Shown piece by piece: positions 1 to 64,000 of a DNA stretch of 64,000 bases. The notes under the pieces were generated by a model, which was not told where the DNA came from, ran no database searches, and worked only from the letters and a program-made list of their open reading frames with translations. Positions within the stretch are counted from its first letter, which is position 1, and each line of letters opens with the position of its first letter. Position numbers and translations under genes: made by a program. Origin of the DNA: Chloroflexota bacterium. GTDB lineage: Bacteria; Chloroflexota; Dormibacteria; Dormibacterales; Dormibacteraceae. Where the stretch lies: positions 1 to 64,000 of the forward strand of contig VBIA01000120.1 of the NCBI GenBank assembly GCA_005879985.1. Reading direction: 5' to 3'.

Positions 1-689
1 TCGTGCAGCGGCTTGTCGTAGCCGCGATGCAGCGCGTCCTTGATCATCGCGAAGGCAAAAGTCGGGCCTTTCGCCAGCTTCCCGGCGAGCTCGTCCACGG
101 CCGGCTTCAACTCTTCGGGCGCGACCGCGCGATCCACGAGCCCAACCGCCTCCGCTTCTTTCGCCGAAAGGCGCGTCGACTCGATGATGAAGCGCTTCGC
201 CTTCGCCATGCCGATGAGCCGGGGCAGCCGCTGCGTGCCGCCGGCGCCAGGCATGATGCCGAGCGCCGACTCCGTCTGGCCGATTCGCGAGCGCCCGTCC
301 TCGACCATGATCCGGAAGTCGCAGCAGAGGGTCAGCTCGCATCCGCCGCCCTGCGCGTGCCCGTTGATCGCGGCGATCACCGGCTTCGGGCAGTGCTCGA
401 TGGCGTCGTAGTGCTTGTTGACGCGCTTCATGAACGCCTTGATCTGGTCGGCCGCGTCGGGCGCCGTGCGATCGATGGACCCCATCGCCGTCAGATCGGC
501 GCCGACGCTGAAGTACTTCTCGTAGGCCGAGGCCAGCACCACCGCGCGGACCGATTGGTCCTTGCCAAGCTCCGTGAAGGCCGCGCCCAGCTCCGACATC
601 AGATCCTCGGCGATGGCGTTGATCTTGTTGCGGTGCATGACCACGCGGGCGATGGCGCCGTCGCGTTCGACGTCGACGAGCTCGCCCAT
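1..689 (-). CDS. enoyl-CoA hydratase/isomerase family protein (C-terminus cut by window edge)
   Basis: Minus-strand reading gives MGELVDVERDGAIARVVMHRNKINAIAEDLMSELG...NGHAQGGGCELTLCCDFRIMVEDGRSRIGQTESALGIMPGAGGTQRLPRLIG, typical crotonase fold motifs; the + ORFs in the track are shadows. Confidence 0.9.
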   Translation of the reverse strand, partial: MGELVDVERDGAIARVVMHRNKINAIAEDLMSELGAAFTELGKDQSVRAVVLASAYEKYFSVGADLTAMGSIDRTAPDAADQIKAFMKRVNKHYDAIEHCPKPVIAAINGHAQGGGCELTLCCDFRIMVEDGRSRIGQTESALGIMPGAGGTQRLPRLIGMAKAKRFIIESTRLSAKEAEAVGLVDRAVAPEELKPAVDELAGKLAKGPTFAFAMIKDALHRGYDKPLH

Positions 690-1528
690 CAGGCTGTGAA
701 GAGAGGGATGCCGCCGGCGACCTCGATCACGGCACCTGTGATGTAGCCCGCCTCTTCTGTGCAGAGGAACCCGATGGTGCTCGAGATGTCCTGCGGCTGG
801 CCGAATCGCTTGAACACCGTGCGCGCCTTGAACCGCGCGTACATCGGGTTCACCGATTCCGCGGCGGCGCCGGCCTCCGACATGATGATGCCGGGCGCGA
901 TGGCGTTGGACGTGATGTTGTGGCGGCCGCCCTCGAGCGCGGCCGTCTTCGCGAGGCCGATCAGGCCGGCCTTGGTGGCCGAATAGCTCGCCTGACCGAA
1001 CCCGCCAAGCGTCCCCGCGACCGACGACATGAAGATGAGCCGGCCCCAGCTGTTCTCAACCAGGTAAGGCCACACCTCCCTGGTGCAGTTGAAGGCGCCG
1101 GTGAGGTTGACCCGCACGTCGCGATCCCACAGCTCGTACGACTGGTTCGGAATCTGTGCGGTGTGGTCGAGGGTGGCCGCGTTGTTGATCAGGATGTCGA
1201 TCTTTCCGAACTCGTCCCTGACGTTCTTGAACACGTCGCGGATCTGCTCGCGGTTGGTCACGTCCATCTTGATGGCCAGCGACTTGCGGCCCATCTTTCG
1301 AATCTCTTCGGCGGTTGCGTTGGAATGGACCCAGCCTTGGGATACCGCGACCTGCGCGAGGGTTGAGCCCTGAGCCTCGGCCGTCTTCTGCAGCTCGGGG
1401 TCGTCCTCGACCAGCACGTCTGTGATGACGACGTCCGCGCCCATGCTCGCGAGGGTCAGCGCATCCTGGCGCCCGAGCCCGCGCGAGGCGCCGGTGACGA
1501 CGGCGACCCTGCCTTTCAGATCAAACAT
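689..1528 (-). CDS. SDR family oxidoreductase
   Basis: TGASRGLGRQ nucleotide-binding motif, YSATKAG active site; stop overlaps start of next gene. Confidence 0.95.
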   Translation of the reverse strand: MFDLKGRVAVVTGASRGLGRQDALTLASMGADVVITDVLVEDDPELQKTAEAQGSTLAQVAVSQGWVHSNATAEEIRKMGRKSLAIKMDVTNREQIRDVFKNVRDEFGKIDILINNAATLDHTAQIPNQSYELWDRDVRVNLTGAFNCTREVWPYLVENSWGRLIFMSSVAGTLGGFGQASYSATKAGLIGLAKTAALEGGRHNITSNAIAPGIIMSEAGAAAESVNPMYARFKARTVFKRFGQPQDISSTIGFLCTEEAGYITGAVIEVAGGIPLFTA

Positions 1529-1543
1529 GCGGTTGTCCCCCAG

Positions 1544-2740
1544 CTATCGGATTTTGATTGAGGCGCGCGAGCCCGAGATGGCACGCGAGATGACAAGCCT
1601 CTGGATCTCGGCGGTGCCCTCCCAGATCTGATAGATCTTCGCGTCGCGGAACCACTTCTCGACCGGGTACTCCTTGATGTACCCGTAGCCGCCCAGCACC
1701 TGGATGGCGTCGGTCGTGACCTCCATCGCCACGTCGGCCGCGAAGCACTTGGCCATCGAGCCCTCGGCGCGCTCGAACGGCCGGCCCTGCGTCGCCATCC
1801 AGCCGGCACGCCAGATGAGCAGCCGCGCCGCGTCGATCTTCATCGCCATGTCCGCCAGCTTGAAACCGATCGCCTCGTGCTGCCACAGCGGCTTTCCGAA
1901 CTGCTTGCGGTCCTGGGCGTAGTCGAGCGCGAACTCGTATGCGGCGCGCGCGATGCCCAACGCGCCGGCGCCGACGCCAGGACGCGTTGCTTCGAGCGTC
2001 ATCAGAGCGCCCAGCGCGCCGGGTCCGGCGTTGTCCGCGTCTGGTTCGCCTCCAAGCCGGTGGTCGAGCGGGATGTGACAGTCCTCGAGGATGACCTGCG
2101 CGGTGTGGCTCGCGCGCACGCCGAGCTTCTTCTCCTTGCGGCCCATCTTCAAACCGGGTGCGCCCTTCGGCACTAGGAAGGAGGCGATGCCCGCCGGGCC
2201 CTTGGTCGGATCGGTGTTCGCGTAGATGACGTGGTAGTCGGCGATGCCGCCGTTGGTGCAGAACTGCTTGGTGCCGTTGAGCACGTAGCCGTCGCTGACG
2301 CGCTTCGCGCGCGTCTTCATCGCGAGGGCGTCCGACCCTGAGTCGGGCTCGGTCAGGCCCAGTCCGCCGAGCACGAGCCTGTCAGGGTTCGTGAACTCGG
2401 GAAGCCAGCGCTTCTTCTGCTCCTCGGTGCCGCTGGAGCGGATGCCGGCGATGGCGAGCGCCATCGACTGGATGCAGACCGCGATGCCCGCGCATCCCCA
2501 CGACAGCTCCTCGTTGAGCATCAGCTCGGTCAGGAAGTCGAGGTTCTGACCGCCGTACTCCTCGGGCAGAAACGCCGCCGGGCTGAGGCCCAGCTTGTGC
2601 GCCTTCTTGACGACCTCATACGGAAACTCCTCGGTCTCGTCGTAATGAGAGGCGACCGGGCGGATCTCGTTGACCGCGAACTCGTGCGCGAGGTCACGAA
2701 TCGCCTGCTGCTCCTGCGTGAGGGAGAAGTCGAAGGTCAT
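1544..2740 (-). CDS. acyl-CoA dehydrogenase family protein
   Basis: LGGLGLTEPDSGSDA and QVLGGYGYIKEYPVEKWFRDAKIYQIWEGTAEIQR motifs. Confidence 0.96.
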   Translation of the reverse strand: MTFDFSLTQEQQAIRDLAHEFAVNEIRPVASHYDETEEFPYEVVKKAHKLGLSPAAFLPEEYGGQNLDFLTELMLNEELSWGCAGIAVCIQSMALAIAGIRSSGTEEQKKRWLPEFTNPDRLVLGGLGLTEPDSGSDALAMKTRAKRVSDGYVLNGTKQFCTNGGIADYHVIYANTDPTKGPAGIASFLVPKGAPGLKMGRKEKKLGVRASHTAQVILEDCHIPLDHRLGGEPDADNAGPGALGALMTLEATRPGVGAGALGIARAAYEFALDYAQDRKQFGKPLWQHEAIGFKLADMAMKIDAARLLIWRAGWMATQGRPFERAEGSMAKCFAADVAMEVTTDAIQVLGGYGYIKEYPVEKWFRDAKIYQIWEGTAEIQRLVISRAISGSRASIKIR

Positions 2741-2746
2741 GGCGCG

Positions 2747-3145
2747 CTACGCGCCGCGGCCGGTCACGAACTCGGCCGCACCCTTGCTGATGATGACGTC
2801 GCCGTGCTGGTTGACCGCCCTGATATGCAGCTTCCCCTCGGCGACCTCGTCGGCGGTGAAGGTGACCGTGTCCCCGGGCTCCACCATTCCCGCGAAACGG
2901 ACGGACAGCTGGCGCAGCCGCTTCGCCCCGCCCGCGGCCGTCGCGGCGACGATCGCGGCCATGCTCATCTGCAGCATCCCGTGAGCGATCACTCCGGGAA
3001 GGCCGACCGACTGCGCGAACCTGGCGTCGAGGTGGATCGGGTTCATGTCGCCTGAAGCACGCGCGTAAGCCGCGATCTGCTCCTCGCGAAACAGGATCTT
3101 CTGCTCGATCACGCGCGAATCACGAACAGCGCGCGCGAGTGGCAC
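2747..3145 (-). CDS. MaoC family dehydratase (start probably near 3112)
   Basis: ASGDMNPIHLDARFAQSVGLPGVIAHGMLQMS hotdog/MaoC hydratase motif. Confidence 0.9.
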   Translation of the reverse strand: MPLARAVRDSRVIEQKILFREEQIAAYARASGDMNPIHLDARFAQSVGLPGVIAHGMLQMSMAAIVAATAAGGAKRLRQLSVRFAGMVEPGDTVTFTADEVAEGKLHIRAVNQHGDVIISKGAAEFVTGRGA

Positions 3146-3492
3146 ACGGGTTCGCCCTTGGCGGACGTGGTGTCCGTCTCAAACGTGACGAAGCGCATGC
3201 CGCGACGATTGATGTCGGATGTGACCCGAGCTTGCGAGTGGACCTTGTCGCCAACCTCAGGATGGCGCGTCCACTCGAATTCCTGCTCGGCGTGGAGCAA
3301 GCGGGCGAAGTCGACTGCCGCTTCCTCGTCGCCGAAAAGTTGCGGCGCGGTGGCGCCGAGGCAGTACACGGCGGCGTAGGTCGGCGGCACGCCGTCGTGG
3401 GGATCGGCGCCGATGGCCCACGCGAACTCGGCGACCTTGTCGGCCTCGATCTCCACCGTGACGGGTGGGTACTGCTTGCCATCGACCGTCAT
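3109..3492 (-). CDS. MaoC-like N-terminal dehydratase (FAS1-type)
   Basis: VTVEIEADKVAEFAWAIGADPHDGVPPTYAAV...LLHAEQEFEWTRHPEVGDKV; paired with adjacent MaoC protein. Confidence 0.85.
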   Translation of the reverse strand: MTVDGKQYPPVTVEIEADKVAEFAWAIGADPHDGVPPTYAAVYCLGATAPQLFGDEEAAVDFARLLHAEQEFEWTRHPEVGDKVHSQARVTSDINRRGMRFVTFETDTTSAKGEPVCHSRALFVIRA

Positions 3493-3560
3493 GCGAACGT
3501 CAGGAAGCGTAACTCACGCCCTCCGCCGGCCTCCCCACTGCGCGGGGGAAGGCAGCGCGG

Positions 3561-5939
3561 CTACGACCGGCCCGGGCGGACCCTGGAGAGAACCCGGCGC
3601 ACCATCATCGGCCGCAGCGAGGCCCATGCCTCCATCACAGACGGCTTGGTCGACTGGGCCATCTCGGGCGGCGCGTACGCGGCGACGACGAACGCATCGG
3701 TGAGCGAATGGAGGTGCGGCGCCGCCTCCGGGAAGGCGCGGCCGAGGCGTTTCTCCAGCTCGGACGGCGTCTCACCCGACTGCAGCTCCGCGCCCGCCAT
3801 GCGGGCGAGCACAAGGACACGACGCCACACCCCCATCACCGTGCGCGGCCGGAGATAGCGCGCGCCGAGACCGATGAGCAAGAGGAGCAGCGCGCCCAGC
3901 ACGCCCGCGATCCGGGTGATCATCGTGGAGTCGAGCCAGCGGAACCGGTTCTGGTTCGCGCCGATCGGCTGGTCGCTGGCGCCAGGGTCCTTCGGACGGG
4001 TCGACGGCTTGACCACTGGCGACGTCACCGCCTGGATCGGAGAGGGGACCGTGCAGTGGTTGTCGGTGAAGCAGAGGACGGACCTGGAGGATGCACGCTG
4101 AATCGTGTTGGCGTAGGCGACGCCATCGTTGGTCGGCTCGAACGGGATCCAGCCGTAACCCGGGAAGTAGCTCTCCACCCACACGTGGGCGTCCTCGTCG
4201 CGGACGACTTGCCGGTGCTGGATGTCGTCATAGCTTCCTGCGCCGTAGCCGTTTACCAGGCGCGTCGGGATGCCCAGCGACCGCAGCATCTCTCCCATCG
4301 CCATCGCGAAGTACTGGCAGTAGCCCTCGTGCGAGCTGTTCAGGAAGTAGAGCATGGGATCGGTCCCGTCAGGCGGCTGCTTCGGCGTAAGCGTGTACGT
4401 GAACCTGTTGCGGTCGCGGAGGTAGGCCTCGATTGCGCTGGCCTTGTCGTATGGATTGTTCGCACCGGCGGTGATGCTCAGCGCGAGATCGTGGATGAAT
4501 CTCATCGCGGCGGGCGGCCGGTACCCGTCGGCCGGCATGCTCGAGTACGGGGCCAGCCAGTCTCCATAGTCCGTGCCCGCCGCACGCAGCTCGTCGGTTG
4601 TCACGTCGGGATAGCTGACCGTGACGTTGTACTGACCCTTGGTGGTGAAGGACGGTGGGGCGGCGGCGAGACGGTCGATGGTCACAAGCTGCGTCGCGAA
4701 CGTGAACACCGGCGGCACCTGCGTTTCGTGCGCCACCGCCGGCTTGTCGATGCTGTAGAACTGCCCGGGGTAGAAATAGATGTCGCCGCTGCCGCTGCCG
4801 GGCGGCAGCAGCATGTTGACGGTGAACGTGGCAAGCGCCATCCACTTGTACTGCGCTGCGAAGGTCGGAGAGTCATTCGCGGCGATGGGCTGCGTGTGGT
4901 CGTTGGTCCCGTAGGTCCATGTCGGCTTGCCGTCCACGACCGTTGTGAGCGTGTCGTTCACGCCCCGGAAGTAGTACGGACCGGGGTAGGGGCCGGCGGT
5001 CACCGCGTAGTTAAACACGGGGGTGGTGGACTGCGACAGCCTCGGACCCATGCTCACCGTGACGCCGAAGCCGGTGCTGACCCGGCCAGGGATTGTCCCG
5101 TTTCCCTGGATTCCGACCTGGTTCAGCTTCGACTGGATCTGTGCCCATTTCGTGAACAGGCTCGACTCCATCGACGCGGTGCGGTCGATGGTCGACATGG
5201 GGGGCAGCATTATGCCGATGACAAGCAGGGCCGCTGTCGCGACCAGGCCGGTCTCCCAGAAGTCCCAGCGCGCGTCGCCGGTCATCTTGATGCGGGCGGC
5301 CACGGCCTTTGCGACTGACGCCGTGTAGGTCGTCCAGAGCAGAAGCCCCAGCGTCAGCGCCAGGAAGATGAACGTGTAGCCCTGCTGGTTGGGTGTGTTC
5401 AGCACGTTGGTCGTGAATGCGGCGGCGCCAGGGATAAGGCCGATGAGCGGCTGCCGCCACCGCACCACGCACCACGCGAGCCACCCGCCGGTGATCCACA
5501 TGAGCAGCGTGATCACGAGGCCGACGAAGGCCTGATCGCCAAACGCCGAGCCCTCGAAAACGCGAATGATCCACACCTGCACGAGGCCGGCACCTGTCGG
5601 GTCGAGCGGGTGTTGCGCACGAAACTCCGGCGCGGTCGCGATCGTCGCGACGACAAGCCCGCCGGCGACGCCAGCGGCCACGCACAGCCACGAAGGCAGT
5701 CGCGTCAACGCCAGCAGAGCCATCAATACGGCGGCGCCTAGCGCGACGAACGGGATGCCGTCGATGCCGCTCGGCACCCAGTACGCGGCGCTCGTCGACC
5801 TCGCGATCGTGACCGCGAGCGCAAACACGAGCACGGCCGACCAGAGGGTTGAGGCGGGCACCGCGGCGCGCGCGCGTTCCCACCTGGTGGCCGGGAGGTC
5901 GCCCAGCTGCAGACTGCCCCTAGGCGATACGGACTGCAT
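3561..5939 (-). CDS. TgpA-like membrane protein with transglutaminase-like domain
   Basis: Multiple N-terminal TM segments plus SSHEGYCQYFAMAMGEMLRSLGIPTRLVNGYG...DEDAHVWVESYFPGYGWIPFEPT. Confidence 0.93.
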   Translation of the reverse strand: MQSVSPRGSLQLGDLPATRWERARAAVPASTLWSAVLVFALAVTIARSTSAAYWVPSGIDGIPFVALGAAVLMALLALTRLPSWLCVAAGVAGGLVVATIATAPEFRAQHPLDPTGAGLVQVWIIRVFEGSAFGDQAFVGLVITLLMWITGGWLAWCVVRWRQPLIGLIPGAAAFTTNVLNTPNQQGYTFIFLALTLGLLLWTTYTASVAKAVAARIKMTGDARWDFWETGLVATAALLVIGIMLPPMSTIDRTASMESSLFTKWAQIQSKLNQVGIQGNGTIPGRVSTGFGVTVSMGPRLSQSTTPVFNYAVTAGPYPGPYYFRGVNDTLTTVVDGKPTWTYGTNDHTQPIAANDSPTFAAQYKWMALATFTVNMLLPPGSGSGDIYFYPGQFYSIDKPAVAHETQVPPVFTFATQLVTIDRLAAAPPSFTTKGQYNVTVSYPDVTTDELRAAGTDYGDWLAPYSSMPADGYRPPAAMRFIHDLALSITAGANNPYDKASAIEAYLRDRNRFTYTLTPKQPPDGTDPMLYFLNSSHEGYCQYFAMAMGEMLRSLGIPTRLVNGYGAGSYDDIQHRQVVRDEDAHVWVESYFPGYGWIPFEPTNDGVAYANTIQRASSRSVLCFTDNHCTVPSPIQAVTSPVVKPSTRPKDPGASDQPIGANQNRFRWLDSTMITRIAGVLGALLLLLIGLGARYLRPRTVMGVWRRVLVLARMAGAELQSGETPSELEKRLGRAFPEAAPHLHSLTDAFVVAAYAPPEMAQSTKPSVMEAWASLRPMMVRRVLSRVRPGRS

Positions 5940-7113
5940 CTCTCGTCCTCACCAGCCGCGCGAAGTCGTCGCCCTTGCGGACGACATAGAGGTCCGTGTC
6001 CTGACCGAGGTCGAATGTCGGGTACCTGTCAGGGCCGCCGAAGCTGACGGCGTCGATGTAGAAGACGATCAGCGTGGTGCGCCGGCCGCGCACCGCCTGG
6101 AGCAGGTGCACCCAATCCGGGTCGGCGCTCGGCGTGATGACCGCAATCGCCCGCCGCGGCAGGCGGCGCACGCGATCCCAGGCAAGCGCCTGGCGCAAGG
6201 ACGTGCTGCCGTCAGGCTGAGCGATCGCCAGGTAGTCGAGGATGAGGCGGTCCTGCTTGATCGCGCGGTGCGGCTGCAGGAATGTGCCGCGCGCATCGTT
6301 GGCGATGAGTCCCACCTCGCGGCCGCGACTCGTCACCTGTGCGGTCATCGAGGCGGCGAGGCTCACCGCATATTCGACGGTCGACTCCTCGCCCTGGCCG
6401 ATGTGCACCTTGCGATCGAGGTCGAGAAGGATCCAGATGTCGGTGGTCAGTGGCTGCTCGAAAGTCTTCGACATGAGCCGGTTGTGGTGAGCCGAAAGCG
6501 CCCAGTGGATGCGGCCGAAGCTGTCGCCTGTCACGTAGTCGCGCACCCCGCCGGTCTCCGGCGGGTAGTCGGCCCACGCACCGGACGCCGGCGACGAACC
6601 GAGGTGCTGCGCGCTGGTGGTCATCAGGTCCGGGATGGGACGGATGCGCGGGTATACGAGTATTGAGGTTCGCTCCTTGAAGCGGCGCTCCTGGCTGAAC
6701 AGGCCGAAGGGCTCGACCACACGCACCGAGGTCGGCCCGAACGTCATCCAGCCGCGCCGGCGGTAGGCGCCACGCGCCCGCCACGTGGTCGGCTCGGCGC
6801 CCGCCGAAACTACTCGGCCTGGCTGGTAGCCGGTCACCTGGCCCAGGTCGCGAACCTCGACCCACGGCGCGGGCACCCAGCCCGTCCGCGAGATCGTGAA
6901 CGTCTCCTCGAACTGGTCCCCGACGGTGGGGATGCCAGGGTCCAGATGGCGCGTGAGGCTGATGCGTCGAGCCGTGTAGCGCGGCCACAGCCACGCCAGC
7001 ACGAACAGCAGGATCAGCGCGTAGGCGAGGGTGTAACCCGGCCTAACCCCAAGCAGAAACGTGAAGAGGAAAAGCATTCCGAGCGCGAACGCAAGAGCAA
7101 CCTTGCTCATCAA
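5920..7113 (-). CDS. DUF58 domain-containing protein
   Basis: VRDYVTGDSFGRIHWALSAHHNRLMSKTFEQP motif; genomic neighbourhood MoxR-DUF58-TgpA. Confidence 0.93.
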   Translation of the reverse strand: MMSKVALAFALGMLFLFTFLLGVRPGYTLAYALILLFVLAWLWPRYTARRISLTRHLDPGIPTVGDQFEETFTISRTGWVPAPWVEVRDLGQVTGYQPGRVVSAGAEPTTWRARGAYRRRGWMTFGPTSVRVVEPFGLFSQERRFKERTSILVYPRIRPIPDLMTTSAQHLGSSPASGAWADYPPETGGVRDYVTGDSFGRIHWALSAHHNRLMSKTFEQPLTTDIWILLDLDRKVHIGQGEESTVEYAVSLAASMTAQVTSRGREVGLIANDARGTFLQPHRAIKQDRLILDYLAIAQPDGSTSLRQALAWDRVRRLPRRAIAVITPSADPDWVHLLQAVRGRRTTLIVFYIDAVSFGGPDRYPTFDLGQDTDLYVVRKGDDFARLVRTRDAVRIA

Positions 7114-7130
7114 TCAATACCCAGAGTGGC

Positions 7131-7252
7131 TATAAGGCCGGGTTCACCCCGGCCGTCACCCAGGCGCGGCACCTACCAGGCGCCTCCAGGCGCCGCATTG
7201 GCGCAGCCCCAGAGGGGGTTCCGCGGGGGAGACCCGCAGGTCTTCCCCGCGC
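7131..7252 (-). repeat. copy 3 (diverged) of a multi-hairpin structured intergenic repeat
   Basis: Minus strand gcgcggggaagacctgcgggtctcccccgcggaaccccct...ggtgacggccggggtgaacccggcctta matches architecture of 36874-36996. Confidence 0.6.
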
Positions 7253-7257
7253 CCTCG

Positions 7258-8214
7258 TTACCCGTCGTAGGCCATCTGGGGTACGTGTTCCCGCTCAAGG
7301 AGTCCTGTCACCAGCTTACCGGCGCTCTGTCCCTGCATCTCGGCGTTGGGCCGCAGGATGATGCGGTGGGCGAGCACCGGCTCGGCCAGCACCTTCACGT
7401 CGTCAGGGATCACATATGTGCGTCCGAGCAGGGCGGCGTAGGCCTGGCTCGCGTGGTACAGGTTCAGCGTTCCGCGCGTGCTGGCGCCCAGCGCCACCTC
7501 GGGGTTGGTACGGGTGCGGCCAACCAGCCGCGCGATGTATTCGCGCAGCTCCGGCTTCACGAAAACTTCACGGACCGCGCTCTGCGCGAGCGTCAGCTCG
7601 TTGGGCGAGACCACCGGCTGCAGCTCGACCATCGGTGATTCCACCTTGTGGTGGCTGAGCAGGTTCGCCTCTTCCTTTTCCGACAGGTATCCGAGCCGCA
7701 CCTTCATCAGGAAACGGTCCAGTTGGGCCTCGGGTAATGGGAACGTGCCTGAGTACTCGACCGGGTTCTGCGTGGCCATGACCATGAACGGCTTCGGCAG
7801 GTTGTGCGTCTCCCCGTCGATGGTGACCTGGTGCTCCTCCATCGCCTCCAGCAGGGCGGCCTGGGTCTTGGGGCTCGCGCGGTTGATCTCGTCGGCGAGC
7901 AGGATCTGCGCGAATACCGGCCCAGGCCGGAACTCGAACTCTCCCTCTTTCTGGTTGAAGGCGCGGACGCCGGTGACGTCAGAGGGCAGCAGGTCTGGCG
8001 TGAACTGGATGCGGCGGAACGTGCAGTCGAGCGAGCGCGCCAGCGACTTGGCGAGCATGGTCTTGCCTACGCCGGGCACATCCTCGATCAGGAGGTGGCC
8101 CTCACAGAGCAGGGTGACCAGGCAGAGACGAACCTCGTCTTCCTTGTTGACGATGGCCCGGCCGACGTTGGACATGACAGCGTCGGAAACGCGAGTGACG
8201 ACGTCCGGCGCCAT
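7258..8214 (-). CDS. MoxR family AAA ATPase
   Basis: EGHLLIEDVPGVGKTMLAKSLARS, LLADEINRASPKTQAALLEAMEE, MATQNPVEYSGTFPLPEAQLDRF. Confidence 0.97.
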   Translation of the reverse strand: MAPDVVTRVSDAVMSNVGRAIVNKEDEVRLCLVTLLCEGHLLIEDVPGVGKTMLAKSLARSLDCTFRRIQFTPDLLPSDVTGVRAFNQKEGEFEFRPGPVFAQILLADEINRASPKTQAALLEAMEEHQVTIDGETHNLPKPFMVMATQNPVEYSGTFPLPEAQLDRFLMKVRLGYLSEKEEANLLSHHKVESPMVELQPVVSPNELTLAQSAVREVFVKPELREYIARLVGRTRTNPEVALGASTRGTLNLYHASQAYAALLGRTYVIPDDVKVLAEPVLAHRIILRPNAEMQGQSAGKLVTGLLEREHVPQMAYDG

Positions 8215-8348
8215 CAGGTCCCGCCCACCACTATTTGGATTATAAGTTCGGTCTTCCGTAGCAAGGTTTTATACACAGCCATGGAACATTCGGTTCCGCT
8301 CCCCGTTACGAATTCCGGCCGGCGGCCGTCATGTCGGTCAGGGACGAG

Positions 8349-9212
8349 ATGAAACACGCGCTGACGGCGGTGCTCTTGGTGGCGGTCATGGCCTGCGGCA
8401 CTACGGTGCCAGGCACCCCGCTGAACCAGTACCAGCTCGAGTTCCGGATCTTCGATCAGTTCGGTCCGCCGGCGTTCTGCGATCCGGACTTCTACCCCAT
8501 CGCGCGCGAAGGCGGCGAGCAGGCCAGCGCGCAGTCGAACTACGCACAGATCCGTGACAACGGGGAGCTCTACTCCGCGATCGTCGAGCACGAGCACCTG
8601 CCCGCGCCGCCGGCCGAGCTCGACGACGCACAGAAGCTGACGCTCTACCGCGCGTTCAAGAAGCTGCGCGCGCTGGACATCCACCCCGGAGGCAGCGGAA
8701 ACTCCTTCTTCGAATACACGACAGCCGATACCTTCACGAAGGTGCAGGGCGACGTGAGCCCCGACGGAACGATCTCCGTCACGTCGAGGACGCAGGGCTC
8801 GCGGCCCAACTGCCCGATCTGCCTCTCGGCGGCGACGCTGATCAGCACGCCTGCCGGCGATGTTGTCGTGACGGCGATTCGTCCCGGAACGCTCGTGTGG
8901 ACACAGGGCGATGACGGGAGCCGCATCGCGGCGCCTGTGATCGCGGTCGGCAGCACGCCGGTTCCCGCGGGCCACCTGATGGTTCACCTCACCCTCGCGG
9001 ACGGACGGCAGCTGTGGGCGTCACCAGGCCACCGCACGGTGGATGGAAGGCCTCTGGGCTCGCTCCGTGTGAGCGACGTTCTCGACGGCTCGCGAGTCAG
9101 CGGCTGGGAGCTCGTGCCGTACGCCGGCGACCGCACGTACGACCTGTTGCCTGCCGGCCCAACGGGACGGTACTGGGCGGACGGTATTCCGCTGGCGAGC
9201 ACTCTCAACTGA
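8349..9212 (+). CDS. lipoprotein-like secreted protein with C-terminal Hint-type domain
   Basis: MKHALTAVLLVAVMACGTT lipobox-like N-terminus; CLSAATLISTPAGDVVVTAIRPGTLVWT...HLTLADGRQLWASPGHRTVDGR Hint-like blocks. Confidence 0.8.
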   Translation: MKHALTAVLLVAVMACGTTVPGTPLNQYQLEFRIFDQFGPPAFCDPDFYPIAREGGEQASAQSNYAQIRDNGELYSAIVEHEHLPAPPAELDDAQKLTLYRAFKKLRALDIHPGGSGNSFFEYTTADTFTKVQGDVSPDGTISVTSRTQGSRPNCPICLSAATLISTPAGDVVVTAIRPGTLVWTQGDDGSRIAAPVIAVGSTPVPAGHLMVHLTLADGRQLWASPGHRTVDGRPLGSLRVSDVLDGSRVSGWELVPYAGDRTYDLLPAGPTGRYWADGIPLASTLN

Positions 9213-9214
9213 GC

Positions 9215-9922
9215 TCAGAAGTTGATCGTTTCGCTGAAGCCCGGACCGTCGACCTGCCACCCAACGCAGCCGGTGTTGCCCTTCGGCTGGCCGTCCTCGA
9301 TCTGCCAGGCGTACGGCGGCGTCACGCTGTAGATGACCAGTTCGAGATGCTGCTCGACGACCTGGCCGTCCAGCACGTCGGTGCCGATGACCGGTCCGCT
9401 GGCGTACTGGCCGACGAACACGACCGGTTGACCGTGGATCAAGTCCCTCGCCCGGACCAGGATCGGGCCGGCGACGACTCCGTCGGCGAAGAGGAAGTCA
9501 TGGAAGTAGTTGCCCCAGCTTGTGGGGATCTCGACCGCGCTTCCTGACATATGGAATGGACCAGCACCCGCGTCTCCGCCGCTGCCATACGGTCCATGTG
9601 GGCAGTCGAAGGCCGAGCGAACCATCGGCTGGTGCAAGGGCCGGGCTTCGAGCTTCTGGAGCGGCGTCTGCGGCGCGGCCGGCACCGGGGGCGCGCTGTA
9701 CGACCTCCAGTCGGCGAGGAGCCGCCCACCCACCAGGGCTCCAGCAACCACCGCAATCACAACGAACACCGCGACCAAGGAAAGCGGGGCGCGCAGCCGG
9801 ATTGACCACGCAGCCTGTCGCGGGCGGTCGCTCGAGACGGTCATAACCACGCGCTCGCTCAACCCGGCGTCCTCACGGCCCAGCTCGTCGTATGCCACAT
9901 GCAGCTCGCTGCGCAAGCTCAC
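9215..9922 (-). CDS. membrane protein, probable anti-sigma partner of the adjacent ECF sigma factor
   Basis: N-terminal ~50 aa region, single TM, extracytoplasmic region; overlaps upstream sigma gene by 4 nt. Confidence 0.6.
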   Translation of the reverse strand: MSLRSELHVAYDELGREDAGLSERVVMTVSSDRPRQAAWSIRLRAPLSLVAVFVVIAVVAGALVGGRLLADWRSYSAPPVPAAPQTPLQKLEARPLHQPMVRSAFDCPHGPYGSGGDAGAGPFHMSGSAVEIPTSWGNYFHDFLFADGVVAGPILVRARDLIHGQPVVFVGQYASGPVIGTDVLDGQVVEQHLELVIYSVTPPYAWQIEDGQPKGNTGCVGWQVDGPGFSETINF

Positions 9923-10455
9923 CTCAATGCCTCCTCGACGTCGACGCCAGGCCGCAGCCGCTTGATCGAGCGATAGAGCCGCGAGCGCGTGGCGGACAAC
10001 GAATTCCCGACCGCGATCGCCACCTCTTCAAGAGGCAGATCGAGATAGAAATACAGGACGACGATCAGCTTGTCTTCGCGAGGAAGCCGAGCCACCGCTT
10101 GGCGCAGATCGGCGTTGCGGAGCGTGCTGTCCTCGCCGGAGACGATCGCCAGCTCCTCCGGCACGCCCATGCTGACGCCTGACGACCACTTTTGCCGCCG
10201 GGCGTTGCGGCACTTGTTGGCGACTACCCCGAGAAACCACGGCCGGAGGCGACCCTGGTCGCGCATCGTCGCGAGCTTGCGCCACGCGGTGAATGACGCC
10301 TCCTGGACCGCGTCTTCGGCGGCTCCGCGGTCATGGAGCATGGCCAGCGCCAGGCGGAATCCTGGCTCGATGAGCGGCCGCAGCAGATCACCGAAGACGC
10401 GCTCGCTCGCAATTGCTGAGCCTCGCGGCGTCTTGATCTCGGCCACTTGCTGCAT
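9919..10455 (-). CDS. RNA polymerase sigma factor, ECF/sigma-70 family
   Basis: ALAMLHDRGAAEDAVQEASFTAWRKLATMRDQGRLRPWFLGVVANKCRN...LPLEEVAIAVGNSLSATRSRLYRSIKRLR. Confidence 0.93.
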   Translation of the reverse strand: MQQVAEIKTPRGSAIASERVFGDLLRPLIEPGFRLALAMLHDRGAAEDAVQEASFTAWRKLATMRDQGRLRPWFLGVVANKCRNARRQKWSSGVSMGVPEELAIVSGEDSTLRNADLRQAVARLPREDKLIVVLYFYLDLPLEEVAIAVGNSLSATRSRLYRSIKRLRPGVDVEEALR

Positions 10456-10507
10456 GTCTCACCTGTTCCTGTAACCAGGACGGCGGTTTGTTGCAGAGGA
10501 CCGGAGT

Positions 10508-11434
10508 CTAGGAGACTTCCTCTTCTTCGACGAGCCTCAGGTGGCCACTGACGTTCAGTCCGAGATGACGCGCGAAAAAGCCCGCGACACGCTCGACGTA
10601 CAGCGGCCGGTCCGCGAAGTACGCGCCTGCATGAGGCGCGCCCTGCACGATCCAGATCTCGCGCGGCCCGCGGTACGCGTCGTACAGGCGGCGGCTGTGG
10701 TTCACGTTGGTGATGCGGTCCGCGCCGCCGTGGATGAAGAATAGCGGTCGCGGCTCGAGCGAGCTTAGAACCGAAATCGGGCTGCAATCGGCAAGCTTGC
10801 TGCCGCTGCGCGCGCGCAGCATCAGCCCGGCGAGCCATACGAACGGCGTGCCCGGCAGCCTCGCTCGCGTGCGCACGTTCTCGATGAGCAAGGTGCGCAG
10901 GTCGCTGAAGGGACTGTCGAGCACCAGCGCCTCGACGCCAGGCTCGCCGGCAGCGCCGAGCAACGAGACGACCGCGCCCATCGAGTACCCGAGCAAACCG
11001 ATGCGCGCCCGCGGTATGCGCTTGCGCGCGAAAGCGATCACCGCCTGCAGCTCCAGCACCTCCTTGATGCCGAAGGTGATCGCGGCGCGGTCGCTGCCCA
11101 ACATGCCGCGGTAGGAGTAAACGATCACGTTGAAGCCCTTGCGCCACAGCGCAATCGAGATACCGAGCGCGCCCTGCCGCTGGCCCTTGTGTCCGCCCGA
11201 CACGATGACCGTCTGCGGCGAGCCGGGCTGCCGGAAGTACCACGCGCCGAAGTTGACGCCGTCGGCGGTGACGAGCTCGACGTCCTCGTAGTCCGCCTGG
11301 AACTCGAACGGAGTGAAGGTGAGGTCCTCGACATCAGCCGGCCGCACGGGCACGAACGCGCGGTGATACACGAAGTAGGCGACGGCGATATAGGTCGCCA
11401 GCAGGGCCAGGGCGACGAGGACCGCGTACTGCAT
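10508..11434 (-). CDS. alpha/beta hydrolase with N-terminal TM helix
   Basis: GLLGYSMGAVVSLL nucleophile elbow, HGGADRITN, HAGAYF. Confidence 0.88.
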   Translation of the reverse strand: MQYAVLVALALLATYIAVAYFVYHRAFVPVRPADVEDLTFTPFEFQADYEDVELVTADGVNFGAWYFRQPGSPQTVIVSGGHKGQRQGALGISIALWRKGFNVIVYSYRGMLGSDRAAITFGIKEVLELQAVIAFARKRIPRARIGLLGYSMGAVVSLLGAAGEPGVEALVLDSPFSDLRTLLIENVRTRARLPGTPFVWLAGLMLRARSGSKLADCSPISVLSSLEPRPLFFIHGGADRITNVNHSRRLYDAYRGPREIWIVQGAPHAGAYFADRPLYVERVAGFFARHLGLNVSGHLRLVEEEEVS

Positions 11435-11453
11435 CGGGCTACCGATTCGAACT

Positions 11454-12014
11454 TTACGTTCTGGCCGGTTTGGCCGCTCGTCCCGCCCGGTTTTCCTCGT
11501 AGCGGGCGAGCACGAAGAGCATCAGGCTGAGCCGGTTCAGCCAGCGCAGGACCTCCGGGTTGGCCACGCCGCCCAGCCCTTGGAGCGCGAGCGCGCGCCG
11601 CTCCGCGCGGCGGACGATCGCGCGCGCCAGGTCGAGCGCGCCTGACGCTGGCGTGGAGCCAGGCAGCACAAAGCCCTCAGGCATCGTGACCGCGTCCTCG
11701 AGTTTCGTGGTCACCTCTTCCAGCCGGCGGACGTCCTTGGCGCTGACCTTCGCGAAGCTCTTTCGCGATTTGGGATTGGTGCCTAGCTCGGCACCGAGCG
11801 CGTAGAGGCCTCGCTGCGCCTCCTCGCAGACCTCGCGAACGCGCGCGTCATCAGAAAGCCCCTTGGCCAGGCCGAGCGCGCTCGACGCCTCGTCGACGGT
11901 GCCAAAGGCCTCGATGCGCGGGTCGTCCTTGCGGACGCGTCCACCGCCCAGCAGTCCAGTGGTTCCGTCGTCGCCCGACGCGGTCAGCTCGAGCATCCGC
12001 TTCTTGCGCGGCAT
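11454..12014 (-). CDS. cob(I)yrinic acid a,c-diamide adenosyltransferase, PduO type
   Basis: GDDGTTGLLGGGRVRKDDPRIEAFGTVDEASSALGLA, VLRWLNRLSLMLFVLAR. Confidence 0.95.
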   Translation of the reverse strand: MPRKKRMLELTASGDDGTTGLLGGGRVRKDDPRIEAFGTVDEASSALGLAKGLSDDARVREVCEEAQRGLYALGAELGTNPKSRKSFAKVSAKDVRRLEEVTTKLEDAVTMPEGFVLPGSTPASGALDLARAIVRRAERRALALQGLGGVANPEVLRWLNRLSLMLFVLARYEENRAGRAAKPART

Positions 12015-12019
12015 GCTGC

Positions 12020-13051
12020 TTAAGAGAAGATCCGGCTCAGCTCGTAGAGATCCTGCGGCACGCGCCGTGTCTCGGCGATCACGTCGACCACCGGGACCAC
12101 CTGGACGCCGCCGTCGCGCCTGATCGGGATGACTCCGCTCTTCCCCGCCATGATCAGGTCGGCCGCGCAGGCGCCAAGCCGAGTGGCCCAGATGCGATCG
12201 GACGGCGAAGGGGATCCGCCACGCTGCAGGTGACCGAGCACCGTCACTCGCGTCTCGAACCCGGTCTCGCGTTCGACGCTGCTGGCGAGCAGGTCACCCA
12301 CGCCATGTTTGGCGAGCCGCACGTGGCCGAACGCGTCGGTATCGCCCTCGCGCGACTCGGCATCGACGCCGGGGATGCTCACCCCCTCCGCCACGACGAT
12401 GATGCTGAACAGCTTGCCGTCGCCGCGCCGCCGGTAGAGGTGGGCCACGACCTCTTTGAGGGTGAGCGGGAACTCGGGAATCATGATCAGGTCGGCGCCG
12501 CCGGCGATGCCGCCCATCAACGCCACCCAGCCGGTGTCGCGTCCCATGACCTCGACCACCATGACGCGGTGATGCGCGGAAGCCGTCGTGTGGAGCCGGT
12601 CGAGCGCGTCGGTGACCACGCCCACCGCGGTGTCGAAGCCGATGCAGAAGTCGGTGACCGACAGGTCGTTGTCGATCGTCTTGGGAACGCCGACCGTGGC
12701 GAAGCCCGCCTCGTGCATCGCGGCCGCGACGCTTAGCGTGTCGTCGCCGCCGATCGCCACCAGCGCGTCGATGCCGCTGCGCCGCAACATGCGCATCGCG
12801 GTCGCGACGCCGTCCTTGATCTTCAGCGGGTTGGTGCGCGACGTCCCGAGGATGGTGCCGCCCAACGGCAGAATTCCGCGCACGTCCTGCGCTGTCATCT
12901 CGCGAATCAGTCCGTCTTCGAGGCAGCCCGCCCACCCGTTCTGGACGCCGCTCACGTGGTGCCCGAGCTGGAACGCTCGCCGCGCCACGGCGCGGATGGC
13001 AGCGTTCAGGCCGGGCGCGTCTCCTCCACCGGTGAGGATCCCGATTCGCAC
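12020..13051 (-). CDS. 6-phosphofructokinase, residue pattern of PPi-dependent type
   Basis: GGGDAPGLNAAIR, GGTILGTSRTNP, GGDDTLSVA, PKTIDNDL, EVMGRDTGW. Confidence 0.95.
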   Translation of the reverse strand: MRIGILTGGGDAPGLNAAIRAVARRAFQLGHHVSGVQNGWAGCLEDGLIREMTAQDVRGILPLGGTILGTSRTNPLKIKDGVATAMRMLRRSGIDALVAIGGDDTLSVAAAMHEAGFATVGVPKTIDNDLSVTDFCIGFDTAVGVVTDALDRLHTTASAHHRVMVVEVMGRDTGWVALMGGIAGGADLIMIPEFPLTLKEVVAHLYRRRGDGKLFSIIVVAEGVSIPGVDAESREGDTDAFGHVRLAKHGVGDLLASSVERETGFETRVTVLGHLQRGGSPSPSDRIWATRLGACAADLIMAGKSGVIPIRRDGGVQVVPVVDVIAETRRVPQDLYELSRIFS

Positions 13052-13731
13052 CGAAATACTGTAAGGCCCAAGCTGGTGGCCAGACTCTCAGGCGTCGCGC
13101 CTGCCAGCGATGAGAGAACGACGTCCGCGCGGCTCAGGTCCTGGCCGGCGGTGATGGTGTTGGGCACCGCGACGCAGAACATCCCCGCCGCCTTCGCGGC
13201 GAGCACACCGTTGGGCGAGTCCTCGATCGCGACCGACTCGCCTGGCGCAACACCGAGGCAGTCGAGCGTCGCCACGAAGAGATCCGGCGCGGGCTTGACC
13301 AGCTGGACGTCGTCGCGGCACCGGATGCACTCGAACAGACCCAGGATGCCGAGTCGCTCGAGATGCTCCCTGACCCAGCCCTGGCTGGAGCTCGAGGCGA
13401 CGCCCGTCTTCAGGCCGATGTCGCGCGCCGCCGCCGCCAGCTCCGCGACGCCGGGCAAGACCGCCTGCTCCAGCACGAGCTCGCTGCGCCGGCGCATCCG
13501 CTCGTCGAGCACCTCCTGCGTCAGCGCTCGGCCGAGTCGTTCCTCGAGGTTGGCGCGCGGGTCGAACGCCGCATTCGAGGAGCCGACGGTCTGCATCCAG
13601 CGGTCGAAGGGCAGCTCCTGGCCGTGCGCCGTGTAAACCTCCAGCCACGACCGGTAGATCGGTTCTTCCGTGTCCAGGATCAGGCCGTCGAAGTCGAAGA
13701 CGATCGCCCTCAACGCGGGTGTCACCCCCAT
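13006..13731 (-). CDS. HAD family phosphatase (beta-phosphoglucomutase-like)
   Basis: VFDFDGLILDTEEP, GVASSSSQGWV, KPAPDLFVATLDCLGVAPGESVAIEDSPNGVLAAKAAGM. Confidence 0.94.
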   Translation of the reverse strand: MGVTPALRAIVFDFDGLILDTEEPIYRSWLEVYTAHGQELPFDRWMQTVGSSNAAFDPRANLEERLGRALTQEVLDERMRRRSELVLEQAVLPGVAELAAAARDIGLKTGVASSSSQGWVREHLERLGILGLFECIRCRDDVQLVKPAPDLFVATLDCLGVAPGESVAIEDSPNGVLAAKAAGMFCVAVPNTITAGQDLSRADVVLSSLAGATPESLATSLGLTVFRCESGSSPVEETRPA

Positions 13732-13761
13732 ACCAAAGGCTTAGTATCGCCGCACATTTCA

Positions 13762-15471
13762 GTGCCCGAGAACGACGTCCAGATCCAGTCCGCCAAGCGA
13801 TCGGTTACAGCAGGCCTGCCGGCCGGTCTGATCGTCGCTCTGCCGGGGTTTGCCCTGGTCGCGCTGGTCGCGATGCTGGTCATCCTTTTCGGCTTCCTGG
13901 ACGCCAGCCACTACACGACCCTGGCCAATCTCTTGACGCCCGACCCGGCCGCGGCTGCCGGCACGGTCTCGCTTGCGGGCGGCGCCGAGGGCGTCACCTT
14001 GAGCATCGTCATCCTGGTCGTCTTCTACGGAATCCAGACCACCTCGTCGCGCTACTCGCCGCGCATCATCGACATCTTCACGCGCAACCCGCTCAACGCG
14101 CTGGTGTTCACGTTCGCGCTGGCGTCGATCCTCTACACCTTTCTCGTCCGCGCAGAGATCAGGCCCAACTACGTGCCGATGTGGAGCGTGGCGCTGGCGG
14201 TGGTGTTCGCGCTGGCGAACTTCGCGATCCTGCTGCCGTACGTCATCTACATCTTCGACATCATGCGTGCGGAGAGCCTGATAAAAGGCATCCGCAAGCG
14301 GGCGACGCGCGACATCCGCAAATCGGTGACGGGCAGACGCGGCCGCGACGGGGTGATGACCTGCCTATCGCAGATCACCGACATCGTCTTCGGCTCCATC
14401 CAGCTCGGCGACGTTCCCGTGTCCATCTACGGCGTCGAGGCCCTCAGCCGGTTCGTGGCCGACGACTACCTGCGCGTCAAGAAGAAACTGCGGCCGGAAT
14501 GGTTCCATGTCGGACACTCCGATCTGCCCGGCGCGTCCGACCAGATCCTGGCCGAGGTCAACCGCGCACGCACGTGGGTCGAGTATTTGATCCTGTCGAG
14601 CTTCGTCGACTTCGTCGGGCTCACACCCGTCCACCGCAAGGAGGCTGTGCACGCGATCGCCCTGGCGACGCGCGACATCGGGCTCGCGGCCATCGAGGTT
14701 GGCGACCCCGAGGTCGCGGACCTGAGCGTTCGGTTCTTCAACACGTACCTTCGCACTGCGATCACCCGCACGGCGCCGACCTTTGCGTCGTCGACGATGA
14801 ACGAGTACCGGCGCCTGGCCATCGGCGCGCTCGAGTGGCGTCCGGACATATCGGTGGAATCGGCTGCGCACCTCCTGCGGTACGGACGCCATTTCGACGA
14901 GTCGGGCATGCCTGCGATCTTCGGCGCCGCCGCGGAGGACGTCGCCGACCTGGCGATCGAGGCTCAGGGCCGCGACCCCGAGGTCACGCGCCGGCTGGCG
15001 CTGCTGCTCGTGCGCAACCTCCAGGATTTGATCCCCACCGCACGGCCCATCGGCCTCAACGGCCTGTTCAAGGCCGTGGCGAAGCTCGCGTTCTGGGCTA
15101 TGGCCTCAGACGCCAAGGACGTGAGCGGCATCCTGGTGGAAGGCATCGCGTGGGCGCCGCCAGACTTCGTGGACGGCGCGCTCAACCGCATGGAGTCGAT
15201 GCGGTCGGGCCTGTTCTGGGAGGTCAACGAGCGCGTCATCGCCTTCGACTGGGTCGAGGAGCCACTGCGCGCCCAGATCCCGCGCCTGCGCGCCGCGCTG
15301 AAGCGTGCGCACGGCGGTGGCGGCGCCGAGGAGCTCACCGCGGAGCCGGCAGCGGGCATGGTCATGACAGATCTGATCGCGCCGACGCAGCCGTCGCTCC
15401 CGGTCATCCCCGCCAACGGCAAGCGGGCCGTCGTTCCCGAGCAGCAGGGCGCCAACACGCCGGCTCAGTGA
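13762..15471 (+). CDS. DUF2254-like membrane protein
   Basis: Four N-terminal hydrophobic segments followed by a long soluble region; GTG start after intergenic gap; size and layout like DUF2254. Confidence 0.65.
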   Translation: MPENDVQIQSAKRSVTAGLPAGLIVALPGFALVALVAMLVILFGFLDASHYTTLANLLTPDPAAAAGTVSLAGGAEGVTLSIVILVVFYGIQTTSSRYSPRIIDIFTRNPLNALVFTFALASILYTFLVRAEIRPNYVPMWSVALAVVFALANFAILLPYVIYIFDIMRAESLIKGIRKRATRDIRKSVTGRRGRDGVMTCLSQITDIVFGSIQLGDVPVSIYGVEALSRFVADDYLRVKKKLRPEWFHVGHSDLPGASDQILAEVNRARTWVEYLILSSFVDFVGLTPVHRKEAVHAIALATRDIGLAAIEVGDPEVADLSVRFFNTYLRTAITRTAPTFASSTMNEYRRLAIGALEWRPDISVESAAHLLRYGRHFDESGMPAIFGAAAEDVADLAIEAQGRDPEVTRRLALLLVRNLQDLIPTARPIGLNGLFKAVAKLAFWAMASDAKDVSGILVEGIAWAPPDFVDGALNRMESMRSGLFWEVNERVIAFDWVEEPLRAQIPRLRAALKRAHGGGGAEELTAEPAAGMVMTDLIAPTQPSLPVIPANGKRAVVPEQQGANTPAQ

Positions 15472-15513
15472 CGGGCGCGCTCTGGCCGAGGGCCCCGGCC
15501 GGCGCCTCTCGCT

Positions 15514-15699
15514 CTAGAAAGCGATCGCGGTGCCCTTCGGGTAGAGGGCCTGGGCGCGGCGGGCAGCCTCGGCCCCCGTCGGCGCCGGAACGGTCGTATA
15601 GCGGATGACGCGGCCCGTCTCGTAAACCGCGACCCGCCACGGCACGAGCTCGCGACCGTCCTTGCCAACGATCCTTACGGCGCCCTCGTAAACGGTCAT
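15514..15699 (-). CDS. small hypothetical protein (61 aa)
   Basis: MTVYEGAVRIVGKDGRELVPWRVAVYETGRVIRYTTVPAPTGAEAARRAQALYPKGTAIAF; internal ATG of the longer track ORF. Confidence 0.5.
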   Translation of the reverse strand: MTVYEGAVRIVGKDGRELVPWRVAVYETGRVIRYTTVPAPTGAEAARRAQALYPKGTAIAF

Positions 15700-15853
15700 C
15701 TGGCTATGAACCGTAGCCAGCCGGCCCTGTTGTGGCCATCCTGGAAATCGATGAGCCCGGGCCATGGATTCCCACGAAGGTGGCCAGAGCTGACATCCCC
15801 ACCTGACATCCCCACCTGACCTCCCCACCAGTGGGGAGGGACCCAACTGGCGC

Positions 15854-17596
15854 CTAGGCCAGGACCTCCTGGCGCTGCTTCAGGTGCCCGATCGCCTGCG
15901 TCCGAACTTCCTGGAATCCATCCTTGAGCCCTTTGCGCAGGATGCGGGCACAGGCTGCGGCCGAGTAAAGGCGCGGGATGAAGACGAAGTCGGCGCCCGC
16001 GTCATAGAACTTCAGCGCCTGCGGGATGTGGTCGGTGGTCAGCACCACGCGCACGTGCGGCGAATGCGTGCGGACGCTGCGCAGCAGCCTCAGGTTGCTG
16101 GTGCCGCGCAAGACGTCGTCGGTGATGCTGGACACGACGAGCTCTGCGTCTTCGATGCCCGCGTGGTGAAGCGTGTCCACATGCGCGATGTCGCCATATA
16201 CGACCTTGATGCCCCGGCGCCGCAGCTCGCGCATGACTGTCGGATTGAAGTCGATGACCAGGATCTTGCTCACGAACTCCTTCGACTCCTCGACGTCGCC
16301 CTCGTGCTCGAACTCGTAGAGGATCGAGCTCGCGTCGCGGAAGAAGCCGAGGAAGATCACCGGGTAGTGGCCCTCGACCTCGGCCGCCGCCGCCTTGTCC
16401 GCGTCGAGATCCTTCAGGCCGATGGTTTTGAGCGCGGCCGTCAATGCGTTCTGGATGAAGTGGCTCGCGTTGATCATGTAGGTCGAGGCCACAGACGTCA
16501 CCGCAAAGGTGAGGATGACCACGGTCAGGATGTCGGTGCCGATCTGATGCGGGTTCATAGACACGCCGAGAAAAGCGATCACGATCGAGAACTCGCTGAC
16601 CTGAGCGAGGTTGATGGCCGGCACGAGGCTGTTGCGAAGCCCAAGCCGCAGCGTATAGAGGATCGGCACCACGACGACGCGGCTCACGATCACGAACACC
16701 GAGGCGCCAAGCACCAGCAGCAGCACGCGAGGCGTCGGGACGGGGATCTGCATACCCAGTGCGACGAAGAACAACGTCACGAAGAAGTCGCGAATGCTCG
16801 TCGCTTTGGCCATCACATCGAGGTTGTAAGGGAAGGTCGACAGGCTCACGCCGGCGATCAGCGCGCCCATCTCGCGCGAGAGTCCGATGAAGCTCGCGAT
16901 GCCGGCGAGGAAGAAGCACCACGCGAGCGCGGTCACGAGCACGAGCTCAGGCGCCTTGGCCACCGACCGGAAGAGGTACGGCAGCACGTATTTGGAAAGG
17001 GCGAGGCCGCCCACCACCAGCAGCGCGCCCTTCCACAGCGAGAGCGCCAGCGGCAGCAAGTCTGGATTGGAGATGTTCGGCTGCACCGCGAGCATGGCCA
17101 CGGCCCACAGGTCCTGGATGACGAGTACCCCGAGCGTGATGCGGCCCGGCAGCGTGTCGAGCTCCATCCGGTCGTTCAGGATCTTGACCACGACCAGCGT
17201 GCTCGAAAGGCTCATGCACGCCGCCAGGTAGAGCAGCGAGTAGTCGCCGCCGCCGACGTGCGCTCCGAGCAGCGCGAAGTAGCCAAGCCCGAGCGCGATG
17301 CAGATCGGCACCTGGAGAGCCCCCGTCACGAGCATCGGGGCACCGGCGGCCGCGAGCTTCTTCAGGTCGATCTCGAGGCCGATGACGAACAGCAGGAGAA
17401 TCAGGCCGATCTCGGCGACGGTCTGGATGCTCGCGAGGTCGGTCACCCAACGAAAGCCGATCGGTCCGACGACGACGCCGGCCAGCAGGTAGGCGAGGAT
17501 CAGCGGTTGGTGCAGCCGCCAGCTGACCAGCGCAAGCAGCGCGGCGGCGGTGACGCAGATCGCGATGCCCGACAGAAGGTCGGTGGGGATCGTCAC
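15854..17596 (-). CDS. cation:proton antiporter, Kef-type with TrkA-N-like NAD-binding domain
   Basis: QPLILAYLLAGVVVGPIGFRWV...LLLFVIGLEIDLKKL; C-terminal KILVIDFNPTVMRELRRRGIKVVYGDIAHVDTLHHAGIEDAELVV; GTG start inside longer ORF. Confidence 0.93.
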   Translation of the reverse strand: MTIPTDLLSGIAICVTAAALLALVSWRLHQPLILAYLLAGVVVGPIGFRWVTDLASIQTVAEIGLILLLFVIGLEIDLKKLAAAGAPMLVTGALQVPICIALGLGYFALLGAHVGGGDYSLLYLAACMSLSSTLVVVKILNDRMELDTLPGRITLGVLVIQDLWAVAMLAVQPNISNPDLLPLALSLWKGALLVVGGLALSKYVLPYLFRSVAKAPELVLVTALAWCFFLAGIASFIGLSREMGALIAGVSLSTFPYNLDVMAKATSIRDFFVTLFFVALGMQIPVPTPRVLLLVLGASVFVIVSRVVVVPILYTLRLGLRNSLVPAINLAQVSEFSIVIAFLGVSMNPHQIGTDILTVVILTFAVTSVASTYMINASHFIQNALTAALKTIGLKDLDADKAAAAEVEGHYPVIFLGFFRDASSILYEFEHEGDVEESKEFVSKILVIDFNPTVMRELRRRGIKVVYGDIAHVDTLHHAGIEDAELVVSSITDDVLRGTSNLRLLRSVRTHSPHVRVVLTTDHIPQALKFYDAGADFVFIPRLYSAAACARILRKGLKDGFQEVRTQAIGHLKQRQEVLA

Positions 17597-18390
17597 CTGG
17601 CGGTCGCGAGCGAGTCGATGTGGCCCCAGCGCTGCTCGAGCGCAGGCATGTCGGCCGGATCGCCGGCGATGAGGAAGCGCGGACGGTGCACGCCGTCGAT
17701 CAGGGCTGAGGCCTGCTGCTCGACTGCCTGCTTGCCGGTCTCTGGAGGCGTGCCATCGCCCATCCACCGGCCGAGCCCACGCGAGCGCGTGTTCTGACCG
17801 ATCTTCGGCGCCTTCTGACTGAGGCAGAAAAGCGAGACGTGCACGCCCGTCCCCTTTGTCTGCTGTGACAGCGCTTCGGTGAAGGCGGCCAGCGCGGCGT
17901 GGCCCGTGTCGTACGGAATCGTGTTCGCATCGCCGGGATGCACGCCGCCGAAGGAGACGATGTTGATGATGTGACCCGAGCCTCGCTCTGTCATGTGGCT
18001 GAGGAACCCGGTCGTAGTGCGCACCGCGCCGAGGAGGTTGGTCTCGAGCATCCAGGCCCAGTCGTGGCTGGATATGCGGTCAAGCTTGCCCTGCAGCAGC
18101 ACGCCGGCCGCGTTGACCAGGATGTCCACCTTCCCCATCGACTTGATCGCACCGTGCACGAGCGAGCGCACCGAGGCGTCGTTGCGCAGGTCAGTCGAGA
18201 GCGCGATCGATCTCTCAGCGGTGCGCAGCCTGAGGATGTCCTCGACCGTGCGGTCCATGCGCGGCGCGTCGAAGTCGGCGACCACCACGTCAGCGCCCTG
18301 ACGCGCGAAGCCGAGCGCGACCGCCCGGCCGATGCCACTGCCCGCCCCCGTCACCACCCCGACCTTGCCGGACAGCGCGCCTGAATTCAT
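17593..18390 (-). CDS. SDR family NAD(P)-dependent oxidoreductase
   Basis: MNSGALSGKVGVVTGAGSGIGRAVALGFARQGADVVVADFD...LVNAAGVLLQ; overlaps next gene by 4 nt. Confidence 0.9.
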   Translation of the reverse strand: MNSGALSGKVGVVTGAGSGIGRAVALGFARQGADVVVADFDAPRMDRTVEDILRLRTAERSIALSTDLRNDASVRSLVHGAIKSMGKVDILVNAAGVLLQGKLDRISSHDWAWMLETNLLGAVRTTTGFLSHMTERGSGHIINIVSFGGVHPGDANTIPYDTGHAALAAFTEALSQQTKGTGVHVSLFCLSQKAPKIGQNTRSRGLGRWMGDGTPPETGKQAVEQQASALIDGVHRPRFLIAGDPADMPALEQRWGHIDSLATAR

Positions 18391-18444
18391 GCGACGGAAA
18401 CTATGCAACGAGCGGCTGGGAAATTGCCATACCTTGAATGCGGC

Positions 18445-18912
18445 ATGACTCGAGCTGCGGTCGTTGCGATCGGGCTGGTGATCCTGGCCGCGTGCGGCTC
18501 GACCGGCTTCGCGCTCACGGGCGCGACCGTCGACGGGACCCATACGTGCGCGGTCGGATCGGCCAACACCAGGTACGACCTGCACGCCAAGATCTCGGCC
18601 GACAACTCGAGCTCGAAGACCGTGGACGTGCGCTCGATCGATGCCGTCATGGTGGTGTCGGCGGTTCACGGCCAGTGGCAGCAAGCGGTCGGGACCAGGT
18701 ACGACGCGGGCGAGGTCCACTTCTCGCCGCGCTCGGTCGGCGCCAGTTCGAAGGCCACGCTGACTGCCACGATCCCCAGCGCGTGCACCAACGGACAGCA
18801 TCAGGGCACCAGCGACGACTATGCCGATTACTCGATCCAGCTCACCGTGGTGACCTCGGCGGGGACGTTCCACCTGACCAGCCAGAACAAGCACCGCATC
18901 GTCGCGCCCTAG
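18445..18912 (+). CDS. hypothetical lipoprotein
   Basis: MTRAAVVAIGLVILAACGSTGFALTGATV lipobox LAAC. Confidence 0.7.
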   Translation: MTRAAVVAIGLVILAACGSTGFALTGATVDGTHTCAVGSANTRYDLHAKISADNSSSKTVDVRSIDAVMVVSAVHGQWQQAVGTRYDAGEVHFSPRSVGASSKATLTATIPSACTNGQHQGTSDDYADYSIQLTVVTSAGTFHLTSQNKHRIVAP

Positions 18913-18970
18913 CAGGCCGCTGAAAAAGTAATCGTCGGATCTGCGACGCCCTTTTTCATCAGCCTGCTAG
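18909..18970. repeat. 62-bp imperfect inverted repeat, CTAG-bounded, between convergent genes (bidirectional terminator or MITE-like)
   Basis: ctagcaggccgctgaaaaag ... ctttttcatcagcctgctag. Confidence 0.7.
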
Positions 18971-19569
18971 TGGACCCGGCGGCGATCGGCCGCAATCGAA
19001 GTCGACGATCGCATTCCGAGGCGCCGGCGCGCGGCGGCGACCAGCTCTGGATCCGCTCGCGCGTCGGGGCTGGCGCTCAGCCACCTCAGACCCGCCAACC
19101 GACGAACCGCGAAGTTCAGGACCGTGACGAATCCGGCGTCGGCGTCGGCCTTTTGCGCGGGGTCCTCGGTGCTGCCGATCCACAGCCGCGCCAGGCCGTC
19201 ACGTCGGGCCTGCGCCACGATGCCTTCCAGCAACGCGCGGTAGTGGCCCCGCCGGCGATGCTCTCGCAGGGTCAGGCAGTTCCAGATGTAGGCCTCGCCG
19301 GCGTCCGGTGAGATCTCGACTCCGAGCTCGCCGATCCACTCGGTTGTCATGGAGAGCCAGCCGTAGCTGACCACCTTGCCGGCTTCAATGATCGCAAACG
19401 CACGGCTGCCGCGCTCGAATCGCCGCGCGACCCGGTCGCCCTCCTCGCCCATCGCCGCCACAAGCGCGCCGGCTGAGGTGGAGGTGACCTCGACGAATTG
19501 AGTCGCGCTGACGGAAGGCGGCGGGCCTTGTCGTTTGAGGTCCGCCGCCCAGAGCTTGCTTCGGATCAG
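18967..19569 (-). CDS. GNAT family N-acetyltransferase (start uncertain)
   Basis: SRAFAIIEAGKVVSYGWLSM...AYIWNCLTLREHRRRGHYRALLEGIVAQARRDGLARLWIGSTEDPAQ. Confidence 0.7.
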   Translation of the reverse strand: MIRSKLWAADLKRQGPPPSVSATQFVEVTSTSAGALVAAMGEEGDRVARRFERGSRAFAIIEAGKVVSYGWLSMTTEWIGELGVEISPDAGEAYIWNCLTLREHRRRGHYRALLEGIVAQARRDGLARLWIGSTEDPAQKADADAGFVTVLNFAVRRLAGLRWLSASPDARADPELVAAARRRLGMRSSTSIAADRRRVH

Positions 19570-20414
19570 ATCGAGAAGTGGAGGTGACGCACCTTGTCGA
19601 TGACCTCGGGGTCCCCGCTCGCTGAGCCGCCGGGGTACCGGCCGAAGAAAGTGAGCACCAGGTCGGCTGCGTTGTCGAACTTGAACAGCGCGGCGCAGCC
19701 TTCGAAGTCGCCCTTCTCCGGCTCGGGCGACCACTTGCCGTCCTTGACGGTGATGCGCCATTTGCCGCCCCACGGTCCGGCCACGTCGATGCCGTACTGG
19801 AAGTCCTGCCCCGCTGCCTCCTTCTGGTCGACCTGGTACTGCCAGAAGATGAACGCGAACGGCAGGATGCAGCCGGCCGTCGCCTCGTCGATCGTGGCGA
19901 GCTTGTTGCCGAGCCCGTACTCGATGTCGTACGGGTGGACGCCGTAGTCCATGATCTGGAACGTCGCATAGAAGCCGGCAGGCACCGCACCCGAGTACGG
20001 ATGCGAGACCATGAGGCCGCCCTCCCACTGTTGCGGCGTAAGGTCGTCGAGCATCTTGTCGAGCTTCATTGCGTTCTTCTTGAAGCGCTCCAGCGCCTCC
20101 TCGCGCGGGAGCTTGCGAAAGTCCTTGGCGTGGTCGTCGAGCGTGGTCGCCATCACCTGGAGTCCCATGGGCGCGGTTGGGTCCGTGCCCCCGGTCGCGG
20201 CGTCCCAGTTGCGGAAGTAGCCCTCGGTGACGTCGATCATGTGCCCGACGAGGTCGCGTGTCTCCCATTCGGTGCATCGGGTCTGCACGTTCCAGTTCTT
20301 CGGGTCGGAGACCATTCGCGTGAAGTTCTCGCGGTCACGGCGCATGACGGCCATCACCGTCTCTTTGCCCTCGGCCGACATTGGGTTGACCGGAGCGATC
20401 GTTGCGGTGCTCAT
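19566..20414 (-). CDS. maleylpyruvate isomerase N-terminal domain-containing (DinB-like) protein
   Basis: WNVQTRCTEWETRDLVGHMIDVTEGYFR and C-terminal SCP2-like region. Confidence 0.8.
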   Translation of the reverse strand: MSTATIAPVNPMSAEGKETVMAVMRRDRENFTRMVSDPKNWNVQTRCTEWETRDLVGHMIDVTEGYFRNWDAATGGTDPTAPMGLQVMATTLDDHAKDFRKLPREEALERFKKNAMKLDKMLDDLTPQQWEGGLMVSHPYSGAVPAGFYATFQIMDYGVHPYDIEYGLGNKLATIDEATAGCILPFAFIFWQYQVDQKEAAGQDFQYGIDVAGPWGGKWRITVKDGKWSPEPEKGDFEGCAALFKFDNAADLVLTFFGRYPGGSASGDPEVIDKVRHLHFSI

Positions 20415-21382
20415 CAGCTGCTAGCCCTCCCTTGAACGAGATTGGTCGGAATGACTATCGGGGTCAGAGTCTCGTCCAGCGTGTCGCGCCGGACCTGGAA
20501 CCATGGCGGCAGGCTGAGGCCCGAGCCGAGGGCTTCAGGCTTCTCGTCAATGGTGAACCCTGGCGAGTCGGTCGCGATCTCGAACAGCACGCCGCCCGGC
20601 TCGCGGTAGTAGATCGACTTGAAGTACCAGCGGTCGATGACCGGCGTGACGTTGCGGCCGGCGGCCACGAGCGTCTCGCGCCACTCTGCCTGGCGCTTGT
20701 CGTCCGGCGCCCGCCACGCGACGTGGTGCACGGTGCCGATTGACTCCTCGCCCGCCGGCCCTTCTGGTGACTCGACGAGGTCGAGGATCGAATCGGGCCC
20801 GCCACCGCCTGTCTCGAAACGGGTCCGCCGCCCGTCTTGCGCCTTCTGACGAAAGCCCATCGTGTGCGTCAGAAAATCGTGCGTCGCTTGAGCCTCCGCC
20901 ACCGTGAGCGTCACCGAGTGGAAGCCCTGGATGGCTTGCTCGTGGGGCACTGGACCGTCCGGCCACGCGGTGAGTTTCAGCGCTGAGCTGCCGGCCACCA
21001 GGTCGAGCTCGATGCCGTCGGGGTCATGGATGGTGATCACGTCGCCGTCGAACCGCGTCGCGCGCGACGACTCGATGTGTAAGTCGCGCAGGCGCTTCAC
21101 CCAGAACTCGTACGACCCTTCAGGGATCGTGAAGCCGACCGTCGTCACCTGGCCGCTGCCCGTCCGCCGCTTCGGCCAGGCGGGCCAGCCGAAGAAGGTC
21201 ATCGCGGTGCCAGGCGAGCCGAGGTAGTCGCCGAAGTAGATGTGGTACGTGTCCGGCACGTCCTGGTTGATGCTCTTCTTCACGAAGCGCAGGCCGAGCA
21301 CGCCGACGTAGAAGTCGACGTTCTTCTGAACATCGCCCGTGATGCTGGTCACGTGGTGGATGCCCGGGACGGCGGCAGGCAA
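20414..21382 (-). CDS. VOC family ring-cleaving dioxygenase-like protein
   Basis: PGIHHVTSITGDVQKNVDFYVGVLGLRFVKKSINQDVPDTYHIYFGDYLGSPGTAMTFFGW; TTG start at 21382. Confidence 0.92.
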   Translation of the reverse strand: MPAAVPGIHHVTSITGDVQKNVDFYVGVLGLRFVKKSINQDVPDTYHIYFGDYLGSPGTAMTFFGWPAWPKRRTGSGQVTTVGFTIPEGSYEFWVKRLRDLHIESSRATRFDGDVITIHDPDGIELDLVAGSSALKLTAWPDGPVPHEQAIQGFHSVTLTVAEAQATHDFLTHTMGFRQKAQDGRRTRFETGGGGPDSILDLVESPEGPAGEESIGTVHHVAWRAPDDKRQAEWRETLVAAGRNVTPVIDRWYFKSIYYREPGGVLFEIATDSPGFTIDEKPEALGSGLSLPPWFQVRRDTLDETLTPIVIPTNLVQGRASS

Positions 21383-21486
21383 GCTCGGACCTCCGTGTAC
21401 GGACCGTTGCGACCGCAACTTATCGTAGTCCCTCCCCACCGCGTGGAGATGCCACGAGCACGGTTCCTCCCCACCGTGGGGGGAGG

Positions 21487-22254
21487 CTAGGTGGGGGCTT
21501 CCGACGCCTCCTCTTCTACCCGTGCCCAGATCTCGGCGGCCATAGGTTCGCGAGCCTCTTCCTGCAGGTGCGCCACCAGCCCGATCGCGCGTGCCATCAC
21601 CGCCACGCCTCGGCACACCTGCCACGGCAGGCCGAGCTCGCTCGCGATGGCGCCGATCGCGCCGGTCGCGTTGACGGTCAGCTCGCGGCCGAGGCTGCGC
21701 GACGCCTCCTCCGCCACGACCTGGATCAGCTCCACGTAGCGGCCGGAGAACCCGTTGGCCCTGGCAACCTCGAACAGCCGCGGCGTGCGCGGGTCGATCG
21801 GCTTGTGAATCGGATGCCCCAGGCCGGGAACAGCCCGCTTCGCCTGCTTCTGCCTCCCGACGATTCCTTCAGCGAGGGTCTGCAGGTCGGCGTCGTCGCC
21901 TGCGTCCTGGAGCGCCTCCTGAAGCATGCGCGCGACCTCTTCGGTGGGCCCGCCGAAGCGGTCCCCCATCCCCAGCAGGCCGGCCGCGACCGCCGCCTGC
22001 AGGGCTTCGGGCGCGCCGAGGTAGGTCATCCGCGCGGCGATCGCGCTCGGCGTAACGCCGTGCTCGACCAGGGTGACCGCGATCGCGTTGAACACGATGG
22101 ACTCCTGCGGGGTCGGAAGCCTGCCCCTCAGCTCGAGGAACGCGAAGTCGCCGAGCGACACGTTGCCGATGAGCTCAGTCAGGTCGTGGCCCCGGACGAC
22201 GACCTTATCGGGCGAGCTCCACCCCATTTCCGACCGCAGCTTCTTCCGCGTCAC
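21487..22254 (-). CDS. citryl-CoA lyase / citrate synthase-like protein
   Basis: LGDFAFLELRGRLPTPQE...VPGLGHPIHKPIDPRTPRLFEVA; GTG start overlapping previous stop by 4 nt. Confidence 0.85.
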   Translation of the reverse strand: MTRKKLRSEMGWSSPDKVVVRGHDLTELIGNVSLGDFAFLELRGRLPTPQESIVFNAIAVTLVEHGVTPSAIAARMTYLGAPEALQAAVAAGLLGMGDRFGGPTEEVARMLQEALQDAGDDADLQTLAEGIVGRQKQAKRAVPGLGHPIHKPIDPRTPRLFEVARANGFSGRYVELIQVVAEEASRSLGRELTVNATGAIGAIASELGLPWQVCRGVAVMARAIGLVAHLQEEAREPMAAEIWARVEEEASEAPT

Positions 22255-23603
22255 GTCTTCCTCGTCAGGCGGGTCTTGTACGAGGCCTCGCCGAAGCCCG
22301 ACTCGGTGATCAGGTCCACGCGGCACCGAAACGTGAGCGTCGCGCGGACCGCCTTCTCGATCTCGTCCTTCAACCCGGCGTCTGCAGGCGCGCCGTCCGG
22401 GACCTCCACCTCGATCGGCACCGGCGGCTCGACGCTGACATTCGTGCCGTCCCGCACCACCCGCGCGCGACCCGTGACGCGCGGCCGGAACCGCCCGACC
22501 ACAGCCAGGATCGCGGACGGGTAGACGTTGACTCCGCGCACGATGAACATGTCGTCGCGCCGGCCGATGATTCGCATGCGGAACGTCGCGCGCCCGCAGC
22601 CGCAATCGCCGCCCTGAACCTCCACGAGGTCGCCACCCAGGAAGCGGACGACTGGATGGGCCTCGCGCGTGAGATGGGTGTAGGCCAGCTCGCCGAGCGC
22701 GCCGGGCTCGATCGTCATGGGCTCGCGCGAATCCGGGTGCACCATCTCCGCCCACACGTGCCCGCCGCCGCTGAAGTGCATGCCCTGCCGCCCCGGGCAT
22801 TCGCCGAACAGCGACGGCGCGATGTCGCCGATGCCCATCACCTCATTGACGAACGCGCCAGTGATGGATTCGATGTGGTCGCGCACCGCCGGGATGCCGC
22901 CGCCGGGCTCGCCGCCCGTGACGACATGCGCGAGCGAGGTGATGCGTTCGCCGGCCGCCTCCAGCCGGTTCGCAAGGTACTGCGCGAAGGACGGCGTGGT
23001 GAGCAGCGTGTCGAAGATGCCCGCGCGCATGCCGAACAGGACGCGGTCCGCGTCGCCTGGTCCGAGCGGGACAACTCGCGTGCCGATTCGCGCCAGCACG
23101 AAATAGGTGTGGCCCGCAACGAATGGACCCGCGCCAAAAGTCGACAGCACGCTGTGGTGGTCGTGGATGCCGGACGTGTAGTAGGTGCGCGTGCCGATGG
23201 TCGTCCACGTCTCGATGTCGCTGGGGGTGAGCGCCAGCACGCTGGGCGCACCCGACGTGCCGCTGGTCTGATACACGCGCTTCACGCTGTCTTCGGGCAC
23301 GCAGAGGTTGGTGCCGAATGGCGGCAGCTCGTCGATTGCCTCCTTGAGGTCTGCCTTTGACGTGAATGGCAGACGGCTGATGTCGGCCAGGCGGACGAGG
23401 TCGGGTCCGATGCCAGCGGCACCGAACCTTCGCCGGTAGAAGGCCGAGCTCTCCATCAGGTGCCGCCACTGCTGCTCCCAGGCGGCCTCGCCTCGCGCCA
23501 GCGCCCGCGCGTGGTCTTCGGTCTCCACCTCGCGGTCCCGGATCCAGTCGCGGTCGCAGGTGTCGCCGGGCAGCCGGCCTGTCGCCTGATCGGCGGCTTT
23601 CAT
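22251..23603 (-). CDS. phenylacetate-CoA ligase family adenylate-forming enzyme
   Basis: VYQTSGTSGAPSVLALT, VVTGGEPGGG, IGRRDDMFIVRGVNVYPSAI. Confidence 0.92.
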   Translation of the reverse strand: MKAADQATGRLPGDTCDRDWIRDREVETEDHARALARGEAAWEQQWRHLMESSAFYRRRFGAAGIGPDLVRLADISRLPFTSKADLKEAIDELPPFGTNLCVPEDSVKRVYQTSGTSGAPSVLALTPSDIETWTTIGTRTYYTSGIHDHHSVLSTFGAGPFVAGHTYFVLARIGTRVVPLGPGDADRVLFGMRAGIFDTLLTTPSFAQYLANRLEAAGERITSLAHVVTGGEPGGGIPAVRDHIESITGAFVNEVMGIGDIAPSLFGECPGRQGMHFSGGGHVWAEMVHPDSREPMTIEPGALGELAYTHLTREAHPVVRFLGGDLVEVQGGDCGCGRATFRMRIIGRRDDMFIVRGVNVYPSAILAVVGRFRPRVTGRARVVRDGTNVSVEPPVPIEVEVPDGAPADAGLKDEIEKAVRATLTFRCRVDLITESGFGEASYKTRLTRKT

Positions 23604-24637
23604 GCGAGGGGCGGCCCGTCCGGCATCTGAGCGGCATCGACCCACGTGCGGAGGTGCGCGTCCGCCAGCTTGCGCGCGCCCTCGAACGGCCCCGCCGGGT
23701 CGGCAAGGGCTTCGCGTGTGAGCTCGCGCACGCGCTCCTCCACGACAGCGATCGCTTGTTCCGCGCTGGTGACGCTGTCGGTGACGTATCCGATGGTCGC
23801 GCCGGAGTTGCACACATAATCGGCCAGGGCAATGATGCCGCGGTTCCACAGGACCTCGAGGCCGCGCGTGGTGTACGGCACGTTCGCGGCGGGCGCGACG
23901 ACCCTCGCCTGCAGCGCCTTCGCGCGCGCCTCGTCGATGACGCCGATTCGCGCGCCTGGCACCAGTAGGTCGGAACCGACCTCGAAAAGCTCCGACGCCG
24001 GGCTCACCGGCTCGTCGAGGTGCTCGACGAGGTGATCGCCGTGCTCGGCGCGCAGCCGCAGCAGCTCCTCGACGTCGAACCCGGCGGCGCGCCGGACGCA
24101 GCCGTGGATGGTTGAGAACGCGATCAGCCTGGCGCCGCGCCGCCACGTTTCCAGCGCGGTGGCGCCGCCCACCTTGCCGAAGCCTTCGATCACCACGGTC
24201 TTGCCGGCCAGGCCGGCGAGTGCGGTCTCGGCCGCGACGGTCACGCCGAGGCCGGTGATGAACGCGTCGAGCGGCATGCCCTCATGCGTGGTGTGCATGA
24301 CGCTCGCCTGCTCGCTGCCCGGCAGCGAGCTGAAGTCCTCGGGCTTCGTGCCCAGGTCGGTGGATGTGAGAAACGTGCTGCTCTCGACCATCGGGCGGAT
24401 CTCCTCGACGTACCGCTTGACGGCGTCGTCGCGGTCCGCATCGGTGGCGCGGATGGTCGCCTTGGCGCCTCCGATGTTCACGCCGAGCACGGCGAACTTG
24501 TAGGTCATCGCGCGCGCCAGTAGCTGGGTTTCGCGCTCGGTGACGTCAGGCGCAAGCCGCGTGCCGCCCGCGCTGGTCGGGCATTCGAGGTCGAACGCCA
24601 GATAGGCGTCGACGGTCTTCAGCTTGAGGATCCGCAT
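23600..24637 (-). CDS. Glu/Leu/Phe/Val dehydrogenase family protein
   Basis: AGGTRLAPDVTERETQLLARAMTYKFAVLGVNIGGAKATI; VVIEGFGKVGGATA Rossmann motif. Confidence 0.85.
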   Translation of the reverse strand: MRILKLKTVDAYLAFDLECPTSAGGTRLAPDVTERETQLLARAMTYKFAVLGVNIGGAKATIRATDADRDDAVKRYVEEIRPMVESSTFLTSTDLGTKPEDFSSLPGSEQASVMHTTHEGMPLDAFITGLGVTVAAETALAGLAGKTVVIEGFGKVGGATALETWRRGARLIAFSTIHGCVRRAAGFDVEELLRLRAEHGDHLVEHLDEPVSPASELFEVGSDLLVPGARIGVIDEARAKALQARVVAPAANVPYTTRGLEVLWNRGIIALADYVCNSGATIGYVTDSVTSAEQAIAVVEERVRELTREALADPAGPFEGARKLADAHLRTWVDAAQMPDGPPLA

Positions 24638-24656
24638 GGCCATTAAGGTTGGCACG

Positions 24657-25685
24657 ATGCCGGATTTGCTGTTGACGACGGTGGTCGGCAGCTATCCGCA
24701 GCCGGACTGGCTCGTCGACCGCGCGGCGCTCGGCAGCCGGCTGCCGCCGCGGGTTCGCGCGCGAGAGATCTGGCGTGTCGCGCCTGAGCTGCTCGAGCAG
24801 GCGCAGGACGATGCGACCATCGTCGCCATTCGCGACATGGAGCGCGCGGGCATCGACATCATCACCGACGGTGAGATCCGGCGCGAGAGCTATTCGAATC
24901 GATTCGCGACAGCGCTCGAGGGCATGGACCTCGACAACCCCGGCACCGCGCTGGACCGCACGGGCCATGCGAATCCGGTGCCGCGCGTCGTCGGGCCCAT
25001 CCGGCGCACGCGCCCGGTCGAGGTGCGCGACGTCCAGTTTTTGCGCCGGCAGACCGACCGTCGCATCAAGGCAACGCTCCCTGGGCCGTTCACGATGTCG
25101 CAGCAGGCGCAGAACGACCACTACAAGGACGAGGCCGACCTGGCCATGGCGCTCGCGGTCGCGGTCAACGAGGAAATCAAGGACCTGTTCGCCGCCGGCG
25201 CCGACATCGTCCAGATCGACGAGCCATATCTGCAGGCGCGAGCCGAGAAAGCGAAGCTATTTGCGCTGCCCGCGATCAACCGCGCGCTCGAGGGGATCGC
25301 AGGGCCGACCGCGCTTCACACGTGCTTCGGTTACGCGCACATCGTCCACGACCGGCCGAACGGCTACCCGTTCCTGGCGGAGCTCGCTGGCGCAGCCGCC
25401 GCGCAGATCTCGATGGAGTCGGCGCAGCAGAAGGTGGACCTTTCGGTGCTCGAGTCCCTGCGCGGCAAGACGCTGATCGTCGGTGTCATCGACCTGGCGG
25501 ACGACAGCCCTGTCGAGGATGTCGACACCGTGGTCGCGCGCATCCGCGCGGCGCTGAAGCACGTTGACCCTGACAAGCTCGTGCTGGCGCCGGACTGTGG
25601 CATGAAGTACCTGCCGCGCGAGAAGTCGTTCGCGAAGCTGTCGGTTCTGGCGCAGGCCGCTGCTCGGGTGCGGGCCGAGCTCTAG
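24657..25685 (+). CDS. MetE C-terminal-like (cobalamin-independent methionine synthase family) protein
   Basis: TVVGSYPQPDWL, GIDIITDGEIRRESY, ADIVQIDEPYLQA, LVLAPDCGMKYLPREKSFAKL. Confidence 0.92.
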   Translation: MPDLLLTTVVGSYPQPDWLVDRAALGSRLPPRVRAREIWRVAPELLEQAQDDATIVAIRDMERAGIDIITDGEIRRESYSNRFATALEGMDLDNPGTALDRTGHANPVPRVVGPIRRTRPVEVRDVQFLRRQTDRRIKATLPGPFTMSQQAQNDHYKDEADLAMALAVAVNEEIKDLFAAGADIVQIDEPYLQARAEKAKLFALPAINRALEGIAGPTALHTCFGYAHIVHDRPNGYPFLAELAGAAAAQISMESAQQKVDLSVLESLRGKTLIVGVIDLADDSPVEDVDTVVARIRAALKHVDPDKLVLAPDCGMKYLPREKSFAKLSVLAQAAARVRAEL

Positions 25686-26194
25686 CCCCGTCGCGGCGTC
25701 AGGTCGGGCGCTCGCGCAGCGGTGACGACGACCGGGATGCCAATCACCGCGCCGACGCACGTCCACGAGATGAGGATGCCCGCCGCGATGGCGGCCCACC
25801 GCGACCACGCGGTGCGAAGCGCCACGCCGAGCAGGGCCAGGCCTGACAGCACGAACATCGCCAGGAAAGAAAACCCCAGGATGTACCCGAACACGTCGCT
25901 GTTCGGCCCTTGAGCTGTGGCCAGGATGAACGCAAGCGTCAGAAATCCTGTGAGCAGCGCTTCGAGCGAAAGGGCGACGATCAGCACGATCCGCAGACCA
26001 GGCGACGGCCTCAGAAAGGACGGGGTTCCACCTCCACTCGAGTAGCCGGGCGGGGGCGGTGGCGGCGGATACGCGGGCGGCGCCGCGACCGCCGGAACAT
26101 CGGCCCTCGGGGTCCACCTGACTCCGTCCCACCAGTACAGGCCGTCAGGCGAGAACTGGGGTGGCGGCGGATTCCCTGGCGGCTGCTGACTCAC
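25682..26194 (-). CDS. DUF2510-type membrane protein
   Basis: FSPDGLYWWDGVRWTP, Pro-rich linker, 3 TM segments; GTG start at 26194. Confidence 0.75.
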   Translation of the reverse strand: MSQQPPGNPPPPQFSPDGLYWWDGVRWTPRADVPAVAAPPAYPPPPPPPGYSSGGGTPSFLRPSPGLRIVLIVALSLEALLTGFLTLAFILATAQGPNSDVFGYILGFSFLAMFVLSGLALLGVALRTAWSRWAAIAAGILISWTCVGAVIGIPVVVTAARAPDLTPRRG

Positions 26195-26228
26195 AGCGCT
26201 GATAAGTATTGATAAGACGCGAGATTTA

Positions 26229-27416
26229 TCAATCAAGCGTCCGCTGCAGGAAGGCGCCGAACATCGGCGCGGTGAAGCCTATCCGCGCCCGCTCCGGCCG
26301 GTAGACGAGCCCCTTCGCGATCAGGGCACTGATCGTCGGCTGGATCTCGTTGTTGCGCCGGCCGGACGCCTGCTGCAGCTGCTCGATGGTCGCGCTCTCG
26401 CCGAAGCTTGCGATGTTCCGCATGAGCTTGCGCTCGTTCGGCGACGCGCGGACGTAGCGCGCTCTGAAAAACCCGGCGTCGAGCGTGGCGAGGATGCGCG
26501 GCCTCAGCCGGCGCAGGTCGGCGATCTGGATGGTCTCGCCGTGCGAGCCGTTCCACAGCGCGTCCCCGTAGACCTGTATGAAGAACGGGTAGCCGCCGCT
26601 GTCGATCATCACGGCGTCCACCACCTCGTCCGCGAACCGGCGGCCCAGGCGCGTCGCGGGATCGACCAGCGCTGCGCGGTCTTCGGGCGGGCGAAGGTTG
26701 CCGAGCACCAGGGTCGTGAACATGCGCTCCGAGTAGCTCTTCGAGCGCGCGAGGTTGTCGACGACCGGCGGCAGCCCGCAGAGCATGAGCATCAGCGGCA
26801 GCCCGTGCTGCTGCACCGCCGACGTGGCGCTGAGCAGCGCGCTCAGCGTCGGTGAGCCCGGATGCTCGCGGATGACGTGGAACTCGTCATAGCGCAGCAC
26901 CATGCCGCGGTACTCGCTCTTCCGGCACAGCTCGCCGATGTGCGTGAACGCCTCTTTCAGATCGTCGTCGAGGCGTCGGTGCGGACCTGGCCGCCGCCGC
27001 TTGGTGTCGACGCTGACCTTGAACTCGCCGTAGCTCACGGTCAGCGCGCCGACCACGTCTATCGCCGCCTGGAGCAGATTCCCGGCCCTGTCCTTCAATC
27101 GAGTCGAGAGGCTGAGCCGGCGCAGCGCGCGGTTGACGTCGGTCAGCAGCGCGTTCGCGAAGGCTAGCGGCTCGGCGTCCGGCTCGGAGAACTCGCGGTC
27201 GATCACCAGCCAGCCCAGGCCTTCGGCCTCGCCCTGCAGGTGGTTGAGCAGCACCGTCTTGCCGACCCCGCGCAGGCCGGTGATGAGCACGTTGCGCGGG
27301 TTGCGCGCGTCCTTCAGGAATGCGCGCACCGCCTCGATCTGCTCCTCGCGGTCGCCGAGGTACGGCGGGTCGATGCCGTTCCCCGGGCGATAGGGACTCG
27401 GCGGCCAGCTCTGCAT
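26229..27416 (-). CDS. AAA family ATPase
   Basis: GDREEQIEAVRAFLKDARNPRNVLITGLRGVGKTVLLNHL Walker A; LRYDEFHVI Walker B; C-terminal winged-helix-like region. Confidence 0.88.
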   Translation of the reverse strand: MQSWPPSPYRPGNGIDPPYLGDREEQIEAVRAFLKDARNPRNVLITGLRGVGKTVLLNHLQGEAEGLGWLVIDREFSEPDAEPLAFANALLTDVNRALRRLSLSTRLKDRAGNLLQAAIDVVGALTVSYGEFKVSVDTKRRRPGPHRRLDDDLKEAFTHIGELCRKSEYRGMVLRYDEFHVIREHPGSPTLSALLSATSAVQQHGLPLMLMLCGLPPVVDNLARSKSYSERMFTTLVLGNLRPPEDRAALVDPATRLGRRFADEVVDAVMIDSGGYPFFIQVYGDALWNGSHGETIQIADLRRLRPRILATLDAGFFRARYVRASPNERKLMRNIASFGESATIEQLQQASGRRNNEIQPTISALIAKGLVYRPERARIGFTAPMFGAFLQRTLD

Positions 27417-27455
27417 TTGTCGGGAAATGATAAGGCTGTCGCCTTATCAATCGAG

Positions 27456-28022
27456 CTACGCGATGTTGCCTGTCATCGCCGGCTGCTGGGTGGGACTGCT
27501 CACGCCCGAAGGCCCTGCCTCGACGGTCACCGCCATGACGGAGTAGCCCTCGAGAGATTGATCCACAACCACCACCGTGTGCCCGGTCGAGTCGGGCACG
27601 AACACGCCGGCCGCGTCGGCGCGGCCGCCCGCGGTGATGAGCCACAGCTCGTAGACCTTGCCGGGCGGCAGCTCCGGCATGCCGTTGAACTCGACCACCG
27701 CGACCCTGTCCGCCTTGAGGTCGGTCACCTTGGCGGCCGCGCCCTGCAGCGCGCCGTGGCCCGCCATCGCGAACACGATCGGTCCGGTCGGGCCTTCGCG
27801 ATGAAGCGTCTGTCCGAGCAGGAAGGCGGCGACCGAGATCAGCACCATCGCCGCGGCCAGCAGCGACCACGGAAGCCGCCGCCGCTGCTGGGTGAGTACG
27901 GGACTCCTCGGCTCCGCCTCGGAAAGGATCCGCGCGCGCAGCGCCGCCGGCGGCATCACCGGCTCCACCGCCAGTCCGATCGCGGCAAATGCCGTCTCGC
28001 TCAACTCGTCCTGCTCAAACAT
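27456..28022 (-). CDS. anti-sigma-K factor RskA-like C-terminal domain protein
   Basis: LPWSLLAAAMVLISVAAFLLG TM, MPELPPGKVYELWLITAGGRADAAGVF. Confidence 0.8.
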   Translation of the reverse strand: MFEQDELSETAFAAIGLAVEPVMPPAALRARILSEAEPRSPVLTQQRRRLPWSLLAAAMVLISVAAFLLGQTLHREGPTGPIVFAMAGHGALQGAAAKVTDLKADRVAVVEFNGMPELPPGKVYELWLITAGGRADAAGVFVPDSTGHTVVVVDQSLEGYSVMAVTVEAGPSGVSSPTQQPAMTGNIA

Positions 28023-28578
28023 CGACCACGCCTCTCTCTTTGAGATACGAAGCAAGCTTGTCAAGGGCAAGTCGCATGCGTCCTTTGACCGTGCTGAGGG
28101 GCACGCCGGTCAAGCCGGCGATCTCGAGCTGCGTGTACCCGCCGAAGTAGGCGAGCAGCACCGCCCGCCGCTGCTCGGCCGGAAGGTCGGCGAGCGCCGC
28201 TCGCACGGCCGCGCGTTCGACCGAAGCCGACGCCTGCTCCTCCGGCCCGGCCGCCGAGGCGGCGAAAGCGTCGGACAGCTCGAGCTCCTCTCGCTCCCGG
28301 CCGGGACGGCCCCGCACCAGGTCGATCGCGCGGTTGCGGACCGCGGCGAGAACCCAACCGCGGAGCGAACCGCGCGCGGGATTGAAGCCGGCTGCGCCGT
28401 GCCAGAGCCTCAGGAAGGCATCCTGCACGGCGTCCTGGGCCCGACCGGGGTCACGCAGAACTCGCAGGGCGACGCCGTAGGCAAGCGCGCCGTAACGATC
28501 GAACAGCTCCGCGAGCGCCGACGTATCACGCGCCGCCATGCGGGCTGCGAGGCCGGCGTCGTCGCCCGCTGCTACGAC
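28015..28578 (-). CDS. RNA polymerase sigma factor, ECF family (start uncertain)
   Basis: RVLRDPGRAQDAVQDAFLRLWHGAAGFNPARGSLRGWVLAAVRNRAIDLVR...GYTQLEIAGLTGVPLSTVKGRMRLALDKL. Confidence 0.92.
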   Translation of the reverse strand, partial: VVAAGDDAGLAARMAARDTSALAELFDRYGALAYGVALRVLRDPGRAQDAVQDAFLRLWHGAAGFNPARGSLRGWVLAAVRNRAIDLVRGRPGREREELELSDAFAASAAGPEEQASASVERAAVRAALADLPAEQRRAVLLAYFGGYTQLEIAGLTGVPLSTVKGRMRLALDKLASYLKERGVVDV

Positions 28579-29492
28579 TCCAGGGCCTCCACCGGAACGC
28601 CCCGCCGGCCGGTCATCTGATCGATGGGCGAATGTCTCGGCGCGGCGATGGCCCACGCCTCGTTGTCGATGAGACGCCATCCCCACCCGGGATTCTTGGC
28701 CATGCGCGCCCGGGCTTCATAGAGGGCTTTCGACATCAACCTGACCCCGGACAAGCCGGGCAGCTTGCCGATCTTCTCATCGATTGCGAGCAGCTCCTCC
28801 TCACCCTGCTCATCGTCGAACAGGTAGCACGCCAGCGCGTCGACCTCCTCCTGCGTCTTCACGCCCTTGCCCACCGGCACCCACAAGCGGTCCAGCGCCC
28901 AGCGGTCGATGCGCTGGGCGGCGGGGTTGTCGGTGAGCCACTCCTTCGCCGAGTTGAAGTAGAACGCGAAGTGCCGGCGCTCGTCCTTGATGATCCGGGA
29001 CAGCAGGTCGGCGAGCACTGGGTGCTTCGACTTGCGGATGAGTGCGCCGTATCCGGTGAGGGTCGTGAGCTCGTTGATGGCGCCGATGGTGAGATAGATC
29101 GCCGAGAAGTCCTTCGACAGCCAGGAGCCGGCCATCGTGGTCAGGATGCTGATGCTGTTCTGGACGCCGAGGTTCGCACGGACACGAGCGATGCGGTCCT
29201 GCGTGTCGAACTTGATGCCGTAGAGGTTCAGCAGCTTGCCCAGGTTCTCGCCGTGCCACAGCTCCTCGTAGTTCCAGCAGGCGAGGAAGGCCGTGAGGAT
29301 CGGGTCCATGCAGGCCCTCGTCACAAGCAGGTGCGAGAGGTACAGGGGGACATGGTTCTCGATGTCCATCATGTAGTGGAGGCAAAACAGGTCTCCCTTT
29401 GCCAGCGGGTACCTCGAGACGTCTTCCCAGGCCACCCCCGTGATGTCCAGCCTCGTCGACTCTTCCTTGTAGCGCTCGATGCTGAAGCTCAT
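28572..29492 (-). CDS. ferritin-like/acyl-ACP desaturase family protein
   Basis: WNYEELWHGENL and IIKDERRHFAFYF carboxylate-bridged di-iron EXXH-like pairs. Confidence 0.8.
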   Translation of the reverse strand: MSFSIERYKEESTRLDITGVAWEDVSRYPLAKGDLFCLHYMMDIENHVPLYLSHLLVTRACMDPILTAFLACWNYEELWHGENLGKLLNLYGIKFDTQDRIARVRANLGVQNSISILTTMAGSWLSKDFSAIYLTIGAINELTTLTGYGALIRKSKHPVLADLLSRIIKDERRHFAFYFNSAKEWLTDNPAAQRIDRWALDRLWVPVGKGVKTQEEVDALACYLFDDEQGEEELLAIDEKIGKLPGLSGVRLMSKALYEARARMAKNPGWGWRLIDNEAWAIAAPRHSPIDQMTGRRGVPVEALES

Positions 29493-29704
29493 CGCTCTCC
29501 TGATCCCTCCCAGAACGGCGTCGATCTGGATACGAAATCGACGGCCGGCTGGATCATCTCGCGAGCCGGGCCGGGCGCGCAAGTGCGGGCCCTGATGAAG
29601 TCAGCATCAAAAGTTGCCAACCAGCGACCAAGTCGGCGACCGCAGCGTTATATGCTTAACAACGACAAGTAAGTACTTAACAAATTGGAGCCACCCCGCC
29701 AGCC

Positions 29705-30055
29705 ATGAGCCCGACCGCATACTTCGAGCGACCCTCAGATTCCCTCGCGACCGCGCGCGGCGCTCGTGTGCGCCGGCTGCTGCTGGAGCAGGTCCGCTAC
29801 GCCCTGACGACCGAGCCCGCCGCCCTGGAGATCGCGCCTGACGTTGCCCCAGGCAGCCTGACCTACATCCGCGGACGGGTGTCGATCACCGTCGGGGCGA
29901 TCGTGGTCCGCCTAAACCAGGAAGGCTTCACGGGGAGCGAGCGGCTTTACGAGATGCGCGACGGGCTCGCCCAGGGCAGGCCAGTCGGCCGCGGCGACCT
30001 CGAGTGGCTCAACACGATCATCGCGACGGAGCGGGGATTGCAGACGGGGTCCTGA
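29705..30055 (+). CDS. hypothetical protein (116 aa)
   Basis: Complete ORF following an AT-rich promoter-like region; no family recognised. Confidence 0.5.
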   Translation: MSPTAYFERPSDSLATARGARVRRLLLEQVRYALTTEPAALEIAPDVAPGSLTYIRGRVSITVGAIVVRLNQEGFTGSERLYEMRDGLAQGRPVGRGDLEWLNTIIATERGLQTGS

Positions 30056-30920
30056 GGATTCCCATCGCCTGTGTCCCGGCTTCCATCCAGGCAGGGTCCG
30101 CAAGCCAGGTCTCGACCCCCCAGAGCAGCACCACCTGAAGCGGCGCGTTGCGGTAGACCTTCGCGCTCACCAGGAGGTTGTCGGTGGTGAAATCGCCAGG
30201 GTCTAACGCCCAGGGCTGCGCCTGCATCTCGGTCAGCCAGACCTGCTTGCCCTGTGCCTTCGCCAGCGCCGACCAGTAGCGGAGCGCCTCGGCCTTCCAT
30301 GACGTGCGCAGCGCCACGGTCGCGAACCGGAACGGCGTCGAAGGACCGTCAACGTAGAGATCGAGACCAAGCGCATCGCCGGCTTGCAGCGCGGCGGCGG
30401 GGTGGCCGCTCGGATAGCCATGGAGACCATCGAGCAAGGCCACCAGATTCGTCTGAAGCCAGTCGACCATCACGTTCCACCCATCGAATGTCGTGGTCAC
30501 GGCGCGGTGATTCGGGTCGAGACGGTGCGCCTCCGAGATCTCCCAGGCCATCTGCTCTGGCGTGATCTGGTCATCGCCCGTGGATTCGTTGACCACGTAG
30601 TCGTAGGGCTCGTTCTCGATCTGCCAGGCGTAGAGCAGCGGCGACGTCCGGTAGCGCGTGAGCGTCGCGTCGAAGTACGCGCGATAGTCGCTGCCTTCCT
30701 GCGCCAGGCCGAGCTCGGGCTGCTCGCGCGGCCCCGCCCAGGCCGGCGCGTGCAGCTCCGGAAACAGGAAGTTGCGTGCGCCGACGGTGAGGATCACGCG
30801 GGTCGGCCGCGATGACGTGCGGTTATGGTCGGCTATCACCTCGAGCAGCTGATCGGTCACGGTGAAATCCAGCACGCCAGGGCTGGGCTGCGTGAGATCC
30901 CAGTACACGGGCAGTCGCAC
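30018..30920 (-). CDS. glycoside hydrolase clan A-like TIM-barrel protein; reading frame extends upstream to ~31140 with a signal peptide but no canonical start
   Basis: LLYAWQIENEPYDYVVNE (NEP acid/base), LTEMQAQPW; upstream in-frame RRLSTGLLGLLACALLLGGEAPSAPPPPAPLVGFSYSP. Confidence 0.65.
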   Translation of the reverse strand: MRLPVYWDLTQPSPGVLDFTVTDQLLEVIADHNRTSSRPTRVILTVGARNFLFPELHAPAWAGPREQPELGLAQEGSDYRAYFDATLTRYRTSPLLYAWQIENEPYDYVVNESTGDDQITPEQMAWEISEAHRLDPNHRAVTTTFDGWNVMVDWLQTNLVALLDGLHGYPSGHPAAALQAGDALGLDLYVDGPSTPFRFATVALRTSWKAEALRYWSALAKAQGKQVWLTEMQAQPWALDPGDFTTDNLLVSAKVYRNAPLQVVLLWGVETWLADPAWMEAGTQAMGILRTPSAIPAPSR

Positions 30921-31282
30921 GAGGTCGGGGTTCGTCTTGGTGAGCAGGGTGGAGAGGTCGGCGGTCGGGTCGCGATTCAGGAACGTGGAGATGATCGGGC
31001 TGTAGCTGAATCCGACCAGCGGTGCAGGCGGCGGCGGTGCGGAGGGCGCCTCGCCTCCGAGCAGGAGGGCACACGCAAGCAGGCCGAGAAGGCCTGTGGA
31101 GAGTCGGCGCGCGTCGGTTCTAGGTCTGGTCGCGTCTATCCCAGAGCGAATACACGGCCATGCCGAATTTGGTAGCTCTTCATCTCACCCATTTCTCAAC
31201 GCTTGCGCCAAATACGGTACCGGTTCGGTCAAGGGGCCTTCATAAGGCCTGCGCGTTGCAATTCCGTTGAGCTTCCGCCGAC

Positions 31283-32269
31283 ATGGGTGACTTTTCGGCG
31301 CGGGGACAGCGGTTGCTCGATTGGCGACATGCCATCCCGCTTCCCAGGCCCTGGCGCGTGATAGCAGGGTTTCTGCTGGCCGGCCTGATCGGGCTGACGG
31401 CGTACTTCCTGCCGCTGTTTCAATCCGCGTCCACGCCGATAGCAACGTCGGGAGGCGGGCTGATCAATCCGGTGTCCGGTCCGACCGACCCCTTCACGGT
31501 CCTGCTGCTCGGATCCGACGACGACTCCAAGTTCCCGGGAGATCAGTTCAACACGCAGTCGATGATCCTGGTCCGCGTCGACCCCATCAACAAGCAGGCG
31601 ACGATGATGTCGATCCCGCGCGACCTGTGGGCACCCATCGAAGGGCAGCGCTACATGGGGAAGATAAGCACCGCATATCAGACAGGCGGCGTGCAGGCGA
31701 CCATCGCCACCGTCGAGCAAAACTTCCACGTCCGCGTCGACGACTACATATGGATCGGCCTAGCGGGCCTCATCAAGTTGATCGACACGCTGGGCGGCGT
31801 GAACCTGGTGGTCACGAATCCGGTGATGGACGATTTCTATCCCGCCGACATCAACACGTCCAGTCCCTACGGCTACTACCGCGTCGCGCTGCTGCCGGGT
31901 CCTGTTCATCTCGACGGCGTGCAGGCACTCCAGTACGTGCGGTCACGCCACGGTGACATACGCGGCGACTTCGCGCGCTCGGAGCGACAGCAGCAGCTGC
32001 TCCTCGCGATGAAAGCCCAGTCGAAGCACATCAACCTCGCCGACTTCCCTGATATCGCCAGCGCGCTGAACGGCGAGGTGAGGACGAGCATCAGCCTCGA
32101 GCGCGCGCGGCAGCTGTACTCGGTGCTGGACCAGTTCGACAGCGCTCACATCAAACGCATCCTGCTGGGTGCGCCCTACACCTCCGAGGGATGGGCCGGC
32201 GACCAGTCGGTCGTGTACCCCAACTGGGGGCAGATCCTCCCCCTCGTCAGTCAGTACTTCGCGCAGTGA
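31283..32269 (+). CDS. LCP (LytR-CpsA-Psr) family protein
   Basis: TVLLLGSDDDSKFPGDQFNTQSMILVRVDPINKQATMMSIPRDLWAPI, VDDYIWIGLAGLIKLIDTLGGVNLVV, LQYVRSRHGDIRGDFARSERQQQ. Confidence 0.96.
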   Translation: MGDFSARGQRLLDWRHAIPLPRPWRVIAGFLLAGLIGLTAYFLPLFQSASTPIATSGGGLINPVSGPTDPFTVLLLGSDDDSKFPGDQFNTQSMILVRVDPINKQATMMSIPRDLWAPIEGQRYMGKISTAYQTGGVQATIATVEQNFHVRVDDYIWIGLAGLIKLIDTLGGVNLVVTNPVMDDFYPADINTSSPYGYYRVALLPGPVHLDGVQALQYVRSRHGDIRGDFARSERQQQLLLAMKAQSKHINLADFPDIASALNGEVRTSISLERARQLYSVLDQFDSAHIKRILLGAPYTSEGWAGDQSVVYPNWGQILPLVSQYFAQ

Positions 32270-33279
32270 AGGCCGTCACCTACCTCGTTCTTCTGGTGGC
32301 GATGGTCGGGTTCGGCTTCGGCGTGTACCGGCTCGCGGGAATGTTTAAGTCCGACGGCACGCATGTGCAGAAGCCGACGTCGACCTACGCGCAGGCGCTG
32401 CCGGGCAAGATGTTCGTCGCGCAGGGAGGCGCGATCTACCGGTTCCAGAACGGCACCTTCAAGCAGATCACCGACGACGCCGGCTGGACGCAGCCGTCGT
32501 CATCGCCGGACGGCACCCAGCTCGTTGCGGTGCAGCGGCACCTCAACTATTCCGACGTCTACGTGCTGACGGACTCCGGTCGCATTGTGCAGCAGCTCAC
32601 GCACCTGCAGTCATCGTCCGTCGAGGGGAACCACTGGGCATTCTTGCCGCGATTCAGCGCCGACGGATCCCGGATCTTCTTCGCCTACGACGACAAGGCG
32701 CCAGGCACGTACCAGGTCGACCTCACGATCCTGTCGGTGCCGGCCGGCGGGCCAGGTCGAGACGTGGTGTGGACGGTGCCCAACCCGTTCACCGGCGGCG
32801 ACACCGACCCCGTCCCCCTGAGCGACGGCGGTCTCGTCTACACCAAGTACTCGATCGACGACCAGGCGGCGGTGCATTCGCAGGTGTGGCTCACGACCCG
32901 GCCGGGGGCCGGGGGCACGCCGCTGACCAAGCCCGAGGAAGACTGTGTGCAACCGGCGGTCTCGCCTGACGGCAAGAGCATCGCGATGGTGTGCCGGCAC
33001 GGCCAGCTGCAGTCCACAGAGCTCGTGCTCGCGACGTTCGATCCGTTGAACGGCACGGTCGGTCCGGAGACGGTGCTCATGCAGGGCCAGCTTGCGGCGT
33101 CCCCGACCTTCTCTCCCGACGGCCAGACCATCGCCTTCCTCGCGCCGGTCCAGCAGGGCGGGAGGTTCCAGCTGTGGACCGTGCCGGCTGACACGTCGCC
33201 TTCGCCCTCCGTGGCGCGTCCCATCACGCAGAACGTGGGCCTCGACTCCAACGCGGCGCCGGTGTGGGAGAAGCGCTAG
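32266..33279 (+). CDS. TolB-like PD40 beta-propeller protein with N-terminal TM
   Basis: GTG start overlapping the LCP stop; repeated SPDGTQLVAV/SADGSRIFFA/SPDGKSIAMV/SPDGQTIAFL motifs. Confidence 0.88.
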   Translation: MKAVTYLVLLVAMVGFGFGVYRLAGMFKSDGTHVQKPTSTYAQALPGKMFVAQGGAIYRFQNGTFKQITDDAGWTQPSSSPDGTQLVAVQRHLNYSDVYVLTDSGRIVQQLTHLQSSSVEGNHWAFLPRFSADGSRIFFAYDDKAPGTYQVDLTILSVPAGGPGRDVVWTVPNPFTGGDTDPVPLSDGGLVYTKYSIDDQAAVHSQVWLTTRPGAGGTPLTKPEEDCVQPAVSPDGKSIAMVCRHGQLQSTELVLATFDPLNGTVGPETVLMQGQLAASPTFSPDGQTIAFLAPVQQGGRFQLWTVPADTSPSPSVARPITQNVGLDSNAAPVWEKR

Positions 33280-33499
33280 AGGCGCGGCCGGAAACCTTCG
33301 CCGAGAGATTCGGCGATCCAGGGGCCGCCTCCCACTGCTGCGCAGTGGGGACCCCAGCGGAAGCGACGAGCAGCGGAGCGAGCGCATCAGATCGACTGCG
33401 TGAGCGAGCAGCACCACCGCTGGGGCCCCCGCGCGAAGCGCGGGAGGAAGTGGGCCGCATGGGCGCCGAAGATCCGGCGACGCGTTTTCGGCCGCGCCT
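33280..33499. repeat. 220-bp imperfect palindromic intergenic element with nested hairpins
   Basis: Ends aggcgcggccggaaa / ttttcggccgcgcct; arms align imperfectly over ~100 nt; each arm contains its own hairpin (cccactgctgcgcagtggg, cccgcgcgaagcgcggg). Confidence 0.7.
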
Positions 33500-33589
33500 C
33501 TCGCACCGATTCCCGCACCAAAAAAATCACCGCATACGTAGTAGCCGTGCAATTCCGCATGCACGTTTTCGCTGTAGGAGATAAGGGAG

Positions 33590-33775
33590 ATGCTTAAGGG
33601 AAAGGGTGAACGCTCACGGAATGACATACCTGACCTGCGCACGCAGTGGGAGTCGCTGCTCGACCAGGTCTGGCGGTCCGAAGCCGATTGGCGGCTGTGG
33701 GACCGCGTCGACGCTGCGGTCCGGATGGAGACGCTGCGTGAGCAGCGCAGTCGGCAGGAGGGGCCGCAGGCGTAA
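33590..33775 (+). CDS. small hypothetical protein (61 aa)
   Basis: ATG preceded by purine-rich ggagataagggag; coding-like composition. Confidence 0.5.
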   Translation: MLKGKGERSRNDIPDLRTQWESLLDQVWRSEADWRLWDRVDAAVRMETLREQRSRQEGPQA

Positions 33776-33814
33776 CCAGGCTCGGTAGTCGGCGCTTCCA
33801 GCACGTTGCTTAGT

Positions 33815-33847
33815 TGAGGCGCTGGCCCGAAAGGGCTTGGCGCCTCA
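33815..33847 (+). promoter_or_regulatory. 5'-leader hairpin with GAAA tetraloop upstream of C2H2 mini-protein
   Basis: tgaggcgc tg gccc gaaa gggc tt ggcgcctca. Confidence 0.55.
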
Positions 33848-33878
33848 TGGGAACGCCAACCCAAAGGAGGAGTGCGGA

Positions 33879-34037
33879 ATGAAGTGCGACATCTGTGACG
33901 AAGAGTTCGACACTGAGAACCAGCTGATGCAGCACAAGGCCCAGATGCACGCCGGCGAGGCGGGCAAGGGCACGGTCGAGAACCCCGAGGACGCTGACCT
34001 CGAGGAGCCCGACTACAAGCAAGCCAGCGGTCAGTAG
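33879..34037 (+). CDS. C2H2-type zinc finger mini-protein (52 aa)
   Basis: MKCDICDEEFDTENQLMQHKAQMHAGEAG...; C-x2-C-x12-H-x4-H; SD aaaggagg 8-9 nt upstream. Confidence 0.88.
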   Translation: MKCDICDEEFDTENQLMQHKAQMHAGEAGKGTVENPEDADLEEPDYKQASGQ

Positions 34038-34059
34038 GTAATCGTCTTACAACTGAAAT

Positions 34060-34091
34060 GGCCGGGGGCGACGGGCCGCCGGCCTTTTTTT
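34060..34091 (+). terminator. Rho-independent terminator
   Basis: ggccgg...ccggcc followed by ttttttt. Confidence 0.75.
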
Positions 34092-35499
34092 ATGCCTTCG
34101 CAATCGGCAGCTCGACCTCGAAGGTCGCGCCCCCACCGGGGGTTTCACCGACCTTGATGCTCCCGCCGTGCGCGTCGACAACAGCGGCCACGATGGACAG
34201 GCCGAGGCCGGCGCCGCCGCTGTCGCGGCTGCGGCTCGCGTCGGCGCGGTAGAACGGCTCGAAGACTCGGCCGGCGTCGTCCGGCTTGAGGCCCGGCCCA
34301 TGGTCGACGACCGACATGGTCGCCACGCCGTCGTGAGTCTCCAGCGCAACCTCGATCGGGCTCGCATGCGGCGTGTGCACGAGCGCGTTGCGCATCAGGT
34401 TGCCCACCGCCTGTCGCAGGCGCGTGTCGTCGCCGGCGATCACGACTGACGCAGGGGCGTCGAGGCTGATCGACCGCTGCGGCGCGACGGCGTGAGCGTC
34501 TGCGACTGCATCGCGCGCGATCGACTGCAGGTCCACAGGCGTTCGCTCCAGAGGCCTGCCCTGGCCGAGTCGGGCGAGCACCAGCATGTCGTCCACCATC
34601 AAGGACATCCGCACGGACTCCTCCTCGATGCGCCGCCGGGCGATCGACGCGTCCTCCGGCGACTCCTGGGCGCCGCGCCTCAGCATCTCCGCGTAGCCGC
34701 GGACGGAGGTGAGCGGCGTGCGCAGCTCGTGTGACGCGTCGGCGATGAAGCGGCGCAGCCGCTGCTCGGAGCGTGTGCGCTCGACGAACGCGGCCTCGAT
34801 CTGGCTGAGCATTCCGTTCAGCGCGATGCCGAGGCGGCCGATCTCCGTGTCCTGGGTCGCGGGCTCGACCCTTCGGGTGAGGTCCCCCGCCGCGATGTCC
34901 TGCGCGACGCCGGCCATGCGCTGCAGCGGCCGCAGGCCGATGCGAATGATGATCAGCGCGAGCACCGCGGTCGCCGCCACCACACCGAGGCTGATGAGGA
35001 CCTCGAGCTGAAGCAGCTGACCGAGCGTCGACTCAACGTCGTTAAGGGGGATCGCGAGCACCACGTATTCGCCGCCGAACGAGTCCTCGGGCCATATGGC
35101 GGCTCGGTAGTGGCTCACGCCGTTGAGGCCGCTCAGTGTCGTCACGGCGGGATCCTTCTCGGTGCCGCTCGGCAGCGGCTTCGGCAGCACCGGTAGGGAC
35201 GTCGATGAGGATGTGCCGCCAAAGGCCAGTCGTTTGGCGTCGAGCACCTTCCCGTCAGGCTGGACCCGCTCGATGATCGTGTCGGCGGGGAAGCTGGATC
35301 CGGGCTGCGGTCCGTTGCCCTGCGGCGATCCGCCAAGCCCCGCGACGGCAGCGTTGTGGCCTGTCGACAGCTGCACGTCTACGCGGCTGATCAAAAAGTT
35401 CTGCAGCGCGGTGTAGGTGGCGACGTCCGCGACCAGCAGGCCGACCGCGACCAGCGAGACGATGCCGATGAGCAAGCGCCCGCTCAGAGAACGGGTCAT
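34090..35499 (-). CDS. sensor histidine kinase (HAMP, HisKA, HATPase)
   Basis: FIADASHELRTPLTSVRGYAEML, GNLMRNALVH, VDHGPGLKPDD, GGAGLGLSIVAAVVDAHGG. Confidence 0.96.
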   Translation of the reverse strand: MTRSLSGRLLIGIVSLVAVGLLVADVATYTALQNFLISRVDVQLSTGHNAAVAGLGGSPQGNGPQPGSSFPADTIIERVQPDGKVLDAKRLAFGGTSSSTSLPVLPKPLPSGTEKDPAVTTLSGLNGVSHYRAAIWPEDSFGGEYVVLAIPLNDVESTLGQLLQLEVLISLGVVAATAVLALIIIRIGLRPLQRMAGVAQDIAAGDLTRRVEPATQDTEIGRLGIALNGMLSQIEAAFVERTRSEQRLRRFIADASHELRTPLTSVRGYAEMLRRGAQESPEDASIARRRIEEESVRMSLMVDDMLVLARLGQGRPLERTPVDLQSIARDAVADAHAVAPQRSISLDAPASVVIAGDDTRLRQAVGNLMRNALVHTPHASPIEVALETHDGVATMSVVDHGPGLKPDDAGRVFEPFYRADASRSRDSGGAGLGLSIVAAVVDAHGGSIKVGETPGGGATFEVELPIAKA

Positions 35500-35501
35500 G
35501 G

Positions 35502-36227
35502 CTACGTGCGCGGTGCGCGGAGGACGTAACCGACGCCGCGCACCGTCTGCACCAGCGGTGGCCCCTGGCGGTCGATCTTCCGGCGCAGGTAGCTGATGTA
35601 CGTCTCGAGCACGCTCGCGTCGCCGCCGAAGTCGTAGTGCCAAACGTGGTCAAGGATCTGGCTGCGCGTAAGCACGCGCCCGGCGTTGATGAGCAGGTAG
35701 CGAAGCAGGCGGTACTCGGTGGTCGTGAGATCGATGACGCGGCCGGCCCGCCTCACCTCGTGCGCCTCGTCGTCCAGCTCCAGGTCTGCGAGCTGTAGCT
35801 GCCCGCTCTCCTCCCCGACTGCGCCGTGGCGACGTAGAACCACGCGCACGCGTGCGACGAGCTCTTCGATGCTGAACGGCTTGGTGACGTAATCGTCGCC
35901 GCCGACCGTCAGGCCGTGCACCTTGTCCTCGGTCGCGTCGCGCGCGGTTAGAAAGATGATGGGCACGCGATGCCCGGCGCTGTTCAGCCGCCGCAGCACC
36001 TCGAGCCCGTCGATGTCCGGCAGCATCACGTCGAGGATCACGAGCGCGGGTGAGAACTGGCTGACCGCGCTCAGCGCGGCCCGGCCGGTGGCGGCGGTCT
36101 TCACCGAGAAACCCTCGTAGCGAAGCGCCATGGAGACGAGCTCGGTGATGTTCGGCTCGTCGTCCACGACCAGGACCCGGGCGCCGTTGTTGGCGCTCCC
36201 CGAGCTCTGTGCCGGTCGGGGGCTCAC
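35502..36227 (-). CDS. response regulator transcription factor, OmpR/PhoB family
   Basis: VLVVDDEPNITELV, VILDVMLPDIDGLEVLRRL, TVGGDDYVTKPFSIEELVARV, TTTEYRLLRYLLINAGRVLTRSQILDHVW; GTG start. Confidence 0.96.
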   Translation of the reverse strand: MSPRPAQSSGSANNGARVLVVDDEPNITELVSMALRYEGFSVKTAATGRAALSAVSQFSPALVILDVMLPDIDGLEVLRRLNSAGHRVPIIFLTARDATEDKVHGLTVGGDDYVTKPFSIEELVARVRVVLRRHGAVGEESGQLQLADLELDDEAHEVRRAGRVIDLTTTEYRLLRYLLINAGRVLTRSQILDHVWHYDFGGDASVLETYISYLRRKIDRQGPPLVQTVRGVGYVLRAPRT

Positions 36228-36557
36228 AGACCCAATCGTGATCGTGTTTCCTGGGAGTTTGCTGGGAAAAATCTGGGAGCCTGCTATGGAACCGGCCAGT
36301 GGGCGGTGCGGTGTATGCCGCGCAAGCAGGCGTTGGGTTGCTTCCTGGGCGCGCACCTTCGCTGGATCGTGTCAGGGGTTCTCATAAGGGCAGGATGCCC
36401 GCGGGGGCTCAACCAGGTCTGAGACGTGGCTGTGAGGTTGCTGGGTGAAATTGCTGAGTCAACTCTCAGGTTTCTCGAAGGCTGCCCTGAGAGTCAAACG
36501 TCAGTCTCCTCCTTGCGGTCACGAGACCGACATACATATAAGGAGAGAGACATCGAC

Positions 36558-36821
36558 ATGAACGGCATCAGGAAAGGAGTGATCGCGGCCGTTGCCGCGG
36601 CATCACTCGCAGTAGGAGGGGTGGCCGGGGCAGTCATCTACGCGGCGACCACGATCAGCGCGTCTGCCGCAAGCAACTCGAGCGCCACGCTGGCGGCGGC
36701 GGCCTCGCCGGCGCCGACCACTGGCAAGTTCGTCCCCAACGAGGATCCAGCGCATGAGGCAGGCGAGAGCGCCGCTCGGGAGGCGCAGGAAAACGCCGGC
36801 CAGGTCCCGACGGTCCCTTAG
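36558..36821 (+). CDS. small exported protein (87 aa)
   Basis: MNGIRKGVIAAVAAASLAVGGVAGAVIYA signal/TM; preceded by aaggagaga SD. Confidence 0.7.
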   Translation: MNGIRKGVIAAVAAASLAVGGVAGAVIYAATTISASAASNSSATLAAAASPAPTTGKFVPNEDPAHEAGESAAREAQENAGQVPTVP

Positions 36822-36845
36822 TCCACTCCACCCCAGCGTTCAAGG

Positions 36846-36870
36846 AGAGCCGGCGAGATGCCGGCTCTTC
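36846..36870 (+). terminator. hairpin terminator candidate
   Basis: agagccggc gagat gccggctct then tctt. Confidence 0.55.
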
Positions 36871-36873
36871 TTC

Positions 36874-36996
36874 AAGCGCGGGGGGATCAGGATCCCCCCG
36901 CGGAACCCCCCAACGCTGGCGACGAGAGCGCCAGGTGCGGTAGCAGCTGCATGGTGACGCCCGGAATGAATCCGGGCTTCCGCTCCACCGTGGGGA
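36874..36996 (+). repeat. multi-hairpin structured repeat, copy 1
   Basis: aagcgcggggggatcaggatccccccgcggaacccccc...gtgacgcccggaatgaatccgggcttcc; repeated with 1 mismatch at 37001. Confidence 0.9.
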
Positions 36997-37000
36997 ATAA

Positions 37001-37123
37001 AAGCGCGGGGGGATCAGGATCCCCCCGCGGAACCCCCCAACGCTGGCGACGAGAGCGCCAGGTGCGGTAGCAGCTGCATGGTGACGCCCGGAATGAATCC
37101 GGGCTTCCCCTCCACCGTGGGGA
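37001..37123 (+). repeat. multi-hairpin structured repeat, copy 2 (tandem)
   Basis: 123 nt, one substitution relative to copy 1 (cttccgctcc vs cttcccctcc), period 127. Confidence 0.9.
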
Positions 37124-37128
37124 GACTT

Positions 37129-38046
37129 CTAGCCGACCATCTGGCGGGCCACGAACAGCACGTTCGCGGGGCGTTCGGCCAGGCGCCTGATGTACCAGCC
37201 GTACCAGGCGGGCCCATAGGCGATCAGCTGCCTGGCGGTGTGGCCCTCCTTCGCCAGCTGTATGAGCGCGTCTGCCTGGATGCCGTACAGCATGTTGACC
37301 TCGATCTTCTCGCGCTCTATCCCGAGCGCGTCCCCAAAGCTCGTGATGCGCCGGATGAGCGGCACGTCGTGCGTGCCGAGCACGAGGCGCAACCGGTCCC
37401 GCTTCAGCTCGGGCAGCATGAACGTGGACAGCGCGAGGTAGTTGGCGTCAACGTCACGTTTGGCCGGAAACGCGCGATCGGCTGGCTCCGCGTACGCGCC
37501 CTTCACCAGGCGGATCGCTGGCTTCAGCTCGAGCAGCCGCGCCACGTCGCTCGCGGTCCGGTAGAGGTAGGCCTGCATGGCGAGCCCGACGTGCTGGTGC
37601 TTCTTGCGCACCGCGGTATAGAGGTCGAGCGTCGCGTCGGTGTACGCGCTGCCCTCCATGTCGATCCACAACCAGCCTCCTGCCTTCTCGGCCGCGGCGG
37701 CAAGCCGCTGAAGGTTGGCCAGCGCAGCCGCGCCGTCGATGTCGAGTCCGACGTGGGTCGGCTTCACAGAGATGATCGGATCGACGTGAGCCTCCGCCGC
37801 GCGTGTCAGCACCACCTCGAAGTGCTGGACGACCGCGGCCGCCTCGGCCAGGTCGGTGATGTTCTCGCCAAGCTGCGTGAACAGCGCGCCGATCTTGCGC
37901 GGCTTCCACTCGACGGCGACCTTCAGCGCGTCCTGGAACTCTTCGCCTGGCATGAAACGACGCACCGCGCGCCGGACGAAGCCCCATTGCGGCACGTGCG
38001 CGGCCAGCCAGGGGTTGGTGGCGCACCACAGCAGCAGGCCTCTCAT
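37129..38046 (-). CDS. proline dehydrogenase family protein
   Basis: ISVKPTHVGLDIDG, GWLWIDMEGSAYTDATLDLY, GLAMQAYLYRTASDV, IRLVKGAYAEP, GTHDVPLI. Confidence 0.94.
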   Translation of the reverse strand: MRGLLLWCATNPWLAAHVPQWGFVRRAVRRFMPGEEFQDALKVAVEWKPRKIGALFTQLGENITDLAEAAAVVQHFEVVLTRAAEAHVDPIISVKPTHVGLDIDGAAALANLQRLAAAAEKAGGWLWIDMEGSAYTDATLDLYTAVRKKHQHVGLAMQAYLYRTASDVARLLELKPAIRLVKGAYAEPADRAFPAKRDVDANYLALSTFMLPELKRDRLRLVLGTHDVPLIRRITSFGDALGIEREKIEVNMLYGIQADALIQLAKEGHTARQLIAYGPAWYGWYIRRLAERPANVLFVARQMVG

Positions 38047-38097
38047 CTGGCGTGATGGTAAATCGGCGGGCGACCGCGACCGTCGCCGGCGAATCCG

Positions 38098-41000
38098 CTA
38101 CGTTGCCGCAGCGAGGCGCACGGTGAACGTGCTGCCTTTGCCGAGCTCGCTCTCGACCCCGATCGACCCGCCCATCAGGTGCACCAGCCGCTTGCTGATG
38201 GAAAGGCCGAGACCGATCCCGCCGGGCGCGTGATTGCCGCCCTGAAAGAACTCCTCGAAGATGCGCGCGAGGTCCTCACGCGAGATGCCGTCGCCGGTGT
38301 CGGAGACCGAGATCACAACTGACTCACCGTCACGGCGCGCAGACACGGTGACCGAGCCGGCGTGCGTGTGCCGGATGGCGTTGGAGAGCAGGTTGAGAAG
38401 CACCTGGGTGAGGTGCCGCGCGTCGGCGTGGACGTCGATGCCGGGCGACAGCTCCGCGTTCAGTATCAGGCCCTGGGCACTCGCCATCGGCCGCACCTGC
38501 TCGACCGCCTGCGCCACCACGGTGTCCACAGGCACGACGTTCAGCACCATGCCGGCGCGGCCAGCGTCGAGCTTGGCCATGTCCAGCGAGTCGTTGGCGA
38601 GCTGCAGCAGGTGGTCGCCCGCCGCCTTGATGTTGACGACGTAACGGCGCTGCTTCTCGGTCAGCTCACCAACTCGCGGATCGGTGAGCAGCTGCGCGAA
38701 TCCCAGGATGGAGTTCAGGGGCGTCCGCACCTCATGGTTCATCATCGCCATCAGGCGTGACTTGGCTTCGCTGTCGCGCTGTGCCTCCTGGGCGCGGCGC
38801 TGGTCGGTCACGTCGCGGACGATTGTTACGAGGCGAGCTACTCCATCCTCGGTGACACGGATGATCGAGGCTTGGATGTCGCGCCTGCGTCCGTCCTTCG
38901 TGACGAGGGCCGAGTCGACGTGCATCACGGGCTCGCCCGAATTGAACCGGGCCGTGAGCGTGCGCTGCATCTCTTCACGCTCGGCCTCCGGCACAAGATC
39001 GAAGAGAGAGCGCAGGGCCCGCAGCTCCCCCTCTGTGTACCCCGTCATCTCTTTATAGGCGTCGTTCGAGCTGACATAGCGCCCTTCCTGCGTCGTCACC
39101 AGCCCCTCGCCGACATCGCTGAGCGCCGCCAGCAGCGAGGCCTGGCGCGCAGCCTGCAGCATGCGGTCGGTGACGTCGGTCAGGATCACGGACACGCCGG
39201 TGAGAGCTTCCTCCGCATCGCGGATCGGGCTCAGGACTCCTTCCAGGTACCGGTCGGGATCGCTGAGATGGATCAGTCCGGTCACGGCCTCACCGGCAAG
39301 AGCGCGCGCGAGGTACTCGACGGCTTCGGGGCGCCCCTCGAGGACCTCGGCCAGGTCCCGGCCCACCATCTGGTCGGGTGTGAGGTCCAGGAAGGAGAGC
39401 CCGCTGCCCTGGGCCAGGGTGATCGCGCCCTTGGTGTCGGCGGCGAGGAGGATGACGTGCGCGCTGGATACGACCGCCTCGAGCCGCTCGCGACTCTCCT
39501 TGAGGCGGTCGCGCATCGAGAGGTCGCGAATGAAGCACGCGACCAGGCGTGCTTCCTCAGGCAGGTCTGTGACGGCGATCTCGATCGGAAACTCCGTGCC
39601 GTCGGAGCGCATGCCCGTCGCCTCGAAGAGCTTGCCGGCGTATTCGGCGCTGTTGGCCTCGCGGCCGGCGCGGGCCCAGCGCTTGAAAGCCTCGAGATGC
39701 TTGGGCGCGAGCAGGGTCATGGCCGAACGGCCGATCACGTCATCGTGCTTGCGCTGGAAGGCGCGCTCCGCCGCCGGGTTGAAGTCCACGATGTTGCCGT
39801 CGACGTCGAAGACCACGATCGGGTCGGGCGCCGATTCCATCACCGCGCGCGTGCGCTGCTCGCTCGCCTCGATGCGCCGGGCGGTGCGCGCCCGTTCGAA
39901 TGCAGCCGCGGTGAACGCCGCGACCATGTCCAGCGTCCGCGCATCCGTCTCGTCGAAAGCCTTCGGCCGCCTGGACATCAGCTGCACCACACCGATCACT
40001 TCGCCGTTGTTCGTGAGCGGCGTCGAGATCGCGGCCCCGAACCTGCCCTGGCGCGCGGTCTTGCCATGGGCTCTCGGATCGTTCTGGAGGTCAGCCGACC
40101 GCTGGCTGCGGCCGCTGCGAAAGCAGGCACCCGCCAGGCTCTCGTCAATCGGCACTCGGAAGCCCACCTCGAGATCGATGACGCCGGCGATGGCGCGCAC
40201 CACCAGCTCGTCACCCTCGGGCAGCAGCACGGCCACGCCGCAATCGCCGACGAGGCGCACGACCCGCTCCGCCAGCGCGCTGAGCATGCCCTGCAGGTCG
40301 TGCTCAGCCGCTGCGATGTCGCGCTGGGCCTCGATGATCTCGCTGAGCCGCTGCTGCTCCGAGCGGAGGATCGCCTCGGCTTTGCGCTCTTCGGTGAGAT
40401 CGACGACGTGCGTGAGGATGTACGGCGGTACGCCTTCTTTGCGGATCAAGGACGTCGTGACCCGAGCCCAGATGTGGTGGCCGTCCTTGTGGATGGCCCG
40501 AAGACTTGCGGTTATGACAGTTGAATCCGGCGCACTGGTGAGTCGCGACAGTGTCGCCACTGTCGGGCCCAAGTCCTCGGCCACGACCTGGGATCGCGCG
40601 TCGAGGCCTACGACCTCGTCCGCTGAGTAACCAAACAGCTCGGTGTAGGCGGGGTTGACGCGCACGATCACGCCGGTCATGTCGGTCATGGCCATGGCGA
40701 CACCGGAAGCCTCGAAGGCGCCGCTGAAAAGCTGCTCGCTCTCGCGTAGGGCGTGCGCGGCGCGGGCCCGCCCAATCGCTTCGCCGGCAAATCCGGCCAG
40801 CAGCTCGAGCGTGGCCGGTGTGCCCTCCGGAAAATCGCCGCTCCGCGGCGACTGCAGCTGCAGGCCGCCGATGACCGAGCCTTCGTGACGGATCGGCGCC
40901 ATCAGCAGCGAGCGAATGCCCGCGGTCTCGAAGATCTCGTGGCCGCAGCGATCATCGATCAGCACGTCCGATGTGGACTGCGGCGTGCCGTCCTGGGCGC

Positions 41001-42153
41001 ATCCGTTTACGGGATTCCCCTTGAGCGGCAACCGCGTGCCTTCGAGCTCGACGCCAAAGCCGGCGCATGCGGCGATGACGACCTCGTCGCCTTCGATCAT
41101 CTGCACCGCCACGCCCGGTGCGCCGGTCAGCTCGAGCGCACGTTCCGCGACGACGCGCATGGCCTGGTTCGCGTCGAGGTCGAGCGTGCCGAGCTGGGTC
41201 TGCAGCTCGATGAGCGCTCGCAGCTTCGCGGCGTCCTGACGCTGCTTGTCTTCGGCGGCTTTCAGTCGCGTGATGTCGATGGAGCTGGTCACCACCACTT
41301 CGACCTCGCCGTTGTCGTCGAATACGGGCACGGCGTCGATAAACGCCCAGCGGCGCGTGGTGCTGCCGTAGCCGACGATGGTTCCACGCACGGGGGCCTT
41401 GGTCTTCAATGCGCGCGCGAACGGCCGCTCCTCGGCGGGGATCGGGGTGCCGTCCTCCCGGACCAGAGGTATCGCGCGCTCGCGCACGCCGTTGAGGAGC
41501 TCGCCGCCGAGGGCCGCCTCGGCCGCGCTGTTGTGCTGGATGGCCCTGCCGTCGCGGCCGTAAACGACGACCATCACCGGGAGTGCCTCGTAGATCTGGG
41601 CCACGCTGCGAGCGTGCCGCTTGACCTCGGATGCGAGTCGGGCGCTCTCCAGCGCCGGCGCTACGATCGCCGCCAGCAGCGAAAGGAACAGCGCATCCGC
41701 GGTGTCGTAGCGGTGGTCGGTGTAGCTGAGCACGGCCAGCGTGCCCACCGGCCGGCCGTCCACGAGCAGCGGCACGGCGACCTGCGCCGTGATGTTGTGC
41801 ATGCGCCCCCACGGCGTGGTCTTGCCCGAGGTCTTGTAATCGTTCATGACCACGGGGTGGCCGGTCTTGAACGCGCCGCTGATGGCCGTCGGTGCGTTCA
41901 CTGCGATCAGCGCCTCCATGTCCTCGCCCGTGCCTACGGTGGCGAGCAGCAGGAACGAGTTCGTGGCCGGCACGTACCAGCGCAGGACTGCGCCTTCGCC
42001 CCCCGCGATCTGGCGTGCCCGCTCCACGACCAGGTTGGCGAGTCGGTCCGGATCGCTCACCCCGCCCGCGGCCACGGCCACGTCGTGCAGGGCGGCCATC
42101 GCGGCCGGATGCAGCTCAGGCCCGATCGTTCCCTTCCCCACCTTGGCTCCCAC
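38098..42153 (-). CDS. multi-GAF/PAS sensor histidine kinase (1351 aa)
   Basis: Repeated GAF and PAS/PAC blocks (YILTHVVDLTEERKAEA; LVACFIRDLSMRDRL; RLVTIVRDVTDQRRAQ), MMNHEVRTPLNSILGFAQLL, SDTGDGISREDLARIFEEF. Confidence 0.95.
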   Translation of the reverse strand: MGAKVGKGTIGPELHPAAMAALHDVAVAAGGVSDPDRLANLVVERARQIAGGEGAVLRWYVPATNSFLLLATVGTGEDMEALIAVNAPTAISGAFKTGHPVVMNDYKTSGKTTPWGRMHNITAQVAVPLLVDGRPVGTLAVLSYTDHRYDTADALFLSLLAAIVAPALESARLASEVKRHARSVAQIYEALPVMVVVYGRDGRAIQHNSAAEAALGGELLNGVRERAIPLVREDGTPIPAEERPFARALKTKAPVRGTIVGYGSTTRRWAFIDAVPVFDDNGEVEVVVTSSIDITRLKAAEDKQRQDAAKLRALIELQTQLGTLDLDANQAMRVVAERALELTGAPGVAVQMIEGDEVVIAACAGFGVELEGTRLPLKGNPVNGCAQDGTPQSTSDVLIDDRCGHEIFETAGIRSLLMAPIRHEGSVIGGLQLQSPRSGDFPEGTPATLELLAGFAGEAIGRARAAHALRESEQLFSGAFEASGVAMAMTDMTGVIVRVNPAYTELFGYSADEVVGLDARSQVVAEDLGPTVATLSRLTSAPDSTVITASLRAIHKDGHHIWARVTTSLIRKEGVPPYILTHVVDLTEERKAEAILRSEQQRLSEIIEAQRDIAAAEHDLQGMLSALAERVVRLVGDCGVAVLLPEGDELVVRAIAGVIDLEVGFRVPIDESLAGACFRSGRSQRSADLQNDPRAHGKTARQGRFGAAISTPLTNNGEVIGVVQLMSRRPKAFDETDARTLDMVAAFTAAAFERARTARRIEASEQRTRAVMESAPDPIVVFDVDGNIVDFNPAAERAFQRKHDDVIGRSAMTLLAPKHLEAFKRWARAGREANSAEYAGKLFEATGMRSDGTEFPIEIAVTDLPEEARLVACFIRDLSMRDRLKESRERLEAVVSSAHVILLAADTKGAITLAQGSGLSFLDLTPDQMVGRDLAEVLEGRPEAVEYLARALAGEAVTGLIHLSDPDRYLEGVLSPIRDAEEALTGVSVILTDVTDRMLQAARQASLLAALSDVGEGLVTTQEGRYVSSNDAYKEMTGYTEGELRALRSLFDLVPEAEREEMQRTLTARFNSGEPVMHVDSALVTKDGRRRDIQASIIRVTEDGVARLVTIVRDVTDQRRAQEAQRDSEAKSRLMAMMNHEVRTPLNSILGFAQLLTDPRVGELTEKQRRYVVNIKAAGDHLLQLANDSLDMAKLDAGRAGMVLNVVPVDTVVAQAVEQVRPMASAQGLILNAELSPGIDVHADARHLTQVLLNLLSNAIRHTHAGSVTVSARRDGESVVISVSDTGDGISREDLARIFEEFFQGGNHAPGGIGLGLSISKRLVHLMGGSIGVESELGKGSTFTVRLAAAT

Positions 42154-42170
42154 CCCGCTATCCCACGTGT

Positions 42171-42205
42171 ATTATATTACGTATCGACCTATATTGCAAT
42201 ATAAT
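42171..42205. promoter_or_regulatory. AT-rich palindromic operator/promoter candidate between divergent genes
   Basis: attatatt...aatataat inverted repeat and perfect 14-bp palindrome TATATTGCAATATA at 42190-42203. Confidence 0.5.
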
Positions 42206-42259
42206 CCTCACCGACGATTCCCAGCCAGCAGAGTGCATCAAGCGAAGGATTAATCGGCC

Positions 42260-42895
42260 TTGATTAACGAAAAGAAGACGGCCGCCCGCGCCGGCCGGCC
42301 GCGCAGCCCGAAGGTGGACGGAGCCTTGCTGGACGCTGCCCTGGAGGTGTTCCTGGAGCGCGGCTACCACCGAGCGAGCCTGAGTGAGATCGCGCGACGG
42401 GCCGGTGTTGGCACGCCCGCGATCTACCGGCGGTGGCGAACGAAGGCCGACGTCGGCGTCGACGTCGTCATCAGGCAGGCGCAGCCTGCTCCCATCCCCA
42501 ATACCGGTTCGATCCGGGGGGACCTGGTTTCCTTCGTACGTCAGCGGATCAATATGTTCGGCGGCCGGTTGTTCCACTACCTGCTCTTTCCGCTGGTGAC
42601 CGATCCGGGGCTCTCGGCGACGGTGCAGGCCAGGTTCCTCGACTACCGGCAGCCGCTGGTGGAGCGGATTCGGGCCGCGGTCGAGTCCGGGGAGCTCAGG
42701 CCGAACACGGACCCGGATGGCCTGATCGACGTGCTGATGGGCCCCATCGTCATGCCACTCCTCTTCTCCGCGCCGTTCCCTTCCCTTTCCGATGCCGAGG
42801 CGATCGTCGACCAGACCCTGGAAGGATTCGGGGCGGCTGGCGCCACACCTCGGGCGAATCGATCGCGAACCAGAGGATCAGCTCGTGGTGGCTGA
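42260..42895 (+). CDS. TetR/AcrR family transcriptional regulator
   Basis: ALLDAALEVFLERGYHRASLSEIARRAGVGTPAIYRRWRTKADV. Confidence 0.95.
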   Translation: MINEKKTAARAGRPRSPKVDGALLDAALEVFLERGYHRASLSEIARRAGVGTPAIYRRWRTKADVGVDVVIRQAQPAPIPNTGSIRGDLVSFVRQRINMFGGRLFHYLLFPLVTDPGLSATVQARFLDYRQPLVERIRAAVESGELRPNTDPDGLIDVLMGPIVMPLLFSAPFPSLSDAEAIVDQTLEGFGAAGATPRANRSRTRGSARGG

Positions 42896-43610
42896 GCGAG
42901 GCGTCGTCCTCATCGTTGAAGACGCACCCGAGCTGGCCGAGCTTATGGCCGCGATCGTGGAGCGCGAGGGCTTCACAGGGATCGCCGCCGGCTCCGCCGC
43001 CGAGGCGCGCGCCGCCTATCAGCGCTACCGGCCGGTGGCGGTGCTGCTCGACTGGGTGCTGCCCGACGCCCCCGGTACCGAGGTGTGCCGCGAACTGCGG
43101 GCGCAGGATCCGGGGCTGACAATCATCTTCGTCAGCGGGCGCAACGACGAGACAAGCGTGGCTCGCGGGCTCGACGCAGGCGCCGACGACTACGTCGCCA
43201 AGCCGGTGCGTGAAGGCGAGCTCATCGCCCGGCTTGACGCGCAGCTGCGGAAGACAACCCGTTTGCGCAGCGCGTTCAGCGCGTTGCCTGCGGAGGCGCC
43301 CGAGCGGAAGATGCGATTCGGCGAGGTGGAAATCGACACCCTCGCTCGGGGTGTCAGCGTGAGTGGGCGGTCGGTCAAGCTCGGTCCCCTCGAGTACAGG
43401 CTCTTCGAGTACCTCGCGCGCAACGCGGGCGTCGCCGTATCCCGCGATCAGATCCTCAGCGAGGTCTACGGCATCGACGCAGACATCGGGACCGAGCGCA
43501 TCGACCTTCTCGTCAGACGCCTCCGGCTCAAGCTCGGGGACTACCCGGATACGGGCGGTCACATCATCGCCCATCCGGGTTATGGCTACCTGCTGGAACG
43601 GCGAGGCTGA
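42888..43610 (+). CDS. response regulator transcription factor, OmpR/PhoB family
   Basis: VVLIVEDAPELAELM, VLLDWVLPDAPG, GADDYVAKPVREGELIARLDAQLR, GPLEYRLFEYLARNAGVAVSRDQILSEVYG; GTG start overlapping TetR stop. Confidence 0.93.
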   Translation: MAERGVVLIVEDAPELAELMAAIVEREGFTGIAAGSAAEARAAYQRYRPVAVLLDWVLPDAPGTEVCRELRAQDPGLTIIFVSGRNDETSVARGLDAGADDYVAKPVREGELIARLDAQLRKTTRLRSAFSALPAEAPERKMRFGEVEIDTLARGVSVSGRSVKLGPLEYRLFEYLARNAGVAVSRDQILSEVYGIDADIGTERIDLLVRRLRLKLGDYPDTGGHIIAHPGYGYLLERRG

Positions 43611-44574
43611 TCGGGCCGACATCCGCGTCGGCCGGCTCCTGCATGACCCGAGACAAAAAGAGTCCGACCAGATCCGGGTCCCACTGCGTGCTCGACCCGT
43701 GCCGCAGCTCCGCGATCGCGTCCGCGGACGACATGGCGTGGCGATAAGGCCGGTCGCTCGTCATGGCGTCGTACGCGTCGCAGATCGAAACGATCATGGC
43801 GGCCTGCGGGATGTGCGTGCGGGCAAGACCGTCGGGGTAACCGGTCCCATCGAAGCGCTCGTGGTGGTGCTTGATGATCGGTACGACGTTGCACGCCGAT
43901 CTCAGCTGACTCGCGATCTCCACGCCAATCGAGACGTGGCGCCGCATCAGGTCGACCTCACGCCAGCTGAGCGGGCCCGGCTTGAGCAGCACCGAATTCG
44001 CCACACCGATCTTGCCGATGTCGTGCACGATGCCGCCGAAATAGATCGCGTCGAGCGCCATCTCCGAAAGCCCCGCCGCCTCGCCCAGTGCCCGCGCCCC
44101 GCGCGCCACCCGCTCCACATGAGCCTCCGTGCCGCCGTCCTTGGCCTCCACGATCTTTGCGAACGCCGCCATCACGTGCTCCGCGTCGTCGAGCTTGTCG
44201 TAGACCTCCTTCGTCTTGATCAGCGTCACGACCCGTGCCATGAGCTCGTTCCTGTCGATCGGCTTGGCGAGGAAGTCGTCGGCACCGAGCTGCAACGCGC
44301 GGACGCGGTCCTCGACCGTGTTGAGCGAGGTAACCAGGACCACCGGCAGGAGGCGGTTGGCGGGGTCGGACTTGATGCGCCGGCATACCTCGAATCCGTC
44401 CATGCCGGGCATCACCACGTCCAGCAGGACCAGGTCAGGGCGGCGGGCGGCGATCGCATGGAGCGCCTCGAACCCGTTGTGCGCCAGCTCGAGGTCGCAC
44501 CCGGTGCCGCCCAGGTAGGCGGCCAGCAGCTCGAGGTTCATTTCCTGGTCGTCGACAGCGAGCACCCTGGCCAT
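43564..44574 (-). CDS. response regulator with HD-GYP domain
   Basis: RVLAVDDQEMNLELLAAYL, LVLLDVVMPGMDGFEVCRRI; HDIGKIGVANSVLLKPG, HHERFDGTGYPDGL. Confidence 0.96.
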   Translation of the reverse strand: MARVLAVDDQEMNLELLAAYLGGTGCDLELAHNGFEALHAIAARRPDLVLLDVVMPGMDGFEVCRRIKSDPANRLLPVVLVTSLNTVEDRVRALQLGADDFLAKPIDRNELMARVVTLIKTKEVYDKLDDAEHVMAAFAKIVEAKDGGTEAHVERVARGARALGEAAGLSEMALDAIYFGGIVHDIGKIGVANSVLLKPGPLSWREVDLMRRHVSIGVEIASQLRSACNVVPIIKHHHERFDGTGYPDGLARTHIPQAAMIVSICDAYDAMTSDRPYRHAMSSADAIAELRHGSSTQWDPDLVGLFLSRVMQEPADADVGPISLAVPAGSHNPDGR

Positions 44575-44676
44575 CGCAGGAATTGCAGCAGGGCGGTTTT
44601 TCGCCCCGCTGTCCCGGCCCCGTCTTTCCCGTGTCATGACGGCGTCACCCGCCCATCGCCGCAACCGATTCGACCC

Positions 44677-44732
44677 GTTTGGCGCCAAACCCGCGCCTGA
44701 TGCCAGAAGCAAGGGCCTGTTTGGCGCCAACC
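44677..44732 (-). promoter_or_regulatory. two TTTGGCGCCAA palindromes, candidate operator pair
   Basis: GTTTGGCGCCAAAC at 44677-44690 and GTTTGGCGCCAACC at 44719-44732, start-to-start 42 bp. Confidence 0.5.
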
Positions 44733-44760
44733 GTGGCTTAGCCACGAGGCCGCCGGCGCG

Positions 44761-45759
44761 TCAGGCCTGGTACTGCTTCAGCAGGTCCGCGAGCTGCAGC
44801 GCGTTGGTGGTCCCGTAGTTGCCCGAGCAGTTGTTCATCAGCGCGTGCACCTGCTTGGCGCTGCGCGCGGCCTCGGCGATGCGCGGCGCCCAGTCGGCCA
44901 GCTCGTCCTCGTCGTACAGGTAGCGAAAACGCTCGTTCGGCGGGATGTTGGGCTTCTCCCAGAGATCCTCGCGGCGGCCGTGAAACCTGAACACAGCCAG
45001 CTCGGGCGAGGTGACCGCGGCGACCGGAGGCACGGAGCTCTTGAACCCCTGCGGCTCGTCGACGACGACGTACGGGATCTTGTGGTCGGTCAAGAAACGC
45101 AACGTGCGCTCGGCGTTCTTTTCGTTGAACCACGACCCGTGGCGGAACTCGACCGTCAGCTGCATATCGCCAAGGCGTGACTTCGCATCGAGGATCCGGT
45201 CGCGAGCCTCGCTGGACGGAAAGACCCACCGCGGAAACTGCAGGAAGATCGCGCCGAGCCGGCCCGCCGCTCGCAGCGGTTCCACGCCCTGCTTGAACGC
45301 GTTCCACACCTCGTCGTACAGCTCGGCCGGCAGGTCCTTGCCGTAGATGCGCGCCTTCTCCTTCAGCTTCTCAGGCAGCGCCTCCCGGATATCCTTCGGC
45401 AGGCGCTTGACCTCGCTGGGCTGGCCGGTCATGAGCGCGTGCGCCTTCACGTCCATCACGAAATCCTTCGGCGTCCGCTCGACCCAGAGCTTCGACTGCT
45501 GCTCGCGGGGCAGCGCGTAGTACGTCGCGTCGACCTCGACGACCGGAAAACGGGTTGCGTAGTAGCGCAGCCGTTCCTCCGCTGTGGTCGCGCCATCGGG
45601 ATAGAAGACACCCTTCGCGACCATCGTCGGGTCGGTCCACGACGCGGTGCCGGTGCGGACCTCCCCACCTCCCGCGATGCGAATCGGGTCCGCGGCCGCG
45701 TCCATCACAGGCTTGGCCAGCTTCAGAACTGGCTCGAATCCAGGGTCGTGTCGGTTCAC
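44761..45759 (-). CDS. DUF72 domain-containing protein
   Basis: GTASWTDPTMV, YYATRFPVVEVDATYYALP, FRHGSWFNEKNAERTLRFL. Confidence 0.93.
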   Translation of the reverse strand: MNRHDPGFEPVLKLAKPVMDAAADPIRIAGGGEVRTGTASWTDPTMVAKGVFYPDGATTAEERLRYYATRFPVVEVDATYYALPREQQSKLWVERTPKDFVMDVKAHALMTGQPSEVKRLPKDIREALPEKLKEKARIYGKDLPAELYDEVWNAFKQGVEPLRAAGRLGAIFLQFPRWVFPSSEARDRILDAKSRLGDMQLTVEFRHGSWFNEKNAERTLRFLTDHKIPYVVVDEPQGFKSSVPPVAAVTSPELAVFRFHGRREDLWEKPNIPPNERFRYLYDEDELADWAPRIAEAARSAKQVHALMNNCSGNYGTTNALQLADLLKQYQA

Positions 45760-45826
45760 CGCAGCGGCTCGATGATGGTGCGGAACGCAGGCGGCGGACC
45801 CGACCGGAAGTCGGGACGGGCCACGG

Positions 45827-46762
45827 CTACCCGGCAGCTCCCACCGCTGCGTCGTCCGCCACGAGGTCCGCGATCGCCGCGCGCTCGATCTCGGCCTGGC
45901 TCTTGCCGCGGTCGCGCTCCAGCACCTTCATGCGCCTGTCGAACTGAGTGCTCGCGAAGTCGAGATACGTCTCCATGCGCTGGCCGAACGGCGCATTCTC
46001 CTCGTCGTAGCCCTCCCAGAACTCGCTGATCACGCCCATCGTCGGCGCGAGCAGCTCGTTCATGTGCTGGTTCATCACGTCCCACCCGACGGGCGATTCG
46101 TTGATGAGCCGGTCGAGCAGGAAGACCCCGTACCGGATGTGACGGCTCTCGTCGCGCGACACGAGCCTGATGCCTTCCAGCAGGCCGGGCATCGTGCCGT
46201 TCGCCTCGAGCGATTCGCGGAAGCCGTGATATCCGGTCTCCGCCAGCACGCCCTCGATGATCATGTTGTATGTGACGGACGCGCGGATCTGCGCCTCCGT
46301 CGAACGGTCTGTCTTCAACGCGTCCAGCGCCGCCGGAAGTTCCACCAGGAACAGGTGCCGGTAGCTCGGCGTCATGAACTTCTCGAGGTCTTCGTGGATG
46401 CCGATCACGTCCAGCCAGCGCCGGAAGAACTCGACGTGCTTCGCCTCCTCCCACAGAAAGGAGGTGAGAAAGATCTCCTCCTCGATCCTGCCTTCTTCTG
46501 CGACGGCCATGATCAGCGGCAGCAGGTCGCTGGTAACGCCCTCCTCGCCGGCCTGGAAGAGCGCGACCGTGCGGAGCAGGAAGTCCTTCTCGGTGGTGTC
46601 GAAGCCGGCCCAGTCCGACACCTCGCGCGAGAAGTCGATCGCCTGGGGGTCCCACGTGCCCAGGCGCTTGGCTTTCTGGAAGAGCCTCATGGGAACCGAA
46701 TCCCAGTCGAGCCCGCGGTCGGTGATGGTCGCGTAACGGGCCCTTTGAGGCGGGGCGCTCAA
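45827..46762 (-). CDS. R2-like ligand-binding oxidase (R2lox) / RNR small subunit family
   Basis: RTVALFQAGEEGVTSDLLPL, FLWEEAKHVEFFRRWLDVI, MIIEGVLAETGYHGF, RDESRHIRYGVFLLDRL. Confidence 0.9.
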   Translation of the reverse strand: MSAPPQRARYATITDRGLDWDSVPMRLFQKAKRLGTWDPQAIDFSREVSDWAGFDTTEKDFLLRTVALFQAGEEGVTSDLLPLIMAVAEEGRIEEEIFLTSFLWEEAKHVEFFRRWLDVIGIHEDLEKFMTPSYRHLFLVELPAALDALKTDRSTEAQIRASVTYNMIIEGVLAETGYHGFRESLEANGTMPGLLEGIRLVSRDESRHIRYGVFLLDRLINESPVGWDVMNQHMNELLAPTMGVISEFWEGYDEENAPFGQRMETYLDFASTQFDRRMKVLERDRGKSQAEIERAAIADLVADDAAVGAAG

Positions 46763-46785
46763 GGCGACTCCAGTGTATGCCGCAC

Positions 46786-47280
46786 TCAAAATTCCCAGCG
46801 CGTCGGCGAGCCGGTGAAATCGTCGTGCGCGATGCCGAACGCCCACACCGGATCGACGCGGAAGCACGAGTTCAGCGCGGGGTCGAGCACGTCGATCGAG
46901 TAATCGGTCTCGTACTTGGCGTTCTCCCAGGCCAGGACCTTAGCCAGGGTGTCGCCGTCGTCGACTCGCGTCGCGAGGCCCTCGACGACCACCGGGTTGT
47001 GCGCGTCCTCGGTGGTCACCACGCAGCGCGTGTTGACGATCAGGTTGCGCGACTTTCGTGAACCCTTGCTGCTGCTGAACCAGAACGCTCCCTCCTGCCA
47101 CATGCCCCACACGGGCATCACGTGCGGACGGCGCTGCGGCCACACGGTCGCCAGCCAGTAGTTGCGCGAGTTCATCAACCGCGTCTCCGCCCAGCTCCAC
47201 GGCAGGAGCCCGGTGCCCTCGTTCTCGGACAGCAGGCCATACCCCGGCATGTACGGCCGCGTGGCTTTCGGCGTTGCCAT
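46786..47280 (-). CDS. pyridoxamine 5'-phosphate oxidase family (flavin/F420-type) protein
   Basis: NYWLATVWPQRRPHVMPVWGMWQEGAFWFSSSKGSRKSRNL. Confidence 0.88.
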   Translation of the reverse strand: MATPKATRPYMPGYGLLSENEGTGLLPWSWAETRLMNSRNYWLATVWPQRRPHVMPVWGMWQEGAFWFSSSKGSRKSRNLIVNTRCVVTTEDAHNPVVVEGLATRVDDGDTLAKVLAWENAKYETDYSIDVLDPALNSCFRVDPVWAFGIAHDDFTGSPTRWEF

Positions 47281-47311
47281 CGAACCTCCTCGCTCCCCCT
47301 ATGCTCCCAGC

Positions 47312-48427
47312 ATGGCTCCGACGATCCGGCTCGGAAAGATCTTAGGGATCGACGTCGGCCTCAACTGGAGCCTGGTCTTCGTCTACGCGCTCATCGTGTG
47401 GACGCTGGCCACCGACGTGCTGCCGGCCGACGTGCCGAACCAGGGCGCGCTGACCTATTGGGCGATCGGCGCGCTGGGCGGCGTGGCCTTCTACGCGTGC
47501 CTCCTCGCCCATGAGCTCGCGCATGCGCTGGTCGCGAAGCGTTACGGCGTGAAGGTGTCCGGCATCTCGCTGTGGCTTTTCGGCGGCGTCTCTCGCCTGG
47601 ACGGCGATCCGCCGAGCGCCGGCGCGGAGGCGCTCATCGCCGCGGTCGGGCCGCTGACAAGCTTCGTGATCGCCGGCCTCGCCCTGGGGTTGATGTTCGC
47701 CACCGCGGCTTCACCGCTTGTGTCGGATGTGTTCGCGTGGCTCGCTTACGTCAACGTCGCGCTTGCGCTCTTCAACCTCGTGCCGGCGTTCCCGCTCGAC
47801 GGCGGTCGCCTGCTCAGCTCGCTGTTCTGGTGGCGGCAGGGCACGCGTCAGCGCGGCGTGCACAGCGCAGTCCGGATCGGGCGCGTGCTCGCCTACGTGA
47901 TGATCGGCCTCGGCATCGTGCTGACGTTCACGGTCAGCGTGGTGAACGGCATATGGCTGGCTTTCATCGGCTGGTTCCTGCTGAGCGCGGGGTCGCAGGA
48001 GGAGGCCGGCGCGGTGATGAAGGCGGCCCTCCGCTCGGTGCCGGTGTCGGCGGCGATGAGCTCGCCGGTCGTCACCGTCCCCGACTGGCTGACGATCGGG
48101 CAGTTCCTGGATTCGGTGGCGCCAAGCCACCGCTTCACGACCTACCCGCTCCACGATCCGTCCGGCGCCCTGACCGGCGTGGTGCGACTGGGAGACCTGG
48201 TCAAGCTCGGCCGGGAGGCGGCCGACGGCCGGCTGGCCAGCGTCGCCAGGCCCATCTCGGAGGTCCCGACGACCCGCCCGGACGAGGCCCTTTCGAGCCT
48301 GATCGAGCGAATCGGGGCCGCGATCGAGAACCGGGTCCTGGTCTACGACCAGGGCCAGCTGGTGGGCATCGTTTCGCCCGTCGACGTGGCCCGTTTGATC
48401 ACCGTCCGGCAGGTCTCCCGGTCGTAG
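47312..48427 (+). CDS. site-2 protease family (M50) metallopeptidase with CBS domains
   Basis: LLAHELAHALVAKRYG HEXXH, NLVPAFPLDGGRLL NPDG-type motif. Confidence 0.95.
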   Translation: MAPTIRLGKILGIDVGLNWSLVFVYALIVWTLATDVLPADVPNQGALTYWAIGALGGVAFYACLLAHELAHALVAKRYGVKVSGISLWLFGGVSRLDGDPPSAGAEALIAAVGPLTSFVIAGLALGLMFATAASPLVSDVFAWLAYVNVALALFNLVPAFPLDGGRLLSSLFWWRQGTRQRGVHSAVRIGRVLAYVMIGLGIVLTFTVSVVNGIWLAFIGWFLLSAGSQEEAGAVMKAALRSVPVSAAMSSPVVTVPDWLTIGQFLDSVAPSHRFTTYPLHDPSGALTGVVRLGDLVKLGREAADGRLASVARPISEVPTTRPDEALSSLIERIGAAIENRVLVYDQGQLVGIVSPVDVARLITVRQVSRS

Positions 48428-48444
48428 ACTGGGGGACCCCCGCA

Positions 48445-48528
48445 GAGGGCCCAGGTATCCCTCTCCCTCCGGGAGAGGGTCAGGGTGAGGGCCCAGGTAT
48501 CCCTCTCCCTCCGGGAGAGGGTCAGGGT
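48445..48528 (+). repeat. tandem duplication (2 x 42 bp) of a CCCTCTCCC..GGGAGAGGG REP-like palindrome
   Basis: gagggcccaggtatccctctccctccgggagagggtcagggt repeated exactly, third unit truncated. Confidence 0.9.
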
Positions 48529-48553
48529 GAGGGGTCAGGATGAGAGGAGCCAG

Positions 48554-48952
48554 ATGAGCCAGAAAGTAAAGAAGACGGAAGCGGAATGGCGGCGGGAGCT
48601 GACGCCGGAGCAGTACCAGGTGCTGCGGGAGAAAGGCACCGAGCGGCCGTTCACAGGCGAGTACTGGGACACACGAACGCCGGGCCTGTACCGCTGCGCC
48701 GGGTGCGGAGCGGAGCTGTTCGTCTCGGAGACGAAGTTCGACGCCCACTGCGGCTGGCCGAGCTTCTACGAGCCGGCGTCGCCCGCCGCGGTCGAGGAAC
48801 ATGTCGACACCGGCCACTTCATGGTGCGGACGGAGGTCACGTGCGCGGAATGCGGTGGCCACCTGGGCCACGTCTTCGACGACGGCCCTGACCCCACCGG
48901 GCTGCGCTACTGCATCAACTCGGTTTCGATCAAGCTCGAGCCGAAGGAATAG
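48554..48952 (+). CDS. msrB: peptide-methionine (R)-S-oxide reductase MsrB
   Basis: [63 protein letters not shown]. Confidence 0.97.
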
Positions 48953-48967
48953 GCCGGCGCGCCGGAC

Positions 48968-49426
48968 ATGATCTATAGCGAGCTGGCGGAGATGACCACC
49001 GCCGAGGCGCGCCGGGCTCTCGCCGGCCTGCCGAAGTGCGACTACGACGTGGTCGTCAAGCCGCTGCGCTATCGCTCCGAGCCGCACCTCGCGGCGCTGT
49101 GCGACTTCGACAGCCGCCGCATCATCCTGCAAGTCCCCAAGCCGTTCCATTCGTTCAAGGAGCGCGTCTATCACGGGGCTCGCCGCAAGCGCGGCAAGGG
49201 CATGCACTTCTCGTGGCTGTCGGAGAACGTGTTCTTCAGGTCGAGACGTGACGTTCTTCGCTTCCTCTACTGCCACGAATGGCTGCACTGGTACCTGCAC
49301 GAGGAGCTCAAGAAAGGATCGGCGGCCGAAACCGCTTGCGATCGGTTTGCGCTCCGCAACTTCCGGCGGCAGCGAGTGACGACTGACGACGCGAACCTTG
49401 CCCTGGTGCGGAGGCGGGCGGCCTGA
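48968..49426 (+). CDS. putative zinc metallopeptidase-like hypothetical protein
   Basis: FLYCHEWLHWYLHEEL (HExxH). Confidence 0.55.
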   Translation: MIYSELAEMTTAEARRALAGLPKCDYDVVVKPLRYRSEPHLAALCDFDSRRIILQVPKPFHSFKERVYHGARRKRGKGMHFSWLSENVFFRSRRDVLRFLYCHEWLHWYLHEELKKGSAAETACDRFALRNFRRQRVTTDDANLALVRRRAA

Positions 49427-49446
49427 GGGGATTCCTCATCGGCCTC

Positions 49447-49710
49447 GTGGTCATCGTGCTTGTTGGCACGACGGTCCTGACTCTCCGGCCCGGCGGATTG
49501 CGCCGCCAGATGCGTTACGCGGCGCGCAGGTTCCGGCTTGCGATCGTGCTCGGCGGCGTGTACGTCCTTTGCTCGGCGATCGCACGCATCGCCTTCTCCG
49601 ACACATTCGTCACCGACTGGGGGCTGCCTGCCCTGGCGCTCGCGCTGGTCGTGCTCTTCCTCATCTTCGGGCAGAACCCGACCGAGCCGATCAGGTCTGG
49701 TCGGTCCTGA
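49447..49710 (+). CDS. small membrane protein (start uncertain)
   Basis: Hydrophobic segments VIVLVGTTVLTL, LAIVLGGVYVLCSAIARIAF, GLPALALALVVLFLIFG. Confidence 0.5.
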   Translation: MVIVLVGTTVLTLRPGGLRRQMRYAARRFRLAIVLGGVYVLCSAIARIAFSDTFVTDWGLPALALALVVLFLIFGQNPTEPIRSGRS

Positions 49711-51136
49711 CCTCGGCGCCGTCCTGCGCCCAGCGCGTGTGGTACGCGCCCTCACGATCGGTGCGGCGATAGGTATGCGAGCCGAAATAATCGCGCAGCC
49801 CCTGGATGAGGTTCGCCGGTCCGCGCGCGCGGCGATACCCGTCGTAATACGCGAGCGACGACGCGAATGCCGGGATCGGCACGCCGGCGTCGACGGCGTG
49901 CTTCACGACGCGCCGCCACGCTTCCTGCGACGACTCGAGCGCTTCCTTGAAGAAGGGCGCGAGCATCAGGTTGGCGAGCTCGGGCTGCTCCGCGTATGCA
50001 TCGCGGATGCGATTCAGGAACTTGGCGCGGATGATGCAGCCGCCGCGCCAGATGGTCGCGAGCGACCCGAGGTCGATGGTCCATTGGTACTCTTTCGATC
50101 CCGCGGCCAGGTGCTCGAAGCCCTGCGCGTACGCGACGATCTTGGCCGCATACAGCGCCTCGCGCATGTCGTCGACCAGCGACGATCGTTCTGACGCTGT
50201 GACGTTGCCGCGGGTCGGACCCGCCAGGATCGACGAAGCGGTCACGCGCTCGAGCTTCTGGCTCGAAAGCATCCGCGCGAACACGGCCTCGGTGATCCCG
50301 GTGAGGGGCACGCCGAGCTCGAGCGCGGACTGGCTCGTCCACCGGCCCGTCCCCTTCTGCTCCGCCTCGTCCTCGATCTGATCGACGAGCGCGGCGCCCG
50401 CACCGTCATCGCGCTTGGCGAGCACGTTGGCGGTGATCTCGATGAGGTACGACTGCAGCTCGCCCTCGTTCCATGCGCGGAAGATCGCGGCGAGCTCGTT
50501 CGCGTCGAGCCCAATCGCCTGCCGGAGGAAGTCGTAGCTCTCGGCGATGAGCTGAATGTCGGCGTATTCGATGCCGTTGTGAACCATCTTCACGAAATGG
50601 CCCGCCCCGTCAGGACCGATGTAAGTGCAGCACGGCACGCCGTCGACCTTGGCGGAGATCGCTTTCAGCATCTCTTCGACCCGGTCGTACGACTCGCGCG
50701 GCCCTCCGGGCATGAGGCTGGGTCCGTGCAGTGCGCCCTCCTCCCCGCCTGACACCCCCATGCCCAGGAATCCGAGTCCGCGCTGCGCGGCGGCCGCCGC
50801 GCGGCGGCGTGTGTCGTGAAACAGCGAGTTGCCGCCGTCGATGAGCGTGTCGCCCGGCTTCAGGATCAGCGACAGCGCGTCGATCGCCTCGTCGACCGGC
50901 GCTCCCGCCTTGACCATGATCAGAATCGCACGCGGCGGTCGCAGCGCCTTCGTCAGCTCTTCCAACGTGAACGCCGGATGGAAATCGCCTTCGCCGGCGA
51001 ACGCCGACATGAACTCGTCGGTCCGCCTTTGGGTGCGGTTGTACACTGCGACGCTTGCGCCATGCGAGGCGAGATTGCGCGCGAGGTTCATGCCCATCGT
51101 CGCCAGTCCCACCACGCCGATTGCATGCTCTGCCAT
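49691..51136 (-). CDS. gnd: NADP-dependent 6-phosphogluconate dehydrogenase
   Basis: IGVVGLATMGMNLARNLASHG, GVSGGEEGALHGPSLMPGG, GHFVKMVHNGIEYADIQLIAE, QGLRDYFGSHTYRRTDREGAYHTRW. Confidence 0.98.
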   Translation of the reverse strand: MAEHAIGVVGLATMGMNLARNLASHGASVAVYNRTQRRTDEFMSAFAGEGDFHPAFTLEELTKALRPPRAILIMVKAGAPVDEAIDALSLILKPGDTLIDGGNSLFHDTRRRAAAAAQRGLGFLGMGVSGGEEGALHGPSLMPGGPRESYDRVEEMLKAISAKVDGVPCCTYIGPDGAGHFVKMVHNGIEYADIQLIAESYDFLRQAIGLDANELAAIFRAWNEGELQSYLIEITANVLAKRDDGAGAALVDQIEDEAEQKGTGRWTSQSALELGVPLTGITEAVFARMLSSQKLERVTASSILAGPTRGNVTASERSSLVDDMREALYAAKIVAYAQGFEHLAAGSKEYQWTIDLGSLATIWRGGCIIRAKFLNRIRDAYAEQPELANLMLAPFFKEALESSQEAWRRVVKHAVDAGVPIPAFASSLAYYDGYRRARGPANLIQGLRDYFGSHTYRRTDREGAYHTRWAQDGAEVRTDQT

Positions 51137-51204
51137 CGAGCGCTACGAGTGTAGAGGCGAATCGGAACGCAGGTAACTCGGGGCCGTAAACCCTGACAGA
51201 ACCG

Positions 51205-51807
51205 ATGGGTGCGGAAGGGGAGGCCACCGGCGCCGCATCGCGTCCGGGCAACCGCGACGACTTCGATCGCCTGTACCGCGAGAACTACCCGCGGCTGCTG
51301 AGAACCCTGTACGCGATCACCGGCGATGCGGCGGCTGCTGAGGACTGCGTGCAGGAGGCCTTCGTCAAGGCATGGCGGGCATGGCCGCGCTTCCGGCCCG
51401 AGCGTGCGCCAGAAGGGTGGCTGCACCAGATCGCCGTCAACACCGCGATCTCGTACCGGCGGCGCGCGAAGCTGCGGTCGGTCGGTGAGATTCTCCGACG
51501 GCTGGGACGGCCCGGTGCCGGCAGCGACCCCGGCGACGCCGTGACCAGGTCGGACGTCGTCATTGCGCTGGCCGCGCTGCCCCCGCGCGTGGCCGCGGAT
51601 TTCGTCCTCCGCTACCACCACGGCTACAACAACCGCGAGATAGCCCGCTTGGAGGGCGTTTCCGAACGTACCGTCGGCGCACGCCTGGCCCAGGCTCGCG
51701 ATGAGCTCAGCCGCCGGCTGGGGCCGGACTGGCGTGGCGAGCTTCCGACTTCGGGGACGGCCGGCGTTCATTTTCCACGTGAGCGAAGTGGAGTCAGTGA
51801 TGCCTGA
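51205..51807 (+). CDS. RNA polymerase sigma factor, ECF family
   Basis: FDRLYRENYPRLLRTLYAITGDAAAAEDCVQEAFVKAWRAWPRF...GYNNREIARLEGVSERTVGARLAQARDELSRRL. Confidence 0.94.
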   Translation: MGAEGEATGAASRPGNRDDFDRLYRENYPRLLRTLYAITGDAAAAEDCVQEAFVKAWRAWPRFRPERAPEGWLHQIAVNTAISYRRRAKLRSVGEILRRLGRPGAGSDPGDAVTRSDVVIALAALPPRVAADFVLRYHHGYNNREIARLEGVSERTVGARLAQARDELSRRLGPDWRGELPTSGTAGVHFPRERSGVSDA

Positions 51808-52321
51808 TCGCGAGCTGCCCGAGCACATCCGCCGGCAGCTGTCCGCGGGGCTGGACGGCGGAGCCCCGCTCGTCGCGCCTCTGCCCTCGCAGGCTCGCTT
51901 CGCGACGCTGCGAGGCCCGATGCCCGCGCCGCGCTGGAGGCTGCGCGGGCTCACGGTCGCTGTGGCCGCGGCAGGCATAGTCATCGTTGCGCTCGCCGGC
52001 CCGCCACAGCCGCGCCAGTGGTTAGTTCAATCGGTGAACGGCATCAGCAAGCAGGTGGGCCTCCCGGCGGGCTCGTCCTCGCCGTCCCCGTCGCACAGTG
52101 AATCCACCCCTGGCGAGCAAGGTACGAGCAGCGAGTCGCCTGAGGCGAGCGAGACGCCGGAGGCCAACGAGTCGCCTGAGGCGAACGAATCTCCGGAAGC
52201 GGGCGAGTCGCCGGGGGAGGAGCAGGAGCAACCCGACACCTCGCCAACGGCTGAGCCCAGCGATGGCGGCGGCGGCGGTGACGACCACTCGCCGGAGCCG
52301 TCCCCCTCTTTGGGCGACTAG
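51800..52321 (+). CDS. membrane protein with SPEA/ESPE low-complexity C-terminus, probable anti-sigma partner
   Basis: Overlaps sigma gene by 8 nt; TM GLTVAVAAAGIVIVALAG; ESPEASETPEANESPEANESPEAGESPGEE. Confidence 0.65.
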   Translation: MPDRELPEHIRRQLSAGLDGGAPLVAPLPSQARFATLRGPMPAPRWRLRGLTVAVAAAGIVIVALAGPPQPRQWLVQSVNGISKQVGLPAGSSSPSPSHSESTPGEQGTSSESPEASETPEANESPEANESPEAGESPGEEQEQPDTSPTAEPSDGGGGGDDHSPEPSPSLGD

Positions 52322-52408
52322 CACTTCCGACTTTTCCGCGGTAGGGCGTTGATAGATCGCAGGGGACGCTCTGTCAAAGCGTTCGATCCAATCAGAGGGA
52401 GAGTGCTG

Positions 52409-52765
52409 ATGCGAAGACCAACCTTCAATCTCTTCACCGTTGCCGCTGGGGCAGCGCTGGTGGCCGCGTTGGGCGTGTCGGCGCACGCGCAGATGCCGAA
52501 CGGATTCGGCTCGTTTGCCAGCACGACGGTGCAAAGTTCAGCTACCTCGGAGCCAAGCGAGAGTCCGGAGCCATCGGAATCGCCGGAGGCGGCCGAGTCC
52601 CCCGAGGCGGCGGAGTCACCGGAGGCGCAGGACACTGCTGAGCCGACCGAGGCGCCGGAGGCCGAGGACAACGACAACAACGACAACGAGCAGGGCGATG
52701 ACAACGACGACCAGGGCGACAACCACGATGGCAGTGGTGGCGACGACGGTGGTGGCGGCGACTAG
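52409..52765 (+). CDS. exported acidic low-complexity protein
   Basis: Signal peptide FNLFTVAAGAALVAALGVSAHAQ; SEPSESPEPSESPEAAESPEAAESPEA followed by Asp/Asn/Gly-rich tail. Confidence 0.65.
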   Translation: MRRPTFNLFTVAAGAALVAALGVSAHAQMPNGFGSFASTTVQSSATSEPSESPEPSESPEAAESPEAAESPEAQDTAEPTEAPEAEDNDNNDNEQGDDNDDQGDNHDGSGGDDGGGGD

Positions 52766-52793
52766 CTGATCTAGAACTTCCACCACCACACGA

Positions 52794-52830
52794 GGGGCCG
52801 GGCCGCTGGGGCTCGGTCCCCGATTTTTTT
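52794..52830 (+). terminator. Rho-independent terminator
   Basis: GC-rich hairpin ggggccg...cggtcccc followed by gattttttt. Confidence 0.7.
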
Positions 52831-53645
52831 CAGCCGATCAGGTCGCGCATCGGCTGCGCGGTCGCGGCGTTTGCCAGGCGCGGCAGTCCAAGGATGTCCT
52901 CGATGGTCGCAAGCAGCGAATAGTGGTCGTAGCTCACTGCGCTCACGCGGTGCTTCACGTCGGGCCGCAGCACAAGCGTGAGCACCTGGTTGTCGGTGCG
53001 ACCGCTGTCCTCGTCCCACGTGATGAAGAGCACCGCGTCCGCCTGCCAGGCGGGCGAGCTCGTGATCATGCCGACCATCTGTCGCAGCCAGTCGTCACCG
53101 GCCGCAATCGAGCAGTCGTGCTGGTCGTGGCAGCTGTCCGGGCCGATCCAGGAAAAGCGCGTCGCGGTCGTGTTCAGGTCCTGCGACAGCTCGCTGAACG
53201 GAACCACGTTGCTCGGACAGCGACCGCCGTAATACGCGAAAGGATTGTGGTCGCCGTCATACGGCTGCGGGCTGTCGATGCAGCGGCCCGGGACGAGTCC
53301 CTCCATGTACGCGCGCCATCTGATGTTGGCCGATGTCAGCTGGTGGCCGATGTCCTCGGGCGGCAGCGCGCGGTAGATATCGGCATTGACGCCCCAGGTC
53401 TGTCCCGATGTGATCGCGAGGTAGTTCGGCACGCTCGGGTGCGTGATCGCGTGGTAGTTCGTCGCCACGCCAACCTGCTTCTCCAGCTCCGCGGTGTAGG
53501 CGCCCTGCAGGGCCTCCTCGTACGAATGGTTCTCCATCACGATCACGAAAACGCGCTTCGGCTCCACGATCGGAGGCAGCGAGGTTCGCGTGCACGCGCA
53601 GGCCAGAGTCAGCGCCGCGAGCGCCAGGGCGATCCACCGGGTCAC
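52830..53645 (-). CDS. acid phosphatase/phospholipase C-like phosphoesterase, exported
   Basis: RVFVIVMENHSYEEAL, HPSVPNYLAITSGQTWG, FITWDEDSG; signal peptide with ALTLACAC. Confidence 0.92.
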   Translation of the reverse strand: MTRWIALALAALTLACACTRTSLPPIVEPKRVFVIVMENHSYEEALQGAYTAELEKQVGVATNYHAITHPSVPNYLAITSGQTWGVNADIYRALPPEDIGHQLTSANIRWRAYMEGLVPGRCIDSPQPYDGDHNPFAYYGGRCPSNVVPFSELSQDLNTTATRFSWIGPDSCHDQHDCSIAAGDDWLRQMVGMITSSPAWQADAVLFITWDEDSGRTDNQVLTLVLRPDVKHRVSAVSYDHYSLLATIEDILGLPRLANAATAQPMRDLIG

Positions 53646-54694
53646 GCCGGATAAACGCCTACGTCCGTCGCTTTGAACGAAAGCCACACCTCGCTGCCTT
53701 CGGCGAGGCGCAGCTCGGCCAGCGAAGCCGGCGTCACCTCGGCGACCATGGGCACCGGTCCGACCACCCGCACGCGCGCCCGGTCGCCCGCGATCTCGAT
53801 CGCATCTGCGCGCCCCTGCCAGACGTTGCGCGGGCTCCCTTCCGGGCGCTGGCGGTGAAGCGCTACCGCGCGCGGGTGAATGACGGCGAACACCTCGCCA
53901 GAGGTCGCGCCCGCAGCGGCGACAACATGCCCGCCGTCCGTTCTGACCGATCCGTGGCCGGCAACGCCCCGCAGCAGGTTCACGCCGACGAGGTCCGCGA
54001 CGTAGGCGGACCGGGGACGCTCGGTCACCTCAGCCGGCGTGCCTTGCTGCACGAGCTTTCCGTTCTCGATGATGATCAGCCGGTCCGCAAGGGCCACCGC
54101 CTCGAGTGGGTCGTGCGTGACCAGGAGCCGTACGCCGTCGAACGAGGCCAGGTGGCGCTTCAGGTCGCGCCGCACCTCGGTGCGGGCGCTTGCATCAAGC
54201 GCGGCCATGGGCTCGTCCAGCAGGAGCAGGCGAGGGTCGGGCGCGAGGGCGCGCGCCAGCGCGGCTCGCTGCCGCTGGCCGCCTGACAGGTGGCTGGGGC
54301 GGGCCGAAGCGAGCTCTTGCAGCCCGACACGCTCGAGCCAGCGGGTGGCCTTCTGCCTCGCCACCGCTGAGCTCGCGCCGCGAGCGGTCACGCCGAACGC
54401 CACGTTGTCGAGGACGCTCATGTGCGGAAACAGCAGGTACTCCTGGAAGACAAACCCGATGGGACGCTTCTCGGTCGGAACGTAACTCGCGGTGGCACTG
54501 TCCTCCAGCAACGCGCCGTCAAGGCGGACGTGGCCACGGGCGATAGGGATGAGTCCGGCCAGCGCGCGCAGCAGCGTCGTCTTGCCCGCGCCGTTTGGCC
54601 CGAGCAACGCCACGACCTCTCCGGCGCGGATCTCGAGCGCGACATCGAGGTCCAGCGCACCCAGCCGCAGCTGCACCGCGGCCTCCAGCGTCAC
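53642..54694 (-). CDS. modC: molybdate ABC transporter ATP-binding protein
   Basis: LLGPNGAGKTTLLRALAG, HLSGGQRQRAALARALAPDPRLLLLDEPMAALD; C-terminal TOBE-like domain. Confidence 0.93.
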   Translation of the reverse strand: MTLEAAVQLRLGALDLDVALEIRAGEVVALLGPNGAGKTTLLRALAGLIPIARGHVRLDGALLEDSATASYVPTEKRPIGFVFQEYLLFPHMSVLDNVAFGVTARGASSAVARQKATRWLERVGLQELASARPSHLSGGQRQRAALARALAPDPRLLLLDEPMAALDASARTEVRRDLKRHLASFDGVRLLVTHDPLEAVALADRLIIIENGKLVQQGTPAEVTERPRSAYVADLVGVNLLRGVAGHGSVRTDGGHVVAAAGATSGEVFAVIHPRAVALHRQRPEGSPRNVWQGRADAIEIAGDRARVRVVGPVPMVAEVTPASLAELRLAEGSEVWLSFKATDVGVYPA

Positions 54695-55476
54695 GCGGTC
54701 CCCAGCCAGCGATGACGCAGGCCCACGAGCACAGCAACCGAGATCGCCAGGAGCACCAGGCTCAGGACGAACGAGGCCTGCGGGTGGTCGCTTTCCAGCA
54801 GCAGGTAGACCGCGAGCGGCATCGTCTGAGTGACGCCAGGAAAGTTGCCCGCGAAGGTGATGGTGGCGCCGAACTCACCGAGGGCGCGCGCCCAGCACAG
54901 CACGGCGCCGGCCGCAAGCGATGGCGCGATGAGCGGTACGGTCACCCGCCAGAACACGGTCCAGCGTCCGGCGCCGAGCGTCCGCGCAGCGTCCTCGTAG
55001 CGCCGGTCCATCGAGCGCAGTCCGGCCTCGACCGTCAGGACGAGGAACGGCATGGCCACGAACGTCTCCGCCATCACGACAGCCGCGGTGGTGAACGGGA
55101 GCGTGACGCCGATCGAGGCGAGCCACGCCCCGATGAGGCCGCGCCTTCCGAATGCGAGCAGCAGCGCGACGCCGCCCACGACCGGCGGCAGGACCATCGG
55201 CAGCGTCGTGAGCGCGCGCAGCAGGCCGCGGCCTGGAAACTCGACGCGCGCGTAGATCCACGCCAGCGGAACGCCAAGCACCAGCGCCACGACCGTCGCG
55301 GAAATCGATGCGACCATCGACAGTCGCAGCGCGTCGAGCGATACGGGCGTGATCAGCTCGCGCGCGGCGTCATTCCACGGCGTGCGCGCGAGCAGGCCCG
55401 CCAGCGGCAGGACGAAGAACGCGGCTCCTGCGGCCGCGAGCACCGCGACCGGGATCGGGACCCGCTCTCTCCTCAC
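54691..55476 (-). CDS. modB: molybdate ABC transporter permease
   Basis: TLPMVLPPVVGGVALLLAFGRRGLIG, ARALGEFGATITFAGNFPGVTQTMPLAVYLLLE. Confidence 0.95.
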   Translation of the reverse strand: MRRERVPIPVAVLAAAGAAFFVLPLAGLLARTPWNDAARELITPVSLDALRLSMVASISATVVALVLGVPLAWIYARVEFPGRGLLRALTTLPMVLPPVVGGVALLLAFGRRGLIGAWLASIGVTLPFTTAAVVMAETFVAMPFLVLTVEAGLRSMDRRYEDAARTLGAGRWTVFWRVTVPLIAPSLAAGAVLCWARALGEFGATITFAGNFPGVTQTMPLAVYLLLESDHPQASFVLSLVLLAISVAVLVGLRHRWLGTA

Positions 55477-56201
55477 GCCGGCAGGAAGCCGTACCCGTGT
55501 AGAACTGCCTGCCCTTGCGCCGAAAGCAGGTCGCCGATGAAGCCCTCGGCCCACGCACGGTTGCGCGCCGACTTCAAAACGGCGGCGGGATACGTCGCCA
55601 CGACATTCTCGCTGTCCGGAATGAGGACGCCCTGCACCTTGACGCCGGCCGCCGTGACGTCGGTGACATACACGATGCCGGCGTCGGCCTCCCCCAGCTC
55701 GATCTTGCCGACGACTGACTTGACGTCGGTTTCGAGGCTCTTTGGCGTCACAGTGACGCCGGCCCTGGCGAGGATCTGCGAGGCGTACTTACCCGCCGGA
55801 ACGGTCGGTGCAGCCGAGATGTAGATGATGTCCGAGCGGGTGAGATCGGCGAGGCTGTGGATCCCTTTCGGGTTGCCGGCGGCAACGACTATCTCGAGCT
55901 TGTTGTGAGCAAAGACCCTGGGCGTCTCGGCGAGCAGGCCGTCCTTTTCCAGTCTGTCCATGTTGGCCGTGTCAGCTGACGCGAGCACGTCCGCCTGGGC
56001 GCCGTTCTCGATCTGTGTGACCAGCGTCGGCGAGCCCGCGAAGTTGTAGATCCACGCGAGGCCGTCATGAGCAGGCAGCGCCTTGAATGCTTCTGTCAGC
56101 GAGGCGGCTGCGAACACATAAACCGGGTGGACTCCGCCGACCGGAGCATTGGCCGTCGGGCCACATGCGCTGCACAGGACAACCAGCGCGACCCACCGCA
56201 T
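55473..56201 (-). CDS. modA: molybdate ABC transporter substrate-binding protein
   Basis: VFAAASLTEAFKALPAHDGLAWIYNFAGSPTLVTQIENGAQADVLASAD. Confidence 0.95.
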   Translation of the reverse strand: MRWVALVVLCSACGPTANAPVGGVHPVYVFAAASLTEAFKALPAHDGLAWIYNFAGSPTLVTQIENGAQADVLASADTANMDRLEKDGLLAETPRVFAHNKLEIVVAAGNPKGIHSLADLTRSDIIYISAAPTVPAGKYASQILARAGVTVTPKSLETDVKSVVGKIELGEADAGIVYVTDVTAAGVKVQGVLIPDSENVVATYPAAVLKSARNRAWAEGFIGDLLSAQGQAVLHGYGFLPA

Positions 56202-56593
56202 CAGCGCGGCAGCTCGATGACCACGTTGGTCGACTTGACGGAAGCGACGGCAACCACCCCCGGCTTGAGGCCGAGCGCGTCGGCCGACTCACGCGAGATC
56301 AGCGAGACGATGCGGTGCGGGCCGGCCTGCATCTCGACCTGAGCCATCACCGTGTCCTTGACCACGCGCGTGACGATGCCGGGGAACCGGTTGCGCGCGG
56401 ACTCGCGGATCATCTCCGGCGGTTCTGTCTTCGCCTGGGCGGCCATGTAGCGCGCCAGCGCGGCGCTGTCGATCAGGCGCTGGCCGCCCGCGGATCGCAC
56501 GGTCTTGAGCTCCCCCGCGTCAACGAGCCTGCGCACGGTGTCGGGGCTGACGCGCAGGAGCTCGGCCGCCTGTCCGATTCGTAGACGTGCCAA
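56201..56593 (-). CDS. HTH (excisionase/MerR-like) regulator fused to Mop/TOBE molybdate-binding domain
   Basis: LRIGQAAELLRVSPDTVRRLVDAGELKTVRSAGGQRLI; RNRFPGIVTRVVKDTVMAQVEMQAGPHRIVSLISRESADALGLKPGVVAVASVKSTNVVIE. Confidence 0.93.
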   Translation of the reverse strand: MARLRIGQAAELLRVSPDTVRRLVDAGELKTVRSAGGQRLIDSAALARYMAAQAKTEPPEMIRESARNRFPGIVTRVVKDTVMAQVEMQAGPHRIVSLISRESADALGLKPGVVAVASVKSTNVVIELPR

Positions 56594-56651
56594 TTCGACA
56601 GAACTTTAGCAAATGCGGCGATTTTCGGCGGATTGCTGGCAGGTGCGGGCT

Positions 56652-57485
56652 TTATTTGCTCTGGTATGGGGCGGTCAGCTTGGCGAGCTCGTTGAGTTTC
56701 ATCAAGGCAGGCGCCCGGCCGTCGGGCGAGACGTAGAAGATGCACCGCTCCACGCCGACCGCCGCAGCCCTCTCGATGTCCTCGGCGGTGGCGCGCGGAT
56801 AGAACGTGACCTCGACATGGCCGCGTCCGGCCTCGGCCTCCATCTGCCGAAGCTCGCCGATGCGCTGCAGCGCGGCGCCTCGGTTCGGCATCCAGCCGTC
56901 GCAATAGGCGATCACCCGCTTCAGGGTGTTAGGGCCGTTGCCACCCAGGATGATCGGAGGGTGCGGCTTCTGCACCGGCTTCGGCCAGAACCAGCTCTTC
57001 TCGATGTGCACCATGTCGCCGTTGTACTCGGCCTCGTCCTGAATCCACAGCGCCTTGATCGCCTCCACCCGCTCACGCAGCAGCTTCCAGCGCGTCTCGA
57101 ACGCGGTGCCGTGGTCGGCCATCTCCTCGCGGTTCCAGCCGCCCCCGATGCCGAACAGAAAGCGTCCGTTGGAGAGGAGGTCGAGGCTTGCTGCCTCCTT
57201 GGCGGTGTGGATGGGATCACGCTCGATGAGGAGGCAGATGCCCGTGCCGACCAGCAGCGTCTTTGAGGCGAGCGCCGCCGCGGTGAGCGCGATAAACGGA
57301 TCCATCGTGTGCATGTACATGCGGGGCAGCTCGCCGCCCGCGGGGTAGGGCGTCAGCCGGCTCACAGGGATGTGCGAGTGCTCTGCCACCCACAGCGACT
57401 CGAAGCCGGCCTGCTCGACAGCCGGCGCGAGCTCGGTCATCGAGATCGAGTAGTCGGTCGGAAAGATCGCGATGCCGAACTTCAC
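56652..57485 (-). CDS. LLM class F420-dependent oxidoreductase
   Basis: KFGIAIFPTDYSISMTELAPAVEQAGFESLWVAEHSHIP, GIGGGWNREEMADHGTAFETRWKLLRERVEAIKALW. Confidence 0.94.
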   Translation of the reverse strand: MKFGIAIFPTDYSISMTELAPAVEQAGFESLWVAEHSHIPVSRLTPYPAGGELPRMYMHTMDPFIALTAAALASKTLLVGTGICLLIERDPIHTAKEAASLDLLSNGRFLFGIGGGWNREEMADHGTAFETRWKLLRERVEAIKALWIQDEAEYNGDMVHIEKSWFWPKPVQKPHPPIILGGNGPNTLKRVIAYCDGWMPNRGAALQRIGELRQMEAEAGRGHVEVTFYPRATAEDIERAAAVGVERCIFYVSPDGRAPALMKLNELAKLTAPYQSK

Positions 57486-57518
57486 GGCAACAATCGTGAA
57501 GCTTTCAGAAAAGGAAGA

Positions 57519-57540
57519 AGGGCCGGTGCGAGCCGGCCCT
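57519..57540 (-). terminator. hairpin terminator candidate
   Basis: agggccgg tgcgag ccggccct; minus-strand T-rich tract ttcttccttttc. Confidence 0.6.
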
Positions 57541-57561
57541 GTCCGAAAGTCGAGCGAGCTG

Positions 57562-57969
57562 CTACGCGCTCGGCGATGCCGCCGGCGAGCCGCCGCCGCC
57601 GCCGCTCGGAAGCTGAACAGGCGACTGGACCGTCGTCTGGTTCGGCGGCGCGGTGGTGGTCGGCACGGCGCCAAACCAGTTCCAGCGCGTGAAGCCGAAG
57701 AACAGCAGGATCAGCACGACCAGCGCGATGAGCGCCGCCGCCATGCCTGGCCCGGCGCCAGTCACGTCACCGCTTGTCTCGACGACCTCGGAGCCGGCCG
57801 GGCTCCAGTATCGCCGGACGCTGTATCCGCCGGCGCCAAGCAGCGCCGCGAGGACGATCACGACAAGGATGATGAACAGGAAAGTGCCCAAAACCGCGAA
57901 GACCTCCTCTTGTGAGAATTCCCCGTTTTGGTGCGCGAAGCTCTCCGCGCCCCAATTGGTAACGCCCAT
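57562..57969 (-). CDS. hypothetical membrane protein
   Basis: Two TM segments (VLGTFLFIILVVIVLAALLG; MAAALIALVVLILLFFGF); ATG start. Confidence 0.7.
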   Translation of the reverse strand: MGVTNWGAESFAHQNGEFSQEEVFAVLGTFLFIILVVIVLAALLGAGGYSVRRYWSPAGSEVVETSGDVTGAGPGMAAALIALVVLILLFFGFTRWNWFGAVPTTTAPPNQTTVQSPVQLPSGGGGGSPAASPSA

Positions 57970-58001
57970 CGAGGCGCTGTGTACGCGTACTTGAACTCGC
58001 C

Positions 58002-58298
58002 CTAGTGGGCGATGCGCTCGGCGGCGGACTTGATGGTGGAAAGCGGACGTTCGAGCCGGTCGCCCACCGATGTCGTCGCGTCGTGCAGGCGCATGACCAG
58101 GGTCCTCCGCCTGCGCCGGCGGACGATCATCACCGCGGCGCCGACGCCGACCAGCGCGGCAAGCCCGGCCGCGACGATGGTGACGCCGTGCCGCTCGACA
58201 AACGGTCGGGCGCGCTCGTCGATCAGCTCCACACCACTCTCCACGCTCTCGAGGATCGCCCTTGCCTGACGTTCGATCTCGGCCGTGGAACCTTTCAT
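58002..58298 (-). CDS. hypothetical single-TM protein (98 aa)
   Basis: GVTIVAAGLAALVGVGAAVMIVRRRRRR. Confidence 0.65.
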   Translation of the reverse strand: MKGSTAEIERQARAILESVESGVELIDERARPFVERHGVTIVAAGLAALVGVGAAVMIVRRRRRRTLVMRLHDATTSVGDRLERPLSTIKSAAERIAH

Positions 58299-58340
58299 AA
58301 CAAGAGCACAACGCTTGAAGCCGGTGCTTTACCGATAGGG

Positions 58341-58910
58341 ATGCGTTTAGCTCTTGTGGAAGCCGCGCCCAACCCCGTACGCCCTGCGCCGACGACGTTC
58401 GACCGCCACCTGTTCCAGGCCCTCCACGACCTGCCGCACTCGCCGGTGACTGATCGATACGGCAGCGCCATCTCCGACGCCGGCGAGGGGCTCGGCTGGG
58501 TCATCGCCGGCATCGGCCTGGCCTGGCTTGGCGGACCGAAGGGTCGGCGAGCGGGCATCGCGACCGCGCTCGCGAGCCTGTCGGCCAGCTACGTAGTGCA
58601 GCGGATGATGAAGCCGATCTTTCGGCGGCGCAGGCCTTTCGTGGATCGCGAGGTGCTGGTGGTCGGGATCAAACCGGCCGACGCATCGTTTCCGTCAGGC
58701 CACACGGCCGCGTCCTTCGCGGCGGCCACCGCGCTGACTACCTTCTATCCGGGCGCCGCTCCGATGGTGTTCACCCTCGCTGCCGGGGTCGGCATGTCGC
58801 GGGTGTACCTGGGGCATCACTTCCCAAGCGACGTCGCTGTAGGCGCGATGGTCGGTGGCGGCATCGGCACGGGCATCGCGTGGGCTCTCCGCCTGGCGGA
58901 CCGGCTCTAG
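58341..58910 (+). CDS. PAP2 superfamily phosphatase
   Basis: KPIFRRRRPF, FPSGHTAASFAAATAL, SRVYLGHHFPSDVAVGAMVG. Confidence 0.95.
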   Translation: MRLALVEAAPNPVRPAPTTFDRHLFQALHDLPHSPVTDRYGSAISDAGEGLGWVIAGIGLAWLGGPKGRRAGIATALASLSASYVVQRMMKPIFRRRRPFVDREVLVVGIKPADASFPSGHTAASFAAATALTTFYPGAAPMVFTLAAGVGMSRVYLGHHFPSDVAVGAMVGGGIGTGIAWALRLADRL

Positions 58911-58919
58911 CCTGCCGGC

Positions 58920-59759
58920 TCAGCGAGGGACGATGAACTTCAGCCGGCTCAGCTCCGCGGATACCGTCAGCGGCGTGTAGCCGGCGGGCACGTGGTCCGC
59001 ATAGGCGCGGACCCGCGGCTTCGTCACGACGCGGAGCTTGCGAAACCTGAATACCTGGCCCGCGCCCTTCTCGCGGTGCTTGGCGAGCAGCGCAGATGCG
59101 AGCGCGCGACCGGCGATGTCCAGATGCGTGCTGCCCGCCTGCGCCGAGAAATCGAGGTAGCGATCCGCAGGCGTCGAATTACCGACGGGCAGCTGGAAGC
59201 CGGTCGAGTACGTGTTGCTGAAGACCAGCGACATGGCTGTGCCGCTACGCACGAGGTCCTTCGACAGCTCGTAGCGAAATGGTCGGGCGGTGAGCACGCG
59301 GCGGATCTTGGCGGTGATGCCCTGCAGCCTTCCGTCCTTCGCGTACTCGCCGAGCCGGATCGTCTCTCCGAACAGGCCCACCGCGCACGCCTCGAGGAAG
59401 ACGACGCCGTTGACGTGCCCGAGGGTGATGGAGCGAGCACGCCCACGCTGCGCGACGTCGATCGCTTTGTCGAGGTCTGCAGGCACACGCAGCGACGTGG
59501 CGAAGTTGTTGAAGGTGCCCAGCGGGATGACGCCGATCCGGCACCTCGTGTCGGCCAGCTGGCGCACCACCGCGCCGACGGTGCCGTCGCCGCCCGCCAC
59601 CACAACCTTGGCGTTGGGCGTGACGAGACTCCGAATGCGCTTCACCGCGCCGAAGCGAACCACGGTGTGGTCTGACAGCTCCTGCCGCAGGTGAGCTTCG
59701 GTCTCTGCGTTGAGACCGCCGGCGCGAGAGCTCAGGACCAGGAGTCGGGCAGCAGGCAT
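58920..59759 (-). CDS. diacylglycerol kinase family lipid kinase
   Basis: KVVVAGGDGTVGAVVRQLADTRCRIGVIPLGTFNNFATSLRVP. Confidence 0.95.
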   Translation of the reverse strand: MPAARLLVLSSRAGGLNAETEAHLRQELSDHTVVRFGAVKRIRSLVTPNAKVVVAGGDGTVGAVVRQLADTRCRIGVIPLGTFNNFATSLRVPADLDKAIDVAQRGRARSITLGHVNGVVFLEACAVGLFGETIRLGEYAKDGRLQGITAKIRRVLTARPFRYELSKDLVRSGTAMSLVFSNTYSTGFQLPVGNSTPADRYLDFSAQAGSTHLDIAGRALASALLAKHREKGAGQVFRFRKLRVVTKPRVRAYADHVPAGYTPLTVSAELSRLKFIVPR

Positions 59760-59862
59760 CGTCCCTCACCCGCCTAAGTAACCCGGGAGGCTCATCGGTT
59801 ACCGATTTGAGGCGATTCGCGGCCCCCGGCGGACCGGGCGACCCGCAAAAGGAGGTTACGAA

Positions 59863-60036
59863 GTGCTCGTTGCGCTGATCGTGCTGATCTTGCTGCTGCT
59901 CCTCTTTGGAGGCGGCGGGCTGGTGTCTGCATCTCTCACCTTCCTCTGGTGGATCCTGATCATCGGACTCGTGCTGTGGCTCCTCGGTTTCTTCTTCCGG
60001 GCGGCAGAGGGCGGCGGACGCTGGTACTACTGGTAA
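59863..60036 (+). CDS. small hydrophobic protein (57 aa), absent from supplied ORF track
   Basis: MLVALIVLILLLLLFGGGGLVSASLTFLWWILIIGLVLWLLGFFFRAAEGGGRWYYW; GTG start, SD aaaggaggt. Confidence 0.75.
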   Translation: MLVALIVLILLLLLFGGGGLVSASLTFLWWILIIGLVLWLLGFFFRAAEGGGRWYYW

Positions 60037-60073
60037 ACAACCGCCTAGCGCGGTAAGCGTGGCGCGGGCTTGC

Positions 60074-60349
60074 CTACGCCTTGCGCCACGCAATCGCCCG
60101 GCCGAGGCGGCGCTCGAAAGCGGCCGCAACCTCTCCCGGATTCGGGTGTCTCTTCAGCTGAGCCTTGCTGAAGACGAGGTCGCCGTCGAGGATGACCTCG
60201 AACCGCCCGGTGCTACCGCTGCGCAGCTCCACGGTGCGCAGGATGGGCGCCCAGCCGGCCAGCAGCTCGTTGGCCAGGCTCACGGCCTGGTCGAGATAGT
60301 CTCAAGGGACGCAGAACTCGATCGATGCTTCGTGCTTGGGGTCGATCAC
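60074..60349 (-). CDS. SelT/SelW/SelH (Rdx) family selenoprotein, UGA at 60302-60304 read as Sec
   Basis: MIDPKHEASIEFCVPUDYLDQAVSLANELLAGWAPILRTVELRSGSTGRFEVILDGDLVFSKAQLKRHPNPGEVAAAFERRLGRAIAWRKA; the in-frame TGA separates two track ORFs (60302..60817 and 60074..60283). Confidence 0.85.
60274..60290 (-). promoter_or_regulatory. bacterial SECIS-like hairpin just downstream of the UGA
   Basis: mRNA sense CCAGGC-CGUGA-GCCUGG, loop starts 18 nt after UGA and contains GU. Confidence 0.65.
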
Positions 60350-60360
60350 GTCAAGGGATG

Positions 60361-60762
60361 CTACCCGGTGACGCTGCGCGGTGTTCCGAACTGATTCCGC
60401 ACCGCCTTGCCGCGCAGCAGCAGGATGACGGCGAAGGGCAGCACGCTGTTTACCAGCAGCGACACGGGCCCCCGGTTGGCGCCGATCGGCAACGCGAGCA
60501 TCAGCAGCGAGCCGATCAGACAGGTCCATTCGAGCACCAGCACCGCGCGCCGCGCCCATGTGCGCCTCCACACCACTTCCATGCCGCTCCACACCGTGAA
60601 TCCCGCGAGCGCAAAAGAAAACGCCGCGAGCAACAGCATGTAGACCTCGCCCCCGAGCACGAAGGGCAGCGCGGAGATGCCGGCGAGGAACCAGAACGTC
60701 GCCTGCATGAGCAGCAGCACGAACGCGGCTTCGGGGCGGCTGGTGGCGTTCACGCCTTTCAT
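60361..60762 (-). CDS. membrane protein, 4 TM
   Basis: MKGVNATSRPEAAFVLLLMQATFWFLAGISALPFVLGGEVYMLLLAAFSFALAGFTVW... Confidence 0.7.
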   Translation of the reverse strand: MKGVNATSRPEAAFVLLLMQATFWFLAGISALPFVLGGEVYMLLLAAFSFALAGFTVWSGMEVVWRRTWARRAVLVLEWTCLIGSLLMLALPIGANRGPVSLLVNSVLPFAVILLLRGKAVRNQFGTPRSVTG

Positions 60763-61841
60763 GTCCTGTCGATTGCGGCAACAGCCGCGGGGTCGATGTC
60801 GACCGCGAACGGACCACCCTTCGGGTTGTCGACGATCCAGACGTGCAGCATCGCCGGCGCGGTCACGTCGATCGCGCCAAACGGACACGTCGAGTAAGGC
60901 GTCATCAGGCTGAACTCGAGCCCGATCGGGGTGAAGCAGATGTTTTCGTGCTGATGCCACGCGGTCAGCGGACCGCCGGGGTCAGGCCCGAAGGCGCCGA
61001 TTCGCTGCATCTGGAACATCGCCCCGAGCAGCACGGGCCCGTGATGCGTATTGGCATACACGAGTCCCTGCGGACGTTGCGGATCCAGCACGGATGCCTT
61101 CTCGTACGCCTTGTTGAACCAGTGCGTGGACGGCATGTCGGTCGAGCCGGCAGGCCGGTACCCCGCGGCCCAAGCCTGACGCCAGTCCTGGAACGGGACG
61201 ATCGCCGCCGCGGTCTGCTCGTAGAGCTTTGTTGCCGCAGCCTGCTGGCCGGAGGTCGGCACCACGTTGGTGGACTGCAGCGTTGCGCCGGCGTGCACAT
61301 GGCGCGGATCAGGATGCGCAAGGGACTCGATCCACACCCCGGTGCCGCTGACCAGCATCAGCGCGGGCAGGCCTGAAGCCAGCAGCGCCCAGTACCACGG
61401 CCGGTCGCGCATCGGCTTTTCGTTGAGCACGGGCACGAGCACCATCCCGAGCGCCGCGAACTCGATGACCTTGGTCGCCAGCCCGACCTGGTCCGGGGCC
61501 TCGAGCCGGAAGTCCACATAGAAGAGGTAGCCGAGGATCGTCGCCACGAGCAGCGCTGCCGAGCTCAAGCGCCACCAGCGCCACCTGACGGCACCGGCGA
61601 GCGCGAGAAAGGCGACGCCATTGAAAAGAAAGAGGACCGACGTCAGCGGATCGGTGGCGAGGTGATCAGGGATGAGCGAGAGGTGGACCACGCCCGTCAC
61701 CGCCATCAACACGCATGCGATTTGCACCGTGCCCGGCTGCGTCCGATGCTTGCGACCTCGGCGCACCGCGAGGACCGCCAGCGGCAGAAAGATCAGGGCG
61801 GCGTACAGGCCGATTGCGTGTGTTGGCGCAACGTCGTACAT
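60759..61841 (-). CDS. membrane protein with C-terminal extracytoplasmic domain, unknown function
   Basis: MYDVAPTHAIGLYAALIFLPLAVLAVRRG... multiple TM; C-terminal WFNKAYEKASVLDPQRPQGLVYANTHHGPVLLGAMFQM...WHQHENICF. Confidence 0.75.
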   Translation of the reverse strand: MYDVAPTHAIGLYAALIFLPLAVLAVRRGRKHRTQPGTVQIACVLMAVTGVVHLSLIPDHLATDPLTSVLFLFNGVAFLALAGAVRWRWWRLSSAALLVATILGYLFYVDFRLEAPDQVGLATKVIEFAALGMVLVPVLNEKPMRDRPWYWALLASGLPALMLVSGTGVWIESLAHPDPRHVHAGATLQSTNVVPTSGQQAAATKLYEQTAAAIVPFQDWRQAWAAGYRPAGSTDMPSTHWFNKAYEKASVLDPQRPQGLVYANTHHGPVLLGAMFQMQRIGAFGPDPGGPLTAWHQHENICFTPIGLEFSLMTPYSTCPFGAIDVTAPAMLHVWIVDNPKGGPFAVDIDPAAVAAIDRT

Positions 61842-61863
61842 GCGCCCATCGTGGGCGTGGGTT

Positions 61864-63222
61864 CTAAGAGCGCGATAAGAGAGGCAGGTCGACGAAAAAC
61901 CCCGCGCCGCCGTCAGGCCCGTCGGCGGCGATGATGCGGCCGTTGTGCTGTTCCGCGATCCAGCGCGCGATGGCGAGGCCGAGACCGGCTCCGCCGTCGA
62001 GCCGCGCAGAGTCAGCTTTGTAGAACCGCTCGAATATGCGCTCGCGCTCGTCAGGCGCAACCCCGGGCCCGTCGTCGGCAACGATCAGCCGGGCCCAACC
62101 GCCTTGTGTGTGGACGGCGACGGAGATCTTCGAGCGGGCGTGGCGGCCCGCGTTGTCGAGCAGGATCCACAACAGCTGGCGGAGCGCGTCCTCGTCTCCC
62201 GACACTGCGAGGTCGGACAGGTCGGTCGTCAGCTTCAGGTTCGGATGCAGTGTGGCGGCTTGCCTCGCCACCTCTTGCGCGACCGGCGCGAGCTGCACCG
62301 GCGCGAGCTGCAGGTCGAGGCCCGAGTCCGCGCGCGCGAGCGTCAGCAGGCGGTCCGTGAGCCTTGCCATGCGCTCGCTCTCCCCAACGATGTCGGCGGC
62401 TGCGGCGCGGCGCACTTTCTCCTCGACGTTCGGGCCCACCGCGAGCAAGCCCGCGTTGCCCTGGATGGTGGCAAGCGGCGTGCGCAGCTCGTGGGAAGCG
62501 TCGGCGACGAAACGGCGCTGCGCGTCCAGCGCGCCCTCAAGCGCCGCGAGCATGCGGTTGAAGCCGGCCGACAGCAGTGCCACTTCGTCGCCGCGCCGGC
62601 CGACAGCGAGGCGCCGGCTGAAGTCCTTCGTGCTTCCGATGTCATCAGCGGTGCTCGCGACCAGGCGCAGCGGGCGCAGGGCCCGGCCCGCCACCAGCCA
62701 CGACGCGATGAGCGCCGCGAGAAGCGCGGGCACTGCAGAGATGATCAGAAACACGACCACCCCTGAAAGGTTCGATGCGGGCACGCGCGTTGACTGACCC
62801 GCGACGACATATCCGCCGTGGGCGGGTAGCGCGTACACGCGAAGCTGCGTGCCTTTGCCTGCATCTCCCTCAGTCGCGTAGGCGCCACTGTTCCTGTCAG
62901 CCTGCCCGAGCAGATCTTTTGTGATCGGAGGTGGTGCGCCGTCGAGCACGGCGGTCGCGTACAGGGGGCTGCCACCTGTGTCAAGGATCTCGATGTAGAT
63001 CTCGGTGCTGCTGCTCAGGTCTGCTGGGGCCACGAGCGGACGCGGCGACAGCTCAGGGATATTGGTCGCCGCCGCGGCCTGCCGCGCGCGGTCGCGCAGC
63101 TGCGAGTCCTGGTTGGAGGTGACACTGCGGGCCAGCAGCGTGTACACGAGCGCGCCAAACAGCACGAGCGCGAGCGCCACCACGGCGGCCCCGAACAAGG
63201 CCAGTCGCAACCGAAGTGACAA
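61864..63222 (-). CDS. sensor histidine kinase (HAMP, HisKA, HATPase)
   Basis: FVADASHELRTPLATIQGNAGLL, VADDGPGVAPDERERIFERFYKADSARLDGGAGLGLAIARWIAEQHNGRI. Confidence 0.97.
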   Translation of the reverse strand: MSLRLRLALFGAAVVALALVLFGALVYTLLARSVTSNQDSQLRDRARQAAAATNIPELSPRPLVAPADLSSSTEIYIEILDTGGSPLYATAVLDGAPPPITKDLLGQADRNSGAYATEGDAGKGTQLRVYALPAHGGYVVAGQSTRVPASNLSGVVVFLIISAVPALLAALIASWLVAGRALRPLRLVASTADDIGSTKDFSRRLAVGRRGDEVALLSAGFNRMLAALEGALDAQRRFVADASHELRTPLATIQGNAGLLAVGPNVEEKVRRAAAADIVGESERMARLTDRLLTLARADSGLDLQLAPVQLAPVAQEVARQAATLHPNLKLTTDLSDLAVSGDEDALRQLLWILLDNAGRHARSKISVAVHTQGGWARLIVADDGPGVAPDERERIFERFYKADSARLDGGAGLGLAIARWIAEQHNGRIIAADGPDGGAGFFVDLPLLSRS

Positions 63223-63225
63223 CGA

Positions 63226-63897
63226 CTACTCGCGCTCGCGCAGCGCGTAGCCTGCCCCGCGCACGGTGTGCACCAGGCGCGGCTCGCCTTCCTGCTCGAG
63301 CTTCTGACGCAGGTAGCCGATGTAGACCGCGACCACGTTGTCGTTGTCAGGCTCGTCGCGCCACACCGACGCGAGCAGCTGCTCGCGCGAAAGCACCTGC
63401 CGCGGATGGCGGAGCAGGTACTCGAGCAGGTCGAACTCAGTGGCCGTGAGGCTGAGCTGTCGCGACCCGCGCCACGCAGAGTGCGCGGCCGGCTCGAGCT
63501 CGACATCAGCGAACCGCAGCCGGTCGGCAGGACGCGAACGCCGCAGCAGCGCGCGCACGCGCGCGAGCAGCTCCTGGTAGGCGAAGGGTTTCACGAGGTA
63601 GTCGTCGGCGCCGCTGTCGAGGCCCCTCACGCGATGCTCGGTGCCGCTGAGCGCGGTGAGCATCAGGATCGGAAACTGGGCGGTCTCGCGCATCCGGCGG
63701 CAGACCGTGACGCCGTCCGCGCCAGGGAGCATCAGGTCGAGCACCACCAGATCGGGCACTCGAGCGCGGGCGCGACGCACCGCGTCAATCCCGTCGCCGG
63801 TCACCTCGACCTCATGGCCTTCCGCCACCAGCACTCGCTCCAGCGTGGCGGCCAGTGGAGCATCGTCCTCGACCACCAGGACCCTCGAACCTGTCAT
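63226..63897 (-). CDS. response regulator transcription factor, OmpR/PhoB family
   Basis: VLVVEDDAPLAATLERVL, LVVLDLMLPGADGVTVCRRM, GADDYLVKPFAYQELLARVRALLRR, TEFDLLEYLLRHPRQVLSREQLLASVW. Confidence 0.97.
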   Translation of the reverse strand: MTGSRVLVVEDDAPLAATLERVLVAEGHEVEVTGDGIDAVRRARARVPDLVVLDLMLPGADGVTVCRRMRETAQFPILMLTALSGTEHRVRGLDSGADDYLVKPFAYQELLARVRALLRRSRPADRLRFADVELEPAAHSAWRGSRQLSLTATEFDLLEYLLRHPRQVLSREQLLASVWRDEPDNDNVVAVYIGYLRQKLEQEGEPRLVHTVRGAGYALRERE

Positions 63898-64000
63898 CGA
63901 TAGGAGTTATATGAGCCCGAGGGTGAGATTTCGATAAGAGCTGGCGAGGCTCTTACGCCGAGCTCTTAGCTTCCTCTTGCTCCTGCGCCGCTGCGGGCGG

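Follow-up and report, generated by a model that had tools for sequence, protein, structure and literature searches.

SelW-like selenoproteins with a CxxU motif have long been known in bacteria. They were reported in 2005 from bacterial Sargasso Sea sequences (PMC1088965), a 2006 count found ten of them in sequenced genomes (PMC1794560), and in the Global Ocean Sampling data SelW-like was the family with the most selenoprotein sequences, 427 in all (PMC2398784). Recent reviews list the family as PF10262 CxxU (PMC9312934, PMC13188914), and bacterial SelW genes that annotation had missed entirely have already been reported (PMC4607533). The Chloroflexi were listed in 2006 with three selenoproteins from three families (PMC1794560), and the lineage studied here is not named for the SelW-like family in PMC1088965, PMC1794560, PMC2398784, PMC9312934 or PMC13188914. 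The gene described below resembles the bacterial SelW-like (SELENOW-like) PF10262 proteins in its Rdx domain, its CxxU motif, with Sec as the second redox residue, the SECIS-like hairpin past the UGA and the accompanying sel genes. Because such proteins are long known and abundant in bacteria, it is a well-supported new member of an existing family, and the novelty implied by the original prediction was overstated. It broadens the distribution known for bacterial SelW-like selenoproteins and leaves the picture of the family unchanged.

We analysed a window of 64,000 nucleotides from a Chloroflexota bacterium (contig VBIA01000120.1). From its sequence we conclude with great confidence that a minus-strand gene encodes an Rdx (SelW/SelT/SelH) selenoprotein, in which an in-frame UGA would be read as Sec (Table 1). 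The gene reads VIDPKHEASIEFCVP-TGA-DYLDQAVSLANELLAGWAPILRTVELRSGSTGRFEVILDGDLVFSKAQLKRHPNPGEVAAAFERRLGRAIAWRKA-TAG, and its GTG start follows the stop codon TAG (60363-60361) of the upstream gene after 11 nt. Many relatives begin at the homologous position with V/M-(I/L)-(D/N)-P, which supports the GTG start. The frame, the TGA, the start and the 11-nt gap had been described before, and all their coordinates were reproduced. Under the standard code, the locus yields a 171-aa ORF which ends at the TGA, is mostly in the wrong frame and overlaps the upstream gene, and a separate 69-aa ORF downstream of the TGA. These two were indeed the ORFs called, in line with the earlier claim that standard gene callers would lose the gene. 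However, since the mid-gene UGA almost certainly signals selenocysteine on the sequence evidence given below, the two "fragments" would be one intact redox protein. The 133-aa product of the upstream gene had no Pfam match.

Table 1. Coordinates of the selenoprotein gene, its elements and related genes of the source genome
Feature	Position	Strand	Description
CDS, SelW-like (Rdx family) selenoprotein	60074..60349	minus	GTG start, 91 aa, VIDPKHEASIEFCVPUDYLDQAV...AWRKA, stop TAG (60076-60074)
In-frame TGA, putatively read as selenocysteine (Sec), residue 16	60302..60304	minus	second redox position, C-V-P-U motif
TGC, Cys13 of CVPU	60311..60313	minus	invariant among aligned homologues
SECIS-like hairpin CCAGGC-CGUGA-GCCUGG	60274..60290	minus	6 bp, -9.5 kcal/mol, 5-nt loop 60284-60280, G at loop position 2
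Upstream co-directional gene	60361..60762	minus	133 aa, likely membrane protein (hydrophobic by eye)
selD with in-frame TGA	L020:1501-2412 (own genome C167:3386-4297)		
TGA-containing FdhA gene	L077 (own genome C32:3118-4389)		
TGA-containing FdhA gene	L078 (own genome C204:8106-9749)		

Searched against Pfam, the read-through protein had Rdx as its sole match (E 6.7e-16, 58.7 bits, cut-off 22.6), which spanned the UGA. TIGR02174 (CXXU_selWTH) also aligned over the whole domain and scored 49.4 bits (E 4e-13) against its general subfamily cut-off of 34.2. The proposed Rdx identity was thus borne out by two profiles that exceed their cut-offs across the TGA, and the UGA was found to occupy the second redox position of CxxC/CxxU. 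The whole domain aligned as well with NCBIfam NF041051 (SelTWH_Campy; E 1.7e-18), at 66.6 bits, below the Campylobacter equivalog cut-off of 88. We then modelled the protein with AlphaFold2 from 25 aligned window and locus proteins, with Cys standing in for Sec. The model reached a mean pLDDT of 95.9, and the product is predicted to have a SelW-type thioredoxin-like fold. Its top matches in the PDB were the SelW-related bacterial proteins 2FA8, 2OKA, 2OBK and 3DEX, with TM-scores of about 0.8 (0.81-0.85 for 2FA8); these and 2P0G share the fold at a TM-score of about 0.8 and a sequence identity of 22-31%. Mouse SelW was a weaker structural match, and a PDB sequence search recovered the same bacterial SelW-related proteins.

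Whether the TGA is a selenocysteine codon was assessed by comparison with related genomes. We searched 41 genomes that belong to the same class or are more closely related, the source genome included; 24 carried an Rdx gene, each with exactly one TGA, at the same codon and always within C-V-P-U. In a phylum sample of 399 genomes, Rdx was found in 187, with one TGA or none among the matches listed. The redox column held only U or C and the first Cys was invariant in the loci read, so that Cys/Sec pairs were found among homologues, as the original prediction would have it. A genome-contig search with the single protein matched only a same-genus relative. While CVPU is the motif in this class, many other phylum members among the loci read carry CTSU, and a C-terminal tail ending in W-R/K is typical of this class, unlike other SelW-like proteins. 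Judged from the profile matches, the shared TGA of the 24 class genes and the common start position, the TGA-spanning frame is more than chance. The phylum sample also contains genomes with a TGA-Rdx plus at least one Cys-Rdx (for example G133, G176 and G226).

The same comparisons bear on the alternatives. The TGA could be a true stop and the downstream frame the pseudogene left behind by an Rdx gene that was once of the Cys type; two fragments are what the standard code yields. However, all 24 class members share this TGA and have no other stop inside the domain. Moreover, comparison with the same-genus relative (contig VBFW01000135.1, Chloroflexi bacterium isolate CF_62) revealed 15 synonymous and 5 nonsynonymous changes past the TGA, with a dN/dS of 0.097, indicating that the post-TGA region is under purifying selection; against more distant relatives, dN/dS was 0.25-0.45. 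A pseudogene is therefore extremely improbable. Since the window belongs to a single draft assembly (235 contigs, 2.85 Mb, 88% complete), a sequencing or assembly error over a true Cys codon (TGC or TGT) also had to be considered. Yet 24 separate genome assemblies have the TGA at this codon, which makes such an error very unlikely, and the near-perfect co-occurrence of TGA-Rdx with SelA leaves it a negligible chance. By hand counts among the matches listed in the phylum sample (the weakest Rdx rows excluded), 93 of the 94 genomes for which a TGA-Rdx was listed had a strong SelA match; where only Cys-Rdx was listed, the figure was 32 of 44 (Fisher p 3e-6, relatedness ignored). The lone exception, a 77%-complete genome, had weak SelA fragments only.

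Both before and after the UGA the frame stays open, which would also suit readthrough as another amino acid, for instance through a leaky stop or through a change of the code to Trp. However, this genome's selA and selB read normally under table 11, and in none of the loci read does the column hold Trp, all of them having Cys or TGA there. The assembly also encodes a tRNA-Sec (selC) with a UCA anticodon, which scored 66.7 bits against a gathering score of 47. Furthermore, the other TGA-interrupted genes that we found are canonical Sec genes, and readthrough of this kind is highly improbable. One of these genes is selD itself, whose reading frame contains a TGA where Cys or Sec is expected (HGAGUACK); a search of the 60 nt from this TGA for a perfect-stem hairpin of the standard model found none. 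The others are two formate dehydrogenase-like molybdopterin oxidoreductases (FdhA), whose TGA contexts, CNRTUHAPS and ARVUHGPT, we take to be canonical for formate dehydrogenase Sec. With these two further FdhA genes, the source genome probably has at least four selenoprotein genes. The assembly also has selA adjoining selB, which has the SelB winged-helix domains; all four of selA, selB, selC and selD are thus present. Altogether, the refuting tests named with the original prediction were each run or approximated and none spoke against it, supporting the original interpretation.

In the proposed mechanism, SelB carrying Sec-tRNA(Sec) would bind the hairpin that lies immediately 3' of the UGA, and SelB-dependent insertion of Sec at residue 16 would create the C-V-P-U active site. 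The Cys/Sec couple may then form and break a selenenylsulfide bond, and the protein would therefore act as a small thiol/selenol oxidoreductase, a role suggested by its family, fold and motif.

The hairpin itself begins 12 nt past the UGA, with its loop at +18 (17 nt spacer). The bSECIS model specifies a loop of 3-9 nt, a stem of 4-16 bp, a G in the first two loop positions, a spacing of 16-37 nt and a stability of -7.5 kcal/mol or lower (PMC13188914), and the hairpin agrees with it in every respect, although this is not specific alone. Among the 1,648 TGAs in the window, which has a GC content of 67%, model-fitting hairpins of -7.5 kcal/mol or lower followed 13.4%, and those of -9.5 kcal/mol or lower followed 6.3%. 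Thus, the sequence, position and loop of the hairpin were as originally described, but its weight as evidence had been overstated. In addition, when this gene was recoded synonymously, 28% of the versions were as stable, so the single-gene result is not significant, and Rfam gave no SECIS match at the site, only chance-level matches. Folding of the 50-61 nt past the UGA gave no significant z-score, and the single-gene stability was therefore dropped as proof.

We also compared the hairpins of homologues with synonymous shuffles in a pooled test that ignored relatedness. The mean z was -0.88 for the 24 class Sec genes and -1.19 for 23 Sec genes from other parts of the phylum, whereas seven Cys genes showed no excess over synonymous recodings (mean z +0.08). 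The threshold of -7.5 kcal/mol was reached by 19 of the 24 class members but by only 6 of the 23 Sec genes elsewhere. Taken together, the hairpin alone is weak evidence, yet by these shuffles its recurrence in homologues exceeds what synonymous codon choice would lead one to expect. In the two FdhA genes of the source genome, the best hairpins have their loops at +19/20, near the +18 of this gene. Pairing of the window hairpin at fixed columns was not fully kept in the class alignment, because other class members use another register: the best loop lies at +22 (GGUCU) in some and at +18/19 (CGUGA or similar) in others. The contrast can be seen among the loci between L028, L029, L037 and L042 on one side and L001 on the other. 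We tentatively suggest, as a possibility that we consider rather doubtful, that the SECIS hairpin has shifted its register by about 4 nt within one orthologous gene. If true, such a shift would provide a test of how SelB tolerates a changing UGA-to-loop spacing in evolution.

Nucleotide conservation between this species and its same-genus relative was strongest around the TGA. Thirty-eight consecutive codons, a stretch that begins at the start codon and takes in the TGA and the hairpin, showed zero nucleotide change, while 20 of the remaining 53 codons differed (window 60077-60349 against L036/L023). When identity was counted in 50-nt blocks, only the two blocks flanking the TGA reached 50/50. 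An RNA element superimposed on protein constraint would fit this unchanged run, although the start region could also contribute to it.

The locus illustrates cleanly how normal annotation can lose a gene. Since every Rdx gene found in the class is the Sec form, automatic annotation likely misses or truncates the Rdx gene throughout the class.

The gene neighbourhoods gave no function. Genes resembling D-Ala-D-Ala carboxypeptidases and 5'-3' exonucleases, as judged by eye from their sequences, recur as neighbours in some genomes only, and the side on which the carboxypeptidase-like gene lies varies between genomes. In the window, a 440-aa ORF (60759-62081, minus strand) lies two genes upstream of the selenoprotein gene and has a DUF7475 match just over the cut-off. 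Convergent with the selenoprotein gene is a 57-aa, very hydrophobic ORF (59863-60036, plus strand; MLVALIVLILLLLLFGGGG...GGGRWYYW) with GGAGG ahead of it, which probably encodes a small membrane protein.
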